Origin: Rhizobium sp. PP-CC-3A-592
Lineage (GTDB): Bacteria > Pseudomonadota > Alphaproteobacteria > Rhizobiales > Rhizobiaceae
Direction: 5' to 3'
NCBI RefSeq assembly: GCF_003217095.1
Contig: NZ_QJSR01000002.1
Coordinates: 930,001-994,000 of the forward strand
Length of the DNA: 64,000 nucleotides
How positions within the stretch are numbered: the first letter of the stretch is position 1; the number at the start of each line of letters is the position of its first letter. Below, in pieces: positions 1-64,000 of this stretch. The notes under the pieces were generated by a model, which was not told where the DNA came from, searched no databases, and saw only the letters and a list, made by a program, of their open reading frames with translations. The position numbers were made by a program, and so were the translations under genes.

Positions 1-85
1 GGCTGCATCATCTCTCCCTGAACCGATTCCGGTCCGAGTGCCGATGCAGTAGCATTGGTGGACTGGAGCGGCAATGTCGGGGCTC

Positions 86-1105
86 TCAGGGCGATGTGGG
101 CCGCAGGTCGCGCCAGCACGGCTTGATGTCGCCTTCGGCCGGTGTCGCATCATGTACGCCGCGCGCGATCGCCCGCGCCATCGTGGCGGCGGCGGCGGCG
201 CAGAGGCTGAGGAAATCCGCGGGGCTGAGACTGCCGGGCCGTCGGCCCGTCGAGACGGCAAAGACCAGATCGCCATCGAGCGGGGTATGCGACGGCCAGA
301 GCGCGCGGGAGAACCCGTCATGCGCGGCGACGGCGAGGCGCTTGGCTTCGGCTTTCGTCAGAGAAACATCCGTGGCGATGACGGCGATGGTCGTGTTGGC
401 CATCGGCGTGACGGCATCGAGCTTCGTGCGGATGGCCGTCGCGTTGGCCGGCAGGGGCATGGGCAGGCCCCGTCCGCCGAACTCGTCGTCCAGCTCGAAG
501 GGGGCCGCCCAGAAGCAGGCGGTGTCGCCAATGGTCGCGGAGCCGAGCGGGTTGACAGCGGCGAGCGCGCCGATGGTGATGCCGTTCGCAAGGACGGTCG
601 ATGCGGTGCCGAGGCCGCCCTTGACGGTGGCGGTGTTTGCGCCCGTGCCGGCACCGATGGTTCCGGTCGCGACCTCAGCCGTGGCGGACATGGCGGCGGT
701 GTAGCCGAGATCGCGATAGGGCGCATAGGTGCCCCAGTTCTTGTCGCCACCATTGTTGAGGTCGAACAGGATGGCGGCCGGGACGATCGGCACGACGGCG
801 GGGCCGACTTTCAGCCCGCGGCCCATGGCGCGGAGGGCGGCCTGCACGCCCGATGCGGCATCGAGGCCGAAGGCGGAGCCGCCGGCAAGGCAGATCGCAT
901 CGACGGTCTGCACGCTGTTATGAGGCTCCAGCAGGTCGGTTTCGCGCGTGCCGGGCGCGCCGCCGATGATCGAGACGGCGGCAACGGCCGGGGGATCGCA
1001 GAGGATGGCGGTCACGCCGGATTTCAGCCGGTCGTCCTGCGCATGGCCGACCGTGAGCCCGGGAACATCGGTCAGCGCATTACGGGGTCCACGTTGCATC
1101 GTCAT
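86..1105 (-). CDS. P1 family (DmpA/NylC-like, S58) peptidase or amide hydrolase
   Basis: A 339-residue protein of the P1/DmpA family, whose members are N-terminal-nucleophile hydrolases that cut themselves to become active and then act as aminopeptidases or amidases. The N-terminal ADVPGLTVGHA-like segment, the glycine-rich AGTGANTATVKGGLGTAS stretch and the HDGFSRA...HTPLDGD block are typical. The sequence ANTTIAVIATD contains an Asn-Thr pair at about residues 237-238, the place where NylC-type members self-cleave, so Thr238 is the likely nucleophile. The ATG at 1105 is chosen over an upstream in-frame codon because the stop of the upstream binding-protein gene lies 10 bases ahead and carries GAGGG as ribosome site. 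No signal peptide is seen, so it is probably cytoplasmic. The substrate is unknown. Confidence 0.85.
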   Translation of the reverse strand: MTMQRGPRNALTDVPGLTVGHAQDDRLKSGVTAILCDPPAVAAVSIIGGAPGTRETDLLEPHNSVQTVDAICLAGGSAFGLDAASGVQAALRAMGRGLKVGPAVVPIVPAAILFDLNNGGDKNWGTYAPYRDLGYTAAMSATAEVATGTIGAGTGANTATVKGGLGTASTVLANGITIGALAAVNPLGSATIGDTACFWAAPFELDDEFGGRGLPMPLPANATAIRTKLDAVTPMANTTIAVIATDVSLTKAEAKRLAVAAHDGFSRALWPSHTPLDGDLVFAVSTGRRPGSLSPADFLSLCAAAAATMARAIARGVHDATPAEGDIKPCWRDLRPTSP

Positions 1106-1115
1106 GTCGCGGCCC

Positions 1116-2201
1116 TCATTCGCCCGGCGACGGCGCATCCACGAAGCGGCCCTGGCGCCATTCCATCAGCCTGTAGGGATTGTCGGCGAGCTCATGGTTG
1201 GCGTCGAACCGGATGATTCCGACGACGGTGGGATAGGGCGCTTTTGGCAGTGCATCGGCCAGCGGCGTGCCGTCCTTCAGCGCGCGGTCCTTCGCCTGCT
1301 CAGCCAAGGTCATCGCGGCGAAGGCGGGCAGGGCATAACCGTCGGGCACGATATTGGCGGCGCGCATCGCCGCCGCGGTGGCGGTCGCCTCCGGCAGGGT
1401 CGCGGCTTCCGGCAATGTGACGGCGAGGACGCCGTCTGCCAGGGGAACCGGCTGGTCGGCCGCATTCAGCGCTTCGCCGCCCAGGAGCGTCAGCGGGAGT
1501 TTTTCGCTGCGGGCATCGCGGGCGATGATTGCGGCATCGCTTCGGTCGCCACCGATCAGAACATGGGTCGCCCCGCTGCGGGCGAGGCGGCGCACGAGGC
1601 TGATCTGCTGCTCCTGCGCCGGGCGGTAGGTATCGGTGAAGACAGGCGTCAGGCCCGTCTCGGCCAGAGCCGACCGCACGCCTTCCACGAGGTCGCGCCC
1701 ATGGATCGTGCCGTCGTCGATCAGAGCGAGAGGCTCGCCCTTCCAGCGCTCGATGATGACGCTCGCAATCTTTTCGGCTTCCTTGCTGGCGTTCGGCACC
1801 AGACGGTAGAACGGCCATCCGTTCTTGCGCGCATCTTCCATGAGGATATCGGAGCGGACGCTCAAGGTGACGGCGGGGATGCCGGTACCGGCAAGCGTCG
1901 GCAGGACGGCTTCGAGGCTCTCGGTGCAGAGAAAGCCGACCAGCGCTTCTGCGCCCGCCGCAGCGACGGCGGCCTTCAGGGCCTCGGCGTCGTTAGCCTC
2001 GCACGTCTCGGGAATGGCGACGACCTCGGAGCCGCGTGCCTCTGCCTGGAACCGCGCGCCTTCCAGAACCTGCCGCCCAAGCAGAGCGAGCGGCCCTTCG
2101 ACGGGGGCGACGACGCCGACCTTCAGCCCGGCAGCGGCGGCACCGGATGCGATGCCGGCGGCGAGTGCGAAAGCGGGAATGAGAACGAGGACGCGGGACA
2201 T
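1116..2201 (-). CDS. Periplasmic binding protein, branched-chain amino acid ABC type (orphan)
   Basis: A 361-residue secreted protein. It starts with a signal peptide (hydrophobic LVLIPAFALAAGIASG, cleavage near residue 24) and then has a type I periplasmic binding fold: VGVVAPVEGPLALLGRQ at the mature N terminus, then the VGFLCTESLEAVLPTLAGTG and GATHVLIGGDRSDAAII segments typical of the LivK-like family. Such proteins bind a small ligand and hand it to an ABC permease, but no permease or ATPase gene lies beside it, so it is an orphan or feeds a distant transporter. The ORF stays open far upstream into the antisense of xdhC; the ATG at 2201, followed directly by the signal peptide, is the sensible start. 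It is cotranscribed with the P1 hydrolase. Confidence 0.85.
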   Translation of the reverse strand: MSRVLVLIPAFALAAGIASGAAAAGLKVGVVAPVEGPLALLGRQVLEGARFQAEARGSEVVAIPETCEANDAEALKAAVAAAGAEALVGFLCTESLEAVLPTLAGTGIPAVTLSVRSDILMEDARKNGWPFYRLVPNASKEAEKIASVIIERWKGEPLALIDDGTIHGRDLVEGVRSALAETGLTPVFTDTYRPAQEQQISLVRRLARSGATHVLIGGDRSDAAIIARDARSEKLPLTLLGGEALNAADQPVPLADGVLAVTLPEAATLPEATATAAAMRAANIVPDGYALPAFAAMTLAEQAKDRALKDGTPLADALPKAPYPTVVGIIRFDANHELADNPYRLMEWRQGRFVDAPSPGE

Positions 2202-2519
2202 GGATCTTTCAGGGCTCGGAGTTGACCGGGCGGGTTGGCAATGTTTGCGACGGGACGCCGGTCCTGCATGTTCGGCAATCCGGGGACGCGCGTCAAAGGA
2301 AAACGGTCGGTTCTTCCGGAGATGCCCATGTTTTGACTTTGAGAACAGGGTGGAAGGCAGCCTCCGGCTGCTCGGAGCGACAGGACGATGGCGCAAAGCG
2401 GTCGCGGAAAATCCGCGGGCATCATGGCTGAAAACCAGTGGCCCACGCACTATATCGGTCGTCTTGCGGCAACCGTCGGGCTGACGGCCTGTTCCGGTGG
2501 CACGATCAGGGATATTTCC
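2202..2519. other. Divergent intergenic region, no gene seen
   Basis: This 318-base gap separates the leftward binding-protein gene from rightward xdhC and should hold both promoters. An in-frame upstream extension of xdhC is open but lacks a good ribosome site and has no family-like residues. I could not pick convincing -35/-10 pairs or an operator. Confidence 0.5.
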
Positions 2520-3554
2520 ATGACGAATGATGCAGATGCGCATGATCCCCTCCTGCTTGCACAGGCCTGGAGCGAGCAGGGCCGGGCGGTTGCTCTTGCC
2601 ACGGTGACCGAGACGTGGGGGTCTGCGCCGCGGCCGGTCGGCAGCCACCTCGTCATCGATGAAGACGGGAATTTCGACGGTTCCGTTTCCGGTGGATGCG
2701 TGGAAGGGGCGGTGGTGACTGAAGCGGTGGACGTGATCGCTTCGGGCGAGGCGCGCGTGCTCTCCTTCGGCGTGGCCGACGAGACCGCCTGGCAGGTCGG
2801 CCTGTCCTGCGGCGGGCAGATCCGGGTCCTCGTGCAGACGGTCGGTGCCGGGCTGGACCTGACGTCTCTTAGCCGGCTCAACGAATTGCGCGGTCATCGG
2901 TGCGCGGTGGCTTGCCTGACCGATCTTGCGACGGGTCGCACGCGCGTTTTCGCCGAGGGCGAGGAAGGGCCTGACGATCTCAGGGCTGCCTTCGTGACCG
3001 GCGTGTCGCGGCTGGCCGCCGACGGGCGCTGTTTCGTCAACATCTACCGTCCGCCGCCGCGGCTCGTGATCATCGGCGCGGTGCATATCGCCCAGGCTCT
3101 GGTGCCGATGGCGAAGATCGCAGGGTTTGCCACCCTCGTCATCGATCCTCGGACGGCCTTTGCAACGCCCGCGCGGTTCGGCGGCGTCGATCTCATTGCG
3201 GACTGGCCGGAAGACGTGCTGCCGCAACGGCCGCTCGATGCCTATACGGCGCTTGCGGCCATCACACATGATCCGAAGATCGACGATGCCGCGTTGAAGG
3301 CAGCGCTGGAGGCCGGCTGTTTCTACGTGGGCGCTCTTGGCAGCCGGAAGACGCATGGCAGGCGCGTCGAGCGCCTTCAGGCACTGGGGCTGGCGCCAGC
3401 AGCCATCGCGCGCATCTCCGCGCCCATCGGCCTCTCCATCGGGGCAGCGACGCCTGCGGAGATCGCGGTATCGATTCTGGCCGATATCATTCAGGCGCTT
3501 CGAACGCGACCGGTTGTGGAGACTGTTTCCGCTTCCGGGACGGTCGGCGCATGA
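2520..3554 (+). CDS. XdhC/CoxI family molybdoenzyme maturation protein
   Basis: A 344-residue protein with both XdhC domains. Residues about 34-63 carry the XdhC/CoxI motif (GSAPRPVGSHLVI then SGGCVEG), and residues from about 180 form the Rossmann-like XdhC C domain (RLVIIGAVHIAQAL, later YVGALGSRKTHGRR near 270). XdhC proteins bind molybdenum cofactor, help to sulfurate it, and insert it into xanthine dehydrogenase-type hydroxylases. The ATG at 2520 follows CAGGGAT, and the conserved region starts soon after; the upstream in-frame stretch looks non-coding. The stop overlaps the ATG of the next gene by four bases, so the two are translationally coupled and likely serve the same enzyme. No molybdenum hydroxylase gene is present in the window. 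Confidence 0.88.
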   Translation: MTNDADAHDPLLLAQAWSEQGRAVALATVTETWGSAPRPVGSHLVIDEDGNFDGSVSGGCVEGAVVTEAVDVIASGEARVLSFGVADETAWQVGLSCGGQIRVLVQTVGAGLDLTSLSRLNELRGHRCAVACLTDLATGRTRVFAEGEEGPDDLRAAFVTGVSRLAADGRCFVNIYRPPPRLVIIGAVHIAQALVPMAKIAGFATLVIDPRTAFATPARFGGVDLIADWPEDVLPQRPLDAYTALAAITHDPKIDDAALKAALEAGCFYVGALGSRKTHGRRVERLQALGLAPAAIARISAPIGLSIGAATPAEIAVSILADIIQALRTRPVVETVSASGTVGA

Positions 3555-5200
3555 GGTTCGGTCCGGTGCCGCTCGACGACGCAGAGGAGGGCATTCTGGC
3601 GCATGCCGTGGCGCTTCCGGAGGGACGGCTTGCCAAGGGAACGCGCCTTGGTGCCGTCGATGTTGCGGCCCTCGCTGCCATCGGCATGGATCAGGTGGTC
3701 GTTGCCCGTCTCGGGCCTGACGATATCGGCGAGGACGAGGCGGCGACGTTGATCGCGGCCGGAATCGCGCGGGATTATCTGACATTCTCACCGGCCTCCA
3801 CCGGTCGCCTGAACCTGCACGCGGCCGTGGACGGTCTGTTCGTCGCGACGCGCGACCGTGTGGACCGCTTCAACCGCATCGACCCCGCCATGACGCTCGC
3901 CTGTCTTGCCGATCATGTGGCGGTGCGGGCTGGCGACATGGTGGCGACGATCAAGATCATTCCGCTTGCGGTGGATCGGCGGTGTGTGGTGGAGGCCGCA
4001 TCGATTCTCTCGGAGGCACCTGCCTTCGCCGTCAAGCCTTTCATCCCGTGTGACGTGACGCTCGTCTCGACCCTGCTCCCGTCCCTGAAGGTGCAGGTGA
4101 TGGACAAGACGCGGCGCGTGCTGGAGGATCGGCTGCGGCGCTCGGGAAGCCGTCTGACGGGTGAACTCCGGGTGGCGCACGGGCAGGATGCGGTTGCCGC
4201 GGCGATCCGCAGCGCCGTGGCGGAACCGTGTGACCGGTCGCGTCTGGTGATCGTGTTCGGCGCATCGGCCGTGACGGATCGGGACGATGTCATTCCGGCT
4301 GCAATCCGTGCGGCCGGTGGCACTGTCGATCATTTGGGCATGCCGGTCGATCCGGGCAATCTTCTCGTGCTCGGTACCCTCGACAATGTCAGGATCATCG
4401 GCGCGCCGGGTTGCGCGCGCAGCCCGAAGGAGAACGGTTTCGATTGGGTGCTGGACCGGATCCTTGCGGGCGAGACGGTGGGCGCGCAGGAGATCACGGG
4501 CATGGGCGTCGGTGGACTGCTGGCGGAAATCCCGACACGCCCGCGTCCGCGCGCCCGCAGCGAAACGGATGGCAACGGTGTTCAGGCGATGCGGCCGCTG
4601 ATCGTACGCTCGGTGGTGCTTGCGGCCGGTCAGGCGAGCCGTATGGGTACGGCGGGGCATCACAAGCTGCTGGCGGAATTCGACGGTGTGCCGCTGGTGC
4701 GCCGGACCACGGAGGTGGCGCTTGCCGCGAGCCGCGAGCCGGTGACGATCGTGACCGGACATCGGGCGAGCGAGATCCGGGAGGCGCTGTCCGGGCTTGA
4801 TGTGGTGCTGGTGCACAATGACGACTTTGCTTCGGGCATGGCGTCGTCGTTGATCGCGGGCCTCGACGGTATCGGACCCGAGGTGGATGGGATGCTGGTG
4901 CTGCTGGCGGACATGCCCGGGGTGACGGCTGGGGATGTGCGGCGGTTGATTGCGGCTTTTGAAAAACAGGGTGGACAGGCGGTCGTGCGCGCCGTCTATG
5001 GTGGCAAGCGGGGCAACCCGGTGATCCTGCCGCGCGCATTGTTTCCGGCGCTCCGCAAGCTCGAAGGCGATGTGGGTGCCCGCCACGTGATCGAGACAGG
5101 CGGACTGCCGGTCATCGATGTCGACATCGGCCCGGCCGCCCACCTCGATCTCGACACGCCGGAGGCAATCGCTGCGGCCGGTGGTGTGCTGAAGGGATAG
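3551..5200 (+). CDS. Molybdopterin-binding domain fused to MobA/MocA-like nucleotidyltransferase
   Basis: A 549-residue fusion. Residues 1 to about 340 form a molybdopterin-binding region related to MoeA/MogA, with VIVFGASAVTDRDDVIPAA and HLGMPVDPGNLLVLG matching the MPT-binding fold. Residues from about 352 form a MobA-like NTP transferase with LAAGQASRMG (the LAAGxSxRMG nucleotide-binding loop) and the VLLADMPGV metal-binding segment. Single-domain relatives such as MocA make molybdopterin cytosine dinucleotide, the cofactor of xanthine dehydrogenase and CO dehydrogenase type enzymes. Coupling to xdhC through a four-base overlap supports that role. The choice of CTP rather than GTP is inferred from family and context, not proven by the sequence. 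Confidence 0.85.
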   Translation: MRFGPVPLDDAEEGILAHAVALPEGRLAKGTRLGAVDVAALAAIGMDQVVVARLGPDDIGEDEAATLIAAGIARDYLTFSPASTGRLNLHAAVDGLFVATRDRVDRFNRIDPAMTLACLADHVAVRAGDMVATIKIIPLAVDRRCVVEAASILSEAPAFAVKPFIPCDVTLVSTLLPSLKVQVMDKTRRVLEDRLRRSGSRLTGELRVAHGQDAVAAAIRSAVAEPCDRSRLVIVFGASAVTDRDDVIPAAIRAAGGTVDHLGMPVDPGNLLVLGTLDNVRIIGAPGCARSPKENGFDWVLDRILAGETVGAQEITGMGVGGLLAEIPTRPRPRARSETDGNGVQAMRPLIVRSVVLAAGQASRMGTAGHHKLLAEFDGVPLVRRTTEVALAASREPVTIVTGHRASEIREALSGLDVVLVHNDDFASGMASSLIAGLDGIGPEVDGMLVLLADMPGVTAGDVRRLIAAFEKQGGQAVVRAVYGGKRGNPVILPRALFPALRKLEGDVGARHVIETGGLPVIDVDIGPAAHLDLDTPEAIAAAGGVLKG

Positions 5201-5203
5201 CGC

Positions 5204-5527
5204 ATGGATATCGACGCGATCGAGGATCTGTTTTCCGGGCTCGGCCCGGTGACCATCAAACGCATGTTCGGCGGCAAGGGCGTCTATCGCAACGGGCTGA
5301 TCGTTGCGATCGATCTCAACAGCGAGCTGATGCTCAAGGCGGATCGCGAGAGCGCGCCCCTCTTCGAGGCGGCCGGTGCCCGTCAGTGGAGCTATGAGGG
5401 AAAGGCGGGCAAGAAGCCGGTTTTCATGCCCTACTGGTCGATCCCCGACGCAGCGCTCGATGATCCCGATGAAATGACACGCTGGGCGCGGCTTGCTTAT
5501 GAGGCGGCGGTGCGCTCAGCCAAGTAG
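5204..5527 (+). CDS. TfoX N-terminal domain protein
   Basis: A 107-residue stand-alone TfoX-N protein. The conserved opening (FSGLGPVTIKRMFGGKGVY) and the ending with FMPYWSIPDAALDD fit the family. TfoX in gammaproteobacteria governs competence, but the stand-alone N domain of alphaproteobacteria has no proven role. The ATG lies three bases after the stop of the molybdopterin/MobA fusion, so it may be the last gene of that transcript. The 3' end overlaps the end of the convergent Nudix gene by 12 bases. Confidence 0.8.
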   Translation: MDIDAIEDLFSGLGPVTIKRMFGGKGVYRNGLIVAIDLNSELMLKADRESAPLFEAAGARQWSYEGKAGKKPVFMPYWSIPDAALDDPDEMTRWARLAYEAAVRSAK

Positions 5528-5959
5528 GCTCTGGGTCCGAAGCGCCGCGATGGCATCCGCCGCAAAGCGGGAGAGCGGCGCGGGCAAGGCGTCGAGATCG
5601 TACCATCCGATATCGGCCAGCTTGTCAGGCTCGGTTTCCAGAGGATCGCCGTGCGTATCGCGCGTGACGTAGATCAGCGAGATCCAGTGCTGCCGGTCCG
5701 CCTCGAGCACATGCTCGCTGACGCAGAGAAAGTCGATGGCGTCGCCGATCGCGAGCCCGCTCTCCTCGATGCCCTCGCGACGTGCTGCGGAACGACTGTC
5801 CTCCATCATGTCGACCTTGCCGCCCGTGATGGTCCAGTGTCCCTGTTCCGGCGCCTTCAGCCGGCGGCAGAGGAGGATTTGGTTGTCACGCAGAATAGCG
5901 AGTCCGCAGCCGACGCCCGGGAAATCGATACCGGGAGCGGCAGGCTTCGATGGTGTCAA
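5516..5959 (-). CDS. Nudix hydrolase
   Basis: A 147-residue single-domain Nudix protein that should hydrolyse a nucleoside diphosphate linked to another group. The Nudix box runs from residue 47 to 69: G47-x5-E53-x7-R61-E62-x2-E65-E66-x-G68. Gly63 stands where a bulky hydrophobic residue is usual. The preceding VGVGCGLAIL-like strand (here PGVGCGLAILRDNQILL) and the WTITGGK entry are typical. I chose the TTG at 5959 because GGAGGG sits seven bases upstream and similar proteins begin just before this point; the reading frame is open to 6046, which would add 29 residues. The substrate cannot be told from the sequence. Confidence 0.8.
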   Translation of the reverse strand: MTPSKPAAPGIDFPGVGCGLAILRDNQILLCRRLKAPEQGHWTITGGKVDMMEDSRSAARREGIEESGLAIGDAIDFLCVSEHVLEADRQHWISLIYVTRDTHGDPLETEPDKLADIGWYDLDALPAPLSRFAADAIAALRTQSLLG

Positions 5960-6076
5960 AGGGAGACCCTCCACTGTCAGGCACAACAACGCAGAGCACT
6001 CTGCCTGTACAGCAGAACGCAAGAAGCGCAGCGGTTCAAGGAACACACTGCGCTTGAGCTGTCTCAGAAAAGCCGA

Positions 6077-7693
6077 TCAGGCCTTGCCGGCAACCAGCAT
6101 GAAGGCCGGAATTTCGTCGCCGAAACCGACCGGGGTCGGGCCGTCGTCATGGTCGCGGCGGTAGCGGTTGCGGCGGTCGCGATTGTCGTCATTGGCAGGC
6201 GACGCCGGGCGATGGTTCCGGGGGCCGGCGTTCTGCGGCTTCGGGTCTGCCTTGCGTTCTGCTCTCACGGGTTCAATCCTTGGCTGCACCGATTCGGTCT
6301 GGAGATGAGTATCGTCTGTCTTGATGTCAGGCTTGTGACCGGGAGCCTTGCTGGCTTCCGCCTTCACCGCATCCGGCTTGTAGCTTTCAGCGCTGTAGCC
6401 GTCCGGCTTCGTACCGTAGGGGCGCTGCGCATCGGGATTGTGGTCCACGACGTGGCGTGGGGCATGATCGCGCTCCCGCTCGCGTCCGCGACGCTTGCCG
6501 TCACGGCCGCCCTTCTTTTCGGAACGGCCGCCATCGGTGCTTTCCATCGGCGCCGGCAGATCGTCGAGACCGCCATTGTGCCATTCGATCTTCTGATCGA
6601 TGAGCTTTTCGATCGCATCCGCCGCTTTCATATCGCGACGGCTCACCAGCGTGAAGGCGGCGCCCGAGCGCCCGGCACGGCCCGTACGGCCGATCCGGTG
6701 GACGTAATCTTCGGCATGGATCGGGACGTCGAAATTGAACACGTGGCTCACATCCGGGATGTCGAGGCCGCGGGCGGCGACGTCGGAGGCGACGAGCAGC
6801 GTGATCGCGTTGTCCTTGAAGCCCGCAAGCATCTTGGTGCGCGAGCTCTGGTCCATGTCGCCATGCAGCGCACCGACGGAGAAGCCGTGGCGGGTGAGCG
6901 AGCGGAAGAGATCGGCGACATCAAGCTTGCGGTTGCAGAAGATGATCGCGTTTTTCAACTCGTCCTGCGAGCGGATGAGATCGCGCAGGATGGCACGCTT
7001 CTCGTAATCCTTGCCGTGCGTGGCGACGAAGCGCTGCGTCACGGTCTTGGCGGTCGAGGAGGGCGGGGCCACCTCGATACGCTCCGGATTCTGCAGGAAG
7101 CGGTCGGCCAGCTTCTGGATTTCCGGCGGCATGGTGGCCGAGAAGAACAGCGTCTGGCGCGTGAAGGGAATGAGCTTGGCGATGCGCTCGATATCGGGGA
7201 TGAAGCCCATGTCCAGCATGCGGTCGGCTTCGTCGATCACGAGGATCTCGACGCCGGTCATCAGCAGCTTGCCGCGCTCGCAATGGTCGAGCAGGCGGCC
7301 GGGCGTGCAGATCAGCACGTCGGCGCCGCGTTCCAGCTTGCGGTCCTGCTCGTCGAACGAGACGCCGCCGATGAGAAGCGCAATGTTGAGCTTGTGATTC
7401 TTGCCGTACTTCTCGAAGTTCTCGGCGACCTGCGCGGCAAGTTCGCGCGTCGGCTCCATGATCAGCGTGCGCGGCATGCGCGCCCGGGCGCGGCCCTTTT
7501 CGAGCAGCGTCAGCATGGGCAGCACGAAGGAGGCCGTCTTGCCCGTTCCCGTCTGCGCGATCCCAAGGATATCGCGGCGCATCAGCGCCGGCGGAATGGC
7601 GTTCGCCTGGATGGGCGTCGGGATCGTGTAGCCCGCATCGGTGACGGCGGAGAGAACTTTTTGGCTCAGGCCAAGATCAGCAAACGTTGTCAA
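6077..7693 (-). CDS. rhlE: DEAD-box ATP-dependent RNA helicase, RhlE-like
   Basis: A 538-residue DEAD-box RNA helicase. All motifs are present: Q motif near residue 25 (TIPTPIQ), motif I AQTGTGKT (46-53), PTREL (81-85), DEAD (154-157), SAT (185-187) and HRIGRTGR (332-339). Residues from about 375 form a basic, low-complexity tail rich in Arg, Lys, Asp and Pro, typical for RNA-binding extensions of RhlE-type proteins in ribosome assembly, RNA decay or cold adaptation. The frame opens at a TTG, MTTFADLGLSQKVL, which matches the usual N terminus of rhizobial homologues. No strong ribosome site is visible ahead of it. A likely promoter lies about 80 bases upstream. Confidence 0.9.
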   Translation of the reverse strand: MTTFADLGLSQKVLSAVTDAGYTIPTPIQANAIPPALMRRDILGIAQTGTGKTASFVLPMLTLLEKGRARARMPRTLIMEPTRELAAQVAENFEKYGKNHKLNIALLIGGVSFDEQDRKLERGADVLICTPGRLLDHCERGKLLMTGVEILVIDEADRMLDMGFIPDIERIAKLIPFTRQTLFFSATMPPEIQKLADRFLQNPERIEVAPPSSTAKTVTQRFVATHGKDYEKRAILRDLIRSQDELKNAIIFCNRKLDVADLFRSLTRHGFSVGALHGDMDQSSRTKMLAGFKDNAITLLVASDVAARGLDIPDVSHVFNFDVPIHAEDYVHRIGRTGRAGRSGAAFTLVSRRDMKAADAIEKLIDQKIEWHNGGLDDLPAPMESTDGGRSEKKGGRDGKRRGRERERDHAPRHVVDHNPDAQRPYGTKPDGYSAESYKPDAVKAEASKAPGHKPDIKTDDTHLQTESVQPRIEPVRAERKADPKPQNAGPRNHRPASPANDDNRDRRNRYRRDHDDGPTPVGFGDEIPAFMLVAGKA

Positions 7694-7769
7694 AGGGAAA
7701 TCTGTTTCCGTTCCGGTTCTAACGAACTCTGGTGCCGCGGGCCGCGCTCTCGAGGTCCGTCGTGGGCGC

Positions 7770-7798
7770 TCATAGGCCCAAGCTTGCGGAAAGTCAAG
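7770..7798 (-). promoter_or_regulatory. Predicted promoter of the rhlE-like gene
   Basis: On the minus strand CTTGAC (7798-7793) is followed after exactly 17 bases by CTATGA (7775-7770). This matches the Sinorhizobium housekeeping pattern CTTGAC-N17-CTATAT at 10 of 12 positions. Transcription would start near 7763 and leave a leader of about 70 bases. Prediction only. Confidence 0.55.
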
Positions 7799-7893
7799 AA
7801 AACTGGCGCTTTGCGGCGATCGAGACGCGTCAAGTCGGGGAATCCGGCTCGAACACCCTGAATATGGGACGGAATTTCTTTTTGGGAAGCGTT

Positions 7894-9222
7894 TCAGTCG
7901 ATATAGCTGCTGAGCTTCATCCCCGCATTCAGGAAGCGCATCGGATCGACGGCATCGCCGTGGAGCCGGACTTCGTAATGGAGGTGCGGGCCGGTGGAGC
8001 GGCCGGTGCTGCCGGAGCGCGCGATGGCATCCCCGGCCTTCACGACGTCGCCGACATTGACGAGAATGGTGGAGAGATGCCCGTAGCGCGTGCTGACGCC
8101 GTTGCCATGATCGATCTCCACCATATTGCCATAGCCACCGTTGCGGCCGGCAACGACGACCTTGCCCGGCGCCGTCGAGCGGACGCTGGTGCCGGTGGCA
8201 ACCCGGAAATCGATGCCCGCGTGCAGCGCCAGACGGCCGAGGAACGGGTCCACGCGATTGCCGAACTGGCTGGTGATGTCGCTCTGCGGCGCCGGGTTGC
8301 TGAACGGCAGCTTGCGGACTTCGCCGCGCACCTGTTCGAGGCGCACGAGCGCGGTATCGAGTTCGACCAGCTGACGGTCGAAGACATCCTTCGTTTCCGG
8401 CTCGACATAGGGGCCGCCCATGGCGGTATCCGTGCTGTCGCCGCCGCTCCGCACCCGCGCCTCGTCGGCGTCTGCCGGATCGGGCGTGACGGAGAGGCCC
8501 GTGCGGGCGACGATGGTCTCGATGGCATCGGTTGCGCTGATGGCGCCGGACGTGAGCGTCGCGATCCTGTCCTTCTGCGAGCGCTCGATATCCTTCAGAG
8601 AGTGCGTGACGCGCGAGAACAGGCGGTCAGCACGATCGGTGATCGTATCGCCGCCGCGCATGTCCGTGCGGGTGAAGGGGGCGGCGTAGGCCAGGGCCGG
8701 CCCCTTGGGTGCTGTCTTTGCGGCAAGGCCCATCAGACGTTCGATGGCCTGGATGCCGCCGGTGGCGTCCGCGTGCTTTTCGGTCTCGGCCTTGTCGGTG
8801 CCGGGGTCGGCAAGTCCGGATTCCTCGGCGCGCTCGATGAGAGAACCGAGCTTGCCGTGGCGCGAGGTGAGGGCCTGTTGCTGCTGGAGAAGCTTCTCGA
8901 CCTTTTCCTCCACCACCTGCTGGTCGAGCAGTTGGCGGCTGGTGACGCGATCGACCTGGGCACGCAACGCCGAGATGCGATCCTCGTAGTCGTGCTGCAT
9001 GCGCGCCTGACGCGCCATCGTGCCGCCGATGAGGTCGTCGCGGAGAACAAGATAGGAGGTCGAGGCGAGATAGCCGATGGCAAAGAGGGCGCCGAGCGAG
9101 ACGCCGACGGCGGTCATCCATGGGCGCACCGTCATGTGGTGGACCTTTTCACCACGGGCGAGGATCAGGATCGGCTGTTCCTTGCGCTTGCCGAATATCG
9201 GGCTTCCCGAACTCTGAGACAC
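7894..9222 (-). CDS. Membrane-anchored M23 (LytM-type) metallopeptidase with coiled coil
   Basis: A 442-residue protein anchored in the inner membrane by one segment (about residues 35-58), with a periplasmic coiled coil (about 75-130), a variable linker, and a C-terminal peptidase M23 domain (about 315-432). The zinc-site motifs are intact: HAGID (H334, D338) and HLH (H413, H415), so it is probably an active peptidoglycan endopeptidase and not a degenerate LytM activator. The architecture resembles the rhizobial polar-growth peptidase RgsM and Caulobacter LmdC, but I cannot assign orthology. It stands alone; the next gene upstream (DUF455) ends 93 bases away on the same strand. Confidence 0.85.
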   Translation of the reverse strand: MSQSSGSPIFGKRKEQPILILARGEKVHHMTVRPWMTAVGVSLGALFAIGYLASTSYLVLRDDLIGGTMARQARMQHDYEDRISALRAQVDRVTSRQLLDQQVVEEKVEKLLQQQQALTSRHGKLGSLIERAEESGLADPGTDKAETEKHADATGGIQAIERLMGLAAKTAPKGPALAYAAPFTRTDMRGGDTITDRADRLFSRVTHSLKDIERSQKDRIATLTSGAISATDAIETIVARTGLSVTPDPADADEARVRSGGDSTDTAMGGPYVEPETKDVFDRQLVELDTALVRLEQVRGEVRKLPFSNPAPQSDITSQFGNRVDPFLGRLALHAGIDFRVATGTSVRSTAPGKVVVAGRNGGYGNMVEIDHGNGVSTRYGHLSTILVNVGDVVKAGDAIARSGSTGRSTGPHLHYEVRLHGDAVDPMRFLNAGMKLSSYID

Positions 9223-9315
9223 AATTTACTCCCGCAGCATGCCCTTAATCCATGCGCGGAGTAGACCTTGTTAAGGTTAATATTTGCTTGATATTGCCCC
9301 GGTGAATGCACCGTC

Positions 9316-10185
9316 TCAGATGTTCACCGAGGCCGTCATCGAGCGATAAAAGGACGGCGTCAGTCCGGCTTCGGCGCGGGCGACATCGTTGAACGGCGCC
9401 TTCAGGGGGCCGCGGAAATTGGCGCGAACGAGATCCTGAAAGGCGCGGGCTGGATCCTTGCCCTCGCGGGCGCACAGGAAGCGAAACCATTTGGCGCCGA
9501 CGGCCACATGGCCCTTCTCGTCCTCGTAGATGATGTCGAGCACGGCGGCACTGGCGTCGTCGCCGGATTGGCGCATCTTTTCCTGCAGAGCGGGCGTCAC
9601 GTCGAGGCCACGGGCTTCGAGGATGAGGGGAACGACCGCAAGACGCGCGGTGAGGTCGTTGCGCGTGTCGTGCGCCGCCTGCCACAGCCCGTCATGGGCC
9701 GGAAGGTCTCCGTAATCGGCGCCGAGATCGCGCAGGCGATTGCGCACCAGTCGAAAATGCTTCGCCTCCTCGAAGGCGACCCGCATCCAGCCATCGAAGA
9801 ACGAGTTCGGTACGCGCTCCGTCGCAAACCGCGCGACGATGTCGAGCGCGAGATCGACGGCGTTCAGCTCGATATGGGCAATGGCATGGAGGAGGGCGAT
9901 GCGCCCGCGCGGCGTCGTCAGCGCGCGGCGCGGCACACGCTGGGGCGGGATCAGCTCCGGCTTTTCCGGGCGACCGGGGCGGACGGGTACGGGAGTGTCG
10001 AGCGGCGAGCGCAGCGACAGGCGTCGCTCGCTCCACCGGCGGGCGGCCTCCTGGGCAAGGTCGGCCTTGAGGTCGAGATCGGAGGCGCGAATGGCGAGCG
10101 CGGCACCGTCGCGCAGCGATCGCATCGCGAGCGAACCCGTCGCTACGCTGCCGGAGGACGGGGCCTCCGGCGCGCTACCCGTCAT
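9316..10185 (-). CDS. DUF455 family ferritin-like protein
   Basis: A 289-residue protein of the DUF455 family, predicted to be a four-helix ferritin-like di-iron protein. Candidate metal ligands are seen in HIELNAVDLALD, FEEAKHF, ILEARGLDVTP and DEKGH, the Glu and Glu-x2-His pattern of di-iron carboxylate proteins. Function is unproven; distant similarity to the tRNA hydroxylase MiaE is often noted for this family. The ATG at 10185 is chosen because it lies 11 bases after the bcp stop with GAGGG overlapping that stop; the longer open frame reads into bcp with an Arg-rich, unlike sequence. Co-transcription with bcp suggests a redox or iron link. Confidence 0.78.
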   Translation of the reverse strand: MTGSAPEAPSSGSVATGSLAMRSLRDGAALAIRASDLDLKADLAQEAARRWSERRLSLRSPLDTPVPVRPGRPEKPELIPPQRVPRRALTTPRGRIALLHAIAHIELNAVDLALDIVARFATERVPNSFFDGWMRVAFEEAKHFRLVRNRLRDLGADYGDLPAHDGLWQAAHDTRNDLTARLAVVPLILEARGLDVTPALQEKMRQSGDDASAAVLDIIYEDEKGHVAVGAKWFRFLCAREGKDPARAFQDLVRANFRGPLKAPFNDVARAEAGLTPSFYRSMTASVNI

Positions 10186-10196
10186 CGCCCCGTCCC

Positions 10197-10670
10197 TCAC
10201 GCGGTTGTGGCCTGAACGGCGGCGAGGACCTCTTCGGCGTGGCCGGGAACCTTGACCTTTTCCCACACCCGCTTGACGACGCCGTCCGGTCCGATGAGAA
10301 CGGTGGTACGCTCCACACCCATGTATTTCTTGCCGTACATGCTTTTCTCGGCCCAGACGCCATAGGCTTCAAGCGTCGTCTTGTCCTCGTCCGCCGCGAG
10401 AATCACGGCGAGGTCGTGCTTGGCGACGAACTTGTCGTGCTTCTTTGCCGAATCGGGCGACATGCCGATCACGATCGCATTGGCGGCCTCGAACGCCTTG
10501 ATTTTCGCCGTGAATGCGATCGATTCGGCCGTGCAGCCGGTGGTGTCGTCCTTGGGATAGAAGAAGAGCACGACCTGGCGGCCCGCCTGTTCGGCGAGCG
10601 AGACGGTTCCGCCGCCGTCCCGCGGCAGAGTGAAGTCCGGCGCCTTGGCGCCTGTGGCGATGACGGTCAT
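10197..10670 (-). CDS. bcp: Thioredoxin-dependent peroxiredoxin, Bcp/PrxQ type, 1-Cys form
   Basis: A 157-residue Bcp-type peroxiredoxin that reduces hydroperoxides. The peroxidatic site is GCT with Cys46, in the normal FYPKDDTTGCT context. The second cysteine that E. coli Bcp has five residues later is replaced by Ile51, and no other cysteine exists in the protein, so it must work as a 1-Cys enzyme with an external thiol as resolver. Start is supported by AGGAG six bases ahead of the ATG. It is followed by the DUF455 gene. Confidence 0.92.
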   Translation of the reverse strand: MTVIATGAKAPDFTLPRDGGGTVSLAEQAGRQVVLFFYPKDDTTGCTAESIAFTAKIKAFEAANAIVIGMSPDSAKKHDKFVAKHDLAVILAADEDKTTLEAYGVWAEKSMYGKKYMGVERTTVLIGPDGVVKRVWEKVKVPGHAEEVLAAVQATTA

Positions 10671-11023
10671 GTTGGCTCCTGTTTTCTGTAAGGTCTGTCA
10701 GCGGATGATGAAAGACGTCGTTCCGACCATTTGTTGCCTCACTTATATGGTGCAAAGCAGCACGCCGTCATCCCCGCTGGGAGAATGGCCGATCATGGAC
10801 GGCGGTTTGACGGCTCGTGTCCTACATCATGGTCATGGGCATCATGTTCATCGGCGCACACGGCTTTCGTGGCGCAAGAGAATAACGCCGGTTGCCGCAT
10901 CGTTTGCCGAAAGGCAGGATAGGTCGATGGCCTCATTGATTTGTTAAATAGGGCTTACGCCTCGAGCCACGGGATATTGCCGAGACATGCATTTTTCGAC
11001 CTTCGCAGAGGCCGACACCGCTC
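10671..11023. other. Divergent intergenic region, no gene seen
   Basis: This gap lies between leftward bcp and the rightward AsmA-like gene and should hold both promoters. An 18-codon Met-rich ORF at 10829-10885 is present but has no clear ribosome site. I see no convincing promoter pair, hairpin or RNA gene. Confidence 0.5.
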
Positions 11024-14000
11024 ATGAGTGAGATCCGGGGTGAAAAGACCGTCTTCCGCAAGGAGGACATCGTCGCGTTGCATTCGCTGCCTTCGGCCCA
11101 GGCGCACGATCCCTGCATCCTGCATACGACCACGCGCCGCCGGTGGCCGCGCCGGTGCGTCAAGGGTGTTCTCGGGCTCGTCTCCGTCCTCATCCTGCTT
11201 GCCGCCGGCCTCGTCGTCGCCGTGGAAGTCGGGGGGATCGACCGTATTTTGAACACGCGGGCCCAGGCAGCGCTGAACAATGCGCTCGGCGACGCCTATC
11301 ATGTCGATGTCGGAAGCACCGTGGTGCGCCTGACCGGTGACGGCGCGCTGGCGCTGAAGGCGCAGGATGTTTCGCTGAAGCGCAATGCCTCCGACGAGCA
11401 GCTGCTGACGACCGAGTCGGTCTTCATCGAGCTCGATCCGCTTTCGCTTCTGTCCGGCAAGATTTCCGTCTCTCGCATCGAGGCGGAAGGTGCGCGTCTC
11501 GCGCCGGCCATCCTGCCGCAGGGCAAGCCTCTCGACCTCACCGGCATCCGCATCGCCGATGTCAGCGGGGCGATGGAGGCGGTCTTTGCGCAGATGGATA
11601 CGATCTCCAGCCTGATCGCCCGCAGTGGCACGCAGGTGGTGCGCATCGCCGACGTAATGCTGCCGCTTTCGGGGCCGCGCAACCGCGTGGTGAAGCTCGA
11701 CGTTCACTCTCTCGATTTTGCCCGTGCCGAGAACGGGTCCATGACAATCCGCGGCGATGCCGCGATCGACGGGACATCGACAGCGCTGCAGCTGACGGCC
11801 GACAGTGACAAGGGACGCATCGTCCGCCTCGGCGGCGCCGTGACCGGCCTGCCCACCTCGGCCCTTCTCTACCGCGCGGAGACCGCGACCGAGCCACCGT
11901 TCGGGCTCGATACCAAGGCCTCGATCAACCTGTCTGCCGTGCGGGCCGGCGAAGGCGTTGCGCCCGAGTTGACCATGTCGGGCGCTCTCGATCAGGGCGT
12001 CTTCGTCGCGAGCGGCCTGCAATCCGATCTCCTGCCGTCCAATGTCAATCTCGCTTATGATTTCGATCGCGGCAGCATCGAGGTCAACACCTCGACGGTC
12101 CGGCTCGGCAAGTCGGTGTTCCCGTTCAGCGGTTCCGTCCGCGATATCGATTCGGCGAGCGCGGCATCCATGGCGCCGGCCGCGACGCTTTCGCAGGAAA
12201 CGCTGCCCTCGGACCCGATCTCGCTGGCCCTGCCGAAGGGTTTCAGTATCGACGTGCTGGTGAAGGGCGGAACCTCCGCCCCGATCGACGTCAACGAGCC
12301 GCCGCTGACCTTCGATGCGAAGGTCGCGGGCGACTTCCAGTCCGAGCGGCATGCGCTGTTGTTCCGCGAGCTTTCCGTCGCCAGCAACCTCGGGACCTTC
12401 GCCGGCTCCCTTTCGATCGCCTTTTCGAACACGTCGCCGCAGATCAATTTTGCGGGCCTGACCACGGACATGCAGACGGCCGGCATCAAGCAGCTCTGGC
12501 CCTGGTGGGTCGGCAAGAAGGCCCGTGCCTGGGTGATTTCAAATATCTTCGGCGGCACCGTCAACAACGGCAAGATCCAACTGGCGATCGAGGAAGGGCG
12601 TCTGGCGGAGACCGCCGGCCCGGTCGAGTTCGGCGCGGATGAATTGACGATCGATTTCGACATCGGTGGCGCGCGAGTCAACATTGCCGGCGACATACCG
12701 CCGCTGCGCGACGCGACGGGGCATTTCATGCTGCGGGGCGAACGCGCGCAGGTGGATATCAACAGCGGCACGGCCTATTTCCCGTCCGGGCGGACGGTAA
12801 CGCTGAATGGTGGAAACCTGATCCTCCCCAACACCTATGCCAAGCCGTTGATGGCGGAGCTTAAGCTGCAGGTGACCGGCGAGGCGGATGCGATCGCGGA
12901 ACTCGTGAGCTATCGGCCTCTGGAAGCCCTGCAGAAGACCCCTTTCAAGGCGGAGGATTTCTCCGGCCCCATGACAGCGGATGTCGGCGCCCGGTTCGGG
13001 CTTGCCCGCGACCAGCATCCGCCGCCGCCGGAATGGCAGGCGGAAATGCGCCTGAACGGCGTTTCGCTGAAGACGCCGATGGCCGGTCGCGAGATCTCCG
13101 ACATCGACGGAACGTTGCGCATCGACCCTCAGCATGCCGTTCTCGACGCGAAGGCGGCGGTCGACGGCGTCACGATGAAGCTCGATGCGGTGGAACCGAT
13201 CGGGGCGAACAGCCCGGTCAAGCGCAGCCGCACCGTCTCCGGCACCTTGCCCGACGGCGCGCTCGCCAAGTTCGCACCGGGGCTTGCCGGCATCGTCGAT
13301 GGACCTGTCGGTCTCGACGTTGATCTGCAGGAGGGTGACCGGCAGGTGGTCAAGGTCGATCTGGAAGGTGCGACCCTGTCTCTGCCGTGGATCGGCTGGA
13401 GCAAGGGGCGCGGCGTGCCGGCGACCTCGAGCCTTTCGGCTGTCTCGAAGGACGGGGTGACATCTATCAGCGACTTCAAGATCTCGGGCGAGAGCTTTGG
13501 AGCCGGGGGATCGATCACCATCGACAAGGCCGGCCTGGCCGCCGCCGACCTCACCTCCGTGCGCCTTGCGGCCGGCGACAACTACGCCGTCTCGGTGAAG
13601 CGGCAAAAGAGCGGCTACGGCGTGACCGTCAACGGCACCTCGGCCGACATTCGCTCGGTCATCGACAGCCTGAAGTCGCCGGGCGCAAAGGGCGACGTTT
13701 CCCAGGCAGCGGCCAAGCGCGTCTCGATCGATGCGTCGCTGGAGAGCGTACAAGGGTTCCACTCCGAAGCGCTCTCCAACGTCAACCTGACGTACACCGC
13801 CCGCGGAAAGGCGATCGAGGGGCTGAAGCTGAAGGCGGTGACCTCAACCGGACAGGCCGTGGTCGGCGATCTCGTTGCGTCCGGCGCCGACAATATCGTG
13901 CAGCTGACGAGCGGCGACGCAGGCGCTCTCGCCCGGTTCGCCGATATCTACGCCAATATGCGCGGCGGCCTTTTGAACCTGAAACTCCGGGATCGCGGCG

Positions 14001-14488
14001 GCAACTCCTGGCGTGGAACGCTCGATATCCGCAAATTCGCGCTCGTCAACGAGCAGCGGCTGCAATCGATGGTCTCCTCTCCCTCGACATCCGATGGGCG
14101 AAGCCTGAACCAGGCGGTCAAGAAGGATATCGACATGAGCTCGGTGAAGTTCGAGCGCGGTTTTGCCAATCTCGCGCTCGACGGCGGGCAGATCGCCCTC
14201 GACAACGGCGTCGTGCGCGGCAGCGACGTCGGTGCGACGTTTCAGGGCGTCGTGCGCGACCCCAATGGCAAGATCGACATGACCGGCACCTTCATGCCGG
14301 CCTACGGCCTCAATCGCCTCTTCAGCGAACTGCCGCTGATCGGCACCCTTCTCGGCAACGGCCGCGACCGCGGCCTGCTCGGCATCACCTTCAAGCTGAC
14401 AGGCTCCTTCACCAAACCGAACCTCACCATCAACCCCCTATCGATCATCGCGCCGGGCGTATTCCGGAATATCTTCGAGTTCAACTGA
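11024..14488 (+). CDS. Giant AsmA-like/YhdP-type protein (DUF3971 region)
   Basis: A 1154-residue protein with one N-terminal membrane segment (about residues 47-70, after an Arg-rich cytosolic start) and a very long periplasmic part made of beta-rich AsmA/TamB-like repeats. The stretch around KQLWPWWVGKKARAWV is the DUF3971 signature, and the C-terminal GTFMPAYGLNRLFSELPLIG matches the AsmA-like C region. Proteins of this group are thought to form hydrophobic grooves that carry phospholipid between inner and outer membranes. The ATG at 11024 has only a weak AGG upstream. The position between bcp and tyrS is conserved in rhizobia as far as I recall. It converges on tyrS. Confidence 0.85.
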   Translation: MSEIRGEKTVFRKEDIVALHSLPSAQAHDPCILHTTTRRRWPRRCVKGVLGLVSVLILLAAGLVVAVEVGGIDRILNTRAQAALNNALGDAYHVDVGSTVVRLTGDGALALKAQDVSLKRNASDEQLLTTESVFIELDPLSLLSGKISVSRIEAEGARLAPAILPQGKPLDLTGIRIADVSGAMEAVFAQMDTISSLIARSGTQVVRIADVMLPLSGPRNRVVKLDVHSLDFARAENGSMTIRGDAAIDGTSTALQLTADSDKGRIVRLGGAVTGLPTSALLYRAETATEPPFGLDTKASINLSAVRAGEGVAPELTMSGALDQGVFVASGLQSDLLPSNVNLAYDFDRGSIEVNTSTVRLGKSVFPFSGSVRDIDSASAASMAPAATLSQETLPSDPISLALPKGFSIDVLVKGGTSAPIDVNEPPLTFDAKVAGDFQSERHALLFRELSVASNLGTFAGSLSIAFSNTSPQINFAGLTTDMQTAGIKQLWPWWVGKKARAWVISNIFGGTVNNGKIQLAIEEGRLAETAGPVEFGADELTIDFDIGGARVNIAGDIPPLRDATGHFMLRGERAQVDINSGTAYFPSGRTVTLNGGNLILPNTYAKPLMAELKLQVTGEADAIAELVSYRPLEALQKTPFKAEDFSGPMTADVGARFGLARDQHPPPPEWQAEMRLNGVSLKTPMAGREISDIDGTLRIDPQHAVLDAKAAVDGVTMKLDAVEPIGANSPVKRSRTVSGTLPDGALAKFAPGLAGIVDGPVGLDVDLQEGDRQVVKVDLEGATLSLPWIGWSKGRGVPATSSLSAVSKDGVTSISDFKISGESFGAGGSITIDKAGLAAADLTSVRLAAGDNYAVSVKRQKSGYGVTVNGTSADIRSVIDSLKSPGAKGDVSQAAAKRVSIDASLESVQGFHSEALSNVNLTYTARGKAIEGLKLKAVTSTGQAVVGDLVASGADNIVQLTSGDAGALARFADIYANMRGGLLNLKLRDRGGNSWRGTLDIRKFALVNEQRLQSMVSSPSTSDGRSLNQAVKKDIDMSSVKFERGFANLALDGGQIALDNGVVRGSDVGATFQGVVRDPNGKIDMTGTFMPAYGLNRLFSELPLIGTLLGNGRDRGLLGITFKLTGSFTKPNLTINPLSIIAPGVFRNIFEFN

Positions 14489-14515
14489 GGAGGGGGAGTG
14501 GACCGCTGCTGAACG

Positions 14516-14552
14516 CAAAAGGCATCGGGCAGGGATTGCTGCCCGATGCCTC
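14516..14552 (-). terminator. Rho-independent terminator of tyrS
   Basis: A perfect 13-bp stem (arms 14520-14532 and 14539-14551, beginning AGGCATCGGGCAG) with a six-base loop. On the minus strand it is followed at once by TTTT and lies 36 bases after the tyrS stop. It could also stop the convergent AsmA-like transcript, but the T run favours tyrS. Confidence 0.88.
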
Positions 14553-14587
14553 GGCGTAGGTCTCAATAGGATTGCTTGTCGCTCGGC

Positions 14588-15841
14588 TTACGACGGGCGG
14601 ACGAGGATGTGCTTCTTCTTGCCGAGGGAGAGCTTGATCACGCCGTCTGCCGTGAGTTCGCTCGTGCCGATGGCCTTGCGCTCGTCGGAGATCGCGACAT
14701 CGTTGATGCGGACGGCGCCGCCCTGGATGTGGCGGCGGGCTTCGCCGTTGGAGGCGGCGAGGCCGGAGCGGACGATCAGCGTCAGGAGCCCGAGGCCGGC
14801 GTCGAGTTCGGCGGCCGGGATCGCGATCGACGGCAGGTCTTCGGCGAGCGCACCTTCCTCGAAGGTCTTGCGCGCGGTCTCGGCAGCCGCCTCTGCAGCG
14901 GCGCGGCCGTGCAGGATCGCGGTCACCTCGGTTGCCAGCGTCTTCTTCGCCTCGTTGATCTCGGCGCCGCCGAGGGCCGTCAGCTTTGCGATCTCGTCCA
15001 TGGGCAGCGTTGTGAAGAGCTTGAGGAAGCGGCCAACATCGGCATCTTCCGTGTTGCGCCAATACTGCCAGAAATCATAGACCGGCAGCAATTCGGCGTT
15101 CAGCCAGATCGCGCCGGAGGCCGACTTCCCCATTTTCGCGCCCGACGACGTTGTGAGCAGCGGCGAGGTGAGCGCGTAGAGCTGCTGCGTACCCATGCGG
15201 TGGCCGAGATCGATGCCGTTGACGATGTTGCCCCACTGGTCGGAGCCGCCCATCTGCAGGCGGCAGTCGTAGCGCTTGGCCAGTTCCACGAAGTCGTAGG
15301 CCTGCAGGATCATGTAGTTGAATTCAAGGAACGAGAGCGACTGCTCGCGGTCGAGCCGGGTCTTGACGCTGTCGAAGGAAAGCATGCGATTGACGGAGAA
15401 GTGCCGGCCGACATCGCGCAGGAATTCGAGGTAGTTGAGCGGACGCAGCCATTCGGCATTGTTGACCATCAGCGCGGCGTTGCCGGGCTTGTCATAGTCG
15501 AGGTAATTGGCGAAGCAGCGCTTGATCGAGGCGATGTTCTCCTCGATCGTTTCCACCGTCATCAGCTTGCGGGCTTCTTCCTTGAAGGAGGGATCGCCCA
15601 CCATACCGGTGCCACCGCCCATCAGAGAGAGCGGCCGATGGCCGGTTTCCTGCAGCCAGTGCAGCATCATGATCTGCGTGAGGTGGCCGACATGCAGGCT
15701 CGATGCGGTCGGATCATAGCCGATATAGGCCGTCACGACCTCCTTCTGGAACAGCGCATCCAGCCCGCTCTCGTCGGAGAGCTGGTGGAGAAAGCCGCGC
15801 TCGTCGAGGGTGCGGAGGAAATCGGACTTGAACCTGGACAT
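14588..15841 (-). CDS. tyrS: Tyrosyl-tRNA synthetase
   Basis: A 417-residue class I aminoacyl-tRNA synthetase that charges tRNA-Tyr. The HIGH motif appears as HVGH (residues 50-53) and KMSKS as KMGKS (236-240). [10 protein letters not shown] near 196-205 and the C-terminal S4 RNA-binding domain (about 352-410) are characteristic of bacterial TyrS, as is the length. It is transcribed alone, divergent from anmK, and has a strong terminator just after it. Confidence 0.96.
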
Positions 15842-15966
15842 GGACCTGAACTCTTCAATCTGGCGGAAGCCGGGCCTTTAGCATTGTTTTTTGCGAAGTG
15901 CATCCGTCTCGGTCATGAATGTTGCAGACAGGGATCGCCGACGCGATTCGGCGGGAGTGACACGAA

Positions 15967-17091
15967 ATGACGGCGGTGAAGACGGCGATCGGGCTGATGA
16001 GTGGCACCAGCATGGACGGGATCGACATCGCGCTCGTGGAGACCGACGGCGAGGCGATCGTCAGGCGCGGTCCGTCCCACGGGCTGTCCTACGACAGCGG
16101 CTTTCGCGCACGGCTGAAGGCAGCGCTTGTGATGGCCGGCGCGATCCGGCATCGCGCCGAGCGTCCGGGAGACCTCGCGCGCATCGAGCGGGACTTGACG
16201 TTGCTGCATGCCGTTGCCGTTCACGATTTTCTCCATGCGCAGGGGCTCACGGCATCCGATATCGATGTGATCGGTTTCCACGGGCAGACGGTGCTGCACC
16301 GGCCGGACGCCGGGCTGACCGTGCAGATCGGCGACGGGGCTCTCCTGGAGGCGGAAACGGGGATCGACGTCATCCATGACATGCGAGCGGCGGACATGGT
16401 GGCCGGCGGGCAGGGGGCGCCGCTCATCCCCGTCTATCACCAGGCGCTTGCCGCCAATCTGCCGGGCGAACTCGAAGGGCCTGTCGTGTTCGTCAATATC
16501 GGCGGTATTTCCAACCTGACCTTCGTCGGCGAAGACGGACACCTCTCGGCCTTCGATAGCGGCCCCGGAAACATGCTGATCGACCAGTGGATGGAGGCTC
16601 ATGGTGGCGGGGCGTTCGATGCCGGCGGTGCCGTTGCTGCGGCTGGCGCCGTCGTGCCCGATCTTGCGGCCCGATACCTGAACCATGCGTTCTTCTCGGG
16701 CAATCTTCGCCGTTCGCTGGATCGCGGTGATTTCGCGCCGCCTGCCAAGGGCGAGGTCTCGCTGGAAGACGGCGCCCGCACGCTCGCCTATGTCACAGGT
16801 GCTGCGATCCTGCGCTGCGCGACGCATCTGCCGGCCCGGCCGAAGACCTATATCGTCTCCGGGGGAGGTCGGCTCAATCCGGTTATCATGCGTGAATTCT
16901 CCGCGCTGGCTGCGGAGAGCGGCGCCCGCGTTGTATCATCCGATGTCGTGGGACTGGATGGCGGCGCGATGGAAGCGGAGGCCTGGGCCTATCTCGCGGT
17001 GCGGTCGCTGCGCGGTCTGCCTCTGACGTTTCCGGGAACGACGGGCGTGCGGGAGCCGGTGAGCGGGGGTGTCCTAAATCAAAAGCCATGA
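15967..17091 (+). CDS. anmK: Anhydro-N-acetylmuramic acid kinase
   Basis: A 374-residue kinase of the AnmK family, which converts 1,6-anhydro-MurNAc from cell-wall turnover into MurNAc-6-phosphate for recycling. The start [12 protein letters not shown] is the ATP-binding signature; [30 protein letters not shown] and VSGGGRLN also fit. The ATG has GGGAG about eight bases upstream. It is divergent from tyrS across a 125-base gap, an arrangement I recall as usual in rhizobia. Confidence 0.94.
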
Positions 17092-17100
17092 TCGAGGGGA

Positions 17101-17310
17101 TCAAGGACGTCTCAGAAGCTCCAATGCCTTGTCGATCTCGTGGCGTCCACGTTCGGCCTCTTGGAGGTAGAGCTTGTGGGTTTCGAATTGTTTGACCATA
17201 TGCACAGCGACGTCCGACATCAATGTCTCGACGCTCACGCCGCGTTCGCCGGCAATGCGCGCAACCTTCTCTGCCGTGTCTTGGGATACCGGAATGACGA
17301 TTGCGTTCAT
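17101..17310 (-). CDS. Small antitoxin-like protein (possible ribbon-helix-helix)
   Basis: A 69-residue protein whose first 50 residues (IVIPVSQDTAEKVARIAGERG...) fit a ribbon-helix-helix DNA-binding domain: one beta strand followed by two helices. The charged tail may bind the toxin. Its start overlaps the end of the PIN-domain gene by four bases, so the two are translationally coupled and probably form a type II toxin-antitoxin pair. The antitoxin gene comes second, the reverse of the usual order. The family match is by appearance only. Confidence 0.65.
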   Translation of the reverse strand: MNAIVIPVSQDTAEKVARIAGERGVSVETLMSDVAVHMVKQFETHKLYLQEAERGRHEIDKALELLRRP

Positions 17311-17732
17311 GGTATCATCCTTTGCAGCAGTGACAGAGGCGTTTCGACGAGGATCTCCGGGAACTCGAGGTCCATGGACCGAAAGTCCCGGATATTGTTC
17401 GTAACGATCGTAGCGCCGTTTGCGGCTACAGCCAATTCGAAAACGTGATTGTCGGCTTCATCCACGAGGTTCGGCCGCCAGCTGAAATATATGTCGTGCC
17501 ATCGGCACGTCGATACAAAGGCGCGCAGCAGCAGGCTGCGTTCCAGACTGTCGAGACGCGCCCTCCCAAAAATCGCCTCACGGGACAGGACGTCTCTATA
17601 CTCCAGGAAAAGCGACGCCGACAAAACCGGCGTCAATGTCTTCAAAAGGCAAAGCTCGATGATTTTCGAAGAGGCGCTGCGACCGATACAGGCACTTGTC
17701 AGCACATTTGTATCGATAACGACGTTTGACAT
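17307..17732 (-). CDS. PIN-domain toxin (COG1569-like, type II toxin-antitoxin)
   Basis: A 141-residue PIN-domain protein. PIN toxins are magnesium-dependent RNases that usually cut tRNA or rRNA. Acidic residues expected at the active site are present: Asp7 in VVIDTNVL, Glu44 in LEYRDVL, Asp91/Asp94 in DEADNH, and Asp116 in TNNIRDF. The open frame continues upstream through the antisense-like frame of the hydrolase gene, but the ATG at 17732 directly precedes the conserved VIDTN start. It lies only five bases after the hydrolase stop, so it may be co-transcribed with that gene. Context with the small coupled gene downstream supports a toxin role; activity is untested. Confidence 0.78.
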   Translation of the reverse strand: MSNVVIDTNVLTSACIGRSASSKIIELCLLKTLTPVLSASLFLEYRDVLSREAIFGRARLDSLERSLLLRAFVSTCRWHDIYFSWRPNLVDEADNHVFELAVAANGATIVTNNIRDFRSMDLEFPEILVETPLSLLQRMIP

Positions 17733-17737
17733 CGGCT

Positions 17738-18415
17738 TTAGCGGATGCGCTTCGCCGCAGGCTCCGGCGTCAGTTCGCCGTTCAGGCGGCGGTCGAGGTA
17801 GTCTTCGCACTCGGCCATCAGGGTATCCACCTGGCCGTTGAAGAAGTGGTTGGCGCCGGGGATGATGCGGTGCGTGATCAGGATGCCCTTCTGGGTCTTC
17901 AGCTTCTCGACCAGCGTGTTGACGTCCTTTTCCGGCGCAACCTTGTCGACATCGCCGTTGATGATCAGGCCGGAGGAAGGGCAGGGCGCCAGGAACGAGA
18001 AGTCGTAGGTGTTGGGCTGCGGGGCAACCGAGATGAAGCCTTCGATTTCGGGGCGGCGCATCAGAAGCTGCATGCCGATCCACGAGCCGAAAGAATAGCC
18101 TGCAACCCAGCAGCTCTTGCTGTCGGGATGCATGCTTTGCACCCAGTCGAGCGCCGAAGCGGCATCGGACAGTTCGCCGGCGCCGTGATCGAACTCGCCC
18201 TGGCTGCGGCCGATGGAGCGGAAGTTGAACCGCAGTGTGGTAAAGCCGCGCTTCTGGAACATATAGAAGAGCTGGTAGACGATCTGGTTGTTCATCGTCC
18301 CGCCGAACTGGGGGTGGGGGTGCAGAACGATCGCAATCGGGGCATTCTTCTGCTTGGAAGGCTGATAGCGGCCTTCCAGTCGGCCAGCGGGTCCGTTGAA
18401 AATGACTTCGGGCAT
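17738..18415 (-). CDS. Alpha/beta hydrolase, COG2945-like
   Basis: A 225-residue serine hydrolase with the alpha/beta fold. The nucleophile elbow is GYSFGS (Ser108), the acid is probably Asp155 in INGDVD, and the base is His190 in GANHFF; HPHPQFGGTM near residues 32-41 is the oxyanion-side signature of the family. No signal peptide is seen. The ATG has GGAGA six bases upstream. The substrate is unknown. Its promoter must lie in the same 266-base gap as the SUF promoter, so the iron-responsive boxes there could also influence it. Confidence 0.85.
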   Translation of the reverse strand: MPEVIFNGPAGRLEGRYQPSKQKNAPIAIVLHPHPQFGGTMNNQIVYQLFYMFQKRGFTTLRFNFRSIGRSQGEFDHGAGELSDAASALDWVQSMHPDSKSCWVAGYSFGSWIGMQLLMRRPEIEGFISVAPQPNTYDFSFLAPCPSSGLIINGDVDKVAPEKDVNTLVEKLKTQKGILITHRIIPGANHFFNGQVDTLMAECEDYLDRRLNGELTPEPAAKRIR

Positions 18416-18468
18416 TGGGTCTCCGGCGTGAGCATGGTTCCGATAAGCGGATAAGACGGCCGAGCAGT

Positions 18469-18497
18469 CTTGACGAAAGCACTCAGCTTTTCTAAAA
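18469..18497 (+). promoter_or_regulatory. Predicted SUF operon promoter
   Basis: CTTGAC (18469-18474) is followed after 17 bases by CTAAAA (18492-18497). This agrees with the rhizobial consensus CTTGAC-N17-CTATAT at all six -35 positions and four of six -10 positions. Transcription would begin near 18504 and leave a leader of about 180 bases before sufS2. Two regulator-like boxes overlap it. Confidence 0.6.
18471..18485 (+). promoter_or_regulatory. Candidate RirA iron-responsive operator (IRO box)
   Basis: TGA-N9-TCA (TGACGAAAGCACTCA) is an exact match to the IRO consensus bound by the Fe-S repressor RirA in rhizobia. It covers the -35 element of the predicted SUF promoter, where binding would block RNA polymerase. 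A six-base match can occur by chance, so the support is mainly the location. Confidence 0.5.
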
Positions 18498-18501
18498 CCA
18501 G

Positions 18502-18518
18502 TTTAGAACCATTCAAAA
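18502..18518 (+). promoter_or_regulatory. Candidate Irr iron control element (ICE box)
   Basis: TTTAGAA-CCA-TTCAAAA differs at one base from the ICE consensus TTTAGAA-N3-TTCTAAA recognised by the heme-sensing regulator Irr. The left half-site also forms a perfect 7-bp inverted repeat with TTCTAAA at 18490-18496, giving three half-sites in a row around the predicted -10 and start site. Confidence 0.55.
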
Positions 18519-18681
18519 CTTGGCACGGCGTGCGTGCAGGTGTCGTCTCTTACGGCAAGCGAAGCGAAAACTTCAAGGAAAATGCGGTGCCTGCTCCGGT
18601 TTAGATGGGCCGGCGGACGCTTTTGGCAAGAACAGATCACCTGACGCACAATGCGTGAGGCAGAGGATACGGACGGTCGAT

Positions 18682-19848
18682 ATGGCCATGGCACGGATCT
18701 ACATGGACTGGAACGCAACGGCGCCGATCTCGGCTGTCGCGCGCGACGCGTTCCTGTCCGCGCTCGACCTGACGGGCAACGGTTCCTCCGTTCATGCGGA
18801 AGGCCGGCGGCTGAAGACGGTGATGGAGGCTGCGCGGCGTGACGTGGCTGCGCTCTGCGAGGCCGATGCCGCCTGCGTCACCTTTACCAGCGGTGCGACG
18901 GAAGCGGCCAATATGGTGCTGACCCCGGATTTCCGCATGGGCCGGACACCGCTCGGCATCGGGCGGCTTTATGTTTCCGCCATCGAGCATCCCGCCGTGC
19001 GCGAGGGAGGACGCTTTCCGAAAGACCGTGTCCAGGAATTGCCGGTCACACAGGCGGGAACGATCGATCTGAATACACTCGAACATGCGCTGGCAGCCCA
19101 TCCGCGGGAAGAGGGCATTCCGATGGTGGCCGTCATGCTCGTCAACAACGAGACCGGCGTCATCCAGCCGATCGCGCAGGTTTCCGAGCGTGTGAAGGCG
19201 GCAGGCGGTTTGCTGGTCGTGGATGCCGTTCAGGCCATCGGCCGCGTGCCGGTGTCGATCTCGGCTCTGGGTGCGGATTTTCTGATTCTTGCCTCGCACA
19301 AGATCGGCGGCCCGAAAGGGGCTGGTGCGCTTGTCGCACGCGGCGAGGTGCTGATGCCCCTGCCGCTCATCCATGGCGGCGGTCAGGAAAAGGGGCATCG
19401 CTCCGGCACCGAGAACCCGGCGGCGCTTGCCGGCTTCGGAGCAGCAGCGCGTGCGGCAAAGGATGCGCTTGGCGTTTACCCTGCGCAGGTAACAACTTTG
19501 CGCGACAGGCTGGAAGCCGGTATGCGGACCTCCGCGCCGGATGTCCTGATCCATGGCGCCGATACCCCGCGGGTGGGCAATACGACGTTCTTCAGCCTTC
19601 CCGGGTTGAAAGCCGAGACGGGGCAGATCGCGTTCGATCTGGAAGGGGTCGCCCTCTCTGCCGGATCGGCCTGCTCTTCGGGCAAGGTGGGGCAGAGCCA
19701 CGTGCTGATGGCGATGGGGCAAGATCCGTCGCTTGGGGCGCTGCGTATCTCGATCGGGCCCACAACAACGGTCGAGGAGATCGACCGCGTTATCGACATC
19801 TTCGCCCGGATCGCCGGGCGCCGCCGGTCGAATATCGCGGCGGCCTGA
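18682..19848 (+). CDS. sufS2: Cysteine desulfurase, group I NifS/IscS-like (SufS2)
   Basis: A 388-residue PLP enzyme that takes sulfur from cysteine for Fe-S cluster assembly. The PLP lysine is Lys207 in SHKIGGPKG, and the persulfide cysteine is Cys331 in SAGSACSSGKV, the flexible-loop form of group I (NifS/IscS) enzymes. It is the first gene of the SUF cluster, which holds a second, group II desulfurase further down. The ATG at 18682 (MAMARIYMDWN) is chosen as the conserved N terminus begins there; ATG 18688 is an alternative. The symbol follows the Agrobacterium sufS2BCDS1XA nomenclature as I recall it. Confidence 0.9.
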   Translation: MAMARIYMDWNATAPISAVARDAFLSALDLTGNGSSVHAEGRRLKTVMEAARRDVAALCEADAACVTFTSGATEAANMVLTPDFRMGRTPLGIGRLYVSAIEHPAVREGGRFPKDRVQELPVTQAGTIDLNTLEHALAAHPREEGIPMVAVMLVNNETGVIQPIAQVSERVKAAGGLLVVDAVQAIGRVPVSISALGADFLILASHKIGGPKGAGALVARGEVLMPLPLIHGGGQEKGHRSGTENPAALAGFGAAARAAKDALGVYPAQVTTLRDRLEAGMRTSAPDVLIHGADTPRVGNTTFFSLPGLKAETGQIAFDLEGVALSAGSACSSGKVGQSHVLMAMGQDPSLGALRISIGPTTTVEEIDRVIDIFARIAGRRRSNIAAA

Positions 19849-19873
19849 AGAAAGCGTGTGGAAGCTGAGTTTC

Positions 19874-19968
19874 CGGGCCGAAAAAGGGTGAAACTACCCG
19901 CTCGGCCCATTACATAGACGGCACGACACAATCGTGCCTCACAGAGGGCCGGATCCTTGACATCCGGC
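19874..19968 (+). repeat. Series of three stem-loops ahead of sufB
   Basis: Between sufS2 and sufB three stem-loops follow one another. The first pairs GGGCCGA (19875-19881) with TCGGCCC (19902-19908) and has an inner GGGT/ACCC stem. The second pairs GGCACGA (19920-19926) with TCGTGCC (19932-19938). The third pairs GCCGGAT (19948-19954) with ATCCGGC (19962-19968). None is followed by a T run. They may mark an mRNA processing or stabilising site that separates sufS2 from sufB expression. Confidence 0.6.
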
Positions 19969-19984
19969 AAGACGGGAGAATGAC

Positions 19985-21454
<1,470 letters not shown>

Positions 21455-21482
21455 CGCAGCTTTAGGTCCGCTTTTCTCTCTT

Positions 21483-21512
21483 CGTCATCCTCGGGTTTGT
21501 CCCGAGGATCTG
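21483..21512 (+). repeat. Left palindromic repeat of the GIY-YIG module
   Basis: A 30-base unit whose core is a perfect hairpin: ATCCTCGGG (21487-21495), a five-base loop, and CCCGAGGAT (21501-21509). It is an inverted copy (29 of 30 bases) of the repeat at 21886-21915 and ends 11 bases before the GIY-YIG start codon. It looks like a REP-type element. Confidence 0.85.
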
Positions 21513-21523
21513 ATCTGGCGTCC

Positions 21524-21877
21524 ATGGAGGCAGAGTTGTCGGGTTTCGTTTACATGATGACCGACAAGCCTCGCGGCGTGATTTACACAGGCGTAACGAG
21601 CGATTTGGCGGGACGGGTGCGGGAGCATCGGGATCATGTACACGAGGGGTTTACGGCGAAATATAGAGCGGAAAAGCTGGTGTGGTTTGAACGCCATCCG
21701 AACATTGTCCTGGCGATACAGCGGGAAAAGTCGCTGAAACGGTATCGGCGGGAGTGGAAAATGAAACTGATCGAGGGCCTCAATCCAACGTGGACCGATC
21801 TGTTTGAACGTATTGATGAAATCGACAATCCATATCGTCCGCATTCAAACACGATAATGTGGGGCTATTATAATTGA
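21524..21877 (+). CDS. Single-domain GIY-YIG nuclease family protein
   Basis: A 117-residue protein that is almost only a GIY-YIG domain. The motif pair appears as FVYMM (Tyr10) and VIYTGVT, followed by the catalytic-type Arg in AGRVREH, then FTAKY and the metal-site Glu in IQREKSLKRYRREWK. This is the YhbQ/UPF0213-like group of small nucleases, whose cellular roles are mostly unknown. The ATG at 21524 is chosen; an in-frame TTG upstream lies inside the left repeat. The gene is bracketed by inverted copies of a palindrome, sits inside the SUF operon in the same orientation, and has visibly more A/T than sufB and sufC, all pointing to insertion of a small mobile unit. Confidence 0.88.
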   Translation: MEAELSGFVYMMTDKPRGVIYTGVTSDLAGRVREHRDHVHEGFTAKYRAEKLVWFERHPNIVLAIQREKSLKRYRREWKMKLIEGLNPTWTDLFERIDEIDNPYRPHSNTIMWGYYN

Positions 21878-21885
21878 GACGACGG

Positions 21886-21915
21886 CAGATCCTCGGGACA
21901 AGCCCGAGGATGACG
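21886..21915 (-). repeat. Right palindromic repeat of the GIY-YIG module
   Basis: An inverted copy of the left repeat with one mismatch, in the loop. The hairpin arms are ATCCTCGGG (21889-21897) and CCCGAGGAT (21903-21911). It begins eight bases after the GIY-YIG stop codon. In the SUF transcript it would fold just ahead of sufC, so it may stabilise or attenuate the message. Confidence 0.85.
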
Positions 21916-22007
21916 TTCGCGAAGAGATACCGCGAGGCTGCCATCGTCTTTCAGAATCAAAAGAAGCCTATGGTCGTGATCGCCATGGGCCGCTGGAAGG
22001 AACGACC

Positions 22008-22763
22008 ATGCTTGAAATCAGAAACCTCCATGCCCGGATCGCCGAGGATGGCACCGAGATCATTCGCGGATTGAACCTGACCGTGAAGGCTGGCGAAGTC
22101 GCGGCCATCATGGGGCCGAATGGGTCGGGGAAATCGACGCTGTCGTATATTCTCTCGGGCCGCAAAGACTATGAGGTTACCGAAGGCGACATTCTGTACA
22201 ACGGCGAGAGCATTCTGGAGCTCGACGCGTCGGAGCGTGCCGCGAAGGGCATTTTCCTCGCCTTCCAGTACCCGGTCGAAATCCCGGGCGTTGCCACCAT
22301 GCAGTTCCTAAAGGTGGCGATGAACGAGCAGCGGAAGTATCGCGGCGAGGAAGAGCTGAAGACCCCGGATTTCATCCGCCGGGTCAAGGAAGTGGCCGCC
22401 GAGCTGAAGATCAACCCCGATATGCTGAAGCGGCCGCTCAATGTCGGCTTCTCCGGCGGTGAGAAGAAGCGCGCCGAGATTCTGCAGATGGCGCTGCTCG
22501 CGCCCAATCTCTGCATTCTGGACGAAACCGATTCGGGCCTCGATATCGACGCGCTGAAGATCGTGTCGGATGGCGTGAACGCTCTGCGGTCGCCGGATCG
22601 CGCCGTGATCGTCATCACGCATTACCAGCGCCTGCTGGAATACATCGTGCCGGATACGGTCCACGTCCTCTACAAGGGCCAGGTCATCAAGACCGGCGAC
22701 AAGTCGCTGGCGCTGGATCTGGAAGCCAACGGCTATGCCGACATCATCGGCGCGGCGGCTTGA
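22008..22763 (+). CDS. sufC: Fe-S cluster assembly ATPase SufC
   Basis: A 251-residue ABC-type ATPase that powers the SufBC2D scaffold. Walker A is GPNGSGKST (residues 36-44), the SufC signature is FSGGEKKR (near 150-157), and Walker B is CILDETDSGLD (near 170-180). The ATG follows GGAAGGAACGACC. A 92-base spacer separates it from the right repeat of the GIY-YIG module, unlike the tight joins further down the operon. Confidence 0.96.
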   Translation: MLEIRNLHARIAEDGTEIIRGLNLTVKAGEVAAIMGPNGSGKSTLSYILSGRKDYEVTEGDILYNGESILELDASERAAKGIFLAFQYPVEIPGVATMQFLKVAMNEQRKYRGEEELKTPDFIRRVKEVAAELKINPDMLKRPLNVGFSGGEKKRAEILQMALLAPNLCILDETDSGLDIDALKIVSDGVNALRSPDRAVIVITHYQRLLEYIVPDTVHVLYKGQVIKTGDKSLALDLEANGYADIIGAAA

Positions 22764-22777
22764 AGGAGCGTTTGCTC

Positions 22778-24052
22778 ATGAACATTCAGAACACGATCGC
22801 GCGAACGGCTGCCGAAACGGCGCTGCTGGAAGCGTATAACCACCAGCTGAGCGACCTGCCCGGCGACGGCGCCGTTCTCTCGGCACGCGACCTGCTGCTG
22901 TCCGACCTGAAGGATGCCGGCCTGCCGACACGGCGGCTGGAGGCGTGGCACTATACCGATCTGCGCGCATTGCTGCGCAACGTTCCCGCCTTTGACGGGT
23001 CTGCCTTCGCGGAAGCGGTCGCACCTTTGGCTGTCGGCTCGTCCGTGCTGACGGTTCTCAATGGCCGGGCGGATGCCGGCGATGCGCAGCAGGGCGTCGT
23101 CGTCAAGCGATATGGCGAGAGCCTGCTCGATGGCACGGCGGCCGGCGATCTGGTCGAGCGGAATACGGAAGACGCCATCGGCCGCATCAACGGCACCTTC
23201 GTTCGCGATGGTTTCGAGATCGAGATCCCGGAAGATACCGTTCTCCTCCAGCCGCTGGAGCTTCAGATCGTCCAGAGTGCCGGGCAGAGCCACAGCCGCT
23301 TTCCGGTGACCTTCGGGCCCGGTTCCAAGGCGACCGTGATCGAGCGGCATCTGTCGGTCGATGGCAAGCCGAGCCTTGTTTCCTCCGTCTCCGATCTCAT
23401 CATCGAGGCGGGTGCCGAGGTGACGTGGATCCTGCTGCAGCAGCAGGGCGACGACGACACGCATCTCGGTCAGCTCAATTTCGAGCTGGGCGAAAACGCG
23501 TCCTTCAAGCTGTTCGTCGTCAATGCCGGCGGCAAGCTGGTGCGTCAGGAAGTGCATGGCGTGGTCACGGGCGAAGGCTCGGACTTCAAGCTGCGCGGCA
23601 TCAACCTGATGGGCGGCGACACGCTGACGGACGTGACGTTCACGCTCGGCCATGACGTTGCGAACACGACCTCGACCGAGATCATCCGCAATGTGCTCTT
23701 CGACCGGGCGCGCGGCGTGTTCCAGGGGCAGATTCGTGTGGCGCAGGATGCGCAGAAGACGGATGCGAAGATGGCGTGCAACACGCTCTTGCTTTCGGAA
23801 GATGCGGATTTTTCCGCCAAGCCCGAACTCGAAATCTTTGCCGACGACGTGCAATGCGGCCACGGCGCGACCGTGATCGACCTGAATCCGACGCATCTCT
23901 ATTATCTCCAGGCTCGCGGCATTCCGGAAAACCGGGCACGGGCCATGCTGGTCAACGCCTTCGTGGACGAGATCGTCGAGGAGCTGGAGAGCGAAACGCT
24001 GATCGAGCCGCTGGAGCTCATCATCGCTGAATGGCTGGCGCGCCACGCCTGA
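22778..24052 (+). CDS. sufD: Fe-S cluster assembly protein SufD
   Basis: A 424-residue SufD, the partner of SufB in the SufBC2D complex. The conserved C-terminal block (KTDAKMACNTLLLSEDA, CGHGATVIDLNPTHLYYLQARGI broken over two helices, MLVNAFVDEIVEE) is present. The ATG at 22778 is chosen because AAGGAG lies nine bases upstream and overlaps the sufC end; the in-frame TTG at 22760 overlaps the sufC stop. It follows sufC by 14 bases and precedes sufS by 45. Confidence 0.95.
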   Translation: MNIQNTIARTAAETALLEAYNHQLSDLPGDGAVLSARDLLLSDLKDAGLPTRRLEAWHYTDLRALLRNVPAFDGSAFAEAVAPLAVGSSVLTVLNGRADAGDAQQGVVVKRYGESLLDGTAAGDLVERNTEDAIGRINGTFVRDGFEIEIPEDTVLLQPLELQIVQSAGQSHSRFPVTFGPGSKATVIERHLSVDGKPSLVSSVSDLIIEAGAEVTWILLQQQGDDDTHLGQLNFELGENASFKLFVVNAGGKLVRQEVHGVVTGEGSDFKLRGINLMGGDTLTDVTFTLGHDVANTTSTEIIRNVLFDRARGVFQGQIRVAQDAQKTDAKMACNTLLLSEDADFSAKPELEIFADDVQCGHGATVIDLNPTHLYYLQARGIPENRARAMLVNAFVDEIVEELESETLIEPLELIIAEWLARHA

Positions 24053-24097
24053 TCGTATCAGGCACGCGCTCGGGCAAAGGCAGAAAGCAGAGGCATC

Positions 24098-25339
24098 ATG
24101 GACCAGACGGTTTCCCTAGAGGCATATGACGTCGAGCGAATACGGCAGGATTTCCCGATCCTGTCGCGGACAGTTTACGGCAAGCCGCTCGTCTATCTCG
24201 ACAATGGCGCCTCGGCCCAGAAGCCGCAGGCCGTCATCGACGCGATCAGCCACGCCTATGCCAACGAATATGCCAATGTCCATCGCGGCCTGCATTTCCT
24301 GTCGAATGCTGCGACGGACGCCTACGAACTGTCCCGCGAAAAAGTACGTCGGTTCCTGAACGCGCCGTCCGTCGATGACATCGTGTTCACCAAGTCCTCC
24401 ACCGAGGCGATCAATACGGTCGCCTATGGCTGGGGCATGCCGAAGCTCGGTGCGGATGACGAGATCCTGATCTCGATCATGGAGCATCACTCCAACATCG
24501 TCCCCTGGCACTTCATCCGCGAGCGGCAGGGCGCCAAGCTCGTCTGGGCGCCGGTGGACGATCAAGGCGTGTTCCACATCGACGACTTCGTCAAATGCCT
24601 GACGCCGAAGACGAAGCTGGTGGCGATCACGCATATGTCGAACGCGCTCGGCACGATCGTGGACGTCAAGGAGATCTGCCGTATCGCGCATGAGCGCGGC
24701 ATTCCGGTTCTGGTCGATGGTAGCCAATCGGCCGTGCACATGCCGGTGGACGTGCAGGACATCGATTGCGACTGGTACGTCATGACCGGCCACAAGCTCT
24801 ATGGCCCCTCGGGCATCGGCGTGCTCTACGGCAAGAAGGAGCGGCTGGCCGAGATGCGTCCTTTCATGGGCGGCGGTGAAATGATCATCGACGTTAGCGA
24901 GGACGCGATCAGCTACAACGAGCCGCCGCACCGTTTCGAGGCGGGCACGCCGCCGATCGTGCAGGCGATCGGCCTTGGCGTTGCGCTCGACTATATGGAC
25001 GGGATCGGCCGCGACAGGATCGCGCGGCACGAGGCGGATCTTGCCGCCTATGCGGCCGAGCGGCTGCAATCGGTCAACGCCTTGCGCGTGATCGGGCAGG
25101 CGCCCGGCAAAGGTGGTATCTTCTCCTTCGAGATCGAAGGTGTGCATGCCCATGACGTCTCCACGGTCATCGACCGTGCGGGCGTCGCGGTGCGGGCCGG
25201 CACGCATTGCGCCATGCCACTTCTCAAGCGGTTTGGCGTGACATCCACCTGCCGGGCCTCGTTCGGGCTTTACAACACGCGCGCCGAAGTCGACGTGCTG
25301 GTCGCTGCGCTGGAACAGGCGCGGAAATTCTTTGCGTGA
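24098..25339 (+). CDS. sufS: Cysteine desulfurase SufS, group II
   Basis: A 413-residue group II desulfurase that supplies sulfur to the SUF scaffold. The PLP lysine is Lys233 in TGHKLYGPSG and the persulfide cysteine is Cys371 in RAGTHCAMPL; the short, rigid active-site loop distinguishes it from the group I enzyme at the head of the operon. AGAGG precedes the ATG. No sufE or sufU gene, which usually activates SufS, is seen in the operon, so the partner must lie elsewhere. Confidence 0.95.
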   Translation: MDQTVSLEAYDVERIRQDFPILSRTVYGKPLVYLDNGASAQKPQAVIDAISHAYANEYANVHRGLHFLSNAATDAYELSREKVRRFLNAPSVDDIVFTKSSTEAINTVAYGWGMPKLGADDEILISIMEHHSNIVPWHFIRERQGAKLVWAPVDDQGVFHIDDFVKCLTPKTKLVAITHMSNALGTIVDVKEICRIAHERGIPVLVDGSQSAVHMPVDVQDIDCDWYVMTGHKLYGPSGIGVLYGKKERLAEMRPFMGGGEMIIDVSEDAISYNEPPHRFEAGTPPIVQAIGLGVALDYMDGIGRDRIARHEADLAAYAAERLQSVNALRVIGQAPGKGGIFSFEIEGVHAHDVSTVIDRAGVAVRAGTHCAMPLLKRFGVTSTCRASFGLYNTRAEVDVLVAALEQARKFFA

Positions 25340-25349
25340 GGATACGAGC

Positions 25350-25742
25350 ATGACCCTAGAGACCCCGGCCGACACCACAGGCGAAACCGCGGATGCCCGT
25401 GACGGGATCGTCCAGTCGGCTATCCCGCCGGAAGAACTGGCGCGGCTGTCGGACGACGTGATCTCCGCGCTGAAGACAGTCTACGACCCGGAAATCCCGG
25501 CCGACATCTACGAACTCGGCCTGATCTACAAGATCGACATCGAAGACGACCGCATGGTGAAGATTGCCATGACGCTGACGGCGCCGGGCTGCCCGGTCGC
25601 CGGCGAAATGCCGGGCTGGGTCGAGAATGCAGTTGGCACTGTCGAAGGCGTTTCCGGTGTCGAGGTGTCCATGACCTTCGATCCGCCATGGACGCCGGAC
25701 CGGATGTCCGAGGAAGCGCAAGTCGCCGTCGGCTGGTATTGA
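25350..25742 (+). CDS. sufT: SUF-associated MIP18/DUF59 protein (SufT, SufX)
   Basis: A 130-residue MIP18-family protein involved in Fe-S cluster maturation. The motif DPEIPADIYELGLIY (residues 46-60) and the reactive Cys81 in TAPGCPVAGEM are the family signatures. A variable, acidic N-terminal 25 residues precede the domain. The ATG at 25350 follows GAGGATACGAGC, which overlaps the sufS stop; the earlier in-frame GTG at 25332 is less likely. It is called SufX in Agrobacterium literature as I recall. Confidence 0.88.
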   Translation: MTLETPADTTGETADARDGIVQSAIPPEELARLSDDVISALKTVYDPEIPADIYELGLIYKIDIEDDRMVKIAMTLTAPGCPVAGEMPGWVENAVGTVEGVSGVEVSMTFDPPWTPDRMSEEAQVAVGWY

Positions 25743-25817
25743 TCACTGGGCGATAGGGTCTTACATTCACGTCCGAAGCACCGGGCCTTGAACCCGGTTG
25801 TTGCAAGGAGAATTTCC

Positions 25818-26210
25818 ATGGGTTTTGCGGTCATGAGCCTGTCCGACGCCGCGGCACAGCGCGTCAACGCCATCGTCGATCATGCGGGTGGCGACACGAA
25901 GGGCATCCGGCTCTCCATCAAGAAGGGCGGATGCGCCGGCATGGAATATGCCGTCGATCTCGTGAGCGAACCCAATGCCAAGGACGACCTGATCGAGCAT
26001 GCGGGCGCCCGTGTGTGGGTCGCGCCCGAGGCCGTGCTCTATCTGCTCGGCACGCGCATGGATTTCGAAGTGACCAAGATGCGGTCGGGCTTCACCTTCA
26101 ACAACCCCAACCAGACATCGGCCTGCGGTTGCGGCGAATCGGTCGAACTGAAGCCTGCGGATCTTGCAGCCCTTGCCGCCAAGGGCGATGCGGTGGTGCG
26201 GGTCGGCTGA
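25818..26210 (+). CDS. sufA: A-type Fe-S carrier protein SufA
   Basis: A 130-residue A-type carrier that receives a cluster from the SUF scaffold and passes it to target proteins. The three cluster-binding cysteines are in place: Cys39 in GGCAGMEY and Cys103/Cys105 in SACGCGES. The ATG at 25818 follows CAAGGAGAATTTCC; ATG 25833 (MSLSDAAAQRV) is also possible. It is the last gene of the SUF operon. Confidence 0.93.
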   Translation: MGFAVMSLSDAAAQRVNAIVDHAGGDTKGIRLSIKKGGCAGMEYAVDLVSEPNAKDDLIEHAGARVWVAPEAVLYLLGTRMDFEVTKMRSGFTFNNPNQTSACGCGESVELKPADLAALAAKGDAVVRVG

Positions 26211-26391
26211 CGGGTAACCGCGACGATACGGCTAGGCAAACGTCGGTTTCATTCGCATTCGTTGGCGTCGATAGCTCATCAGAGCCCGTGAGTGCTGCCG
26301 GCGACCATCTTTTTTCTCTGGCATCAATCGGCCAGATATTATTCGTCCATATGGTATCATCGATACGCACCGAAGTGGCAGAGGCGCTGAC

Positions 26392-28200
26392 TTGCCCAGT
26401 CTGGACCGGACGATTCTCGAGGCTCTGTATAACGACCACCCCGACGCCGTTATCGTGACGGCGCCGGGAGGCGCGATCCTCTCGGCAAACGCAGCCGCGG
26501 CCAGCCTGTTCGGGTTCGATGCGTGCCTGATGGTCGGCCGGCCTTTCTCGCCCTTGCTCGACGAGGCCTTTCCGGATGGCGCGGGCAGCGCGCATGACAT
26601 CTCCGTTCTTTACAAACGCGCAGACGGTACGCGCTTTACGGGGATGACACGCACAATTACGGTTCCGGACGCCGGTGATGTGCCGGGAACATCCATTCGG
26701 ATCATTCGTGATAAACATCTGCGCGACGCCACTGACGACGTTCCGTCGATCCGCACCGTGGATACGGCTCTCGACGTCATCGCAGAGGGCATTGCGATTT
26801 ATGACAAGGACGAACGGCTGATCCTCTGCAACAGGGCCTATCGCCAGCTCTTCGGCCCAATTGGAGAGCGTTTGCAGATCGGCATGTCGGCGGCGGATTT
26901 CGCGCTGCAACTGCTGTCGGAAGAGGGGATGGATCTGGGATCGGTCGAGGCCGAGGCCTGGATTCGGCGTCAGGTCGACCTGTTCCGCAGAGCTGACGGC
27001 GTGCCGGTGATCTTCCCTTACAGCAACGGGCGATGGCTGAGGGCCGAGAATACGCTGACCGCCGACGGCAATACCGTTGCCATCCGGGTTGATGTGACCG
27101 ACCTGAAGAGAGTCGAACAAGAGCTGGATCGGCAACGGCAGGACTATGCGACGCTGGTCGAAACGATACCCGACTTCATCACCCGCATCTCGCCCGACCT
27201 CGTCTACACCTTCGTCAACCAGCGTTTCGCCGCCTGCATCGGCTTGTCCGCGGACGCAATTGTCGGCCGAAGCTGCCTCGATTTCGTCGCCGAGGACGAT
27301 CCGCTGGTGGATGTTTTTCGCGGCCTGACGCCGGAGGAGCCTGCCACGGCGCAGGAGCAGTGCCGCGTGTCCGCGAATGGCGTGGAGATCTGGATGCTGT
27401 GGTCGAACCTTGCGGTCTTCGACGGTCGGCGCCTTGTCGAATATGTCACGGTGGGGCGCGATATCACCGAGATGAAGCGGCAGCAGATGCGCATTGCCGA
27501 GCAGCGTTCGGAGTTGCAGCGGAAGAACGAGGCGCTGGGGCAATTCACCAGCAGCGTCTCGCACGACCTGAAGGCACCGATGCGGCAGATTTCCATGTTC
27601 GCAGAGATGATCGCCGACGACATCGCGACGGACAAACTGGAAGACGTGCCGGTTTACGCAACGCAGCTGCGGAGCAAATCACGACGCCTGATGCAACTGG
27701 TCGATAGCCTGCTCGACTATGCACGGATCGCAGACCGAATCACGAGCCCCCAGCGCGTGGGCTTGCACGACGTGGTCGAGGATGCGCTCGGCAATCTCCA
27801 GAACGATATCGCCGAGAGTGGCGCGCAGATTACGGTCGAGGCGCTTCCCGATGTGATCGGGGATTCGGAGCTGCTGAAGCGCCTCTTCCAGAACGTCATC
27901 GGCAACGCCATCAAGTACCGGCGGACGGGTGTGGCGCCGGAACTGACGATTACGGGACGGCGGGACGAGCGGTTCGCACACATCGCCTTTCCGGACAATG
28001 GCGTCGGCATCGATCCGCAACATGCGGACAGGATCTTCGACATCTTCCAGCGGCTGCACCGGGATGAGAGCATTTTCCCAGGCACCGGTGTCGGCCTGTC
28101 GCTCGCCAGGCGCATCGCGGAAAGTCATGGGGGCACGATCGTGCTCGACCTGGAGTACCGGAACGGCGCGCGCTTCATCGTCAGTCTTCCGGCAGCCTGA
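26392..28200 (+). CDS. Soluble multi-PAS sensor histidine kinase
   Basis: A 602-residue kinase with three PAS-like domains (about residues 5-110, 125-240 and 250-375), a HisKA dimerisation domain with phospho-acceptor His391 in SVSHDLKAP, and a HATPase domain with N box GNAIKYR, G1 DNGVGI and G2 GTGVGLSLARRIAESHGG. There is no membrane segment, so it should sense a cytoplasmic signal, for example redox state or a small ligand through PAS. No response regulator gene lies next to it. It begins with TTG, supported by AGAGG eight bases upstream. It follows sufA by 181 bases; a link to Fe-S metabolism is only a guess from position. Confidence 0.85.
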   Translation: MPSLDRTILEALYNDHPDAVIVTAPGGAILSANAAAASLFGFDACLMVGRPFSPLLDEAFPDGAGSAHDISVLYKRADGTRFTGMTRTITVPDAGDVPGTSIRIIRDKHLRDATDDVPSIRTVDTALDVIAEGIAIYDKDERLILCNRAYRQLFGPIGERLQIGMSAADFALQLLSEEGMDLGSVEAEAWIRRQVDLFRRADGVPVIFPYSNGRWLRAENTLTADGNTVAIRVDVTDLKRVEQELDRQRQDYATLVETIPDFITRISPDLVYTFVNQRFAACIGLSADAIVGRSCLDFVAEDDPLVDVFRGLTPEEPATAQEQCRVSANGVEIWMLWSNLAVFDGRRLVEYVTVGRDITEMKRQQMRIAEQRSELQRKNEALGQFTSSVSHDLKAPMRQISMFAEMIADDIATDKLEDVPVYATQLRSKSRRLMQLVDSLLDYARIADRITSPQRVGLHDVVEDALGNLQNDIAESGAQITVEALPDVIGDSELLKRLFQNVIGNAIKYRRTGVAPELTITGRRDERFAHIAFPDNGVGIDPQHADRIFDIFQRLHRDESIFPGTGVGLSLARRIAESHGGTIVLDLEYRNGARFIVSLPAA

Positions 28201-28216
28201 CGAGACGCTGGATGTG

Positions 28217-28247
28217 AAAAGGCCCGCTTGAAGTGAGCGGGCCTTTC
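28217..28247. terminator. Bidirectional rho-independent terminator
   Basis: An 11-bp perfect stem AAAGGCCCGCT/AGCGGGCCTTT with a seven-base loop lies between the convergent kinase and gcvP genes. T runs flank it on both strands (TTTT on the minus strand, TTT on the plus strand), so it can serve both genes. Confidence 0.85.
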
Positions 28248-28252
28248 CCAGG

Positions 28253-31135
28253 TTACTCTGCGGCTTCGGCGTAATCCTCGAGCGGCGGGCAGGTGCAGAC
28301 GAGGTTTCGGTCGCCATAGACGTTGTCGACGCGGTTGACCGGCGACCAGTATTTGTCGACGCGGAAGGCGCCGGGCGGGAAGCAGGCCTGTTCGCGGGAG
28401 TAGGGGCGGTCCCAGTCTCCGACGAGGTCTTCCACCGTGTGCGGGGCGTTCTTCAGCGGATTGTTGGTCCGGTCGAGACGGCCGTCCTCGACGGCACGGG
28501 CTTCCTCGCGGATGGCCAGCATCGCGTCGCAGAAGCGGTCGATCTCGGCTTTGGTTTCCGACTCGGTCGGTTCGACCATCAATGTACCGGCAACGGGCCA
28601 GCTCATGGTCGGGGCGTGGAAGCCGCAGTCGATGAGGCGCTTGGCGACATCGTCCACGGTGACGCCGGCACTTTCGCCCAGCGGGCGCGTGTCGATGATG
28701 CACTCATGCGCCACACGGCCCTTTTCCGACGTGTAGAGCACGTCATACGCGCCCTTGAGGCGGGCGGCGATGTAGTTGGCGTTGAGGATGGCGACCTTGG
28801 TCGCCTGCGTCAGGCCTTCGCCACCCATCATCAGGCAGTAGCTCCACGAGATTGGCAGGATGGAGGCCGAGCCGAAGGGAGCAGCCGACACCGCGCCCGT
28901 ACCGGCACTGTCGGGATTGGACGGATCGCGCGGTAGGAAAGGTGCGAGGTGCGCCTTGACGCCGATCGGCCCCATGCCCGGACCGCCGCCGCCATGCGGG
29001 ATGCAGAATGTCTTGTGCAGGTTGAGATGGCTGACGTCGGAGCCGATATCGCCCGGGCGGGACAGGCCGACCATGGCGTTCATGTTGGCACCGTCGAGAT
29101 AGACCTGACCGCCATGCGTGTGGACGATCTCGCAGACCTCGCGTACGCTTTCCTCGAACACGCCATGTGTCGAGGGATAGGTGATCATGCAGCAGGCGAG
29201 CGTATCGGCATATTGCTCTGCTTTCGCACGGAAATCATCCATGTCGATATCGCCATTGGCGCTGACCTTGACCACGACGACCTTCATGCCGACCATCTGG
29301 GCGGATGCCGGATTGGTGCCATGGGCCGATGTCGGGATGAGGCAGATGTCGCGGTGCCCCTCATTGTTGGCAAGGTGGTAGGCGCGGATCGTCAGGAGGC
29401 CGGCATATTCGCCCTGCGCGCCGGAGTTCGGCTGCATGGAGATCGCGTCGTAGCCGGTGACGGCGCAGAGCTTTTCGGAGAGATCGTCGATCATCGCCTT
29501 GTAGCCGAGCGCCTGGTCGGCGGGAACGAAGGGGTGAATCTCGGCGAATTCCGGCCAGGTGATCGGCAGCATTTCGGCTGTCGCGTTCAGCTTCATCGTG
29601 CAGGAGCCGAGCGGGATCATGGCTCGGTCGAGCGCGAGGTCGCGATCCGAGAGCCGGCGGATGTAGCGGGTCATCTCGCTTTCCGCGCGGTTCATGTGGA
29701 AGATCGGGTGGGTAAGGTAGGCGCTGCGGCGCAGGAGTGCCGACGGCAGGCGGTAATCCGGCTCGAACTGTGCCACCTTGAAATCGCCGCCAAAGGCGCG
29801 CCAGACGGATTCGAGCGTGATCGGGCGCGAGCGCTCATCGAGGCTGATGCCGATGCGGGTCTCGCCGATCTTGCGCAGGTTGACACCTTCCGCCACCGCC
29901 GCCTTCATGATGACGGACTGCAGCTTGCCGACCTCGACGGTGACCGTGTCGAAGAAGGTTTCCGGCTCGACGGCGTAACCAAGAGCCTCAAGCCCCTTGG
30001 CAAGGCGAACCGTTTTCTGGTGGATGCTCTGCGCGATGGCCTTGATGCCTTCCGGCCCATGGAACACCGCATACATCGACGCCATGACGGCCAGCAGCAC
30101 CTGCGCGGTGCAGATGTTGGACGTCGCCTTCTCGCGGCGGATATGCTGCTCGCGGGTCTGGAGCGACAGGCGATAGGCGCGATTGCCGCGGCTATCGACC
30201 GAGACTCCGACGAGGCGGCCGGGCATCGATCGCTTGTGCGCGTCCTTGACGGCCATGTAGGCCGCATGCGGCCCGCCATAGCCGACGGGAACGCCGAAGC
30301 GCTGCGTCGATCCGATGGCGATATCGGCGCCCATTTCGCCGGGCGATTTCAACAGCGCCAACGCCATGGGATCGGCAGCCATCACGGCGATCGCACCAGT
30401 CTGGTGCAGGCGGGAAATCAGCCCGGTGAAGTCACTGACATGCCCGTAGGTGCCGGGATACTGAAAGATCGCGCCGAAGACGTCGGCCGACTGCATGTCC
30501 GTAAACGGGTTGCCGACGAGGATCGTCCAGCCGAGCGGTTCGGCGCGGGTCTTCAGAAGTGCGATCGTCTGCGGATGGCAGTTCTCATCGACGAAGAAGA
30601 TCTTCTGCTTCGACTTCGAGACACGTTCCGCCATGGCCATGGCTTCGGCCGCAGCCGTTGCTTCGTCCAGCAGCGAGGAATTGGCAACGTCGAGGCCGGT
30701 GAGGTCGCAGACCATGGTCTGATAGTTCAGCAGCGCCTCAAGACGCCCCTGGCTGATCTCCGGCTGGTAGGGCGTGTAAGCCGTGTACCAAGCAGGGTTT
30801 TCAAGGATATTGCGCTGGACGACCGGCGGCGTGATGGTGCCGTAGTAGCCTTGCCCGATCAGCGAGACCAGCGGCTTGTTCATGTTCGCCGTTTCGCGCA
30901 GCGTATCGAGCGCTTCGCGTTCGGTGAGCGCCGCACCCCAGGCGAGCGGCGTCTTCTGGCGGATGGAAGCGGGAACCGTATCGTCGATCAGGGCGTCCAG
31001 CGTGGGATAGCCGATCACCTTCAGCATCGCGTCCATTTCGGACGGCGAGGGGCCGATATGGCGGCGGTTGGCGAAGTCGTACGGCTGATAATCCGTGAAG
31101 GTGAAATCGGCCGGCGTTGTCACAGGTGTCGTCAT
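28253..31135 (-). CDS. gcvP: Glycine dehydrogenase (decarboxylating), P protein
   Basis: A 960-residue P protein of the glycine cleavage system, the PLP enzyme that decarboxylates glycine and loads the aminomethyl group onto lipoyl-GcvH. Both homologous halves are present in one chain, as in most Proteobacteria. The PLP lysine is Lys708 in [17 protein letters not shown]. The start at 31135 overlaps the gcvH stop (TGATG), giving tight coupling; the longer open frame is the gcvH antisense frame and is not used. Operon order is gcvT-gcvH-gcvP. Confidence 0.97.
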
Positions 31136-31497
31136 CAGGCGATCAGCTCCTTGTAGGCGTCCTCGTCCAGCAGCGCGTTGGCAGCGGAGGGGTCGGAGAG
31201 TTTTAGCTTGAAGAACCAGCCGGCGCCCTGCGGGTCGCCATTGACGAGCGCGGGGTCCTCGACGATGGCCGGGTTGGTTTCGACGATCTCGCCGTCCAGC
31301 GGACAATAGACGTCGGAGGCAGCCTTGACGGATTCGACGGTCGCCGCGCTCTCGCCCTTGGTGAGGGCCGTGCCGGTTTCGGGCAGTTCCACAAAAACGA
31401 GGTCGCCGAGCTGGTCGGCCGCGTGCTTGGTGATGCCGACAGTCGCGACGTCGCCGTCGATCTGCAGCCACTCATGTTCGTCGGTGAATTTCAGCAT
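31135..31497 (-). CDS. gcvH: Glycine cleavage system H protein
   Basis: A 120-residue lipoyl carrier that shuttles the aminomethyl group between GcvP, GcvT and dihydrolipoamide dehydrogenase. The lipoylation site is Lys58 in ESVKAASD. Length and the LPETGT and DGEIVE blocks fit. It lies 15 bases after gcvT and overlaps gcvP by one base. Confidence 0.97.
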
Positions 31498-31512
31498 GGG
31501 ATCGGCTCCTGA

Positions 31513-32667
31513 TCAGCGCTTGTAGGTGGGAGTGATGAAGGGAAGAGCGGAAACGGTCATCGGCAGATACTTGCCGCGCAGTTCCGCAAAAACGGTGGTG
31601 CCCGCCGTTGCGAGCCCGGTCTCGACATAGCCCATGGCCACGGGATGGCCGACGCTGGGGCCGAAGCTGCCCGAGGTGACCTTGCCAACTTCGATCGTAC
31701 CGGTCGCGTCGGAATAGAGCGTCGCACCGCCGCGCACCGGCGCCTTGCCGTCCGGCTTCAGGCCGACGCGGCGGATCGCCGTGCCGTTCGTTTGCGCGTC
31801 CAGAATGGCGCCGGCGCCTGGAAAGCCGCCGCTGCGGGCGCCGCCCGAGCGGCGGGATTTCTGGATGGCCCATTCGAGCGCCGCCTCGATGGGGCAGGTC
31901 GTCGTGTCGATGTCGTTGCCGTAGAGACACAGGCCGGCTTCGAGCCGCAGCGAGTCGCGGGCGCCGAGACCGATCGGCAAAACATCGGGATGATCGAGCA
32001 GGCGACGGGCGATATCTTCAGCCTTATCGGCGGGAATGGAAATCTCGAATCCGTCCTCGCCGGTGTAGCCGGAGCGGGAGATGATGCAGGGCACGTCGTG
32101 GATCAGCGCCTCGGCCACATCCATGAAGCGCATGGCGGCGACATCGGCCCAGAGCTCGGCCAGAACGCCTTCCGCACGCGGACCCTGCAGCGCCAGAAGC
32201 GCGCGGTCTTCGAGCAGCGTCAGTTCGAACCGGTCGCCCAGATGCGCCTTCAGGTGCGCGAAATCGGCGTGTTTGCAGGCCGCATTGACCACGATCAGGA
32301 ACCGGCCGGGCAGGCGCGCAATCATCAGGTCGTCGAGGATGCCGCCGGTCTCATCGGTGAAGAGGGCGTAGCGCTGGCGGCCCTCGGCAATGCCGAGCAC
32401 ATCGACAGGCACAAGGCTTTCCAGAGCCAGCGCCGCGTCTTCCAGCGTGCCGGATGCGGCGCGCAGCTCGACCTGTCCCATATGCGACACGTCGAACAGA
32501 CCGGCAGCGTCGCGGGTATGCAAATGCTCCTTGAGGACACCGGCGGGATATTGAACCGGCATGTCGTAGCCGGCAAAGGGCACCATGCGGGCGCCGAGGG
32601 AGAGATGCAGGGCGTGCAACGGCGTCTGCTTCAACGGGGCGTCGTTCAAGGCTGTGTGATCGTCCAA
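31513..32667 (-). CDS. gcvT: Aminomethyltransferase, glycine cleavage T protein
   Basis: A 384-residue T protein that moves the one-carbon unit from GcvH to tetrahydrofolate and releases ammonia. Conserved blocks include MVPFAGYDMPVQYP, GLFDVSHMGQ, LALQGP and SRSGYTGEDGFEI. I chose the TTG at 32667 because GGAGA lies about seven bases upstream and homologues typically begin MDD-x-ALK-like just before TPLHALH; an ATG at 32691 lacks a ribosome site. The gene is first in gcvTHP and sits behind a tandem glycine riboswitch. Confidence 0.93.
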   Translation of the reverse strand: MDDHTALNDAPLKQTPLHALHLSLGARMVPFAGYDMPVQYPAGVLKEHLHTRDAAGLFDVSHMGQVELRAASGTLEDAALALESLVPVDVLGIAEGRQRYALFTDETGGILDDLMIARLPGRFLIVVNAACKHADFAHLKAHLGDRFELTLLEDRALLALQGPRAEGVLAELWADVAAMRFMDVAEALIHDVPCIISRSGYTGEDGFEISIPADKAEDIARRLLDHPDVLPIGLGARDSLRLEAGLCLYGNDIDTTTCPIEAALEWAIQKSRRSGGARSGGFPGAGAILDAQTNGTAIRRVGLKPDGKAPVRGGATLYSDATGTIEVGKVTSGSFGPSVGHPVAMGYVETGLATAGTTVFAELRGKYLPMTVSALPFITPTYKR

Positions 32668-32739
32668 ATCCGGTCTCCAGGTTGGCGCCATGCGCCGGCT
32701 CGTGTCAACGCGCACGGAGTCGTGACGTCGAATGAGCCC

Positions 32740-32890
32740 CCTCTGTTCCTTTGCCTGAGATTGTTATCCCTTCGGCGAGCGAAATGCTTCTCTCCAGAGT
32801 CCTGCCGGCATCCTGATGGTTCGTGGGCCTGAGAGTTTCCGGGGCGGTTGCTCCTTCGGCACCAGCTCGAAGCTGGATTCTCCCAACAAG
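32740..32890 (-). promoter_or_regulatory. Tandem glycine riboswitch upstream of gcvT
   Basis: Read on the minus strand, the first aptamer (about 32888-32825) has GGGAGA, then GCCGAAGGAGCAACC and AACTCTCAGGC; the second (about 32800-32740) has GGAGAG, then CGCCGAAGGGATAACA and ATCTCAGGCAAAGGA. These are the conserved blocks of the two glycine-binding domains of the gcvT RNA class. Glycine binding normally turns the operon on. The short linker to the gcvT start should contain the expression platform; I see no T-rich terminator, so control may be at translation start. Confidence 0.93.
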
Positions 32891-32900
32891 ATCGGGTTCA

Positions 32901-32929
32901 GATAAGAAGGATAGGGCATCCTTGGCAAG
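32901..32929 (-). promoter_or_regulatory. Predicted promoter of the riboswitch-gcvTHP transcript
   Basis: CTTGCC (32929-32924), 17 bases, then CTTATC (32906-32901) on the minus strand. The -35 matches five of six rhizobial consensus bases, the -10 is weak. The implied start near 32894 is a few bases ahead of the first aptamer, which fits well. Confidence 0.4.
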
Positions 32930-33092
32930 CGGAAAATGTCGCAACGGCCAAGATTTTCGTCGCCGCTGGCATGGTGCGGAAAGCGCGCCGACGCGTGGAC
33001 GTGCCCGTTTCCGGCTTTGCTTTATCCCGGGCTCGCGATAGCAATGGGGTCGGATCATTTGCTATCGCGCGGACGCGCGTGGAGACGACGAC

Positions 33093-33581
33093 ATGCCTTC
33101 GGTGAAGACCACTCTTATTGCCGCCCTGTCGATGGCATTGCCTATGACGCTTGCCGCCATGCCAGCCGTATCGGCCGAAACCGCCAAGAGCGGTGGGCAG
33201 GTCGTTGCGGGCGCGCTGACGATCTCCGGCGGCACCGCCAAGCCGATGCCGCCCGGTGCGAAGGTCGGGGGCGGGGGGCTGACGATCGTCAATACCGGGC
33301 AGGCGGACGACAGGCTCGTTGCGGTCGAGAGCCCTGCGGCCGGCCGTGTCGAGCTGCATGAGATGACGATGGACAACGACGTGATGCGCATGCGCAAGCT
33401 CGACGGCATTCCCGTGCCGGCGGGGCAAACGGTGACGCTTGCCGGCGGCGGGCTGCACCTGATGTTCATGGATGTTGCAAAACCATTTCGCCAGGGCGAC
33501 ACGATCCCGCTGACGCTCACCTTCGAAACGGCGGGGAACGTTACCTACGAACTCCCGGTGGGCACGCTCGCCGGACAGTAA
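33093..33581 (+). CDS. Periplasmic copper chaperone, PCuAC family
   Basis: A 162-residue secreted protein: signal peptide to about residue 28, then a PCuAC domain. The copper-site pattern H(M)-x10-M-x21-H-x-M is complete with His89, Met100, His122 and Met124. These proteins hold Cu(I) in the periplasm and help load the CuA centre of cytochrome oxidase. No SCO or oxidase gene is adjacent. GGAGA precedes the ATG. It converges with the MscS gene, nine bases apart. Confidence 0.9.
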   Translation: MPSVKTTLIAALSMALPMTLAAMPAVSAETAKSGGQVVAGALTISGGTAKPMPPGAKVGGGGLTIVNTGQADDRLVAVESPAAGRVELHEMTMDNDVMRMRKLDGIPVPAGQTVTLAGGGLHLMFMDVAKPFRQGDTIPLTLTFETAGNVTYELPVGTLAGQ

Positions 33582-33590
33582 TTTACCGTC

Positions 33591-34712
33591 TCAGGCCTGT
33601 GCGCGCATGGGTGTGGTGGTGACGGCGATGTTGCCGAGAGCATCTGCGGTCTTGAGTTCCGCGCGCAGGTGCGGAAGGGCGGTGGGATAGGTACTTGCGA
33701 TGAAGCCGATGATCTTCTCGCGCATCTCGCAACGCAGGTCGAAGGCACGTGCGGCATTGGATGCCGAGCAGAGGATGCGGATCTCTACGGTCTCCGGCTT
33801 CAGGTCCGTCACCGCAATATTGATGACCTGCCCATCCCAGAGCGGAGATGCCGCAGCGATCTTCTCAGCCTCCTTGCGAACGGCATCGACGGGCACGCTG
33901 TAGTCGAGATAGACCATCACGGTTCCGATCAGAGCAGCGGTTTCGCGGGTCCAGTTCTGGAACGGCTTTTCGATGAAGTAGCTGAGCGGCAACACGAGCC
34001 GGCGCCAGTCCCAGATCTTGACAACGACATAGGTCGCGGTGATCTCCTCCACATTCCCCCATTCGCCTTCGATCAGCAGCGCATCGTCGAGACGGATGGG
34101 TTGGGTGATGGCAAGCTGAATACCGGCGAAGAGGTTCTTGAGCACCGGCTGCAGCGCCAGACCGAGCACAATGCCCGCAACGCCCGCGGAGGCGAGAAGG
34201 CTGACCCCATATTGCTGCACGGCCGGAAATGTCATCAGGCAGGCGGCGACGCCAAAGATGATGATGACGAAGCCGGCGATGCGCTCCATGATCCGCGATT
34301 GGGTAACGTGCTTGCGGGCGAGAAGATTGTCTTCCGCATCGAGCTTGAAGCGGCGCAGATAGACCGTCGTCCAGATATGCAGCGTGACCTTGGCGATCCA
34401 GGCGAAGACGAGGATGAAGCCGAGCAGCAGGGTATGATGCAGGGTCTCAGCCTGATTGGACGTCAGCGGCGCGATGGAGACGCCGAAGGAGAGGGCAACC
34501 ATGATGGCCACCAGTCGGGTCGGGCGCTCCGAGCGTGCCACCAGCGACCGCCAGAACAGATCGTACTTCGCGGCAATCCGCGTCGCGATCTCGAACAGGA
34601 TCCTGTGGACGAAGATGCCGATGCCGAACAGCAGCACAAGAAGGATGACGCTGACGGCCCATGCGGGCACCCAGCGCAGGGATTGGTCCAGCCATGTGAT
34701 CATATCGCTCAT
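33591..34712 (-). CDS. MscS-family mechanosensitive ion channel
   Basis: A 373-residue inner-membrane protein with about four N-terminal membrane helices, a pore-lining helix (SAGVAGIVLGLALQPVLKNL) and the MscS beta domain (GEWGNVEEITATYVVVKIWD, then LPLSYFIEKPFQNWTR). It should open under membrane tension and release solutes after osmotic downshock. The acidic loop and cytoplasmic C-terminal domain fit the small MscS/YnaI-like subgroup. It is transcribed alone. Confidence 0.9.
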   Translation of the reverse strand: MSDMITWLDQSLRWVPAWAVSVILLVLLFGIGIFVHRILFEIATRIAAKYDLFWRSLVARSERPTRLVAIMVALSFGVSIAPLTSNQAETLHHTLLLGFILVFAWIAKVTLHIWTTVYLRRFKLDAEDNLLARKHVTQSRIMERIAGFVIIIFGVAACLMTFPAVQQYGVSLLASAGVAGIVLGLALQPVLKNLFAGIQLAITQPIRLDDALLIEGEWGNVEEITATYVVVKIWDWRRLVLPLSYFIEKPFQNWTRETAALIGTVMVYLDYSVPVDAVRKEAEKIAAASPLWDGQVINIAVTDLKPETVEIRILCSASNAARAFDLRCEMREKIIGFIASTYPTALPHLRAELKTADALGNIAVTTTPMRAQA

Positions 34713-34889
34713 GCGAAGAGGTTAGGGTGCGCTGCAGCATTGTGAAGGCCCTGCGTTGGCTTTTCTGGCGCGCTTGCCGTTGCAAGCGGGGTTCAGGAAA
34801 GATTAACCATGTAAGGCGAGTGTGTTAGCGGTGCGCTTCACGCGCCGCTGCGACACAACTTCGTCGCGATTGTGATCGATAGAGGCCGC

Positions 34890-35918
34890 ATGCCAGCATT
34901 TCCTCGCCTGAAAGCCCTTCGCAAGGCCTGCGTCCAGACTGCCGCTATCGCCGCGCTCGGCATGGCGCTCAGCGGCTGCATGGCGCTCGACATGACGGAA
35001 GCGCCGCCGAAGCTCTCGTCGAAGATGGTGGCGGAGATGACGCGCAAGGGCATGAAGGCGGAGAGCCCGGTGCTCGTGCGCATCTTCAAGCAGGAAAGCG
35101 AACTGGAGATCTGGAAGATCGACCGGAGCGGCAAATATGCCCTGTTGAAAACCTACCCGATCTGCCGCTGGTCGGGAGATCTCGGGCCGAAGCGGAAGTC
35201 GGGCGACCGGCATGCGCCGGAAGGCTTCTACCATGTCACCAAGGGCATGCTGAACCCGAACTCCCAGTTCTACGTGTCGTTCAACCTTGGCTATCCCAAC
35301 CGGCTGGAGAGCGCGCTCGGCTACACGGGCGAGGCGCTGATGGTGCATGGTGCCTGCTCGTCGTCGGGCTGCTACGCCATGACCGACCAGGGCGTGGGCG
35401 AAATCTACGCGATCGTCGCGCGGGCGCTCGAGGGCGGACAACCGAGTTTTCAGGTGCAGGCCTATCCCTTCCGCATGACCGCCCAGAATATGGCGGCTCA
35501 TCGCGGCGATCCTGATCTCGCCTTCTGGCGCGTGCTCAAGGAAAGCTACGACGCCTTCGCCATCACCCGCCGGCAGCCGAAGGTGTCGGCATGCGGCGGG
35601 CGCTACGTGTTCGACAAGACGTTCCTGAACGGCGAGCCGACGGACCCGCTGGCACCGTGCCCGGAGGCCGCGCCCGGCATCGAGCCGCAGGCGCTTGCCA
35701 AGATCGCAGAAGAGAGCCGCGCGATCGACGCTCTCATCGGCGGGCCCGTGCCGATTGCCGCCTCCATGAGCGCCTATGTCGATGGCGGCATGCATCCGGT
35801 TTTCCGAACGCTCCTGAAGCAGACGGGCGCCAAGGGGATGGCGGCGAAGGTGTCCGGTACGAAGTACCCGATCAGCCGGCCGGACGCGGCTCTCGCCGAT
35901 CCGTTTGCCGGGAAATAG
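34890..35918 (+). CDS. L,D-transpeptidase (YkuD/ErfK, YafK-like) lipoprotein
   Basis: A 342-residue predicted lipoprotein with lipobox LSGC (Cys30) and a YkuD catalytic domain. The active site is HGACSSSGCYAM with His153 and Cys161. Such enzymes form L,D cross-links in peptidoglycan or attach proteins to it, which is important in Rhizobiales where L,D cross-links are common. The ATG at 34890 has GAGG upstream; an in-frame GTG 18 bases earlier lies before this ribosome site. The C-terminal 90 residues are family-specific and of unknown role. Confidence 0.88.
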   Translation: MPAFPRLKALRKACVQTAAIAALGMALSGCMALDMTEAPPKLSSKMVAEMTRKGMKAESPVLVRIFKQESELEIWKIDRSGKYALLKTYPICRWSGDLGPKRKSGDRHAPEGFYHVTKGMLNPNSQFYVSFNLGYPNRLESALGYTGEALMVHGACSSSGCYAMTDQGVGEIYAIVARALEGGQPSFQVQAYPFRMTAQNMAAHRGDPDLAFWRVLKESYDAFAITRRQPKVSACGGRYVFDKTFLNGEPTDPLAPCPEAAPGIEPQALAKIAEESRAIDALIGGPVPIAASMSAYVDGGMHPVFRTLLKQTGAKGMAAKVSGTKYPISRPDAALADPFAGK

Positions 35919-36168
35919 GGCAACAGCCGGCGCTGGCGCGCCGACTGTCTTGGCCTCATCGGATGCGCCCTCGACGGGCCGTAAAGATCAGAGCGATCGG
36001 GCGTCGTTCACCATGCGCATTAGCTATGCTCCATATTAAAAAGCCGGCGATGACCGCGCCTATATTGTCGAGTCTCATCACCTCATGTAGCAATCTTTCC
36101 CGTGTCCCTCGCCATTCCGGCAGGGACGCCCGATAACAATCGGGACATTCGATCTCGGGGGAGATTTC

Positions 36169-36528
36169 ATGAAGACCTTTATTCGTATCGCCTTTGCAAC
36201 CACCATTCTTCTCGCCGGCCCGGTCAGCTCGGCCTTCGCCTTCGGCGCCATTGCGGTCAACGACGAACAAGGCATGGCGGCCGACGAAGCCGGCTATGGA
36301 ATGGGTTGGGGAAGCTCCCGCAAGGAAGCCGAAAGCAACGCCGTTAAGGAGTGCAAGTCGGCCGGAAACGATGACTGCAAGGTTGCCGTATGGTTCGAAC
36401 AGTGCGGCGCCTATGCTGGCGACCGCGTCAATTACGGCATCGGCTACGGCTCGACCCAGAAGGCAGCCGAGACGATGGCGACGAAGGATTGCCCGAATTG
36501 CAAGATCGTCGTTTCGGATTGCCAGTAA
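36169..36528 (+). CDS. Secreted DUF4189 protein
   Basis: A 119-residue exported protein with a signal peptide (cleavage near residue 24) and a DUF4189 domain: repeated GYGMGWGSSRKEAESNA and GIGYGSTQKAAETMA units with conserved cysteines (CKS, DDCKV, QCGAY, DCPNCK) that probably form disulfides. Function is unknown. GGGGGAG lies six bases ahead of the ATG. The leader has two stem-loops (GTCCCT 36104-36109 with AGGGAC 36122-36127, and CCCGAT-AACA-ATCGGG at 36129-36144). Confidence 0.82.
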   Translation: MKTFIRIAFATTILLAGPVSSAFAFGAIAVNDEQGMAADEAGYGMGWGSSRKEAESNAVKECKSAGNDDCKVAVWFEQCGAYAGDRVNYGIGYGSTQKAAETMATKDCPNCKIVVSDCQ

Positions 36529-36559
36529 GTCAAACCCAAATTTTGCGTTTGCTCGGAGC

Positions 36560-36697
36560 CTAAAGGCGCTGAATGGACTCGATGTTCGCCCGGGGCGCTG
36601 CGGTGCCCCGGTGCGGAACGAGAACGATGGTGAGGACCGTCGCGACGAGGGAGGCTATCAGTATGACGCCAAGGGGCAGGGAAGTGGGTCTCATCAT
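36560..36697 (-). CDS. Possible 45-residue single-span membrane protein
   Basis: A small ORF reading MMRPTSLPLGVILIASLV and on, with one clear hydrophobic helix (about residues 8-27) and a basic, soluble tail. The ribosome site is weak. It opposes the DUF4189 gene, whose stop is 32 bases away. I do not recognise the family; support is only the membrane-protein-like composition. Confidence 0.4.
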   Translation of the reverse strand: MMRPTSLPLGVILIASLVATVLTIVLVPHRGTAAPRANIESIQRL

Positions 36698-36966
36698 GGC
36701 AGCGTCCGCTCGGTCGACTGAAGGCGATCACGCGGCGCAGGGCGTCGCAGGATTCGCTCCAAAACATTGATCTCATGCACGCTTCGGGACCGGTGAGCCG
36801 GGCGCCTGCGCAGTGATCTCATTGTGCCGGGAGAAACTGTCCGCAAGCTGTCCATCAAACGGGGCAGGCTTGCTAAGGTCTTGCGGATATCACGAAGTGT
36901 TGCACCTGGAATGCTTGCGTGACGTCTCTTCGATCTTACATCGGTGCAAACGAAGGATGGTGCGCC

Positions 36967-37062
36967 ATGTACAAGTTCATGATGAAGGAATTGATCGTCG
37001 TCATAGCGGCGCTGTGCGCCATATCAGGCTTGACGTTCGCCATGCTGGCCGTTTCGGTTTAA
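36967..37062 (+). CDS. Possible 31-residue membrane peptide
   Basis: A tiny ORF, MYKFMMKELIVVIAALCAIS and on, with a basic start and a hydrophobic helix to the end. AAGGA lies about ten bases upstream. The small size makes chance plausible; the amphipathic start plus helix is why it is listed. Confidence 0.35.
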   Translation: MYKFMMKELIVVIAALCAISGLTFAMLAVSV

Positions 37063-37101
37063 TACCGAACGTCTCGATGCAGTGCAGTAGAGTCCGCGTC
37101 G

Positions 37102-37242
37102 TTAGAGAACAAATACCCCGATGACCATTGCGATGGGGACGGGGACACCCACCAGCCAAACGAGAAGCTCGCGAATCATAAACGCCCTGTAGTCGTCCCG
37201 ATCGACGCCTCTTCGCGGCCGTTGTTTCCAAGCTTCCAACAT
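37102..37242 (-). CDS. Small 46-residue membrane protein
   Basis: Begins MLEAWKQRPRRGVDRDDY, then one hydrophobic segment (about residues 25-45, LLVWLVGVPVPIAMVIGVFV). AGGAG stands six bases before the ATG, an excellent ribosome site, and the charged-then-hydrophobic layout is protein-like. No family recognised. It lies downstream of the 75-residue acidic ORF on the same strand. Confidence 0.6.
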   Translation of the reverse strand: MLEAWKQRPRRGVDRDDYRAFMIRELLVWLVGVPVPIAMVIGVFVL

Positions 37243-37354
37243 CGCGATCTCCTGTTTCAGCCCGCTTACTGCCGCTTCAACCAGGAATATGCGTTTTCGT
37301 TCCGCTTCAGATGACGCAATATCAGATGGCCCGTTTCCCAGGATTTGCGATCGT

Positions 37355-37582
37355 CTAGATTTTCGATGAAGGAGAGCGTCCCCCGGGGATTGCCGTCTCC
37401 GTTACGGAAACCGGATCGCTGGCCGGACATGGGTCTTCAAGACCTTCCTCCAATGCGTCTTCGCCCTCGCCTGATGCCTCGTCCTGCCGCACGGATTGAA
37501 CCGCAGGTGATTCTTCGTCTTCGGGAGGCCGGAAATCGCCATTCTCGCCGCCCGTCATCGGCACCTTCTTGAACTCGATCAT
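37355..37582 (-). CDS. Hypothetical acidic protein, 75 residues
   Basis: A 75-residue ORF starting MIEFKKVPMTGGENGDF, strongly acidic (many Glu/Asp in EDEESPAV and GEGEDALEEGLED) and without hydrophobic segments, so probably disordered and cytoplasmic. GGGAGG lies about eight bases ahead of the ATG. Function unknown. Confidence 0.6.
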   Translation of the reverse strand: MIEFKKVPMTGGENGDFRPPEDEESPAVQSVRQDEASGEGEDALEEGLEDPCPASDPVSVTETAIPGGRSPSSKI

Positions 37583-37693
37583 GCCGCCGCCTCCCGTTTA
37601 TTTAGGTTTTTCGGAAACGACGTCGGTGACAGAATGTTCCCGGCAGGGAACTCTGGTGGGTATGATATAGAACTGGCTGTCCGAAGGGGAGAA

Positions 37694-37769
<76 letters not shown>

Positions 37770-37809
37770 CCGCGCCGGTCACCTGGGCGGCCGGCGAAAG
37801 TTGGCGGAG

Positions 37810-37838
37810 ATATGCATAGGCGCGCGGTTGCGGTCAAC
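37810..37838 (-). promoter_or_regulatory. Predicted promoter of tRNA-Lys
   Basis: On the minus strand GTTGAC (37838-37833), 17 bases, then GCATAT (37815-37810), a 9-of-12 match to the rhizobial consensus. It would start transcription about 35 bases ahead of the tRNA. Confidence 0.45.
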
Positions 37839-38089
37839 CCATAAATCCGCGGATCCCCGATTTCGCAGCGACGGACAGGCCAGGGCGCGGGATGCAGATA
37901 GGACCGGCATGCCGTAAAGGGCGCGCGGAAGCAGCACGGTGTTCGATGGCGGGGTTCGTCCGCGACAGGCGTCACGTCTCCGGCATGCGGCGTCTGGCAC
38001 CATTGCTGGCGACGCGCTCGCGCGGTAACACCGTTACCAGCCGTGCGGCGCTGTCATGCGCGATCGCGATCGTCTCTGAGGAACTGGTT
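37839..38089. other. Divergent intergenic region between tRNA-Lys and ccdA-like gene
   Basis: Apart from the predicted tRNA promoter beside it, no gene or clear signal is seen. The ccdA frame is open far upstream, but that stretch is Arg-rich and unlike the membrane protein that follows. Confidence 0.5.
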
Positions 38090-38836
38090 TTGTCGATAGC
38101 CGATATCTCGATCTGGACCGCCGTGCTTGCGGGGGCGTTGTCGTTCCTGTCGCCCTGCGTGCTGCCCCTGGTGCCGCCCTATCTCTGTTACATGGCGGGC
38201 GTTTCCGTGGATCAGTTCCGGGGGACGAATGGCGCGGCGGCGGTTGCGACGCGGCGGGCCGTTCTGCCGTCGGCGCTTCTGTTCACGCTCGGCTTTTCCA
38301 CCGTCTTCATCGCGCTTGGCATCGGCGCCTCGTCGGTCGGTCTTCTTCTGCGGCAGCATATGGACCTCCTGTCGCGAATCGGCGGTATCGTGGTCATCAT
38401 CATGGGGCTGCATTTCCTCGGCGTGCTGCGCATCGGCCTGCTCGGGCGCGAGGCGCGCTTCCAGGGTGGGGGGAAGCCGGCGACGCTGTCGGGTGCCTAT
38501 ATCATGGGCCTTGCCTTCGGCTTCGGCTGGACGCCCTGCATCGGCCCCGTGCTGGGCACGATCCTCGGCGTCGCGGCAGCGCGCGATACGGTATCCGAGG
38601 GCGCTGTCCTTCTCGCGGTCTACTCCCTCGGTCTGGCCATTCCCTTCTGGATCGCAGCCGCCTTTTCCGGGGCGTTCATGGGGTTCCTGTCGCGCTTCCG
38701 CCGCCATCTCGGGCTGGTGGAAAAGATCATGGGCGGTCTGCTCGTCGTGGCGGGTCTCGCCTTCCTGTTCGGTCTCGTCAGCACGGTTTCCATCTGGTTC
38801 CAGCAGACCTTTCCGGTTCTGATGCAGATCGGTTGA
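38090..38836 (+). CDS. ccdA: Cytochrome c biogenesis protein CcdA-like (DsbD transmembrane domain)
   Basis: A 248-residue inner-membrane protein with about six helices. It carries electrons from cytoplasmic thioredoxin across the membrane to periplasmic thiol proteins, for example in cytochrome c maturation. The redox cysteine pair is seen in LSPCVLPL (Cys23) and GWTPCIGP (Cys150). The TTG at 38090 is chosen because GAGGA lies eight bases upstream and the conserved DISIWTAVLAGALSFLSP start follows at once. It precedes the AEC transporter by 30 bases. Confidence 0.9.
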   Translation: MSIADISIWTAVLAGALSFLSPCVLPLVPPYLCYMAGVSVDQFRGTNGAAAVATRRAVLPSALLFTLGFSTVFIALGIGASSVGLLLRQHMDLLSRIGGIVVIIMGLHFLGVLRIGLLGREARFQGGGKPATLSGAYIMGLAFGFGWTPCIGPVLGTILGVAAARDTVSEGAVLLAVYSLGLAIPFWIAAAFSGAFMGFLSRFRRHLGLVEKIMGGLLVVAGLAFLFGLVSTVSIWFQQTFPVLMQIG

Positions 38837-38866
38837 ACAGACGGGCGCTGCCCCCGGGATCACGAC

Positions 38867-39856
38867 ATGACCGATATCTTCAGCCTCGTGGCACCGTTCT
38901 TCGGCCTCATCCTTCTCGGTTATGGAGCAGCGCATCTGTTCGGCCGACGAGACGGAGCGGGTCCGGCCAGGCCCGGCCTCGAAGGCATGGCGTGGCTGAA
39001 CGTCTATATTCTCTATCTCGCGCTGCCGTCGCTGTTCTTCACCCTCATTTCGCGCACGCCGATCCACGAACTGACCCGGTTCGATTTCATCCTGGCCGAT
39101 GTCGCCGCCACCTATTCCGTCTTCACCCTCATCTTCGTGGTGGCCCTCTGGTTTCGCCGTGCGCCTCTGGCGGAAGCGACAGTGCAGGGGCTGGCGGCCG
39201 CTTATGGCAATATCGGCTATATGGGTCCGGGACTTGCGCTGCTTGCGCTCGGGGAACGGGCGGCCGTGCCGGTCGCACTGATCTTCTCCGTCGAGAACGT
39301 CGCGCATTTCATCATGGCGCCGGCGCTGATGGCAATTGCGGGAAGCGAGAAGCAGAATCCGGCGAGGCTCGCACTGTCCGTCCTGCGCAAGATCCTGCTG
39401 CATCCCTTCATTCTCGCGACGACAATCGGGGTCGCCGCGGCCGCGTTTCAGGTGCAGCCGCCACTCGCGATCCGCCGGCTGATCGAGGCACTGGCACCCA
39501 CGGCCGCGCCTTGTGCGCTGTTTGCGATGGGCGTGACGCTCGGGCTTCGGCCGCTGAGGCGGGCACCGGTGGAACTGACCTATATCGTTCCAGCCAAGCT
39601 GCTGCTGCACCCGGCCGTCATGTATCTCGTGCTCAGCGCTGCCGGGAATTTCGAGCCGATCTGGGTGCAGGCGGCCGTACTGCTCGCGGCGCTGCCGACG
39701 GCGACGAACGTGTTCGTGATCGCCGAGCAATACGGCGTCTGGCAGGAGCGGGCCTCCGCGACCATCCTCATCACGACGGCGCTGTCGATGCTGAGCGTCA
39801 CCGGCCTTCTCTATCTGATCGGATCAGGCGGAGTGCCGGCCGATCTTTTCCCGTAA
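38867..39856 (+). CDS. AEC family (auxin efflux carrier-like) transporter
   Basis: A 329-residue membrane protein with about ten helices in two five-helix halves, the AEC fold. GNIGYMGPGLAL in the first half and FAMGVTLGLRPL plus LLAALPTATNVFVIAEQYG in the second are typical. Bacterial members are often called malonate or malate carriers, but the substrate is unknown. Its 3' end overlaps the end of the convergent UbiH-like gene by 33 bases, which is unusually long but both C termini look real. Confidence 0.87.
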   Translation: MTDIFSLVAPFFGLILLGYGAAHLFGRRDGAGPARPGLEGMAWLNVYILYLALPSLFFTLISRTPIHELTRFDFILADVAATYSVFTLIFVVALWFRRAPLAEATVQGLAAAYGNIGYMGPGLALLALGERAAVPVALIFSVENVAHFIMAPALMAIAGSEKQNPARLALSVLRKILLHPFILATTIGVAAAAFQVQPPLAIRRLIEALAPTAAPCALFAMGVTLGLRPLRRAPVELTYIVPAKLLLHPAVMYLVLSAAGNFEPIWVQAAVLLAALPTATNVFVIAEQYGVWQERASATILITTALSMLSVTGLLYLIGSGGVPADLFP

Positions 39857-41026
39857 GTCCCCCAGCATGGACCGGATCGCGCTGCCCGGCCGCAGGCCTT
39901 CCTGCATGACGAGGCTGCGCAGGGCGCCGGCCGATGACAGCGCCTGCAGCCCGCCGGCCCGCAGCATCTGCACCGGCAGAAAGCCGGTGAGCAAAGAGCG
40001 GTTGAGCAGGTCCACGCTGACCGTCCGGCTGAGAATATCGGCGCGCCTGCGCCGATCGTAGCGGTCGCCGAGATCCGCCGGTATGGCCGGCAGTTCGGCG
40101 AGCATGGCGACCAGCGTCATGACGTCGCGCAAGCTGAGGTTCAGGCCCTGTGCGCCGATCGGCGGGAAGGCATGGGCGGCCTCGCCCACGAGAATCACGC
40201 GGCCTTTGCCGAAGCGTGTGGCGGCCATGCCGGAGAGCGGGAAGGCCTGGGGTTCGGTATCGACCGTGACCTTGCCGAGCATGGACTGCATCCGCTGCTC
40301 CACCGCGCTCGACAGTGCGGCCGTCTCCCGCGTCAACATTTCCGCTGCCGCATCGGGCGTCATCACCCAGACGAGGCTGGAGCGGTTGCCGGGAAGCGGA
40401 ACCTGCGTGAACGGACCTTGCCGTGTGTGAAACTCGGTCGAGATGTTTTCATGCGGGCGCTCATGGGCGAAGTTCAGCACGACCGCCGTCTGCGGATAGC
40501 TCCAGTTGCGCGTCTCGATGCGGCGCGCCTCGCGGACAAGCGAGCGCCTACCGTCCGCGCCGATCACCAGCGACGCCGTCAGCGAACGGCCGTCGGACAG
40601 CGCCAGGGTGCAGCCTGTTGCGTTCTCCTCGAGACTTTCCAGTCTCGCGTCGATGCGGGTGATGGATGGTGCGCTCTCGATCCTGTGGTTCAGCACGTCG
40701 AGGAATGGTGCGTTCGGGAGATTGTAGCCGAAGGCGTCGAGGCCGATTTCAGCCGCCCGGAAGGTGACGACCGGGGCGCGTAGAAGGCGATCCGTACCGT
40801 CGATGATGCGCAGCGTGGCCAGCGGCGCGCCGAGTGCGCTGACCTCTTCCCCAAGGTCGAGCTTCCTCAGAAAGCCGATCGCCTCGTCCATCAAGGCCGT
40901 CGTGCGACGGTCATGCGGTGCGGTCGGCGCAATGAGCGCGACGGTGCGGCCATCGCGGGACAGAGCGAGGGCTGCGAGTGCGCCTGCGAGGCCGGCGCCG
41001 ATGACGGCGATATCGGTGTGATCCAT
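39824..41026 (-). CDS. UbiH/UbiF-family FAD-dependent hydroxylase
   Basis: A 400-residue flavin monooxygenase of the ubiquinone-biosynthesis type. The FAD dinucleotide motif is AVIGAGLAGALAAL (from residue 7), the middle motif is VIGADGRRSLVREA, and the C-terminal FAD ribityl motif reads GEAAHAFPPIGAQGLNLSLRD, with Glu in place of the usual Asp in GDAAH. It likely hydroxylates the quinone ring during ubiquinone synthesis; which position cannot be told. The ATG at 41026 directly precedes the FAD motif and has AAGAGAA upstream; the longer frame is not homologous. Confidence 0.87.
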   Translation of the reverse strand: MDHTDIAVIGAGLAGALAALALSRDGRTVALIAPTAPHDRRTTALMDEAIGFLRKLDLGEEVSALGAPLATLRIIDGTDRLLRAPVVTFRAAEIGLDAFGYNLPNAPFLDVLNHRIESAPSITRIDARLESLEENATGCTLALSDGRSLTASLVIGADGRRSLVREARRIETRNWSYPQTAVVLNFAHERPHENISTEFHTRQGPFTQVPLPGNRSSLVWVMTPDAAAEMLTRETAALSSAVEQRMQSMLGKVTVDTEPQAFPLSGMAATRFGKGRVILVGEAAHAFPPIGAQGLNLSLRDVMTLVAMLAELPAIPADLGDRYDRRRRADILSRTVSVDLLNRSLLTGFLPVQMLRAGGLQALSSAGALRSLVMQEGLRPGSAIRSMLGDLREKIGRHSA

Positions 41027-41313
41027 GATTCGGTTCTCTTCCTTCGCCTTGGTCCGTCCGAGCCCATATCTAGCGCCGACCGCGTCTTTTTGGAATGGTC
41101 GCCATTGCCGCACGTGGTGCGTAAGTCCACAGCGGATTACGTAGGGAGCACGGCAATCGCTTGTTTTTGCTGGCAGGGCAGGGCAAACGATGCATATTAC
41201 GGACATGCCGGCAGCGACACCGTCGCGGCGGAGGAGGCGGTGCGGCATGACCTGGCAATATTCGGGTCGCGCACCGAGTTTACGCGAAGCGTCAGCACAG
41301 GATGCGTCTGCCG

Positions 41314-42039
41314 ATGAAGTTCTTCAATTACAAGCCGGTTCCCTACGCCGAGATCCGGGCTTTCTCGGTCCATGTTCTCACGGCTTCCGGATCGTTTCTC
41401 GCCTTCCTCGGCGTCGTCGCCGCCGCGGAACATCGCTTCGTCGATATGTTCTGGTGGCTGGGTCTGGCGCTGGCGGTCGATGGCATCGACGGGCCGATCG
41501 CCCGCAAGGTCCGCGTCAAGGAAGTGCTGCCCAACTGGTCGGGCGATACGCTCGACAACGTCATCGACTACGTGACCTACGTGCTGCTGCCGGCCTTTGC
41601 GCTCTATCAGAGCGGCATGATCGGCGAGCCTTGGTCGTTCGTCGCCGCCGGCGCGATCGTCATGTCCAGCGCCATCTATTATGCCGATATGGGCATGAAG
41701 ACCGACGAATACTTCTTCTCCGGCTTCCCGGTCGTCTGGAACATGGTGGTGTTCACGCTCTTCGTCGTACAGGCGAGCGAGCTTGCCGCGTCCATCGTCG
41801 TCTTCGTCTCGGTGTTCCTCACCTTCATGCCGATCAGCTTTCTCCATCCGGTGCGCGTGCGGCGGTTGCGGCCGCTCAATCTGGCGGTCTTCACCGCCTG
41901 GTCGGTGCTCAGCGCCTATGCGCTGCTGATGCATTTCGAGACCCCTGCCTGGGTGGTCTGGGGCGTCGTCGGCACCGGCGTCTATCTCTACGTCATCGGG
42001 TTCATCCTGCAGATCTTCCCCAATCTCGGACGCGAATAA
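41314..42039 (+). CDS. pcs: Phosphatidylcholine synthase
   Basis: A 241-residue membrane enzyme that joins choline directly to CDP-diacylglycerol to make phosphatidylcholine, a route typical of Rhizobiales and other symbionts or pathogens. The variant CDP-alcohol phosphotransferase motif is D59-G60-x2-A63-R64 with G77, D81 and D85. The ATG at 41314 gives MKFFNYKPVPYAEIRAF, the start and length I recall for the Sinorhizobium enzyme; ATG 41302 would add four residues. It is followed by the quinone oxidoreductase gene after 11 bases. Confidence 0.95.
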   Translation: MKFFNYKPVPYAEIRAFSVHVLTASGSFLAFLGVVAAAEHRFVDMFWWLGLALAVDGIDGPIARKVRVKEVLPNWSGDTLDNVIDYVTYVLLPAFALYQSGMIGEPWSFVAAGAIVMSSAIYYADMGMKTDEYFFSGFPVVWNMVVFTLFVVQASELAASIVVFVSVFLTFMPISFLHPVRVRRLRPLNLAVFTAWSVLSAYALLMHFETPAWVVWGVVGTGVYLYVIGFILQIFPNLGRE

Positions 42040-42050
42040 AGGAACAGGCC

Positions 42051-43025
42051 ATGGCAAGAGCAATCATAATCCGGGAACTGGGTGGCCCCGACGTCCTGAA
42101 GATCGAGGGCGTGACCGTTCCGCCGCCGTCGCGCGGCGAGGTGCAGATCCGCCAGGAGGCGATCGGCGTCAACTTCATCGACGTCTATTTCCGGACCGGC
42201 CTCTACAAGGCGGCGAGCCTGCCCTTCATTCCGGGCAAGGAGGGTGCCGGCATCGTGACTGCGGTCGGCGATGGCGTGACATTGTTCTCTGCCGGCGACA
42301 GGGTCGCCTATGCCGGCGCGGACGGGGCCTATGCCAGCGAGCGCAACATCGACGAGCAGCAGCTGATCAAGGTGCCCGACGACATTCCGCTGGAAACGGC
42401 CGCCGCGATGATGCTGAAGGGCATGACCGCGCAATACCTGCTCAACCAGACCTTTCGCGTCGGCCCCGACACGGTTCTGCTGTTCCATGCAGCCGCCGGC
42501 GGCGTCGGGCAGATTGCCGGGCAATGGGCCAAGGCGCTGGGCGCGACGGTGATCGGCACGGCAGGATCGCCCGAGAAGATCGCGATGGCGCTCGAGCATG
42601 GCTACGACCACGTCATCGACTACCGGTCGGACGACTTCGTCGCGCGGGTAAAGGACATCACCAAGGGCAAGGGCGTCGACGTGGTGTATGATTCCGTCGG
42701 CAAGGACACGTATCCCGCCTCGCTCGACTGCCTGAAGCCGCGGGGACTATGGGTCAGCTTCGGCAACTCGTCCGGAGCCGTGGAAGCCTTCAATATCGGC
42801 GTGCTGTCCCAGAAGGGATCGCTGTTTGCCACCCGTCCGACGCTCTACACCTACACCTCAACACGGCCGGAGCTTGAGGCGTGTGCAAACGCGTTGTTTG
42901 ATGTTGTGCGGAGCAATAAAGTGCGTATCAATATCAACCAGACCTATGCGCTTGATAATGCAAGCCAGGCGCATGCGGATCTGGAAGCCAGGAAGACGAG
43001 CGGAACAACTTTGCTGATTCCCTGA
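42051..43025 (+). CDS. NADPH:quinone oxidoreductase (zeta-crystallin type MDR)
   Basis: A 324-residue medium-chain reductase without structural zinc. The GroES-like half contains GVNFIDVYFRTGLY and PFIPGKEGAGIV, and the Rossmann half has HAAAGGVGQ (near residue 145), the NADPH-binding loop. It reduces quinones or related enones by one or two electrons. AAAGGA precedes the ATG. It is probably co-transcribed with pcs, but no functional link is known to me. Confidence 0.9.
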   Translation: MARAIIIRELGGPDVLKIEGVTVPPPSRGEVQIRQEAIGVNFIDVYFRTGLYKAASLPFIPGKEGAGIVTAVGDGVTLFSAGDRVAYAGADGAYASERNIDEQQLIKVPDDIPLETAAAMMLKGMTAQYLLNQTFRVGPDTVLLFHAAAGGVGQIAGQWAKALGATVIGTAGSPEKIAMALEHGYDHVIDYRSDDFVARVKDITKGKGVDVVYDSVGKDTYPASLDCLKPRGLWVSFGNSSGAVEAFNIGVLSQKGSLFATRPTLYTYTSTRPELEACANALFDVVRSNKVRININQTYALDNASQAHADLEARKTSGTTLLIP

Positions 43026-43074
43026 GAAGCCGAAACGGCGCCGGGGCATCTGCGGCTTGAAAGAGGGGGATGGC

Positions 43075-44673
43075 GTGGCGGTTGAAGGACCCAGCGCTGA
43101 CAGCACCTTGCTGTCGGTCAGCAAGCTGACGAAGATTTTCGGGACATTTGCAGCCTGCAACGGGATCGATCTTGATATACGGCCGGGCGAAATCCATGCA
43201 CTTCTCGGTGAGAACGGCGCGGGCAAATCCACCCTCGTCAAGATGCTCTTCGGCGTCCTCGGCCCCACGAGCGGACAGATAAACTGGCGCGGCCAGCCGG
43301 TGCGCATTGCAAGCCCCGGAGCCGCGCGGCGCCTCGGCATCGGCATGGTCTTCCAGCATTTTTCGCTGTTCGAGGCTTTGACGGTCGCGGAGAACATCGC
43401 GCTCTCGATGGACCCAGGCATCTCGCTCAACAAGATCTCGGAAGAGGCCGCCGCCCTGTCGGTGAGCTATGGCCTGCCGCTCGATCCGAAGGCGCATGTC
43501 GCGGACCTTTCCGTGGGCGAACGGCAGCGGATCGAGATCGTGCGCGCGCTGCTGCAGAACCCGCAGCTCATCATTCTCGACGAACCCACCTCCGTGCTCA
43601 CGCCGCAGGAGGCCGACCGGCTGTTCGAAACGCTGGCGAAGCTGAAAGCCGAGGGACGCTCGGTTCTCTATATCAGCCACAGGCTGGAAGAGGTGCAACG
43701 CATCTGCGACCGGGCGACCGTGCTGCGCCACGGCAAGGTGACCGGCGCCTGCGATCCGCGGCAGGAAACACCGGCGTCTCTCGCCCGCATGATGGTGGGC
43801 AGCGATGTCGCGCATGTGAGCGCGTCGGGTACCTCGGCCAAGGGCAAGGTCCAGCTTGAGGCACGGCACCTGAAGGCTGCGGCCCGTACGCCGTTCGCCG
43901 TGTCGCTGAAGGACATCTGTCTGAAGGTGCATGCCGGCGAAGTGCTGGCGATTGCCGGCGTTGCCGGCAACGGACAGGGCGAACTGTTCGATGCGCTCTC
44001 CGGGGAGTATCCGACCGCCGACAACGACGCCGTTTTCATCCGCGAGAAGCCTGTCGGCCGACAGGGCATCAACCAGCGGCGTGCGCTGGGTGCCGGCTTC
44101 GTACCGGAGGAGCGCCACGGACATGCCGCCGTCTCCGCCCTGCCGCTGTCGGACAATCTGGTGTTGGCGCGCTACTATTCGGACCGCAAAGCCTTCATCG
44201 GTGGCGGTGCGCTCGGTCTCATCCGCAACGGTGCCGTGAAGCGGGCCGCAAAGCGGATTTCCGAGGCGATGGACGTGCGCAAGAGCGGGGAGGATCCACC
44301 GGCGGGCTCGTTGTCGGGCGGCAACCTGCAGAAATTCATCGTCGGACGCGAGCTCGACCGCCAACCGTCGGTTCTGATCGTCAACCAGCCGACCTGGGGT
44401 GTGGACGCCGGCGCGGCGAGCCGTATTCGCCAGGCGCTGGTGGATCTCGCCAAGGCCGGTTCCGCCGTGCTGATCATCAGTCAGGATCTCGACGAGATCT
44501 TCGAGGTGGCAACCGAGATCGCCGTGATCAACGACGGCAAGCTTTCCGAAATTTATCCTGCCGCGGCCCTGTCGCGTGAAAAAATCGGGCTTCTGATGGG
44601 CGGCATGCATGGGACGACGGCATCCGAGGCGGCCGCTGCCGCGACTGTGAAAGAGACGGCCCATGCGCATTGA
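43075..44673 (+). CDS. ABC importer ATPase, BMP/nucleoside type (two nucleotide-binding domains)
   Basis: A 532-residue ATPase with two fused ABC domains, as in the YufO/NupO and simple-sugar importers. Domain 1 has GENGAGKST (residues 45-53), signature LSVGERQR and LIILDEPTSVLTP. Domain 2 has a degenerate P-loop GVAGNGQGE without the lysine, signature LSGGNLQK, and VNQPTWGVD. The GTG at 43075 is chosen because GAGGGGGAT stands just upstream; an in-frame TTG at 43057 lies before it. It overlaps the next permease gene by 11 bases. Confidence 0.92.
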   Translation: MAVEGPSADSTLLSVSKLTKIFGTFAACNGIDLDIRPGEIHALLGENGAGKSTLVKMLFGVLGPTSGQINWRGQPVRIASPGAARRLGIGMVFQHFSLFEALTVAENIALSMDPGISLNKISEEAAALSVSYGLPLDPKAHVADLSVGERQRIEIVRALLQNPQLIILDEPTSVLTPQEADRLFETLAKLKAEGRSVLYISHRLEEVQRICDRATVLRHGKVTGACDPRQETPASLARMMVGSDVAHVSASGTSAKGKVQLEARHLKAAARTPFAVSLKDICLKVHAGEVLAIAGVAGNGQGELFDALSGEYPTADNDAVFIREKPVGRQGINQRRALGAGFVPEERHGHAAVSALPLSDNLVLARYYSDRKAFIGGGALGLIRNGAVKRAAKRISEAMDVRKSGEDPPAGSLSGGNLQKFIVGRELDRQPSVLIVNQPTWGVDAGAASRIRQALVDLAKAGSAVLIISQDLDEIFEVATEIAVINDGKLSEIYPAAALSREKIGLLMGGMHGTTASEAAAAATVKETAHAH

Positions 44674-45772
44674 GCTTGAAAAGCGGCCCAAGGTCTCTCT
44701 TCTCTATGCTTTCCTGTCCCCCGTCATCGCGCTCTGCCTGACGATCGTGGCCGGTGCGATCATGTTCGTGTTCCTCGGCAAGGACCCCGGACTGGCGCTT
44801 TACAGCTTCTTCATCGAGCCGCTGACGGAAGTCTGGTCGCTGCATGAACTTGCGATCAAGGCGGCGCCGCTGATCCTGATCGCGGTCGGTCTCTCCATCT
44901 GCTACCGGTCGAACAACTGGAATATCGGCGCGGAAGGCCAGTTCATCATGGGCGCGGTGACGGGCTCAATCGTTCCGGTCGTCTTCTACGAATGGCATTC
45001 GGCCCTCGTCCTGCCGCTGATGCTCGTCATGGGTATGATCGGCGGCGCGCTCTATGCCGGCATTCCGGCCTTCCTCAAGGCGCGGATGAACACGAACGAG
45101 ATCCTGACGAGCCTGATGCTCGTCTATGTCGCCCAGCTCTTCCTCGACTGGCTGGTGCGGGGACCCTGGCGTGATCCGGGCGGGTTCAACTTTCCGGTGA
45201 CGCGCGCATTCGCTCCCGAAGCGATCCTGCCGGAGATGTTGGCCTCGGGCCGCGCCAATTACGGCTTCGCCTTTGCGATCATCGCGGCACTGGCCATCTG
45301 GTTCATGATGCGCTTCACGCTCAAGGGCTTCGAGATCACGGTTCTCGGCCAGTCCGAGCGGGCCGGGCGGTTCGCCGGCTTCTCCTCGCGGCGGATGATC
45401 TGGTTTTCCATGCTGCTGTCGGGCGCCTTTGCCGGGCTTGCCGGCATCTCGGAGGTTTCCGGCGCCATCGGCAAGCTGCAGCCGGTGATCTCGCCCGGCT
45501 ACGGCTTCACCGCGATCATCGTTGCTTTCCTCGGGCGCTTGAATCCGCTCGCGATCATCGTCGCCGGTCTCGTTCTCGGCCTCACCTATCTCGGCGGCGA
45601 GGCGGCGCAGATCTCGCTCGGGCTGTCGGACAAGGTGGTGCGGGTGTTCCAGGGGCTGCTGCTCTTCTTCGTGCTCTCCTGCGACACGCTGATCCAGTAC
45701 CGCATCCGCATCGTCTGGCTCAGGGTGGCTGGCCAAGTGACGGGAAATGCGGCAGCGGAAGGAGCGCATTGA
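44663..45772 (+). CDS. ABC importer permease 1, BMP/nucleoside type
   Basis: A 369-residue permease of the branched-chain/ribose class with about ten helices. WNIGAEGQFIMGA, a signature of the nucleoside-type permeases, is found near residues 89-101, and PGYGFTAIIVAFLGRLNPLA near residue 275. It pairs with the second permease to form the channel of the importer. Confidence 0.92.
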   Translation: MRIELEKRPKVSLLYAFLSPVIALCLTIVAGAIMFVFLGKDPGLALYSFFIEPLTEVWSLHELAIKAAPLILIAVGLSICYRSNNWNIGAEGQFIMGAVTGSIVPVVFYEWHSALVLPLMLVMGMIGGALYAGIPAFLKARMNTNEILTSLMLVYVAQLFLDWLVRGPWRDPGGFNFPVTRAFAPEAILPEMLASGRANYGFAFAIIAALAIWFMMRFTLKGFEITVLGQSERAGRFAGFSSRRMIWFSMLLSGAFAGLAGISEVSGAIGKLQPVISPGYGFTAIIVAFLGRLNPLAIIVAGLVLGLTYLGGEAAQISLGLSDKVVRVFQGLLLFFVLSCDTLIQYRIRIVWLRVAGQVTGNAAAEGAH

Positions 45773-45773
45773 C

Positions 45774-46694
45774 ATGGGTATCATCGAAGCCATTCTCTTG
45801 ACGGTCATCACCGCAGCGACGCCGCTGGTTATCGCCGCGGCTGGCGAACTGGTGACCGAACGGTCGGGCGTGCTCAACCTCGGCGTCGAGGGCATGATGA
45901 TCATCGGCGCCGTCTGCGCCTTCGCCGCGACGCAGGCGACCGGCTCGCCCTATATCGGCATTCTCGCGGGTATCCTGTCCGGCACGCTGTTCTCGCTGCT
46001 CTTCGGCTTCCTGACGCTGACGCTGGTGGCCAACCAGGTTGCGACCGGGCTGGCGCTGACCATTCTCGGCCTCGGGCTCTCAGGCCAGATCGGCGAGCCC
46101 TATGCGGGACAGTCGGGTATCAAGCTGCCGCAGATCGTCTTTCCCGTCCTGAGCGACATCCCGGTCATCGGCCGTCTGCTGTTCCAGCAGGACCTGATCT
46201 TCTACCTGTCGATCGCGCTCATTGCCGGCATCCACTGGTTCCTGTTCCGCAGTCGCGCCGGGCTGAAGCTGCGCTCGGTCGGCGACAGCCATACCTCGGC
46301 CCATGCGCTCGGCATCAACGTCATTCGCACCCGCTACCTCGCCGTCATGTTCGGCGGCGCCTGTGCCGGTCTCGCGGGCGCGCAACTGTCGCTCGTCTAC
46401 ACGCCGCAGTGGGTGGAGAACATGTCGGCCGGGCGCGGCTGGATCGCGCTGGCGTTGGTGGTCTTCGCGTCGTGGCGGCCATGGCGCATCGTTGCGGGCG
46501 GTTATCTCTTCGGCGCCGTGTCGATCAGCCAGCTTTATGCACAGGGGAACGGCTTCAATGTGCCGTCGCAGCTTCTGTCAGCGCTGCCGTACCTTGCAAC
46601 GATCGTCGTCCTCGTGCTCATCTCGCAGAACCGCCGGATGACGATGATCAACACGCCGGCTTCGCTCGGCAAACCCTTCGTGCCGGATCGCTGA
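45774..46694 (+). CDS. ABC importer permease 2, BMP/nucleoside type
   Basis: A 306-residue permease with about nine helices. The segment RSGVLNLGVEGMMIIGA near residues 31-47 matches the second permease of BMP-linked importers. The ATG at 45774 lies one base after the stop of permease 1 and has AAGGAG nine bases upstream; an earlier in-frame codon overlaps permease 1. All three membrane components are thus translationally linked. Confidence 0.92.
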   Translation: MGIIEAILLTVITAATPLVIAAAGELVTERSGVLNLGVEGMMIIGAVCAFAATQATGSPYIGILAGILSGTLFSLLFGFLTLTLVANQVATGLALTILGLGLSGQIGEPYAGQSGIKLPQIVFPVLSDIPVIGRLLFQQDLIFYLSIALIAGIHWFLFRSRAGLKLRSVGDSHTSAHALGINVIRTRYLAVMFGGACAGLAGAQLSLVYTPQWVENMSAGRGWIALALVVFASWRPWRIVAGGYLFGAVSISQLYAQGNGFNVPSQLLSALPYLATIVVLVLISQNRRMTMINTPASLGKPFVPDR

Positions 46695-46739
46695 CCCGAT
46701 CGGCCGCTGATATCTATTCGACAACATGAGAGGTCCAAA

Positions 46740-47810
46740 ATGAAGAAACTTATCCTCGCTCTCGTCGCCACGACGGCGGCCATCGGCTTTGCCGCCTCGG
46801 CAAGCGCCCAGGAAAAGGCCAAGATCTGCTTCGTCTATGTCGGCTCCAAATCGGACGGCGGCTGGACGCAGGCGCACGACATCGGTCGCCAGGAACTGGA
46901 AAAGGCGCTCGGCGACAAGATCGAGACGCAGTTCCTCGAAAACGTGCCGGAGGGCCCGGATGCGGAACGCGCCATCGAACGCCTGTCGCGCTCGGGCTGC
47001 GGCCTGATCTATACGACGTCGTTCGGCTTCATGGACGCGACGGTGAAGGTTGCCGCCAAGTTCCCGAAGGTGATGTACGAGCACGCAACCGGCTACAAGA
47101 CCGCGCCGAACGTCGCGACCTATAACAGCCGCTTCTACGAAGGCCGCTATATCCAGGGCCAGATCGCTGCCAAGATGTCCGAGAAGAGCGTGGCTGGCTA
47201 CATCGCCTCCTTCCCGATCCCGGAAGTCGTCATGGGCATCGACGCGTTCCTGATCGGCGCGCGCTCGATCAACCCGGACTTCAAGATCAAGGTCGTATGG
47301 GCGAATACCTGGTTCGACCCGGGCAAGGAAGCCGACGCGGCCAAGGCGCTGATCGACCAGGGCGTCGACGTGCTGACGCAGCACACCGACACCACGGCGC
47401 CGATGCAGGTTGCGGCAGAACGCGGCATCAAGGCTTTCGGCCAGGCCTCTGACATGATCGCCGCTGGCCCGAAGACCCAGCTGACCGCGATCAAGGACAC
47501 CTGGGGCGCCTACTACATCAAGCGCACGCAGGCCTTCCTCGATGGCAAGTGGGCAACGACGTCCAGCTGGGACGGCCTGAAGGACGGCATCCTGACCATG
47601 GCGCCCTACACCAACATGCCGGACGACGTGAAGGCGATGGCGGAAGCGACGCAGGCAAAGATCGAGTCGGGCGAACTGAAGCCGTTCACCGGGCCGTTGA
47701 AGAAGCAGGACGGCAGCGTCTGGCTGAAGGAAGGCGAGACTGCCGAAGATGGCGTGTTGCTTGGCCTCAACTTCTACGTCGATGGCGTGGACGACAAGTT
47801 GCCGCAATAA
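46740..47810 (+). CDS. BMP family substrate-binding protein
   Basis: A 356-residue periplasmic binding protein with a signal peptide (cleavage after about residue 23, ASAQ) and no lipobox. The opening ICFVYVGSKSDGGWTQAHD and LIYTTSFGFMDATVKVA are typical of the BMP (basic membrane protein, PnrA-like) family, which binds purine nucleosides in the studied cases. AGAGG precedes the ATG. It is the last gene of the importer operon and has a terminator after it. The ligand here is inferred, and could be another nucleoside or base. Confidence 0.92.
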   Translation: MKKLILALVATTAAIGFAASASAQEKAKICFVYVGSKSDGGWTQAHDIGRQELEKALGDKIETQFLENVPEGPDAERAIERLSRSGCGLIYTTSFGFMDATVKVAAKFPKVMYEHATGYKTAPNVATYNSRFYEGRYIQGQIAAKMSEKSVAGYIASFPIPEVVMGIDAFLIGARSINPDFKIKVVWANTWFDPGKEADAAKALIDQGVDVLTQHTDTTAPMQVAAERGIKAFGQASDMIAAGPKTQLTAIKDTWGAYYIKRTQAFLDGKWATTSSWDGLKDGILTMAPYTNMPDDVKAMAEATQAKIESGELKPFTGPLKKQDGSVWLKEGETAEDGVLLGLNFYVDGVDDKLPQ

Positions 47811-47859
47811 GCCATTGCGATCGGGTCGCCGCGCGGCCCATTCACATCACATCGATCCT

Positions 47860-47888
47860 GCAGGGCCGTCCAAGCGGCCCTGCTTTTC
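47860..47888 (+). terminator. Rho-independent terminator of the BMP importer operon
   Basis: A perfect 9-bp stem GCAGGGCCG/CGGCCCTGC with a six-base loop, followed directly by TTTT, 50 bases after the stop of the binding-protein gene. Confidence 0.88.
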
Positions 47889-47939
47889 AAGCACATCATT
47901 GACAACCGGTTCTTTTTTTCATCATTCTTTTGAAGTCCA

Positions 47940-47957
47940 TTTCATTCGGAAATGAAA
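47940..47957 (+). promoter_or_regulatory. Palindrome upstream of the FadR-type regulator
   Basis: TTTCATT-CGGA-AATGAAA, a perfect 7-bp inverted repeat. TTGACA, a perfect -35 hexamer, stands 36 bases upstream at 47899-47904. It may be an operator; the binder is unknown. Confidence 0.4.
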
Positions 47958-47993
47958 CGGAAATTCCATCTCCCTTCCAAGACACGCATATTG

Positions 47994-48006
47994 TCATATG
48001 ATATGA
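47994..48006 (+). promoter_or_regulatory. Possible FadR-type operator upstream of the regulator gene
   Basis: TCATAT-G-ATATGA is a perfect 13-base palindrome in an AT-rich patch, 64 bases ahead of the regulator's start codon. Position and symmetry suit an autoregulatory GntR site. Confidence 0.45.
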
Positions 48007-48069
48007 TTTTTCTGTCGTCCGGGAGGAATGTGGCGATAGAACGCGTATCGAGTCCGACGAGGGGGAAGT

Positions 48070-48828
48070 ATGAAGAAGGGTCCGCTGGAGACGCTGATCA
48101 CAGGCGTCGATACGCGCACGAGCCATTCTCAGGTCGTGGATGTCCTCGGCCGGGCCATTATTTCCGGTGAGTTTCCCGTCGGCACCATTTTGCCGGGCGA
48201 CCAGGAGCTTGCAATGCGCTTCAAGGTGTCCCGCACCGTGCTGCGCGAAGCCATGAAGACATTGGCGGCCAAGGGCTTGATCGTGCCGCGTGCGCGGATC
48301 GGAACGCGGGTGACCGCCCGCAACCAGTGGAACCTGTTCGACAGCGACATCCTCACCTGGCACTTCCACAATGGCATCGACGAGGATTTCCTGACGCATA
48401 TCAGCGAGGTCCGCATGGCCTTCGAGCCGCATGCCGCGGCACTTGCCGCCATCCATGCGACCGAAGCGGAGATCAGCCATATGATGCGGCTGGCCGTCGC
48501 CATGGGCGATCCCGCACATACGCCCGAATCGCTGGCCGTCGCGGATCTGCGCTTTCACCTCGCCGTGGCCGAGGCGTCGGCCAATCCTTTCATGCGCAGC
48601 GTCGGCAGCCTGATCGAGGCGGCGCTGGTCGGCATTTTCAAGCTCAGCTCGCCCGCGGCCGATCGTGAGGGCATCGAGGACGTCTCGCGCAATCATATCC
48701 GCATCGTGGAGCAGATCAGCCGGCGCGACGAGGCAGGGGCCCGCGCGGCGATGGAAGTGGTCATCCGGGTCGGCCGCGCACGTGTTCGTGTGGCCATGGA
48801 TGATGCGCCCGAGACGGTCGCTGGCTGA
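48070..48828 (+). CDS. FadR-subfamily GntR transcriptional regulator
   Basis: A 252-residue regulator with an N-terminal GntR winged helix (about residues 17-82: GTILPGDQELAMRFKVSRTVLREAMKTL split over two helices) and a C-terminal FCD ligand-binding domain (about 100-240) with His and Asp residues (DLRFHLAVAEAS, NHIRIVEQI) that often hold a metal. Such proteins usually repress sugar-acid or amino-acid genes until the ligand arrives. GAGGGGGAAGT precedes the ATG. It follows the importer operon, but a terminator lies between, so regulation of that operon is only possible, not shown. Confidence 0.88.
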   Translation: MKKGPLETLITGVDTRTSHSQVVDVLGRAIISGEFPVGTILPGDQELAMRFKVSRTVLREAMKTLAAKGLIVPRARIGTRVTARNQWNLFDSDILTWHFHNGIDEDFLTHISEVRMAFEPHAAALAAIHATEAEISHMMRLAVAMGDPAHTPESLAVADLRFHLAVAEASANPFMRSVGSLIEAALVGIFKLSSPAADREGIEDVSRNHIRIVEQISRRDEAGARAAMEVVIRVGRARVRVAMDDAPETVAG

Positions 48829-48972
48829 CAATCGTCGGTCTCTAACGGCAAGAATGGTGAAACTTGCCGTATCCCGCCTTGCTGCATTGCGCGGTTCCGC
48901 CTATTTCATGAAAACGATGATATCGCGCGCTGTGAAACCTGCACGGCGCGGAACATCGGTTTTCGAGGATCC

Positions 48973-50268
48973 ATGTCCGAACTGCTCGTCATTTTCGTTC
49001 TTCTTCTGATCAATGCCTTCTTTGCCATGTCGGAAATGGCGCTCGTCTCCGTTAGCCGGCCGATGCTGCGGCAAATGGCCCGGCAGGGAAACGTCCGTGC
49101 GGAGATGGCGCTGAACCTTGCGGAAGACCCGGGCAAGTTCCTCTCGACCGTGCAGGTCGGCATCACGCTCGTGGGTACGCTGGCCGGCGCCTATGGTGGC
49201 GCGACGATCGCCGACAAGCTGGCCCCGGTCCTCGACGATATCAGCTGGATCAACCCCTATGGCAGCACCGTCTCGGTCGCCCTGGTCGTCACGCTTATCA
49301 CCTATCTCTCGGTGGTTATCGGCGAGCTCATTCCCAAACAGCTGGCACTGCGCAACTCCGAAGGCATCGCCATGTTCGTGGCGCGGCCGATGTCGATCTT
49401 GTCCAAGGTCGTCTCGCCGGTCGTCTACCTGTTCGAAGGGTCCGCCAAGGTTTTCATGCATGTCTTCGGCGTGACCAGCAACAAGGATGCGGTGACCGAA
49501 GAGGAAGTGCAGGCGATCATGGCCGAGGGCGTCGAGAGCGGCGCCATCGAGAAATCCGAGCATGAAATGCTGCGCCGCATCATTCGGCTCGGGGATCGCA
49601 ACGTCAAATCCATCATGACGCACCGGACCGAGGTGAGCTTCATCGACGCGAACGACACGCTGGAGGCCGTGCGCGCAAAGATCGAGCAGACCTCGCATTC
49701 GCGGTATCCTGTCATGGACACGTCCACGGGAGAGATCCTGGGTGCCGTGCTTGTCAAGGAAGTGCTGAACGTCGCCCCGGGGGGCACGTTCGACGTCCGA
49801 GTCTTCGTCAAGGAACTGCATGCCTTGCCGGAAACAGCCTCGTGCCTCAAGGCGCTGGAGGCCTTCAAGTCCTCGCGCATCAACATGGCGATGATCGTCG
49901 ACGAGTATGGCAGCATCGAAGGCATCATCACGATCGCCGATATCCTCGAGGCGATCGTCGGCGTCCTCCCGTCAAACTACGACGATATCGAGCACGCGTT
50001 GATCCGCCTGCGCGAAGACGGATCCTATCTCGTGGATGGACGCACGCCGATCGACGAAATCCACCTGACCATCGGCATCGACGAGATCGATTCGGACGGC
50101 AGCTACGAGACCATCGCCGGCTTCCTCGTGCAGGAACTGCGCAAGTCCCCCGAAGAGGGCGATGTGGCCGAGGCGTTCGGGTACCGGTTCGAAGTGGTGG
50201 ATATGGACAGCCGCCGGATCGACAAGATCCTGGTGTCGAAACTCGACGTGGCATCGACGGAGCGTTGA
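48973..50268 (+). CDS. Hemolysin-family (CorC/TlyC-like) CBS-domain membrane protein
   Basis: A 431-residue protein with a DUF21/CNNM membrane domain (about residues 1-175, containing INAFFAMSEMALVSVSR and VVIGELIPKQLAL), a pair of CBS domains (about 205-330) and a C-terminal CorC_HlyC domain (about 340-425, LVDGRTPIDEIHLT). Despite the name, such proteins are linked to magnesium or cobalt efflux. GAGG stands ahead of the ATG. It is likely monocistronic. Confidence 0.9.
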   Translation: MSELLVIFVLLLINAFFAMSEMALVSVSRPMLRQMARQGNVRAEMALNLAEDPGKFLSTVQVGITLVGTLAGAYGGATIADKLAPVLDDISWINPYGSTVSVALVVTLITYLSVVIGELIPKQLALRNSEGIAMFVARPMSILSKVVSPVVYLFEGSAKVFMHVFGVTSNKDAVTEEEVQAIMAEGVESGAIEKSEHEMLRRIIRLGDRNVKSIMTHRTEVSFIDANDTLEAVRAKIEQTSHSRYPVMDTSTGEILGAVLVKEVLNVAPGGTFDVRVFVKELHALPETASCLKALEAFKSSRINMAMIVDEYGSIEGIITIADILEAIVGVLPSNYDDIEHALIRLREDGSYLVDGRTPIDEIHLTIGIDEIDSDGSYETIAGFLVQELRKSPEEGDVAEAFGYRFEVVDMDSRRIDKILVSKLDVASTER

Positions 50269-50305
50269 GGGCAGAGTTTGCCGGATCGCAGCAGGCTCGA
50301 GACAA

Positions 50306-50340
50306 ACAAAAAGGCCGGGGGTTGCCCGACCTTTCGTTCT
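50306..50340 (+). terminator. Terminator after the CBS-domain gene
   Basis: A 10-bp stem AAAGGCCGGG/CCCGACCTTT with one mismatch and a five-base loop, 41 bases after the stop codon. Only a short T run follows, so strength is uncertain. Confidence 0.65.
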
Positions 50341-50453
50341 CAGAGTTTCTGTAACCTGCTAGTTCATCCGTAGTCAGATCACCTGACCCTGAGTATCTGC
50401 TGGAATGGTTAATAAAGGGTTAACGCGTCCGTTTTACGTCACCCTTCGAATTT

Positions 50454-50600
50454 TCAGTTTTCCTCAACCGAAATGCCGTTTTCGCCGATCTTGAGTTCTA
50501 CGCCCTGCGGTTCGTTCTCGCGGTCGTAGATGTAGACGCCCATGACGATGACCAGGACGACCAGTGCGCCCAACAGCGCGTAAAGTCCGTTTCGGTTCAT
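50454..50600 (-). CDS. Small 48-residue membrane protein
   Basis: Starts MNRNGLYALLGALVVLVIVM, a single N-terminal helix, followed by an acidic tail (YDRENEPQGVELKIGENGIS) likely exposed to the periplasm or cytoplasm. GGGGA stands about eight bases before the ATG. The pattern resembles conserved small rhizobial proteins, but I cannot name the family. It lies 100 bases downstream of moeA on the same strand. Confidence 0.7.
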   Translation of the reverse strand: MNRNGLYALLGALVVLVIVMGVYIYDRENEPQGVELKIGENGISVEEN

Positions 50601-50700
50601 GCTGATATCCCCTTCGTTACCGATACTTACCGACCGATGAGATAGGGCGGGCCGCGGATTTGTGAAGATCGCGGACGGTGCCAAGAGATAGGCGATCGGC

Positions 50701-51918
50701 CTAAACGTCGCGGAGAAGAAGGACGGTGCAGGCCGATCCCGCATCGGCGGCTGGTGCGCCCGGTGCCCGAACGATGAGGGCATCCGACTGCGCGAATGTC
50801 TGCATCATCGAGGAATCCTGCCGGTCGAAGGCTGTCGCCGACAGGCTGCCATCTGCCAGACGCTCGAGCTTTGCGCGGATATAGTCCTGCCGCTTGTCGT
50901 TGGCGGCAAGCGGCCCGGCTGTGGTGGCGGCCGCGAGGCGGTTGCGCGCCTTCAGATGACCGAGGGTGCGGACAAGGGGCTCCAGGAAGAGGAGACCGCA
51001 GACGAGGCTCGACACCGGGTTGCCGGGAAGGCCGAGCACCTGCATGTCGCCGAGACGACCGACCATCAGCGGTTTGCCGGGGCGCATGGCGATGCGCCAG
51101 AAATCGAGCTCCATGCCCGCACCGACAAGGGTCGATTGGACGAGGTCATGATCGCCGACGGAGGCACCGCCGAGCGTGACGAGGATGTCGGCGCCTGTTT
51201 CTTGCGCGGCCGCCAATCGCTCCGCGATGCTCGACCTGCTGTCGGGAGCGATGCCGAGGTCGATGATCTCCGCGCCATTCTCCCGGGCGATGGCGGCTAT
51301 GCCGAGCGTGTTCGACGCGATGATCTGGTCGGGTCCGAGGGTACTCCCGGGTGGCAGAAGTTCGTCCCCGGTCGCGAGAATGGCGACACGGACGCGCCTG
51401 AAGACGTTGAGACGGGCATGGTTCATGCCGGCTGCCACCGTCAGACGGCCCGAATCAAGCTGGTCGCCGGCGTGGAGGACGACATCGCCTTCGTGAAAAT
51501 CCTGGCCCCGCGGCCGGATATGGCGGCCTTTGGCGGGTACGAACCGGGTCCGGATGCGATGGCCGTCAAGCCGCTCGGCATCCTCCTGTATCAGCACCGT
51601 ATCAGCGCCCTCCGGCACGGGAGCACCGGTGAAGATGCGCACGGCCTGTCCCGGGAGAACCGTCCCCGTGAAGCGATTACCGGCTGCGGATTCGCCGATG
51701 ACGGCGACGATGGCGCCGATCTCAGCAATATCCTCGGCACGCAGCGCATAGCCGTCCATGGCGGACGAGTCGAAGGGCGGATGGGTGAGGCGGGATGGGA
51801 GATCGAGGGCGAGGACGCGGCCATGCGCTGCACCGATGGCGACCACCTCCGTCTCCGTCACGGGGCGGGCGGCGGCCAGCAGGCGTGCCAGCGCGTCTTC
51901 GACGGGGAGCAGGCTCAT
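50701..51918 (-). CDS. moeA: Molybdopterin molybdenumtransferase MoeA
   Basis: A 405-residue MoeA that inserts molybdate into adenylated molybdopterin. The N-terminal [11 protein letters not shown] block, [14 protein letters not shown], the MPT domain TGDEL...GASVGDHD and the LPGNPVSS loop are all family signatures. It overlaps moaC by four bases (ATGA). Together with moaC this is general cofactor synthesis, complementing the maturation genes at the start of the window. Confidence 0.95.
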
Positions 51919-52424
51919 GGGGATTCGGTCTCGCGGATATGCGTTTCGCGCACATAGTCGCCGGAGCGTCCGCCGGACTTCTTCAGAAGGCGGATGCCGC
52001 CGATTTCCATCTCGCGATCGACGGCTTTCGCCATGTCGTAGATCGTCAGGCACGCAACGCTCGCGGCCGTCAGCGCTTCCATCTCGACGCCGGTGCGTCC
52101 GCTGAGCTTTGCCAGCGTCTCGACGCGCAGGCCGGGCAGGCTCTCGTCGGGCACGATGTCGACGGAGACCTTGGTCAGCATCAGCGGATGGCAGAGCGGG
52201 ATGAGGTTGGCCGTCTGCTTGGCCGCCATGATGCCGGCAAGGCGGGCGGTGCCGATGACGTCGCCCTTCTTGGCGTCGCCCGCGAGGATGATGCGCAGCG
52301 TTTCCGGCTGCATGCGGACGTAGCCCTCGGCAACGGCGATCCGAACCGTCTCGCTCTTGTCGCCAACATCCACCATGCTGGCTTCGCCGGTTTCGCCAAG
52401 ATGGGTCAGCGGCGTGCCCGACAT
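51915..52424 (-). CDS. moaC: Cyclic pyranopterin monophosphate synthase MoaC
   Basis: A 169-residue MoaC, which turns the MoaA product into cyclic pyranopterin monophosphate, the first step of molybdopterin synthesis. [26 protein letters not shown] and [19 protein letters not shown] are conserved active-site blocks. The ATG at 52424 overlaps the trpC stop by one base; the GTG just before it is not needed. Confidence 0.95.
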
Positions 52425-53239
52425 CACTCGGCTGCCTGCGTGGTGGCGGGCTCGGAAAGCAGGAGCCGGGTAGCGGCCGCCACGTCTTCCTGCCGCATCA
52501 GGCTTTCGCCGACGAGAAAGGTGCCGATGCCTGCGGCTTTCATGCGGGCGCAGTCGGCCGGCGTGAAGATGCCGCTTTCGCCGACGAGATGCCGGCCGGC
52601 CGGCACCATGGGGGCGAGACGTTCGGACACGGCGAGATCGACCGCGAAGGTCTTCAGGTTGCGGTTGTTGATGCCGAGGAGAGGCGACGTCAGGCGGAGC
52701 GCGCGCTCCATTTCCGGCTCGTCATGCACTTCCACCAGCACGTCCATGCCGAGGTCGAAGGCGCAGTCTTCCAGCCGGCGTGCGTCGTCGTCGGTGAGTG
52801 ACGCCATGATGAGGAGGATGCAATCGGCACCCCAGGCACGGGCTTCATGCACCTGATAGGTTTCGAACATGAAGTCCTTGCGCAAAGCCGGCAGGGCACA
52901 GGCGGCGCGGGCGGCCGTCAGAAACTCCGGCGCGCCCTGGAAGCTCGGCCCATCCGTCAGCACCGACAGGCAGGCCGCACCGCCAAGCTCATAGGCCTTG
53001 GCGAGTGCCGGCGGATCGAAGTCCGGCCGGATCAGCCCCTTGCTGGGGGAGGCCTTCTTGATCTCGGCGATGAGGCCGTATCTGCCCGCCGCACGTTTGG
53101 CCTCCAATGCCTTCAGGAAGCCGCGCGGGCCCTCCTGTTCGACGCTCATGGCCTTCAGGTCGTCGAGCGAGACGCTTGCCTTTGCGGCTGCGATTTCCTC
53201 GCGCTTGTAGAGTTCGATGCGGTGCAGGATGTCGCTCAT
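52424..53239 (-). CDS. trpC: Indole-3-glycerol phosphate synthase TrpC
   Basis: A 271-residue TIM-barrel enzyme for the fourth step of tryptophan synthesis. The active-site blocks [45 protein letters not shown] and VGESGI are present. AGGAGG lies six bases before the ATG, and the trpD stop is one base upstream of it. Order is trpD-trpC-moaC-moeA, as in other rhizobia. Confidence 0.96.
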
Positions 53240-53240
53240 G

Positions 53241-54260
53241 TCAGGCCTCCTCTGCATTCGAGACACGCACGAGTGCCTCCAGCGCTGCGCGGGCAGCGCC
53301 GGTTTCCAGTGCATCACGCGCCAATGCCATGCCCTCCGTCAACGAGCCTGCACGACCGGAGATGACCAGTGCGGCGGCAGCGTTGGCGAGCGAAATGTCG
53401 CGGTAGGGCGTGACGTCACCTGCAAGGACGCCGCTCAGTGCCTTCGCATTGTGCGCGCCGTCGCCGCCCTTGAGGGCGGCGAGATCGACGGTCGGCAGGC
53501 CGAAGTCTGCAGGGGTCAGGTCGAAGGTGCGAATCGTGCCGTTCTCGATGGCGGCAACGTGGGTCGTACCGGTGGTGGTGATCTCGTCGAGGCCTTCGCC
53601 ATGGACAACCCAGACGCTAGCGGAGCCGAGGTCGCGCAGGACTTCGGCCACGGGCACCACCCATTGCGGCGAGAATACGCCGACCAGCTGGCGGTTGACG
53701 CCTGCGGGGTTGGAGAGCGGGCCGAGCAGGTTGAAGATGGTGCGTGTGCCGAGCTCGACCCGTGTGGGGCCGACATGGCGCATGGCGGAATGGTGCTGCT
53801 GGGCGAACATGAAGCCGACGCCGGCTTCGCGGATGCAGCGGGCGATCGTATCCGGCCCGATATCGAGCTTGACGCCGAGGCAGGATAGCGCATCCGCCGT
53901 GCCCGACTTGGAACTCAGCGCACGGTTGCCATGCTTGGCGACGGGAACGCCGGCGCCGGCGACGATCAGGGAGGCGAGCGTCGAGATGTTGTAGGTGCCG
54001 GCACCGTCCCCACCCGTGCCGACGATGTCGATCGCATCGGCGGGCGCATCCACCGTGAGCATCCGGGCCCGCATGGCGCCGACGGCGCCGACGATCTCAT
54101 CGACCGTCTCGCCGCGCACGCGGAGCGCCATCAGGAAGCCGCCGATCTGCGAGGGCGTGGCCGCACCCGACATGATGATCTCGAAGGCGGCCCGCGCTTC
54201 GTCCCGATCGAGAGACTGACCGAGCGCCGCCTTGGCGATGAAGGGTTTGAGGTCCGCCAT
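53241..54260 (-). CDS. trpD: Anthranilate phosphoribosyltransferase TrpD
   Basis: A 339-residue transferase that joins anthranilate to PRPP. The PRPP loop GTGGDG is at residues 81-86, followed by NISTLAS and [17 protein letters not shown]. Length is typical. The preceding PpiD-like gene ends only 14 bases upstream, so they may share a transcript. Confidence 0.96.
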
Positions 54261-54274
54261 ACGATCCCGTCCGC

Positions 54275-56164
54275 CTATTGCTGCGCCAGCGCCGTTTCGG
54301 CCACCTGCTGGTTGATCGAAACGCCGTAACGGGTCTGCAACTCGGTGACCATCTGGTCGAGGATATCGTCGCCGCTTGCCTGGGCGATGGCATCGACCTG
54401 ACGGCTGTCCTGATCCAGCGCATCGCCGGCCGCATTCTCGACGGCGGTGACCTTCAGCAGGATCTGGCCTTCACCATCCGTGCCGGCTGCGTTCGTCACG
54501 AGGCCGTTCGGGCCGCTGAAAGCAGCGGTGACGGCGGCGGGAGAGAGCGCGGCATCCTGCGCGGTACGGCGCAGACCCGTCTTGGTTTCCACGGCAATGC
54601 CGAGTTCCGCCGCTATGGTCTGCAGGGTCTCGCCCTTTTCGACGCGCGCCTTCAGGTCTGCGGCACGCTTGGCCAGCTCGGCGCGCTGCTGCTCGGCCGT
54701 CCAGTCGGCAACGACCTTTTCGCGCGATTCGTCGAGCGTGCGATCGCGGGCCGGCATGACGTCCTCGACCTCGAACCAGACATAACCGTCGCGCCCGAGA
54801 TTGATCGGCAGGGTATCGCTGCCCGGGTCGGCCTTGAAGACTTCGGCCAGCAGTTCCTGCGGCTGCGGCAGATCGGCGATCCTCTCGCCCTGCGCATCGT
54901 TGCCGCGGGCATCGACGGCGGGAACGGAGACGGCCTTCAGGTTGCTTTCGGTCGCCGCATCCTGGAGCGTCGCGCCGGAAATGCGCGCATCCTCGAACTT
55001 GTCGTGGATCGCCGTGATCTCGTTGCTCGCATTGGCAAGGGCGACCTCCTGGCGGAGTTCTTCCTTCACCTCATCGAAGGTCCGTGTGGTTGCGGGGCGG
55101 ATGTTGGTGACGCGCAGAACGACCGGGCCGAAGGCGCCATCGATAACGGGCGTGGTGCCGCCATCGGCCGCCACGGCGAAGGCGGCATCGCCGAGTTTTG
55201 CGTCCGGCACGCGCTCGCGGGTGAAATCGCCAAGAAGGACGTCGCCGGAGGTCTTGCCCTGCTCGGAAACGAGCGCATCGAAGGTGGTGCCGGCAGCGAG
55301 TTTTGCCGCGGCAGCATCGGCGTCCGTGCGGCTGGCAAAGGTGAGCTGCTCGACCGTCCGCGTTTCCGGCGTGCTGAAGGTTGCCTTGCGCTTCTCGTAA
55401 TCGGCGCGCAGCTCATCGTCGGTGACAGCGGCCGGGTTGGCGATGTCGGTCGGCTCGAGCTTCACATAGGAGATCTTGCGGAATTCGGGGGCGCGATACT
55501 CGGCCTTGTGTTCCTCGAACCAGGGCGCGAGTACGTCGTCGGCCGGTGCCTTGATCGGATCGACATTGGCATTCGAGAGAAGCAGGTAGTCGAGCGAGCG
55601 CGTCTCGTTCTGGTAGGTCTTCAGCGCGTCCGTCAGGACCGTCGGCGCCTTGAAGCCATCCGACAGGGCCTCGACGATCTGCGAGCGGACAGCGACCTGG
55701 CTGCGATTCGTGATGTAATCGACCTCGCGAAGGCCGGCATTGCGCAGGACGCTGGAGAAGACGGTGCGATCGAACTGTCCGTTGACGGCGCGGAAGGCCG
55801 GGTCCTGGCTGATCAGGGTCGCGAGGCGATCCTGCGACAGGCCGAGATTCATGTCGCTCGACAGCTGGTCGAGCGTCGCGCCCGCCACGAGCTGCGAATA
55901 GACCTGCGCCTCGACGCCGAAGGCGCGGGCCTGATCGCGCGACAGGCGGGTGCCGAACTGGCGGGAAAGCTGAGCCAGCTGCCGCTCGTAGGCAAGCCGG
56001 AAGTCCGCGGGAGACACCTTGACGTCGCCCACCGTCACGACGGCCGTGGAGGCACTCGGCGCGATGGACGACGACACGCCCCAGACTGCGAACGAGGCGA
56101 CGAGAACGATCAACAGGCCTTTGACGACCCATGTCTGGGCGCCTCTCCTCAGCATTTCCAACAT
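54275..56164 (-). CDS. PpiD/SurA-like periplasmic peptidyl-prolyl isomerase chaperone
   Basis: A 629-residue inner-membrane-anchored chaperone. One helix (about residues 13-33, [18 protein letters not shown]) anchors a large periplasmic part: a SurA_N-like domain with [18 protein letters not shown], a central parvulin-type domain (about 245-365; [13 protein letters not shown] and [10 protein letters not shown] blocks), and a long C-terminal helical region. Such proteins help outer-membrane and secreted proteins fold. The ATG at 56164 is chosen (GAGG about 11 bases upstream); ATG 56155 is an alternative. It heads a run that continues into trpD. Confidence 0.85.
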
Positions 56165-56280
56165 AAGACTGCGCACCTCAACCGACAAAACACGCGTTCG
56201 CCCCGTGGCAAACCGTGTCGTTCCTTACTGCATAAATTTCGAAATCGGAATCAATTTAAGGAGAAATTGCAAAGGCCGTC

Positions 56281-58047
56281 TTATGGCCGCTGCGATCCGT
56301 CGGACGTGGGCAGCAGGCCATTGCGGATGAAGGCGTCGTAGCAGGGCGTGAGAGAGACCCTGACATGGCCGGGAAGGAGGGCTGGCGCATAGAGAGCGAG
56401 CAGCGCGGTCTGCGTCGGCGTGGCGGGGCAGGTCGGCATCAGCGCGAGATCGACTGTCCGGATGGCGTCGTTCTCCGCGTCGCCCGGAGGCGGGACGGCC
56501 CGCGTCGGATCGGCACCGATGGCGATGTTCCGTGGTGCCTGTCGATCCATCAACCAAGGGAACGGATTGACGAAGTCGATGGACATGACCGTTTCGAATC
56601 GGATGCCCTGACGGGCTTCATAAGCGCGGACGGCGGAAACGGCGCGATCAGCGTTCTCAAGCCATGCCCATTGGAAGTCGAAGTCGCTGAAAAGAAGGAC
56701 GGAGAAGGGTTCGCCGGCAACCGCCAGCGCGTCGAACGCCTTCCGGTTCTCGACGAACATGGCTTCCAAAAGCCGTGCCCGCTCAGCAAAGCTCGGCCGG
56801 ATGGCAAAGGCGCCCATCGTCTTCAGGTTCTGGTGATCGAGGCGCACCGTTCCCAGCATGCCCACCCAGGCGCGACTGGCCTTCTGGACGACGGCAACCG
56901 CCGGGGGAATGACGACCGCGAGAGCGAGCACCGCGACGACACCGGAGCGCACCGTGTTGCCGTGACGGCGGTAATGATCGAGGCCCGTGGCAAGCAGCAG
57001 CGGGTAGAGAAAGATCAGAGCCTGACTGCCGGTATTCTGGCTTTCGAAGAACAGGCCAGCGATAAGGAAGACGGAAATCCAGACGGCGGGAAGATCGAGG
57101 ATTGCCGAAACCGTCTTCGGCGACGGGGTGGACGCCGCATTGCGCAACCGCTGGCGGACAAGATCGAGATCGGTGAGGACAAGTGCGATGCAGAGCCCGG
57201 CTGTCGCCAGCGACACGCCGATATTCATCGAGGCAGCCTTCAGGAGGCGCGGCAGAAGCGTTTCATCATTCAGCAGGAGGAGGGCAAGGATGTCGCCGAT
57301 ATAGGCCGACACCACGCCGGTCGCCAGCTCCAGACCGACGAGGATCGCAGCGAAGACGCTTGCTGCGATCACGGAGCGCTTCAGGCTCAGCCGTCCTGCG
57401 GCGAGCGCCATCCCGCACATCAGTGCACCGGCGACGACACCGGTGATCTTGATGAAAAAGAGCGCCAGCATGCTGGCCGCGACGACGCCGCAGAGCTTTC
57501 GACCGTCCTTCATGAAGACCAGGGCCGCAGCGAGGACATAAAGGAGCTGGCAGACCTGACGGTTGTAGATGCCGAAGCCTTCCGAGCCGGGATAGGGATA
57601 GAAGTTGCCGATGTTGAAAGGCAGCAGGGAATAGAGGAGGAACGGCGCGAGAAGCGCGAATGCGAGGGCGGTCGAGCGGCGCTGGACGTCGATCAGGACC
57701 ATCGCCATCAGGGGGACGGTGACGACGAGAAGAGACCATGCCGACAGGAAGAGCGGATGTCCGTTCGGGAAAAGCCATATCGCACCGGCAAAAAGGAAAT
57801 AGCCGAGAGCACCGACAGGCGCGAAGAAATCGATGGAGGGGATCTGCCCGCCTGCGATCCGATTCGTGGCGTCCAGATAGATGTAGAGATCCCACATCAT
57901 CGCACCCATCGGCTGATGGAGGGTGGTGAGAAGTGCCAAGGGCAGCGCGAGCAGGACGGCGGCAAGTGCGAGGACCGGCGCAGACTGCTTCAGCCGGAAA
58001 TAACGGCCTTCCGGCACTGCGCTTAGGTCATTCGCGACGGATGCCAT
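56281..58047 (-). CDS. Large polytopic membrane protein, possible GT-C glycosyltransferase
   Basis: A 588-residue protein with about ten to eleven membrane helices and a soluble C-terminal part of about 170 residues. An extracytoplasmic loop after the first helix contains DLYIYLDATNRIAGGQIPSI, and acidic residues in such a loop are a feature of GT-C glycosyltransferases that use lipid-linked sugars. This is a topology argument, not a clear match; I do not recognise the family. The ATG at 58047 has GAGG six bases upstream. It is transcribed alone, divergent from glmU. Confidence 0.65.
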   Translation of the reverse strand: MASVANDLSAVPEGRYFRLKQSAPVLALAAVLLALPLALLTTLHQPMGAMMWDLYIYLDATNRIAGGQIPSIDFFAPVGALGYFLFAGAIWLFPNGHPLFLSAWSLLVVTVPLMAMVLIDVQRRSTALAFALLAPFLLYSLLPFNIGNFYPYPGSEGFGIYNRQVCQLLYVLAAALVFMKDGRKLCGVVAASMLALFFIKITGVVAGALMCGMALAAGRLSLKRSVIAASVFAAILVGLELATGVVSAYIGDILALLLLNDETLLPRLLKAASMNIGVSLATAGLCIALVLTDLDLVRQRLRNAASTPSPKTVSAILDLPAVWISVFLIAGLFFESQNTGSQALIFLYPLLLATGLDHYRRHGNTVRSGVVAVLALAVVIPPAVAVVQKASRAWVGMLGTVRLDHQNLKTMGAFAIRPSFAERARLLEAMFVENRKAFDALAVAGEPFSVLLFSDFDFQWAWLENADRAVSAVRAYEARQGIRFETVMSIDFVNPFPWLMDRQAPRNIAIGADPTRAVPPPGDAENDAIRTVDLALMPTCPATPTQTALLALYAPALLPGHVRVSLTPCYDAFIRNGLLPTSDGSQRP

Positions 58048-58268
58048 GGAACGCCTCAAAGCGGCTGAGTTTTCGAACGAACTTGCTTATCGCATCGTGA
58101 TCTTTTCATTGCGTTAACGTCGGGTCCGGAGAGCTCCTGCGGAACGGCTTCGTCACCCCGGCCGCCAACGTGCGCCTCCCGAAATCTGCTTCGCAAAGTG
58201 TTGCCTTTTGCTCTATGAGGCTGAGGCAACGTCTGGCGGCCCGGCTGGACGAGACCGGGAGAGACGCC

Positions 58269-59648
58269 ATGAGCACCACCATCACCGACGCCCGTACTTG
58301 CCTCGCCGTGGTTCTTGCCGCGGGCGAGAGCACGCGGATGAAGTCCTCGATGTCGAAGGTGCTTCATCCCATCGCCGGCCGGGCGATGATCGCGCATGTG
58401 ATGGAGTCGCTTGCCGGTGCCGGCATCCAGGCGGCCGCTCTCGTGGTGGGCCGCGATGCCGATGCGGTGGCCGCCGCCGCGCGCCGCGACGATCTGGCCC
58501 TGACGACGCATCTGCAGACCGAGCGGCTGGGCACCGGTCATGCCGTGCTCGCTGCGCGGGAGGCGATCTTGAAGGGCTATGACGACGTGATCGTCGTTTT
58601 CGGGGATACGCCGCTCATCACCGCCGAACCGCTGAAGGCCGCGCGCGCGCGGCTGGCAGCCGGGGACGACGTCGTGGTCATCGGCTTTCGCACGGCCCGC
58701 CCGACAGGCTACGGCCGGCTGATCATCGAGAACGACACGCTGCTGGCGATCCGCGAGGAGAAAGACGCCTCGGAGGCCGAGCGGGCGATCACCTATTGCA
58801 ATGGCGGGCTGATGGCCATGAACGGCGCGCGGGCGCTCGAATTTCTCGACGCGATCGGCAACGCCAATGCCAAGGGCGAATATTACCTGACGGATGTGGT
58901 GGAAGTGGCGCGGGCCGCCGGCGCCCGCACGATCGCCATCGAAGCGCCCGAGACCGAACTGATGGGCTGCAACAACCGGGCGGAACTGGCGGCCATCGAA
59001 GCCGTCTGGCAGGCGCGTCGACGCCATGCGCTGATGGTCTCCGGCGTGTCGATGATCGCACCCGAGACCGTATTTCTCTCCTACGACACGCAGCTCGCGC
59101 AAGACGTGCTGGTCGAGCCGAATGTCGTGTTCGGCCCCGGCGTGACCGTGGAGCGCGACGCCGTCATCCATGCGTTTTCGCATCTGGAAGGCGCGCATGT
59201 CTCGGCGGGCGCCACCGTCGGCCCCTATGCACGGCTTCGGCCGGGCGCGCATCTCGGGGAGAATGCCAAGGTCGGCAATTTCTGCGAGGTCAAGAAGGCC
59301 GAGATCGGCGAGGGGGCCAAGATCAACCATCTGACCTATATCGGCGACGCTTTCGTGGGCGCGGGCACCAATATCGGCGCCGGCACGATCACCTGCAATT
59401 ACGACGGTGTGAACAAGCATGTCACACGCATCGGCGCGCAGGCCTTCATCGGCTCGAATTCCTCGCTGGTCGCACCCGTCACCATCGGTGACGGGGCGCT
59501 GGTTGCGTCCGGCAGCGTCATTACCGACGATGTGCCGGCCGATGCAGCCGCGTTCGGACGTGCCCGACAGACGCTGAAGCCCGGACGCGCGAAGCTGTTG
59601 CGCGAGCGGTACTTGGCCGAGAAGGCCGCCAAGAGCGGAAAGGCCTGA
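58269..59648 (+). CDS. glmU: Bifunctional UDP-GlcNAc pyrophosphorylase / GlcN-1-P acetyltransferase
   Basis: A 459-residue enzyme that makes UDP-GlcNAc for peptidoglycan and lipid A. The N-terminal uridyltransferase has [13 protein letters not shown] (near residue 14) and CNGGLMAM; the C-terminal acetyltransferase is a left-handed beta helix with hexapeptide repeats ([13 protein letters not shown] is the acetyl-CoA site). The ATG at 58269 follows GGGAGAGACGCC; the frame is open upstream but without homologous sequence. It precedes glmS, the enzyme that makes its precursor. Confidence 0.96.
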
Positions 59649-59674
59649 CCCGGCCAGCCGCGCCCGGCGGCGTT

Positions 59675-59707
59675 ACCGGCTGATACCGAAAGTGACGGTA
59701 CGCCGGT
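59675..59707 (+). repeat. Two-part stem-loop between glmU and glmS
   Basis: Outer arms ACCGGC/GCCGGT and inner arms TACCG/CGGTA with a seven-base loop form a bulged hairpin 27 bases after the glmU stop and 70 before the glmS start. No T run follows, so it is not a standard terminator. It could stabilise or tune the glmS message. Confidence 0.5.
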
Positions 59708-59776
59708 TGCTCCCGGCGCAAAAAACAGTAGTCAGCTTGAGGCTTAAGGTCTGGGCTCGAAATATCGGAGAAGTTC

Positions 59777-61603
59777 ATGTGCGGCATCGTCGGCATCGTC
59801 GGGGCACGGCCCGTTTCGGAGAGGCTGGTCGATGCCCTCAAGCGGCTCGAATATCGCGGCTATGATTCGGCCGGTGTGGCGACGATCCATGACGGCCAGC
59901 TCGACCGTCGGCGCGCCGAAGGCAAGTTGTTCAACCTGGAAACGAAGCTCGCCGGCGATCCGCTTCCCGGCCTGATCGGCATCGCGCACACGCGCTGGGC
60001 GACGCATGGCGCACCGACGGAGAACAACGCCCATCCGCATTTCACCGATGGCGTCGCCGTCGTGCACAACGGGATCATCGAGAATTTCTCCGAGATCAAG
60101 GACGCGCTGATCGCGGACGGCGCGACCTTCTCGACGCAGACGGACACAGAGGTCGTCGCGCAGCTTCTCGCCAAGCTTCGGCGGGACGGGCTCGACGCGA
60201 AGCAGGCCATGCAGGCGATGCTGCGGTCCGTTACCGGTGCCTACGCGCTGGCGGTCCTGTTCGCCGATACGCCGGATACGATCCTCGCAGCCCGTTCCGG
60301 CCCGCCGCTTGCGGTCGGCTATGGCGAGCAAGAGATGTTTCTCGGCTCGGATGCCATCGCACTTGCGCCCTTCACCAACGAGATCACCTATCTCAACGAT
60401 GGCGACTGGGCCGTGCTGACGGCGGATGGCGTCGAAATTCTCGACCATGACGGCAACCCTGTGACGCGTCCGCGGCAGGTGTCGATCGCCGCCGCCTACA
60501 TGGTGGACAAGGGCAACCACCGGCACTTCATGGAAAAGGAGATTTACGAGCAGCCGGAGGTCATCTCGCATGCGCTCGGCCATTACGTCGATTTCACGGA
60601 AAACCGCGTCAGCGCTGCCGCCTCGGCTATCGATTTCGCCCGGATCCCGAGCCTTGCCATCGCGGCCTGCGGCACGGCCTATCTCGCTGGTTTGATCGGC
60701 AAATACTGGTTCGAGCGCTATGCGCGGCTGCCGGTGGAGATCGATGTCGCCTCCGAGTTCCGCTATCGCGATATTCCCCTGTCGCCCGATGCGGCGGCGC
60801 TGTTCATCTCCCAATCCGGTGAGACGGCGGACACGCTGGCGTCGCTGCGCTACTGCAAGGATCTCGGCCTGACGATCGGCGCGGTCGTCAACGCGAGCGA
60901 ATCGACCATTGCCCGCTCGTCGGATGCCGTCTTCCCGATTCTCGCCGGTCCGGAAATCGGCGTCGCCTCCACCAAGGCCTTTACCTGCCAGCTGGCCGTG
61001 CTCGCGGCACTTGCCGTGGGGGCAGGGCGCGCGCGCGGCACGATCTCGATCGAGGAAGAGCGTGTTCTCGTGCGGCATCTTGCCGAGATGCCGCGGATCA
61101 TGGCGAGCGTTCTCAACGCCATCCAGCCGAAGATGGAAAGCCTCGCGCGCGAGCTCTCCAAGTGCCGGGACGTTCTCTATCTCGGCCGTGGCACCAGCTT
61201 TCCGCTCGCCATGGAGGGCGCGCTGAAGCTGAAGGAGATTTCCTATATCCACGCCGAGGGCTATGCGGCCGGCGAGCTGAAGCATGGGCCGATCGCGCTG
61301 ATCGACGAGAACATGCCTGTCATCGTGATCGCGCCGCACGACCGGTTCTTCGAGAAGACCATCTCGAACATGCAGGAGGTCGCAGCCCGCGGCGGCCGGA
61401 TCATCTTCATCACCGATGAGCGGGGCGTGGCCGCTTCCAAGTTGGAGACCATGAGCACGATCGTGCTGCCGAACGTGGACGAACTGATTGCGCCGATGAT
61501 CTTCTCGCTGCCGATCCAGCTTCTGGCCTACCACACCGCCGTGTTCATGGGCACGGATGTGGACCAGCCGCGAAATCTCGCAAAGTCCGTCACGGTCGAA
61601 TAG
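59777..61603 (+). CDS. glmS: Glutamine--fructose-6-phosphate aminotransferase (isomerizing)
   Basis: A 608-residue enzyme that makes glucosamine-6-phosphate, the first step of amino-sugar synthesis. The glutaminase half starts MCGIVGIVG with nucleophile Cys2 after Met removal; the isomerase half has two SIS domains (SQSGETADTLASLR, STKAFTCQ, LGRGTSFPLAMEGALKLKE split, and the C-terminal AKSVTVE). Order glmU-glmS-DUF502-recG is usual in rhizobia. Confidence 0.97.
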   Translation: MCGIVGIVGARPVSERLVDALKRLEYRGYDSAGVATIHDGQLDRRRAEGKLFNLETKLAGDPLPGLIGIAHTRWATHGAPTENNAHPHFTDGVAVVHNGIIENFSEIKDALIADGATFSTQTDTEVVAQLLAKLRRDGLDAKQAMQAMLRSVTGAYALAVLFADTPDTILAARSGPPLAVGYGEQEMFLGSDAIALAPFTNEITYLNDGDWAVLTADGVEILDHDGNPVTRPRQVSIAAAYMVDKGNHRHFMEKEIYEQPEVISHALGHYVDFTENRVSAAASAIDFARIPSLAIAACGTAYLAGLIGKYWFERYARLPVEIDVASEFRYRDIPLSPDAAALFISQSGETADTLASLRYCKDLGLTIGAVVNASESTIARSSDAVFPILAGPEIGVASTKAFTCQLAVLAALAVGAGRARGTISIEEERVLVRHLAEMPRIMASVLNAIQPKMESLARELSKCRDVLYLGRGTSFPLAMEGALKLKEISYIHAEGYAAGELKHGPIALIDENMPVIVIAPHDRFFEKTISNMQEVAARGGRIIFITDERGVAASKLETMSTIVLPNVDELIAPMIFSLPIQLLAYHTAVFMGTDVDQPRNLAKSVTVE

Positions 61604-61721
61604 CGGCTTTGGCGCGCAGTTGCAGCATGCGCGGTTGCAGTGCAGCTTTTACCATTGTCCGCCCGGCGGCAACGCCATATCATTCGTTTGCGGCCGCGAA
61701 CCGAGTGCCGATGGAATCAGC

Positions 61722-62432
61722 ATGACCGAAGCTCCGACGCGCATCTCCCTTGCCACCCGTCTGCGAAACAATTTTCTCGCGGGTCTGGTCATCTGCGCGC
61801 CGATCGCCATCACGCTCTGGCTGACCTGGAGCTTCGTGCGCTGGGCCGACAGCTGGGTGAAACCCTATATTCCCGCGCGCTACAACCCGGACAGCTATTT
61901 GAATTTCGCCGTGCCGGGTTTCGGCCTCCTGATCGCGCTGATCGTCATCACCATCATCGGCTTTCTCGGCAAAAACCTCATCGGGCGATCCGTCGTCAAC
62001 CTCGGCGAACAGGTGCTGAACCGCACGCCGCTCGTGCGCGGTCTCTACAAAAGCCTGAAGCAGATTTTCGAGACGGTGCTGAAGGAACAGGGCACGCCGT
62101 TCAACAAGGCGGCGCTGATCGAGTATCCGAGCGCCGGGCTCTGGTCGCTGGTGTTCATAGCCACGGATGCCAAGGGCGAGATCGCCTCGAAATTCGACGC
62201 GATGGGGCGTGACATGGTGGCCTGCTTCATGCCGCCGACCCCGGTGCCGACGGCGGGGTTCCTCGTCTTCGTTCAGCGCGAGAAGATCGTGCCGCTCGAC
62301 ATGAGCGCCGAGGATGCCGCCAAGATCGTCATTTCGGTTGGGCTGGTCACGCCGCCGGAAGGCGGGCCTGTGGCGACGACGCGCAAAGGCCGCAAGGCTG
62401 CCGAGGCCGCTCCGGTTGTCATCGAATCCTGA
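61722..62432 (+). CDS. DUF502 family membrane protein
   Basis: A 236-residue protein with two membrane helices (about residues 19-40 and 66-88) and a soluble C-terminal domain, the DUF502 family. Conserved blocks GKNLIGRSVVNLGEQVLNRTP (broken here in two) and VRGLYKSLKQIFETVL are present. Function is unknown; relatives in plants (LCV/COV) affect growth. The ATG at 61722 is chosen; the upstream open frame overlaps glmS. It converges with recG, three bases apart. Confidence 0.85.
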   Translation: MTEAPTRISLATRLRNNFLAGLVICAPIAITLWLTWSFVRWADSWVKPYIPARYNPDSYLNFAVPGFGLLIALIVITIIGFLGKNLIGRSVVNLGEQVLNRTPLVRGLYKSLKQIFETVLKEQGTPFNKAALIEYPSAGLWSLVFIATDAKGEIASKFDAMGRDMVACFMPPTPVPTAGFLVFVQREKIVPLDMSAEDAAKIVISVGLVTPPEGGPVATTRKGRKAAEAAPVVIES

Positions 62433-62435
62433 CGT

Positions 62436-64000
62436 TCATCCGGCTCGCAGGAACCGGATCGCCTCATCGCGGCGGTGAAGATAGAGCAGCGTTCGCAAGG
62501 CTTCGCCGCGCGGTGTGGTGAGATCGGGATCGCGCTCGATCACATAGGCTGCATCCTTGCGCGCAATCTCCAGAAGATCGGCATGGGCCTCGAGGCTCGC
62601 GATGCGAAAGCCCGGCGTGCCGGACTGCCGCGTGCCCAGCAGTTCGCCTTCGCCCCGAAGCTTCAGATCTTCCTCGGCAATCACGAAGCCGTCCTCCGTG
62701 TCCCGCAGGATGGACAGGCGGGCGTGGGCCGTCTGGCTGAGCGGCCCCTTGTAGAGCAGGATGCAGCTCGAGGCCTGATCGCCTCGGCCGACGCGGCCGC
62801 GCAACTGATGGAGCTGGGCGAGGCCGAAGCGCTCGGCATGCTCGATGACCATGATCGTCGCATCCGGCACGTCCACCCCGACCTCCACCACTGTCGTCGC
62901 GACGAGAAGGCGCGTTTCGCCGTTCTTGAAAGCGAGCATGGCCGCATCCTTGTCAGGACCGGCCATGCGGCCATGAATGAGGCCCGCGACGGGGCCGAGA
63001 CGGGCAACGAGGATCTGGAAGCGTTCGTCGGCGGACATGAGGTCGGAGAGTTCCGACTCTTCCACCAGCGGGCAGATCCAGTAGATCTTCTTGCCTTCCT
63101 CGATCGCCCTGCGCAATCGCTCCACGATGTCGTCCAGCCGCTCCGTCGGCAGCGTCACCGTCTGGATCGGCTTGCGGCCGGCGGGCTTTTCCGTGAGCTT
63201 GGAAACGTCCATATCGCCGAAGGCCGCGAGCACGAGCGTGCGGGGGATCGGCGTTGCGGTCATGACCAGCATGTGCGGCGAGACGCCCTTGGCTGTCAGC
63301 CGGAGGCGCTGGTGGACGCCGAAGCGGTGCTGCTCATCCACGACCGCCAGCAACAGGCGATGATAGGAGACCGTGTCCTGAAAAAGCGCGTGGGTGCCGA
63401 TGACGATATCCGTTTCGCCGGAGGCCAGACGCTCGAGCACGGCGTCACGTTCGCGGCTTTTCGTGCGGCCGGTCAGCACGTCGATCTTCACGCCTGCTGG
63501 GCCTGCAAGCCGGCTGAGTGTCGTAAAATGCTGGCGGGCCAGAATTTCCGTTGGCGCCATGAGCGCGGCTTGCCCGCCGGCCTCAACGGCTGCCAGCATC
63601 GCCATCAGCGCGACGGCCGTCTTGCCCGAGCCGACGTCGCCCTGGAGAAGCCGAAGCATCCGCTCCTCGCGCGCCATGTCGGCAAGGATTTCGGCGACCG
63701 CCGCGGTCTGGCTTCCGGTCAGGGAGAACGGCAAGGCGGAGATGACGGGGCCGCTCAGCGCGCCCGTCGCCTTGACCGGGGTTCCCGGCAGGATGCGCAG
63801 GCGCTGGCGGACGAGTGAGAGGGATAGCTGCCCGGCCAGGAACTCGTCATAGGCAAGCCGTCGACGTGCCGGTGCGCGCGGATCGATGTCCGTGGCGTCG
63901 CGCGGCTCGTGCAGAGCGATGAAGGCGTCGCGGACGGAGAGGAAACCCTGCTTCTCTAAAAGAGCCTCGTCCAGCCACTCCGGGAAGTTCGGTATCCGCG
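62436..64000 (-). CDS. recG: ATP-dependent DNA helicase RecG (3' part; start lies beyond the window)
   Basis: The C-terminal approximately 521 residues of RecG, which remodels stalled replication forks and Holliday junctions. The frame runs off the right edge. Present are part of the wedge/linker (REDATDIDPRAPARRRLAYDE-like, here without its start), motif I GDVGSGKTAVA, DEQH (in VVDEQHRFGV), TATPIPRTL, and QLRGRVGRGDQ near the C terminus. The missing part is the N-terminal wedge domain, about 180 residues. The frame itself is intact. Confidence 0.95.
   Translation of the reverse strand, partial: RIPNFPEWLDEALLEKQGFLSVRDAFIALHEPRDATDIDPRAPARRRLAYDEFLAGQLSLSLVRQRLRILPGTPVKATGALSGPVISALPFSLTGSQTAAVAEILADMAREERMLRLLQGDVGSGKTAVALMAMLAAVEAGGQAALMAPTEILARQHFTTLSRLAGPAGVKIDVLTGRTKSRERDAVLERLASGETDIVIGTHALFQDTVSYHRLLLAVVDEQHRFGVHQRLRLTAKGVSPHMLVMTATPIPRTLVLAAFGDMDVSKLTEKPAGRKPIQTVTLPTERLDDIVERLRRAIEEGKKIYWICPLVEESELSDLMSADERFQILVARLGPVAGLIHGRMAGPDKDAAMLAFKNGETRLLVATTVVEVGVDVPDATIMVIEHAERFGLAQLHQLRGRVGRGDQASSCILLYKGPLSQTAHARLSILRDTEDGFVIAEEDLKLRGEGELLGTRQSGTPGFRIASLEAHADLLEIARKDAAYVIERDPDLTTPRGEALRTLLYLHRRDEAIRFLRAG

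Follow-up and report, generated by a model that had tools for sequence, protein, structure and literature searches.

A solo GIY-YIG nuclease gene between sufB and sufC bracketed by CGTC-tagged REP palindromes: a candidate partner for CGTC REPs

According to the accessible part of Di Nocera 2013 (PMC3733652), REPs are split into the GTAG superfamily, which is linked to RAYTs, and the CGTC superfamily, which is found mostly in Alphaproteobacteria, has stems of 8–9 bp beginning with AT and loops of 4–5 bases, is connected with dRS3 of Neisseria, and was left without a dedicated transposase gene in that survey. RAYTs, in the available portion of PMC8049555, are conserved and vertically inherited, yet dispensable, genes adjoining their palindromes. 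Non-autonomous palindrome dimers, a vertically inherited conserved gene beside the same palindromes and higher numbers of palindromes in gene-bearing genomes are features that the locus described here shares with the REPIN-RAYT system as outlined in excerpts of PMC8049555 and PMC8266576, whereas the enzyme is GIY-YIG here and HUH/Y1 there, and the tag is CGTC here and GTAG there. Both the Y1 enzyme and the GTAG tag were looked for and found absent, so the system resembles RAYT-REPIN without being one, in line with the different kind of REP system proposed in the initial annotation of this DNA. No report linking GIY-YIG genes to REPs was found among the open-access papers listed (the subscription literature lies mostly outside this search, and priority is unproved); a RAYT and a GIY-YIG gene are merely listed among strain-specific genes in the available part of PMC9465073, and no GIY-YIG partner is named in the corresponding parts of PMC12306157, PMC6006769 and PMC5082802.

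The window (the whole stretch of DNA analysed, 64,000 nucleotides from Rhizobium sp. PP-CC-3A-592) contains a unit of 433 bases between sufB (19985–21454, + strand; Pfam SUFBD_core, 262.6 bits) and sufC (22008–22763, + strand; Pfam ABC_tran, 81 bits, the name being taken from its position in the SUF operon). According to Pfam, a second SufBD-core protein and then a class-V aminotransferase follow downstream of sufC, and the neighbours are presumably sufB, sufC, sufD and sufS, names that we assigned from gene order. The left CGTC-tagged REP (21483–21512, + strand), laid out in tag and stem as in the CGTC superfamily, consists of a CGTC tag at 21483–21486, a 9-bp stem at 21487–21495 and 21501–21509, the loop TTTGT and the tail CTG; the right CGTC-tagged REP (21886–21915, − strand) is its inverted copy, with the tag pointing outward. 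As had been described beforehand, the two inverted 30-base units bracket the gene and are identical at 29/30 positions with the sole difference in the loop, 11 bases separate the left unit from the ATG at 21524 and 8 bases the stop from the right unit, and the whole is richer in A/T than its neighbours (GC 0.529 against 0.595 for sufB and 0.602 for sufC). The solo GIY-YIG nuclease gene (21524–21877, + strand) was recognised by Pfam PF01541 (46.9 bits, cut-off 22.6), by the starts of its homologs and by its catalytic positions, which upholds the small GIY-YIG gene first proposed. Its reading frame stands, whereas the proposed start at ATG 21524 (117 aa) gives way to TTG 21536 (113 aa), which is likelier because the majority of the aligned homologs begin 4 residues after the window ATG and a GGAGG lies ahead of the TTG, at 21526–21530. 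The gene sits between open sufB and sufC frames, so that no coding gene is interrupted in the manner expected of homing. The protein gave no match in NCBIfam; it gave none in PADLOC either, by which a defence-gene reading was rejected, and the gene gave none in the phage records searched, by which a phage origin was rejected.

On their sequence, the window units are REPs of the CGTC superfamily, a described kind whose tag the initial annotation does not mention. They carry an unpaired CGTC at one palindrome end (TGTC and CCTC also being allowed in the superfamily), a 9-bp stem from AT, ATCCTCGGG, and a 5-base loop, and the own genome has many copies, mostly in dimers of opposite orientation, all as in the accessible part of the survey (PMC3733652); they are unlike those REPs in that both window units end in CTG, the tail there being CCA in most though not all, and in that a cognate GIY-YIG gene is found here, no associated transposase gene being reported in that part. 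At up to 2 mismatches, 25 palindromes were counted in the own genome and 0 for a reversed-pattern control, so these copies are not due to chance. Ten own-genome loci were scanned and yielded six distinct outward-tagged dimers (L001, L002, L005 = L006, L007, L009 and L013); the tails in the copies examined are mostly CTG, with one TAT and two CCG, and CCA or CTA tails are present in other homolog clades. In L001, L002 and L009 the two palindromes of the dimer have unlike stems, for example CGGG against CGGC or ATGCTC against ATCCTC, and dimers of this sort are also reported for CGTC families in the available text of PMC3733652.

The linkage of gene and palindromes was assessed at 153 homolog loci from the host family and from named genomes, of which 144 were kept after removal of a fragment (L021), of the duplicates L055 and L063 and then of 6 further duplicates. 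The named-genome set comprised 80 loci, the best 80 of 572 relatives, and 40 further loci were picked by hand (20 paralogs in already sampled genomes and 20 from lower in the homolog list); 17 solo GIY-YIG loci of palindrome-rich genomes stand outside the 144, and L234 and L245 likewise stand outside the analysis. With a tagged palindrome defined by a CGTC or TGTC tag and a stem of at least 8, such a palindrome lies within 250 bp of the gene in 114/144 deduplicated loci and on both sides in 80/144, which bears out a link with GIY-YIG genes and not a spread independent of them. In an earlier set of 110 loci, palindrome density falls from 5.8/kb at 0–125 bp to 0.059/kb at 2–3 kb, and shuffled flanks of the same set gave a palindrome in 10/4320 cases. 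The best-matching upstream and downstream pair agrees in the first 8 stem bases and in loop length in 54/63 loci, against 24% for random pairs, and the tags of the nearest pair point outward in 37/63 loci. UvrC loci, which share the domain, have a tagged palindrome in 0/13 cases within 250 bp, with the upstream side covered only. The second solo GIY-YIG gene of the own genome (L016 / L022, C1:348241) likewise has no tagged palindrome within 250 bp. Clade N also differs, with a tagged palindrome in 0/8 loci (L043, L045, L046, L047, L049, L170, L171 and L183), and is perhaps a fully domesticated branch.

Some side observations were made at these loci. A palindrome of another stem occurs 295 bp downstream of the match at L016 / L022; seven of the eight clade N loci (GWVYIM...) are tied by flank similarity to one genomic site, together with L084; and the homolog of Neisseria gonorrhoeae (L202:1284-2105) is found within a dense array of dRS3-like CGTC palindromes.

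The type of palindrome follows the clade of the protein. On the maximum-likelihood tree of the 144 proteins, stem class requires 7 changes (66 rows; shuffled mean 30.7, minimum 25), loop class 19 changes (110 rows; shuffled mean 49.7, minimum 40) and palindrome presence 14 changes (shuffled mean 27.5, minimum 22). The window gene belongs to clade A, where the commonest loop is T-ending in 28/29 loci; in clade B it is A-ending in 27/29 loci, and of the other two one has a G and one no palindrome. The remaining clades show different stems and loops of 4 or 6 bases. A tree of 150 rows gave SH-aLRT values of 99 for clade A and 96 for clade B, with half of the inner branches open. Paralogs were represented by 33 loci in 13 genomes, 20 with a tagged palindrome and 13 without, and in 5/6 genomes having at least two palindrome-bearing paralogs (G026, G104, G191, G279 and G298) the palindrome types differ between them, the three paralogs of G298 having three types. 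Host background is no explanation for the matching, because paralogs within one genome differ in type. Departures are seen in the clade A locus of G279, where one A-type palindrome is next to two T-type, and in the clade A locus L035 (G008), the flanks of which carry the other loop type.

Genome-wide counts were compared over 297 genomes of the family, the two palindrome tallies behind the test having a match in 150 and 85 genomes; each count includes the few palindromes that flank the gene itself, and the threshold for clade B was at least 145 bits, so that G247, G100, G259 and G142 (140–144 bits) fell outside it. T-loop palindromes occur in 18/19 genomes with a clade A gene (median 6) and in 67/278 without (median 0; p 2.7e-13), and non-T palindromes in 14/14 genomes with a clade B gene (median 10) and in 88/283 without (median 0; p 9.6e-11); neither clade A with non-T palindromes (p 0.37) nor clade B with T palindromes (p 0.23) gave an association. 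The counts show a double dissociation between clades A and B, with p-values that ignore phylogeny. G008 is the only clade A genome in which T-loop palindromes are absent, and it has 15 of the other type. The expectation that palindrome number depends on the gene thus holds for the cognate clade and fails in 15 genomes that hold at least 10 T-loop palindromes without a clade A gene. These 15 were checked together with four genomes rich in the other type, and in 6 of the 19 (G010, G036, G102, G194, G238 and G289) UvrC is the only GIY-YIG match, with no homolog match, while G162 and G210 have UvrC and weak or partial homolog matches only. In the other eleven genomes, 17 solo GIY-YIG loci were examined, 5 of them with a tagged palindrome and 0 of the T type, and T-loop palindromes are abundant in ten of the eleven. 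Gene loss with persistence of the palindromes would explain palindrome-rich genomes lacking the gene; in the six genomes with UvrC alone, either the partner was lost or another mover exists. E. coli genomes without RAYT keep many, though fewer, REPINs according to the available portion of PMC8049555.

Regarding the enzyme, the catalytic positions are conserved in 147–150 of 150 homologs. GIY-YIG domains have conserved Tyr, Tyr, Arg, His, Glu and Asn residues. The predicted structure of the window protein (mean pLDDT 86.3, pTM 0.80) has its best Foldseek matches in UPF0213 BH0048, the branched-DNA nuclease Slx1 and the UvrC domain, none of them below E 1e-3, and a sequence profile reached UPF0213 BH0048 at E 7.4e-6. 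The likeness in predicted fold to UPF0213 and Slx1 nucleases (1zg2, 6seh and 7cq3) makes structure-specific cutting of a hairpin or cruciform by the window protein plausible. We know of no palindrome association for UPF0213 and Slx1 nucleases, and of no strand-transfer activity for a single-domain GIY-YIG nuclease. The solo genes L224 and L225, which we take by eye to be UPF0213-like, have no tagged palindrome. The Y1 transposase (PF01797) is absent from the own genome (G000), which rules it out as the partner there, and from 28/31 other gene-bearing genomes; the three Y1 loci found have a tagged palindrome in 0/3 cases within 3.35 kb. Homologs are labelled 'GIY-YIG nuclease family protein' or 'excinuclease ABC subunit C' in annotations.

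We consider that the 433-bp unit is probably (at roughly 0.7) the gene-bearing member of a CGTC REP system and that its GIY-YIG nuclease would serve as the dedicated partner of the genome's matching palindromes, a reading for which the conserved active site, the purifying selection on clade A and the long stay of this clade at sufB-sufC also speak. The RAYT-like role that the initial annotation gave to the small nuclease is supported as an association, through linkage, clade matching and counts; the nicking or processing of the palindrome and the shaping of suf mRNA that it also proposed are conjectural. Protein binding, cutting and palindrome movement are steps that we infer: the nuclease may recognise its cognate tagged hairpin, either single-stranded during replication or extruded as a cruciform, and may nick or resolve it beside the CGTC tag, after which host replication and repair of the liberated or broken ends would now and then place a copy of the REP dimer at another position, with low frequency. 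More tentatively, and at somewhat under even odds, a single-domain GIY-YIG nuclease, without known transposase chemistry, may spread its cognate hairpin dimers, probably via cutting of cruciform or single-stranded hairpins and host repair. It would then form its own class of bacterial mobile system, evolved in parallel to RAYT-REPIN, which could explain the proteobacterial CGTC REPs, dRS3 of Neisseria among them, and which would have diversified into many nuclease-palindrome pairs of orthogonal specificity. The CGTC REPs, lacking a dedicated enzyme since the 2013 survey as far as its accessible part goes (PMC3733652), gain a strong candidate partner, and the clade-matched partner puts the question within reach of tests using short oligonucleotides and a protein of roughly 100 residues. 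If true, REP systems would have had two or more origins involving unrelated enzymes, nature would offer a series of nuclease-hairpin specificities, and the annotation of a widespread gene that at present goes by these two labels would change.

Different patterns of residence were observed for the two main clades. Clade A has sufB and sufC on either side, oriented alike, in 26/30 loci (29 without a duplicate), the rest being at two other places; the 32 loci of clade B (29 without duplicates) are spread over 16 sites or more, as judged by a lenient comparison of proteins in which many flanks span only 700 bases; and the protein divergence is similar, with a median identity of 0.78 for clade B and 0.75 for clade A. 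Clade A is under purifying selection, with a median pN/pS of 0.20 and a maximum of 0.44 (276 pairs, 24 rows). Within the genus, the gene is present in G000 and G004, a remnant is found in G002, and no match was obtained in G001, G003, G005 and G006.

Such purifying selection and a long stay in the SUF operon, together with the resident clade N that has no palindromes and the stable RNA hairpins of the two window units (−16.3 and −16.6 kcal/mol), would suit a nuclease domesticated for a host task, such as cruciform resolution at REPs, limiting of REP spread or processing of REP hairpins in mRNA, that does not spread REPs. We regard this as rather unlikely, since cognate palindromes are more and not fewer where the gene is present, the gene is absent or broken in the close relatives just named, and clade B, scattered over its many sites, has palindromes in 28/29 deduplicated loci.

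The gene could also be parasitic on the palindromes, a homing-type nuclease that would cleave certain REP hairpins and insert at those places, the REPs being spread otherwise. GIY-YIG domains are typical of homing endonucleases, and those of the I-TevI and I-BmoI type share the catalytic domain and are linked to mobility; clade B weakly matches the phage homing-endonuclease family phrog_7168 (E 1e-4); the gene lies between two outward-tagged palindromes, like the spacer of a dimer, in those 37/63 loci; and palindromes exist in genomes without the gene. This is nevertheless quite improbable, as counts of the cognate palindrome and not of the other type are higher in gene-bearing genomes, and clade A keeps to one site in most of its loci with palindromes still matching, unlike a homing gene. 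The window protein, unlike GIY-YIG homing endonucleases, is single-domain and its gene intergenic, with palindromes on both sides and no intron or interrupted coding target seen. That the gene is found merely in REP-rich spots by chance or hitch-hiking can hardly be credited, even though CGTC REPs lie between genes, at times in large numbers, and the Neisseria gonorrhoeae homolog lies in a dense array of them, given the about hundred-fold fall in density within 3 kb, the rarity of palindromes in shuffled flanks, the unlike palindromes at paralogs of one genome and the lack of tagged palindromes at the UvrC (250 bp upstream) and Y1 transposase loci.

To return to the partner reading, the copy at sufB-sufC would be a resident, RAYT-like source gene and not a recently jumped element. 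The sufB end was located in 17/21 loci, the own included, where 12 sufB-sufC gaps have no tagged palindrome and five have one (L132, the own; L133, the remnant; L138; L139; and L142), and relatives that carry the gene at this place also carry palindromes there, as the link between the two had required. The gaps of G003, G005 and G006, of 133–134 bp, are not alignable by eye with the G000 flanks, and G015 has a palindrome at sufB-sufC with the gene absent. Neither a clean empty site nor a target duplication was found among the sufB-sufC junctions of relatives and the plasmid strain comparisons, and movement is for this reason judged from site diversity and copy number. In L133 (G002) a deletion that begins within the left palindrome and reaches the gene has left 33 codons and the right palindrome; L134 (G001) has a 248-base gap that has no palindromes and may hold a different small reading frame; and the gaps of other relatives likewise vary in content.

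Among plasmids, pSymB of S. meliloti has 1 palindrome match. On plasmids of S. medicae, the R. etli group and Shinella, a given intergenic site can differ in its dimers from one strain or species to the next, and the aligned differences look like REP-REP recombination or deletion. At gabT-gabD of Shinella, L244, L246, L251 and L252 have a dimer, L253 has a single doubly tagged palindrome and L254–L256 have none. Where L251 has the dimer, L253 retains one palindrome with a tag at either end, as though the part between the loops had been removed, and a 9-base direct repeat provides an alternative explanation for this reduction.
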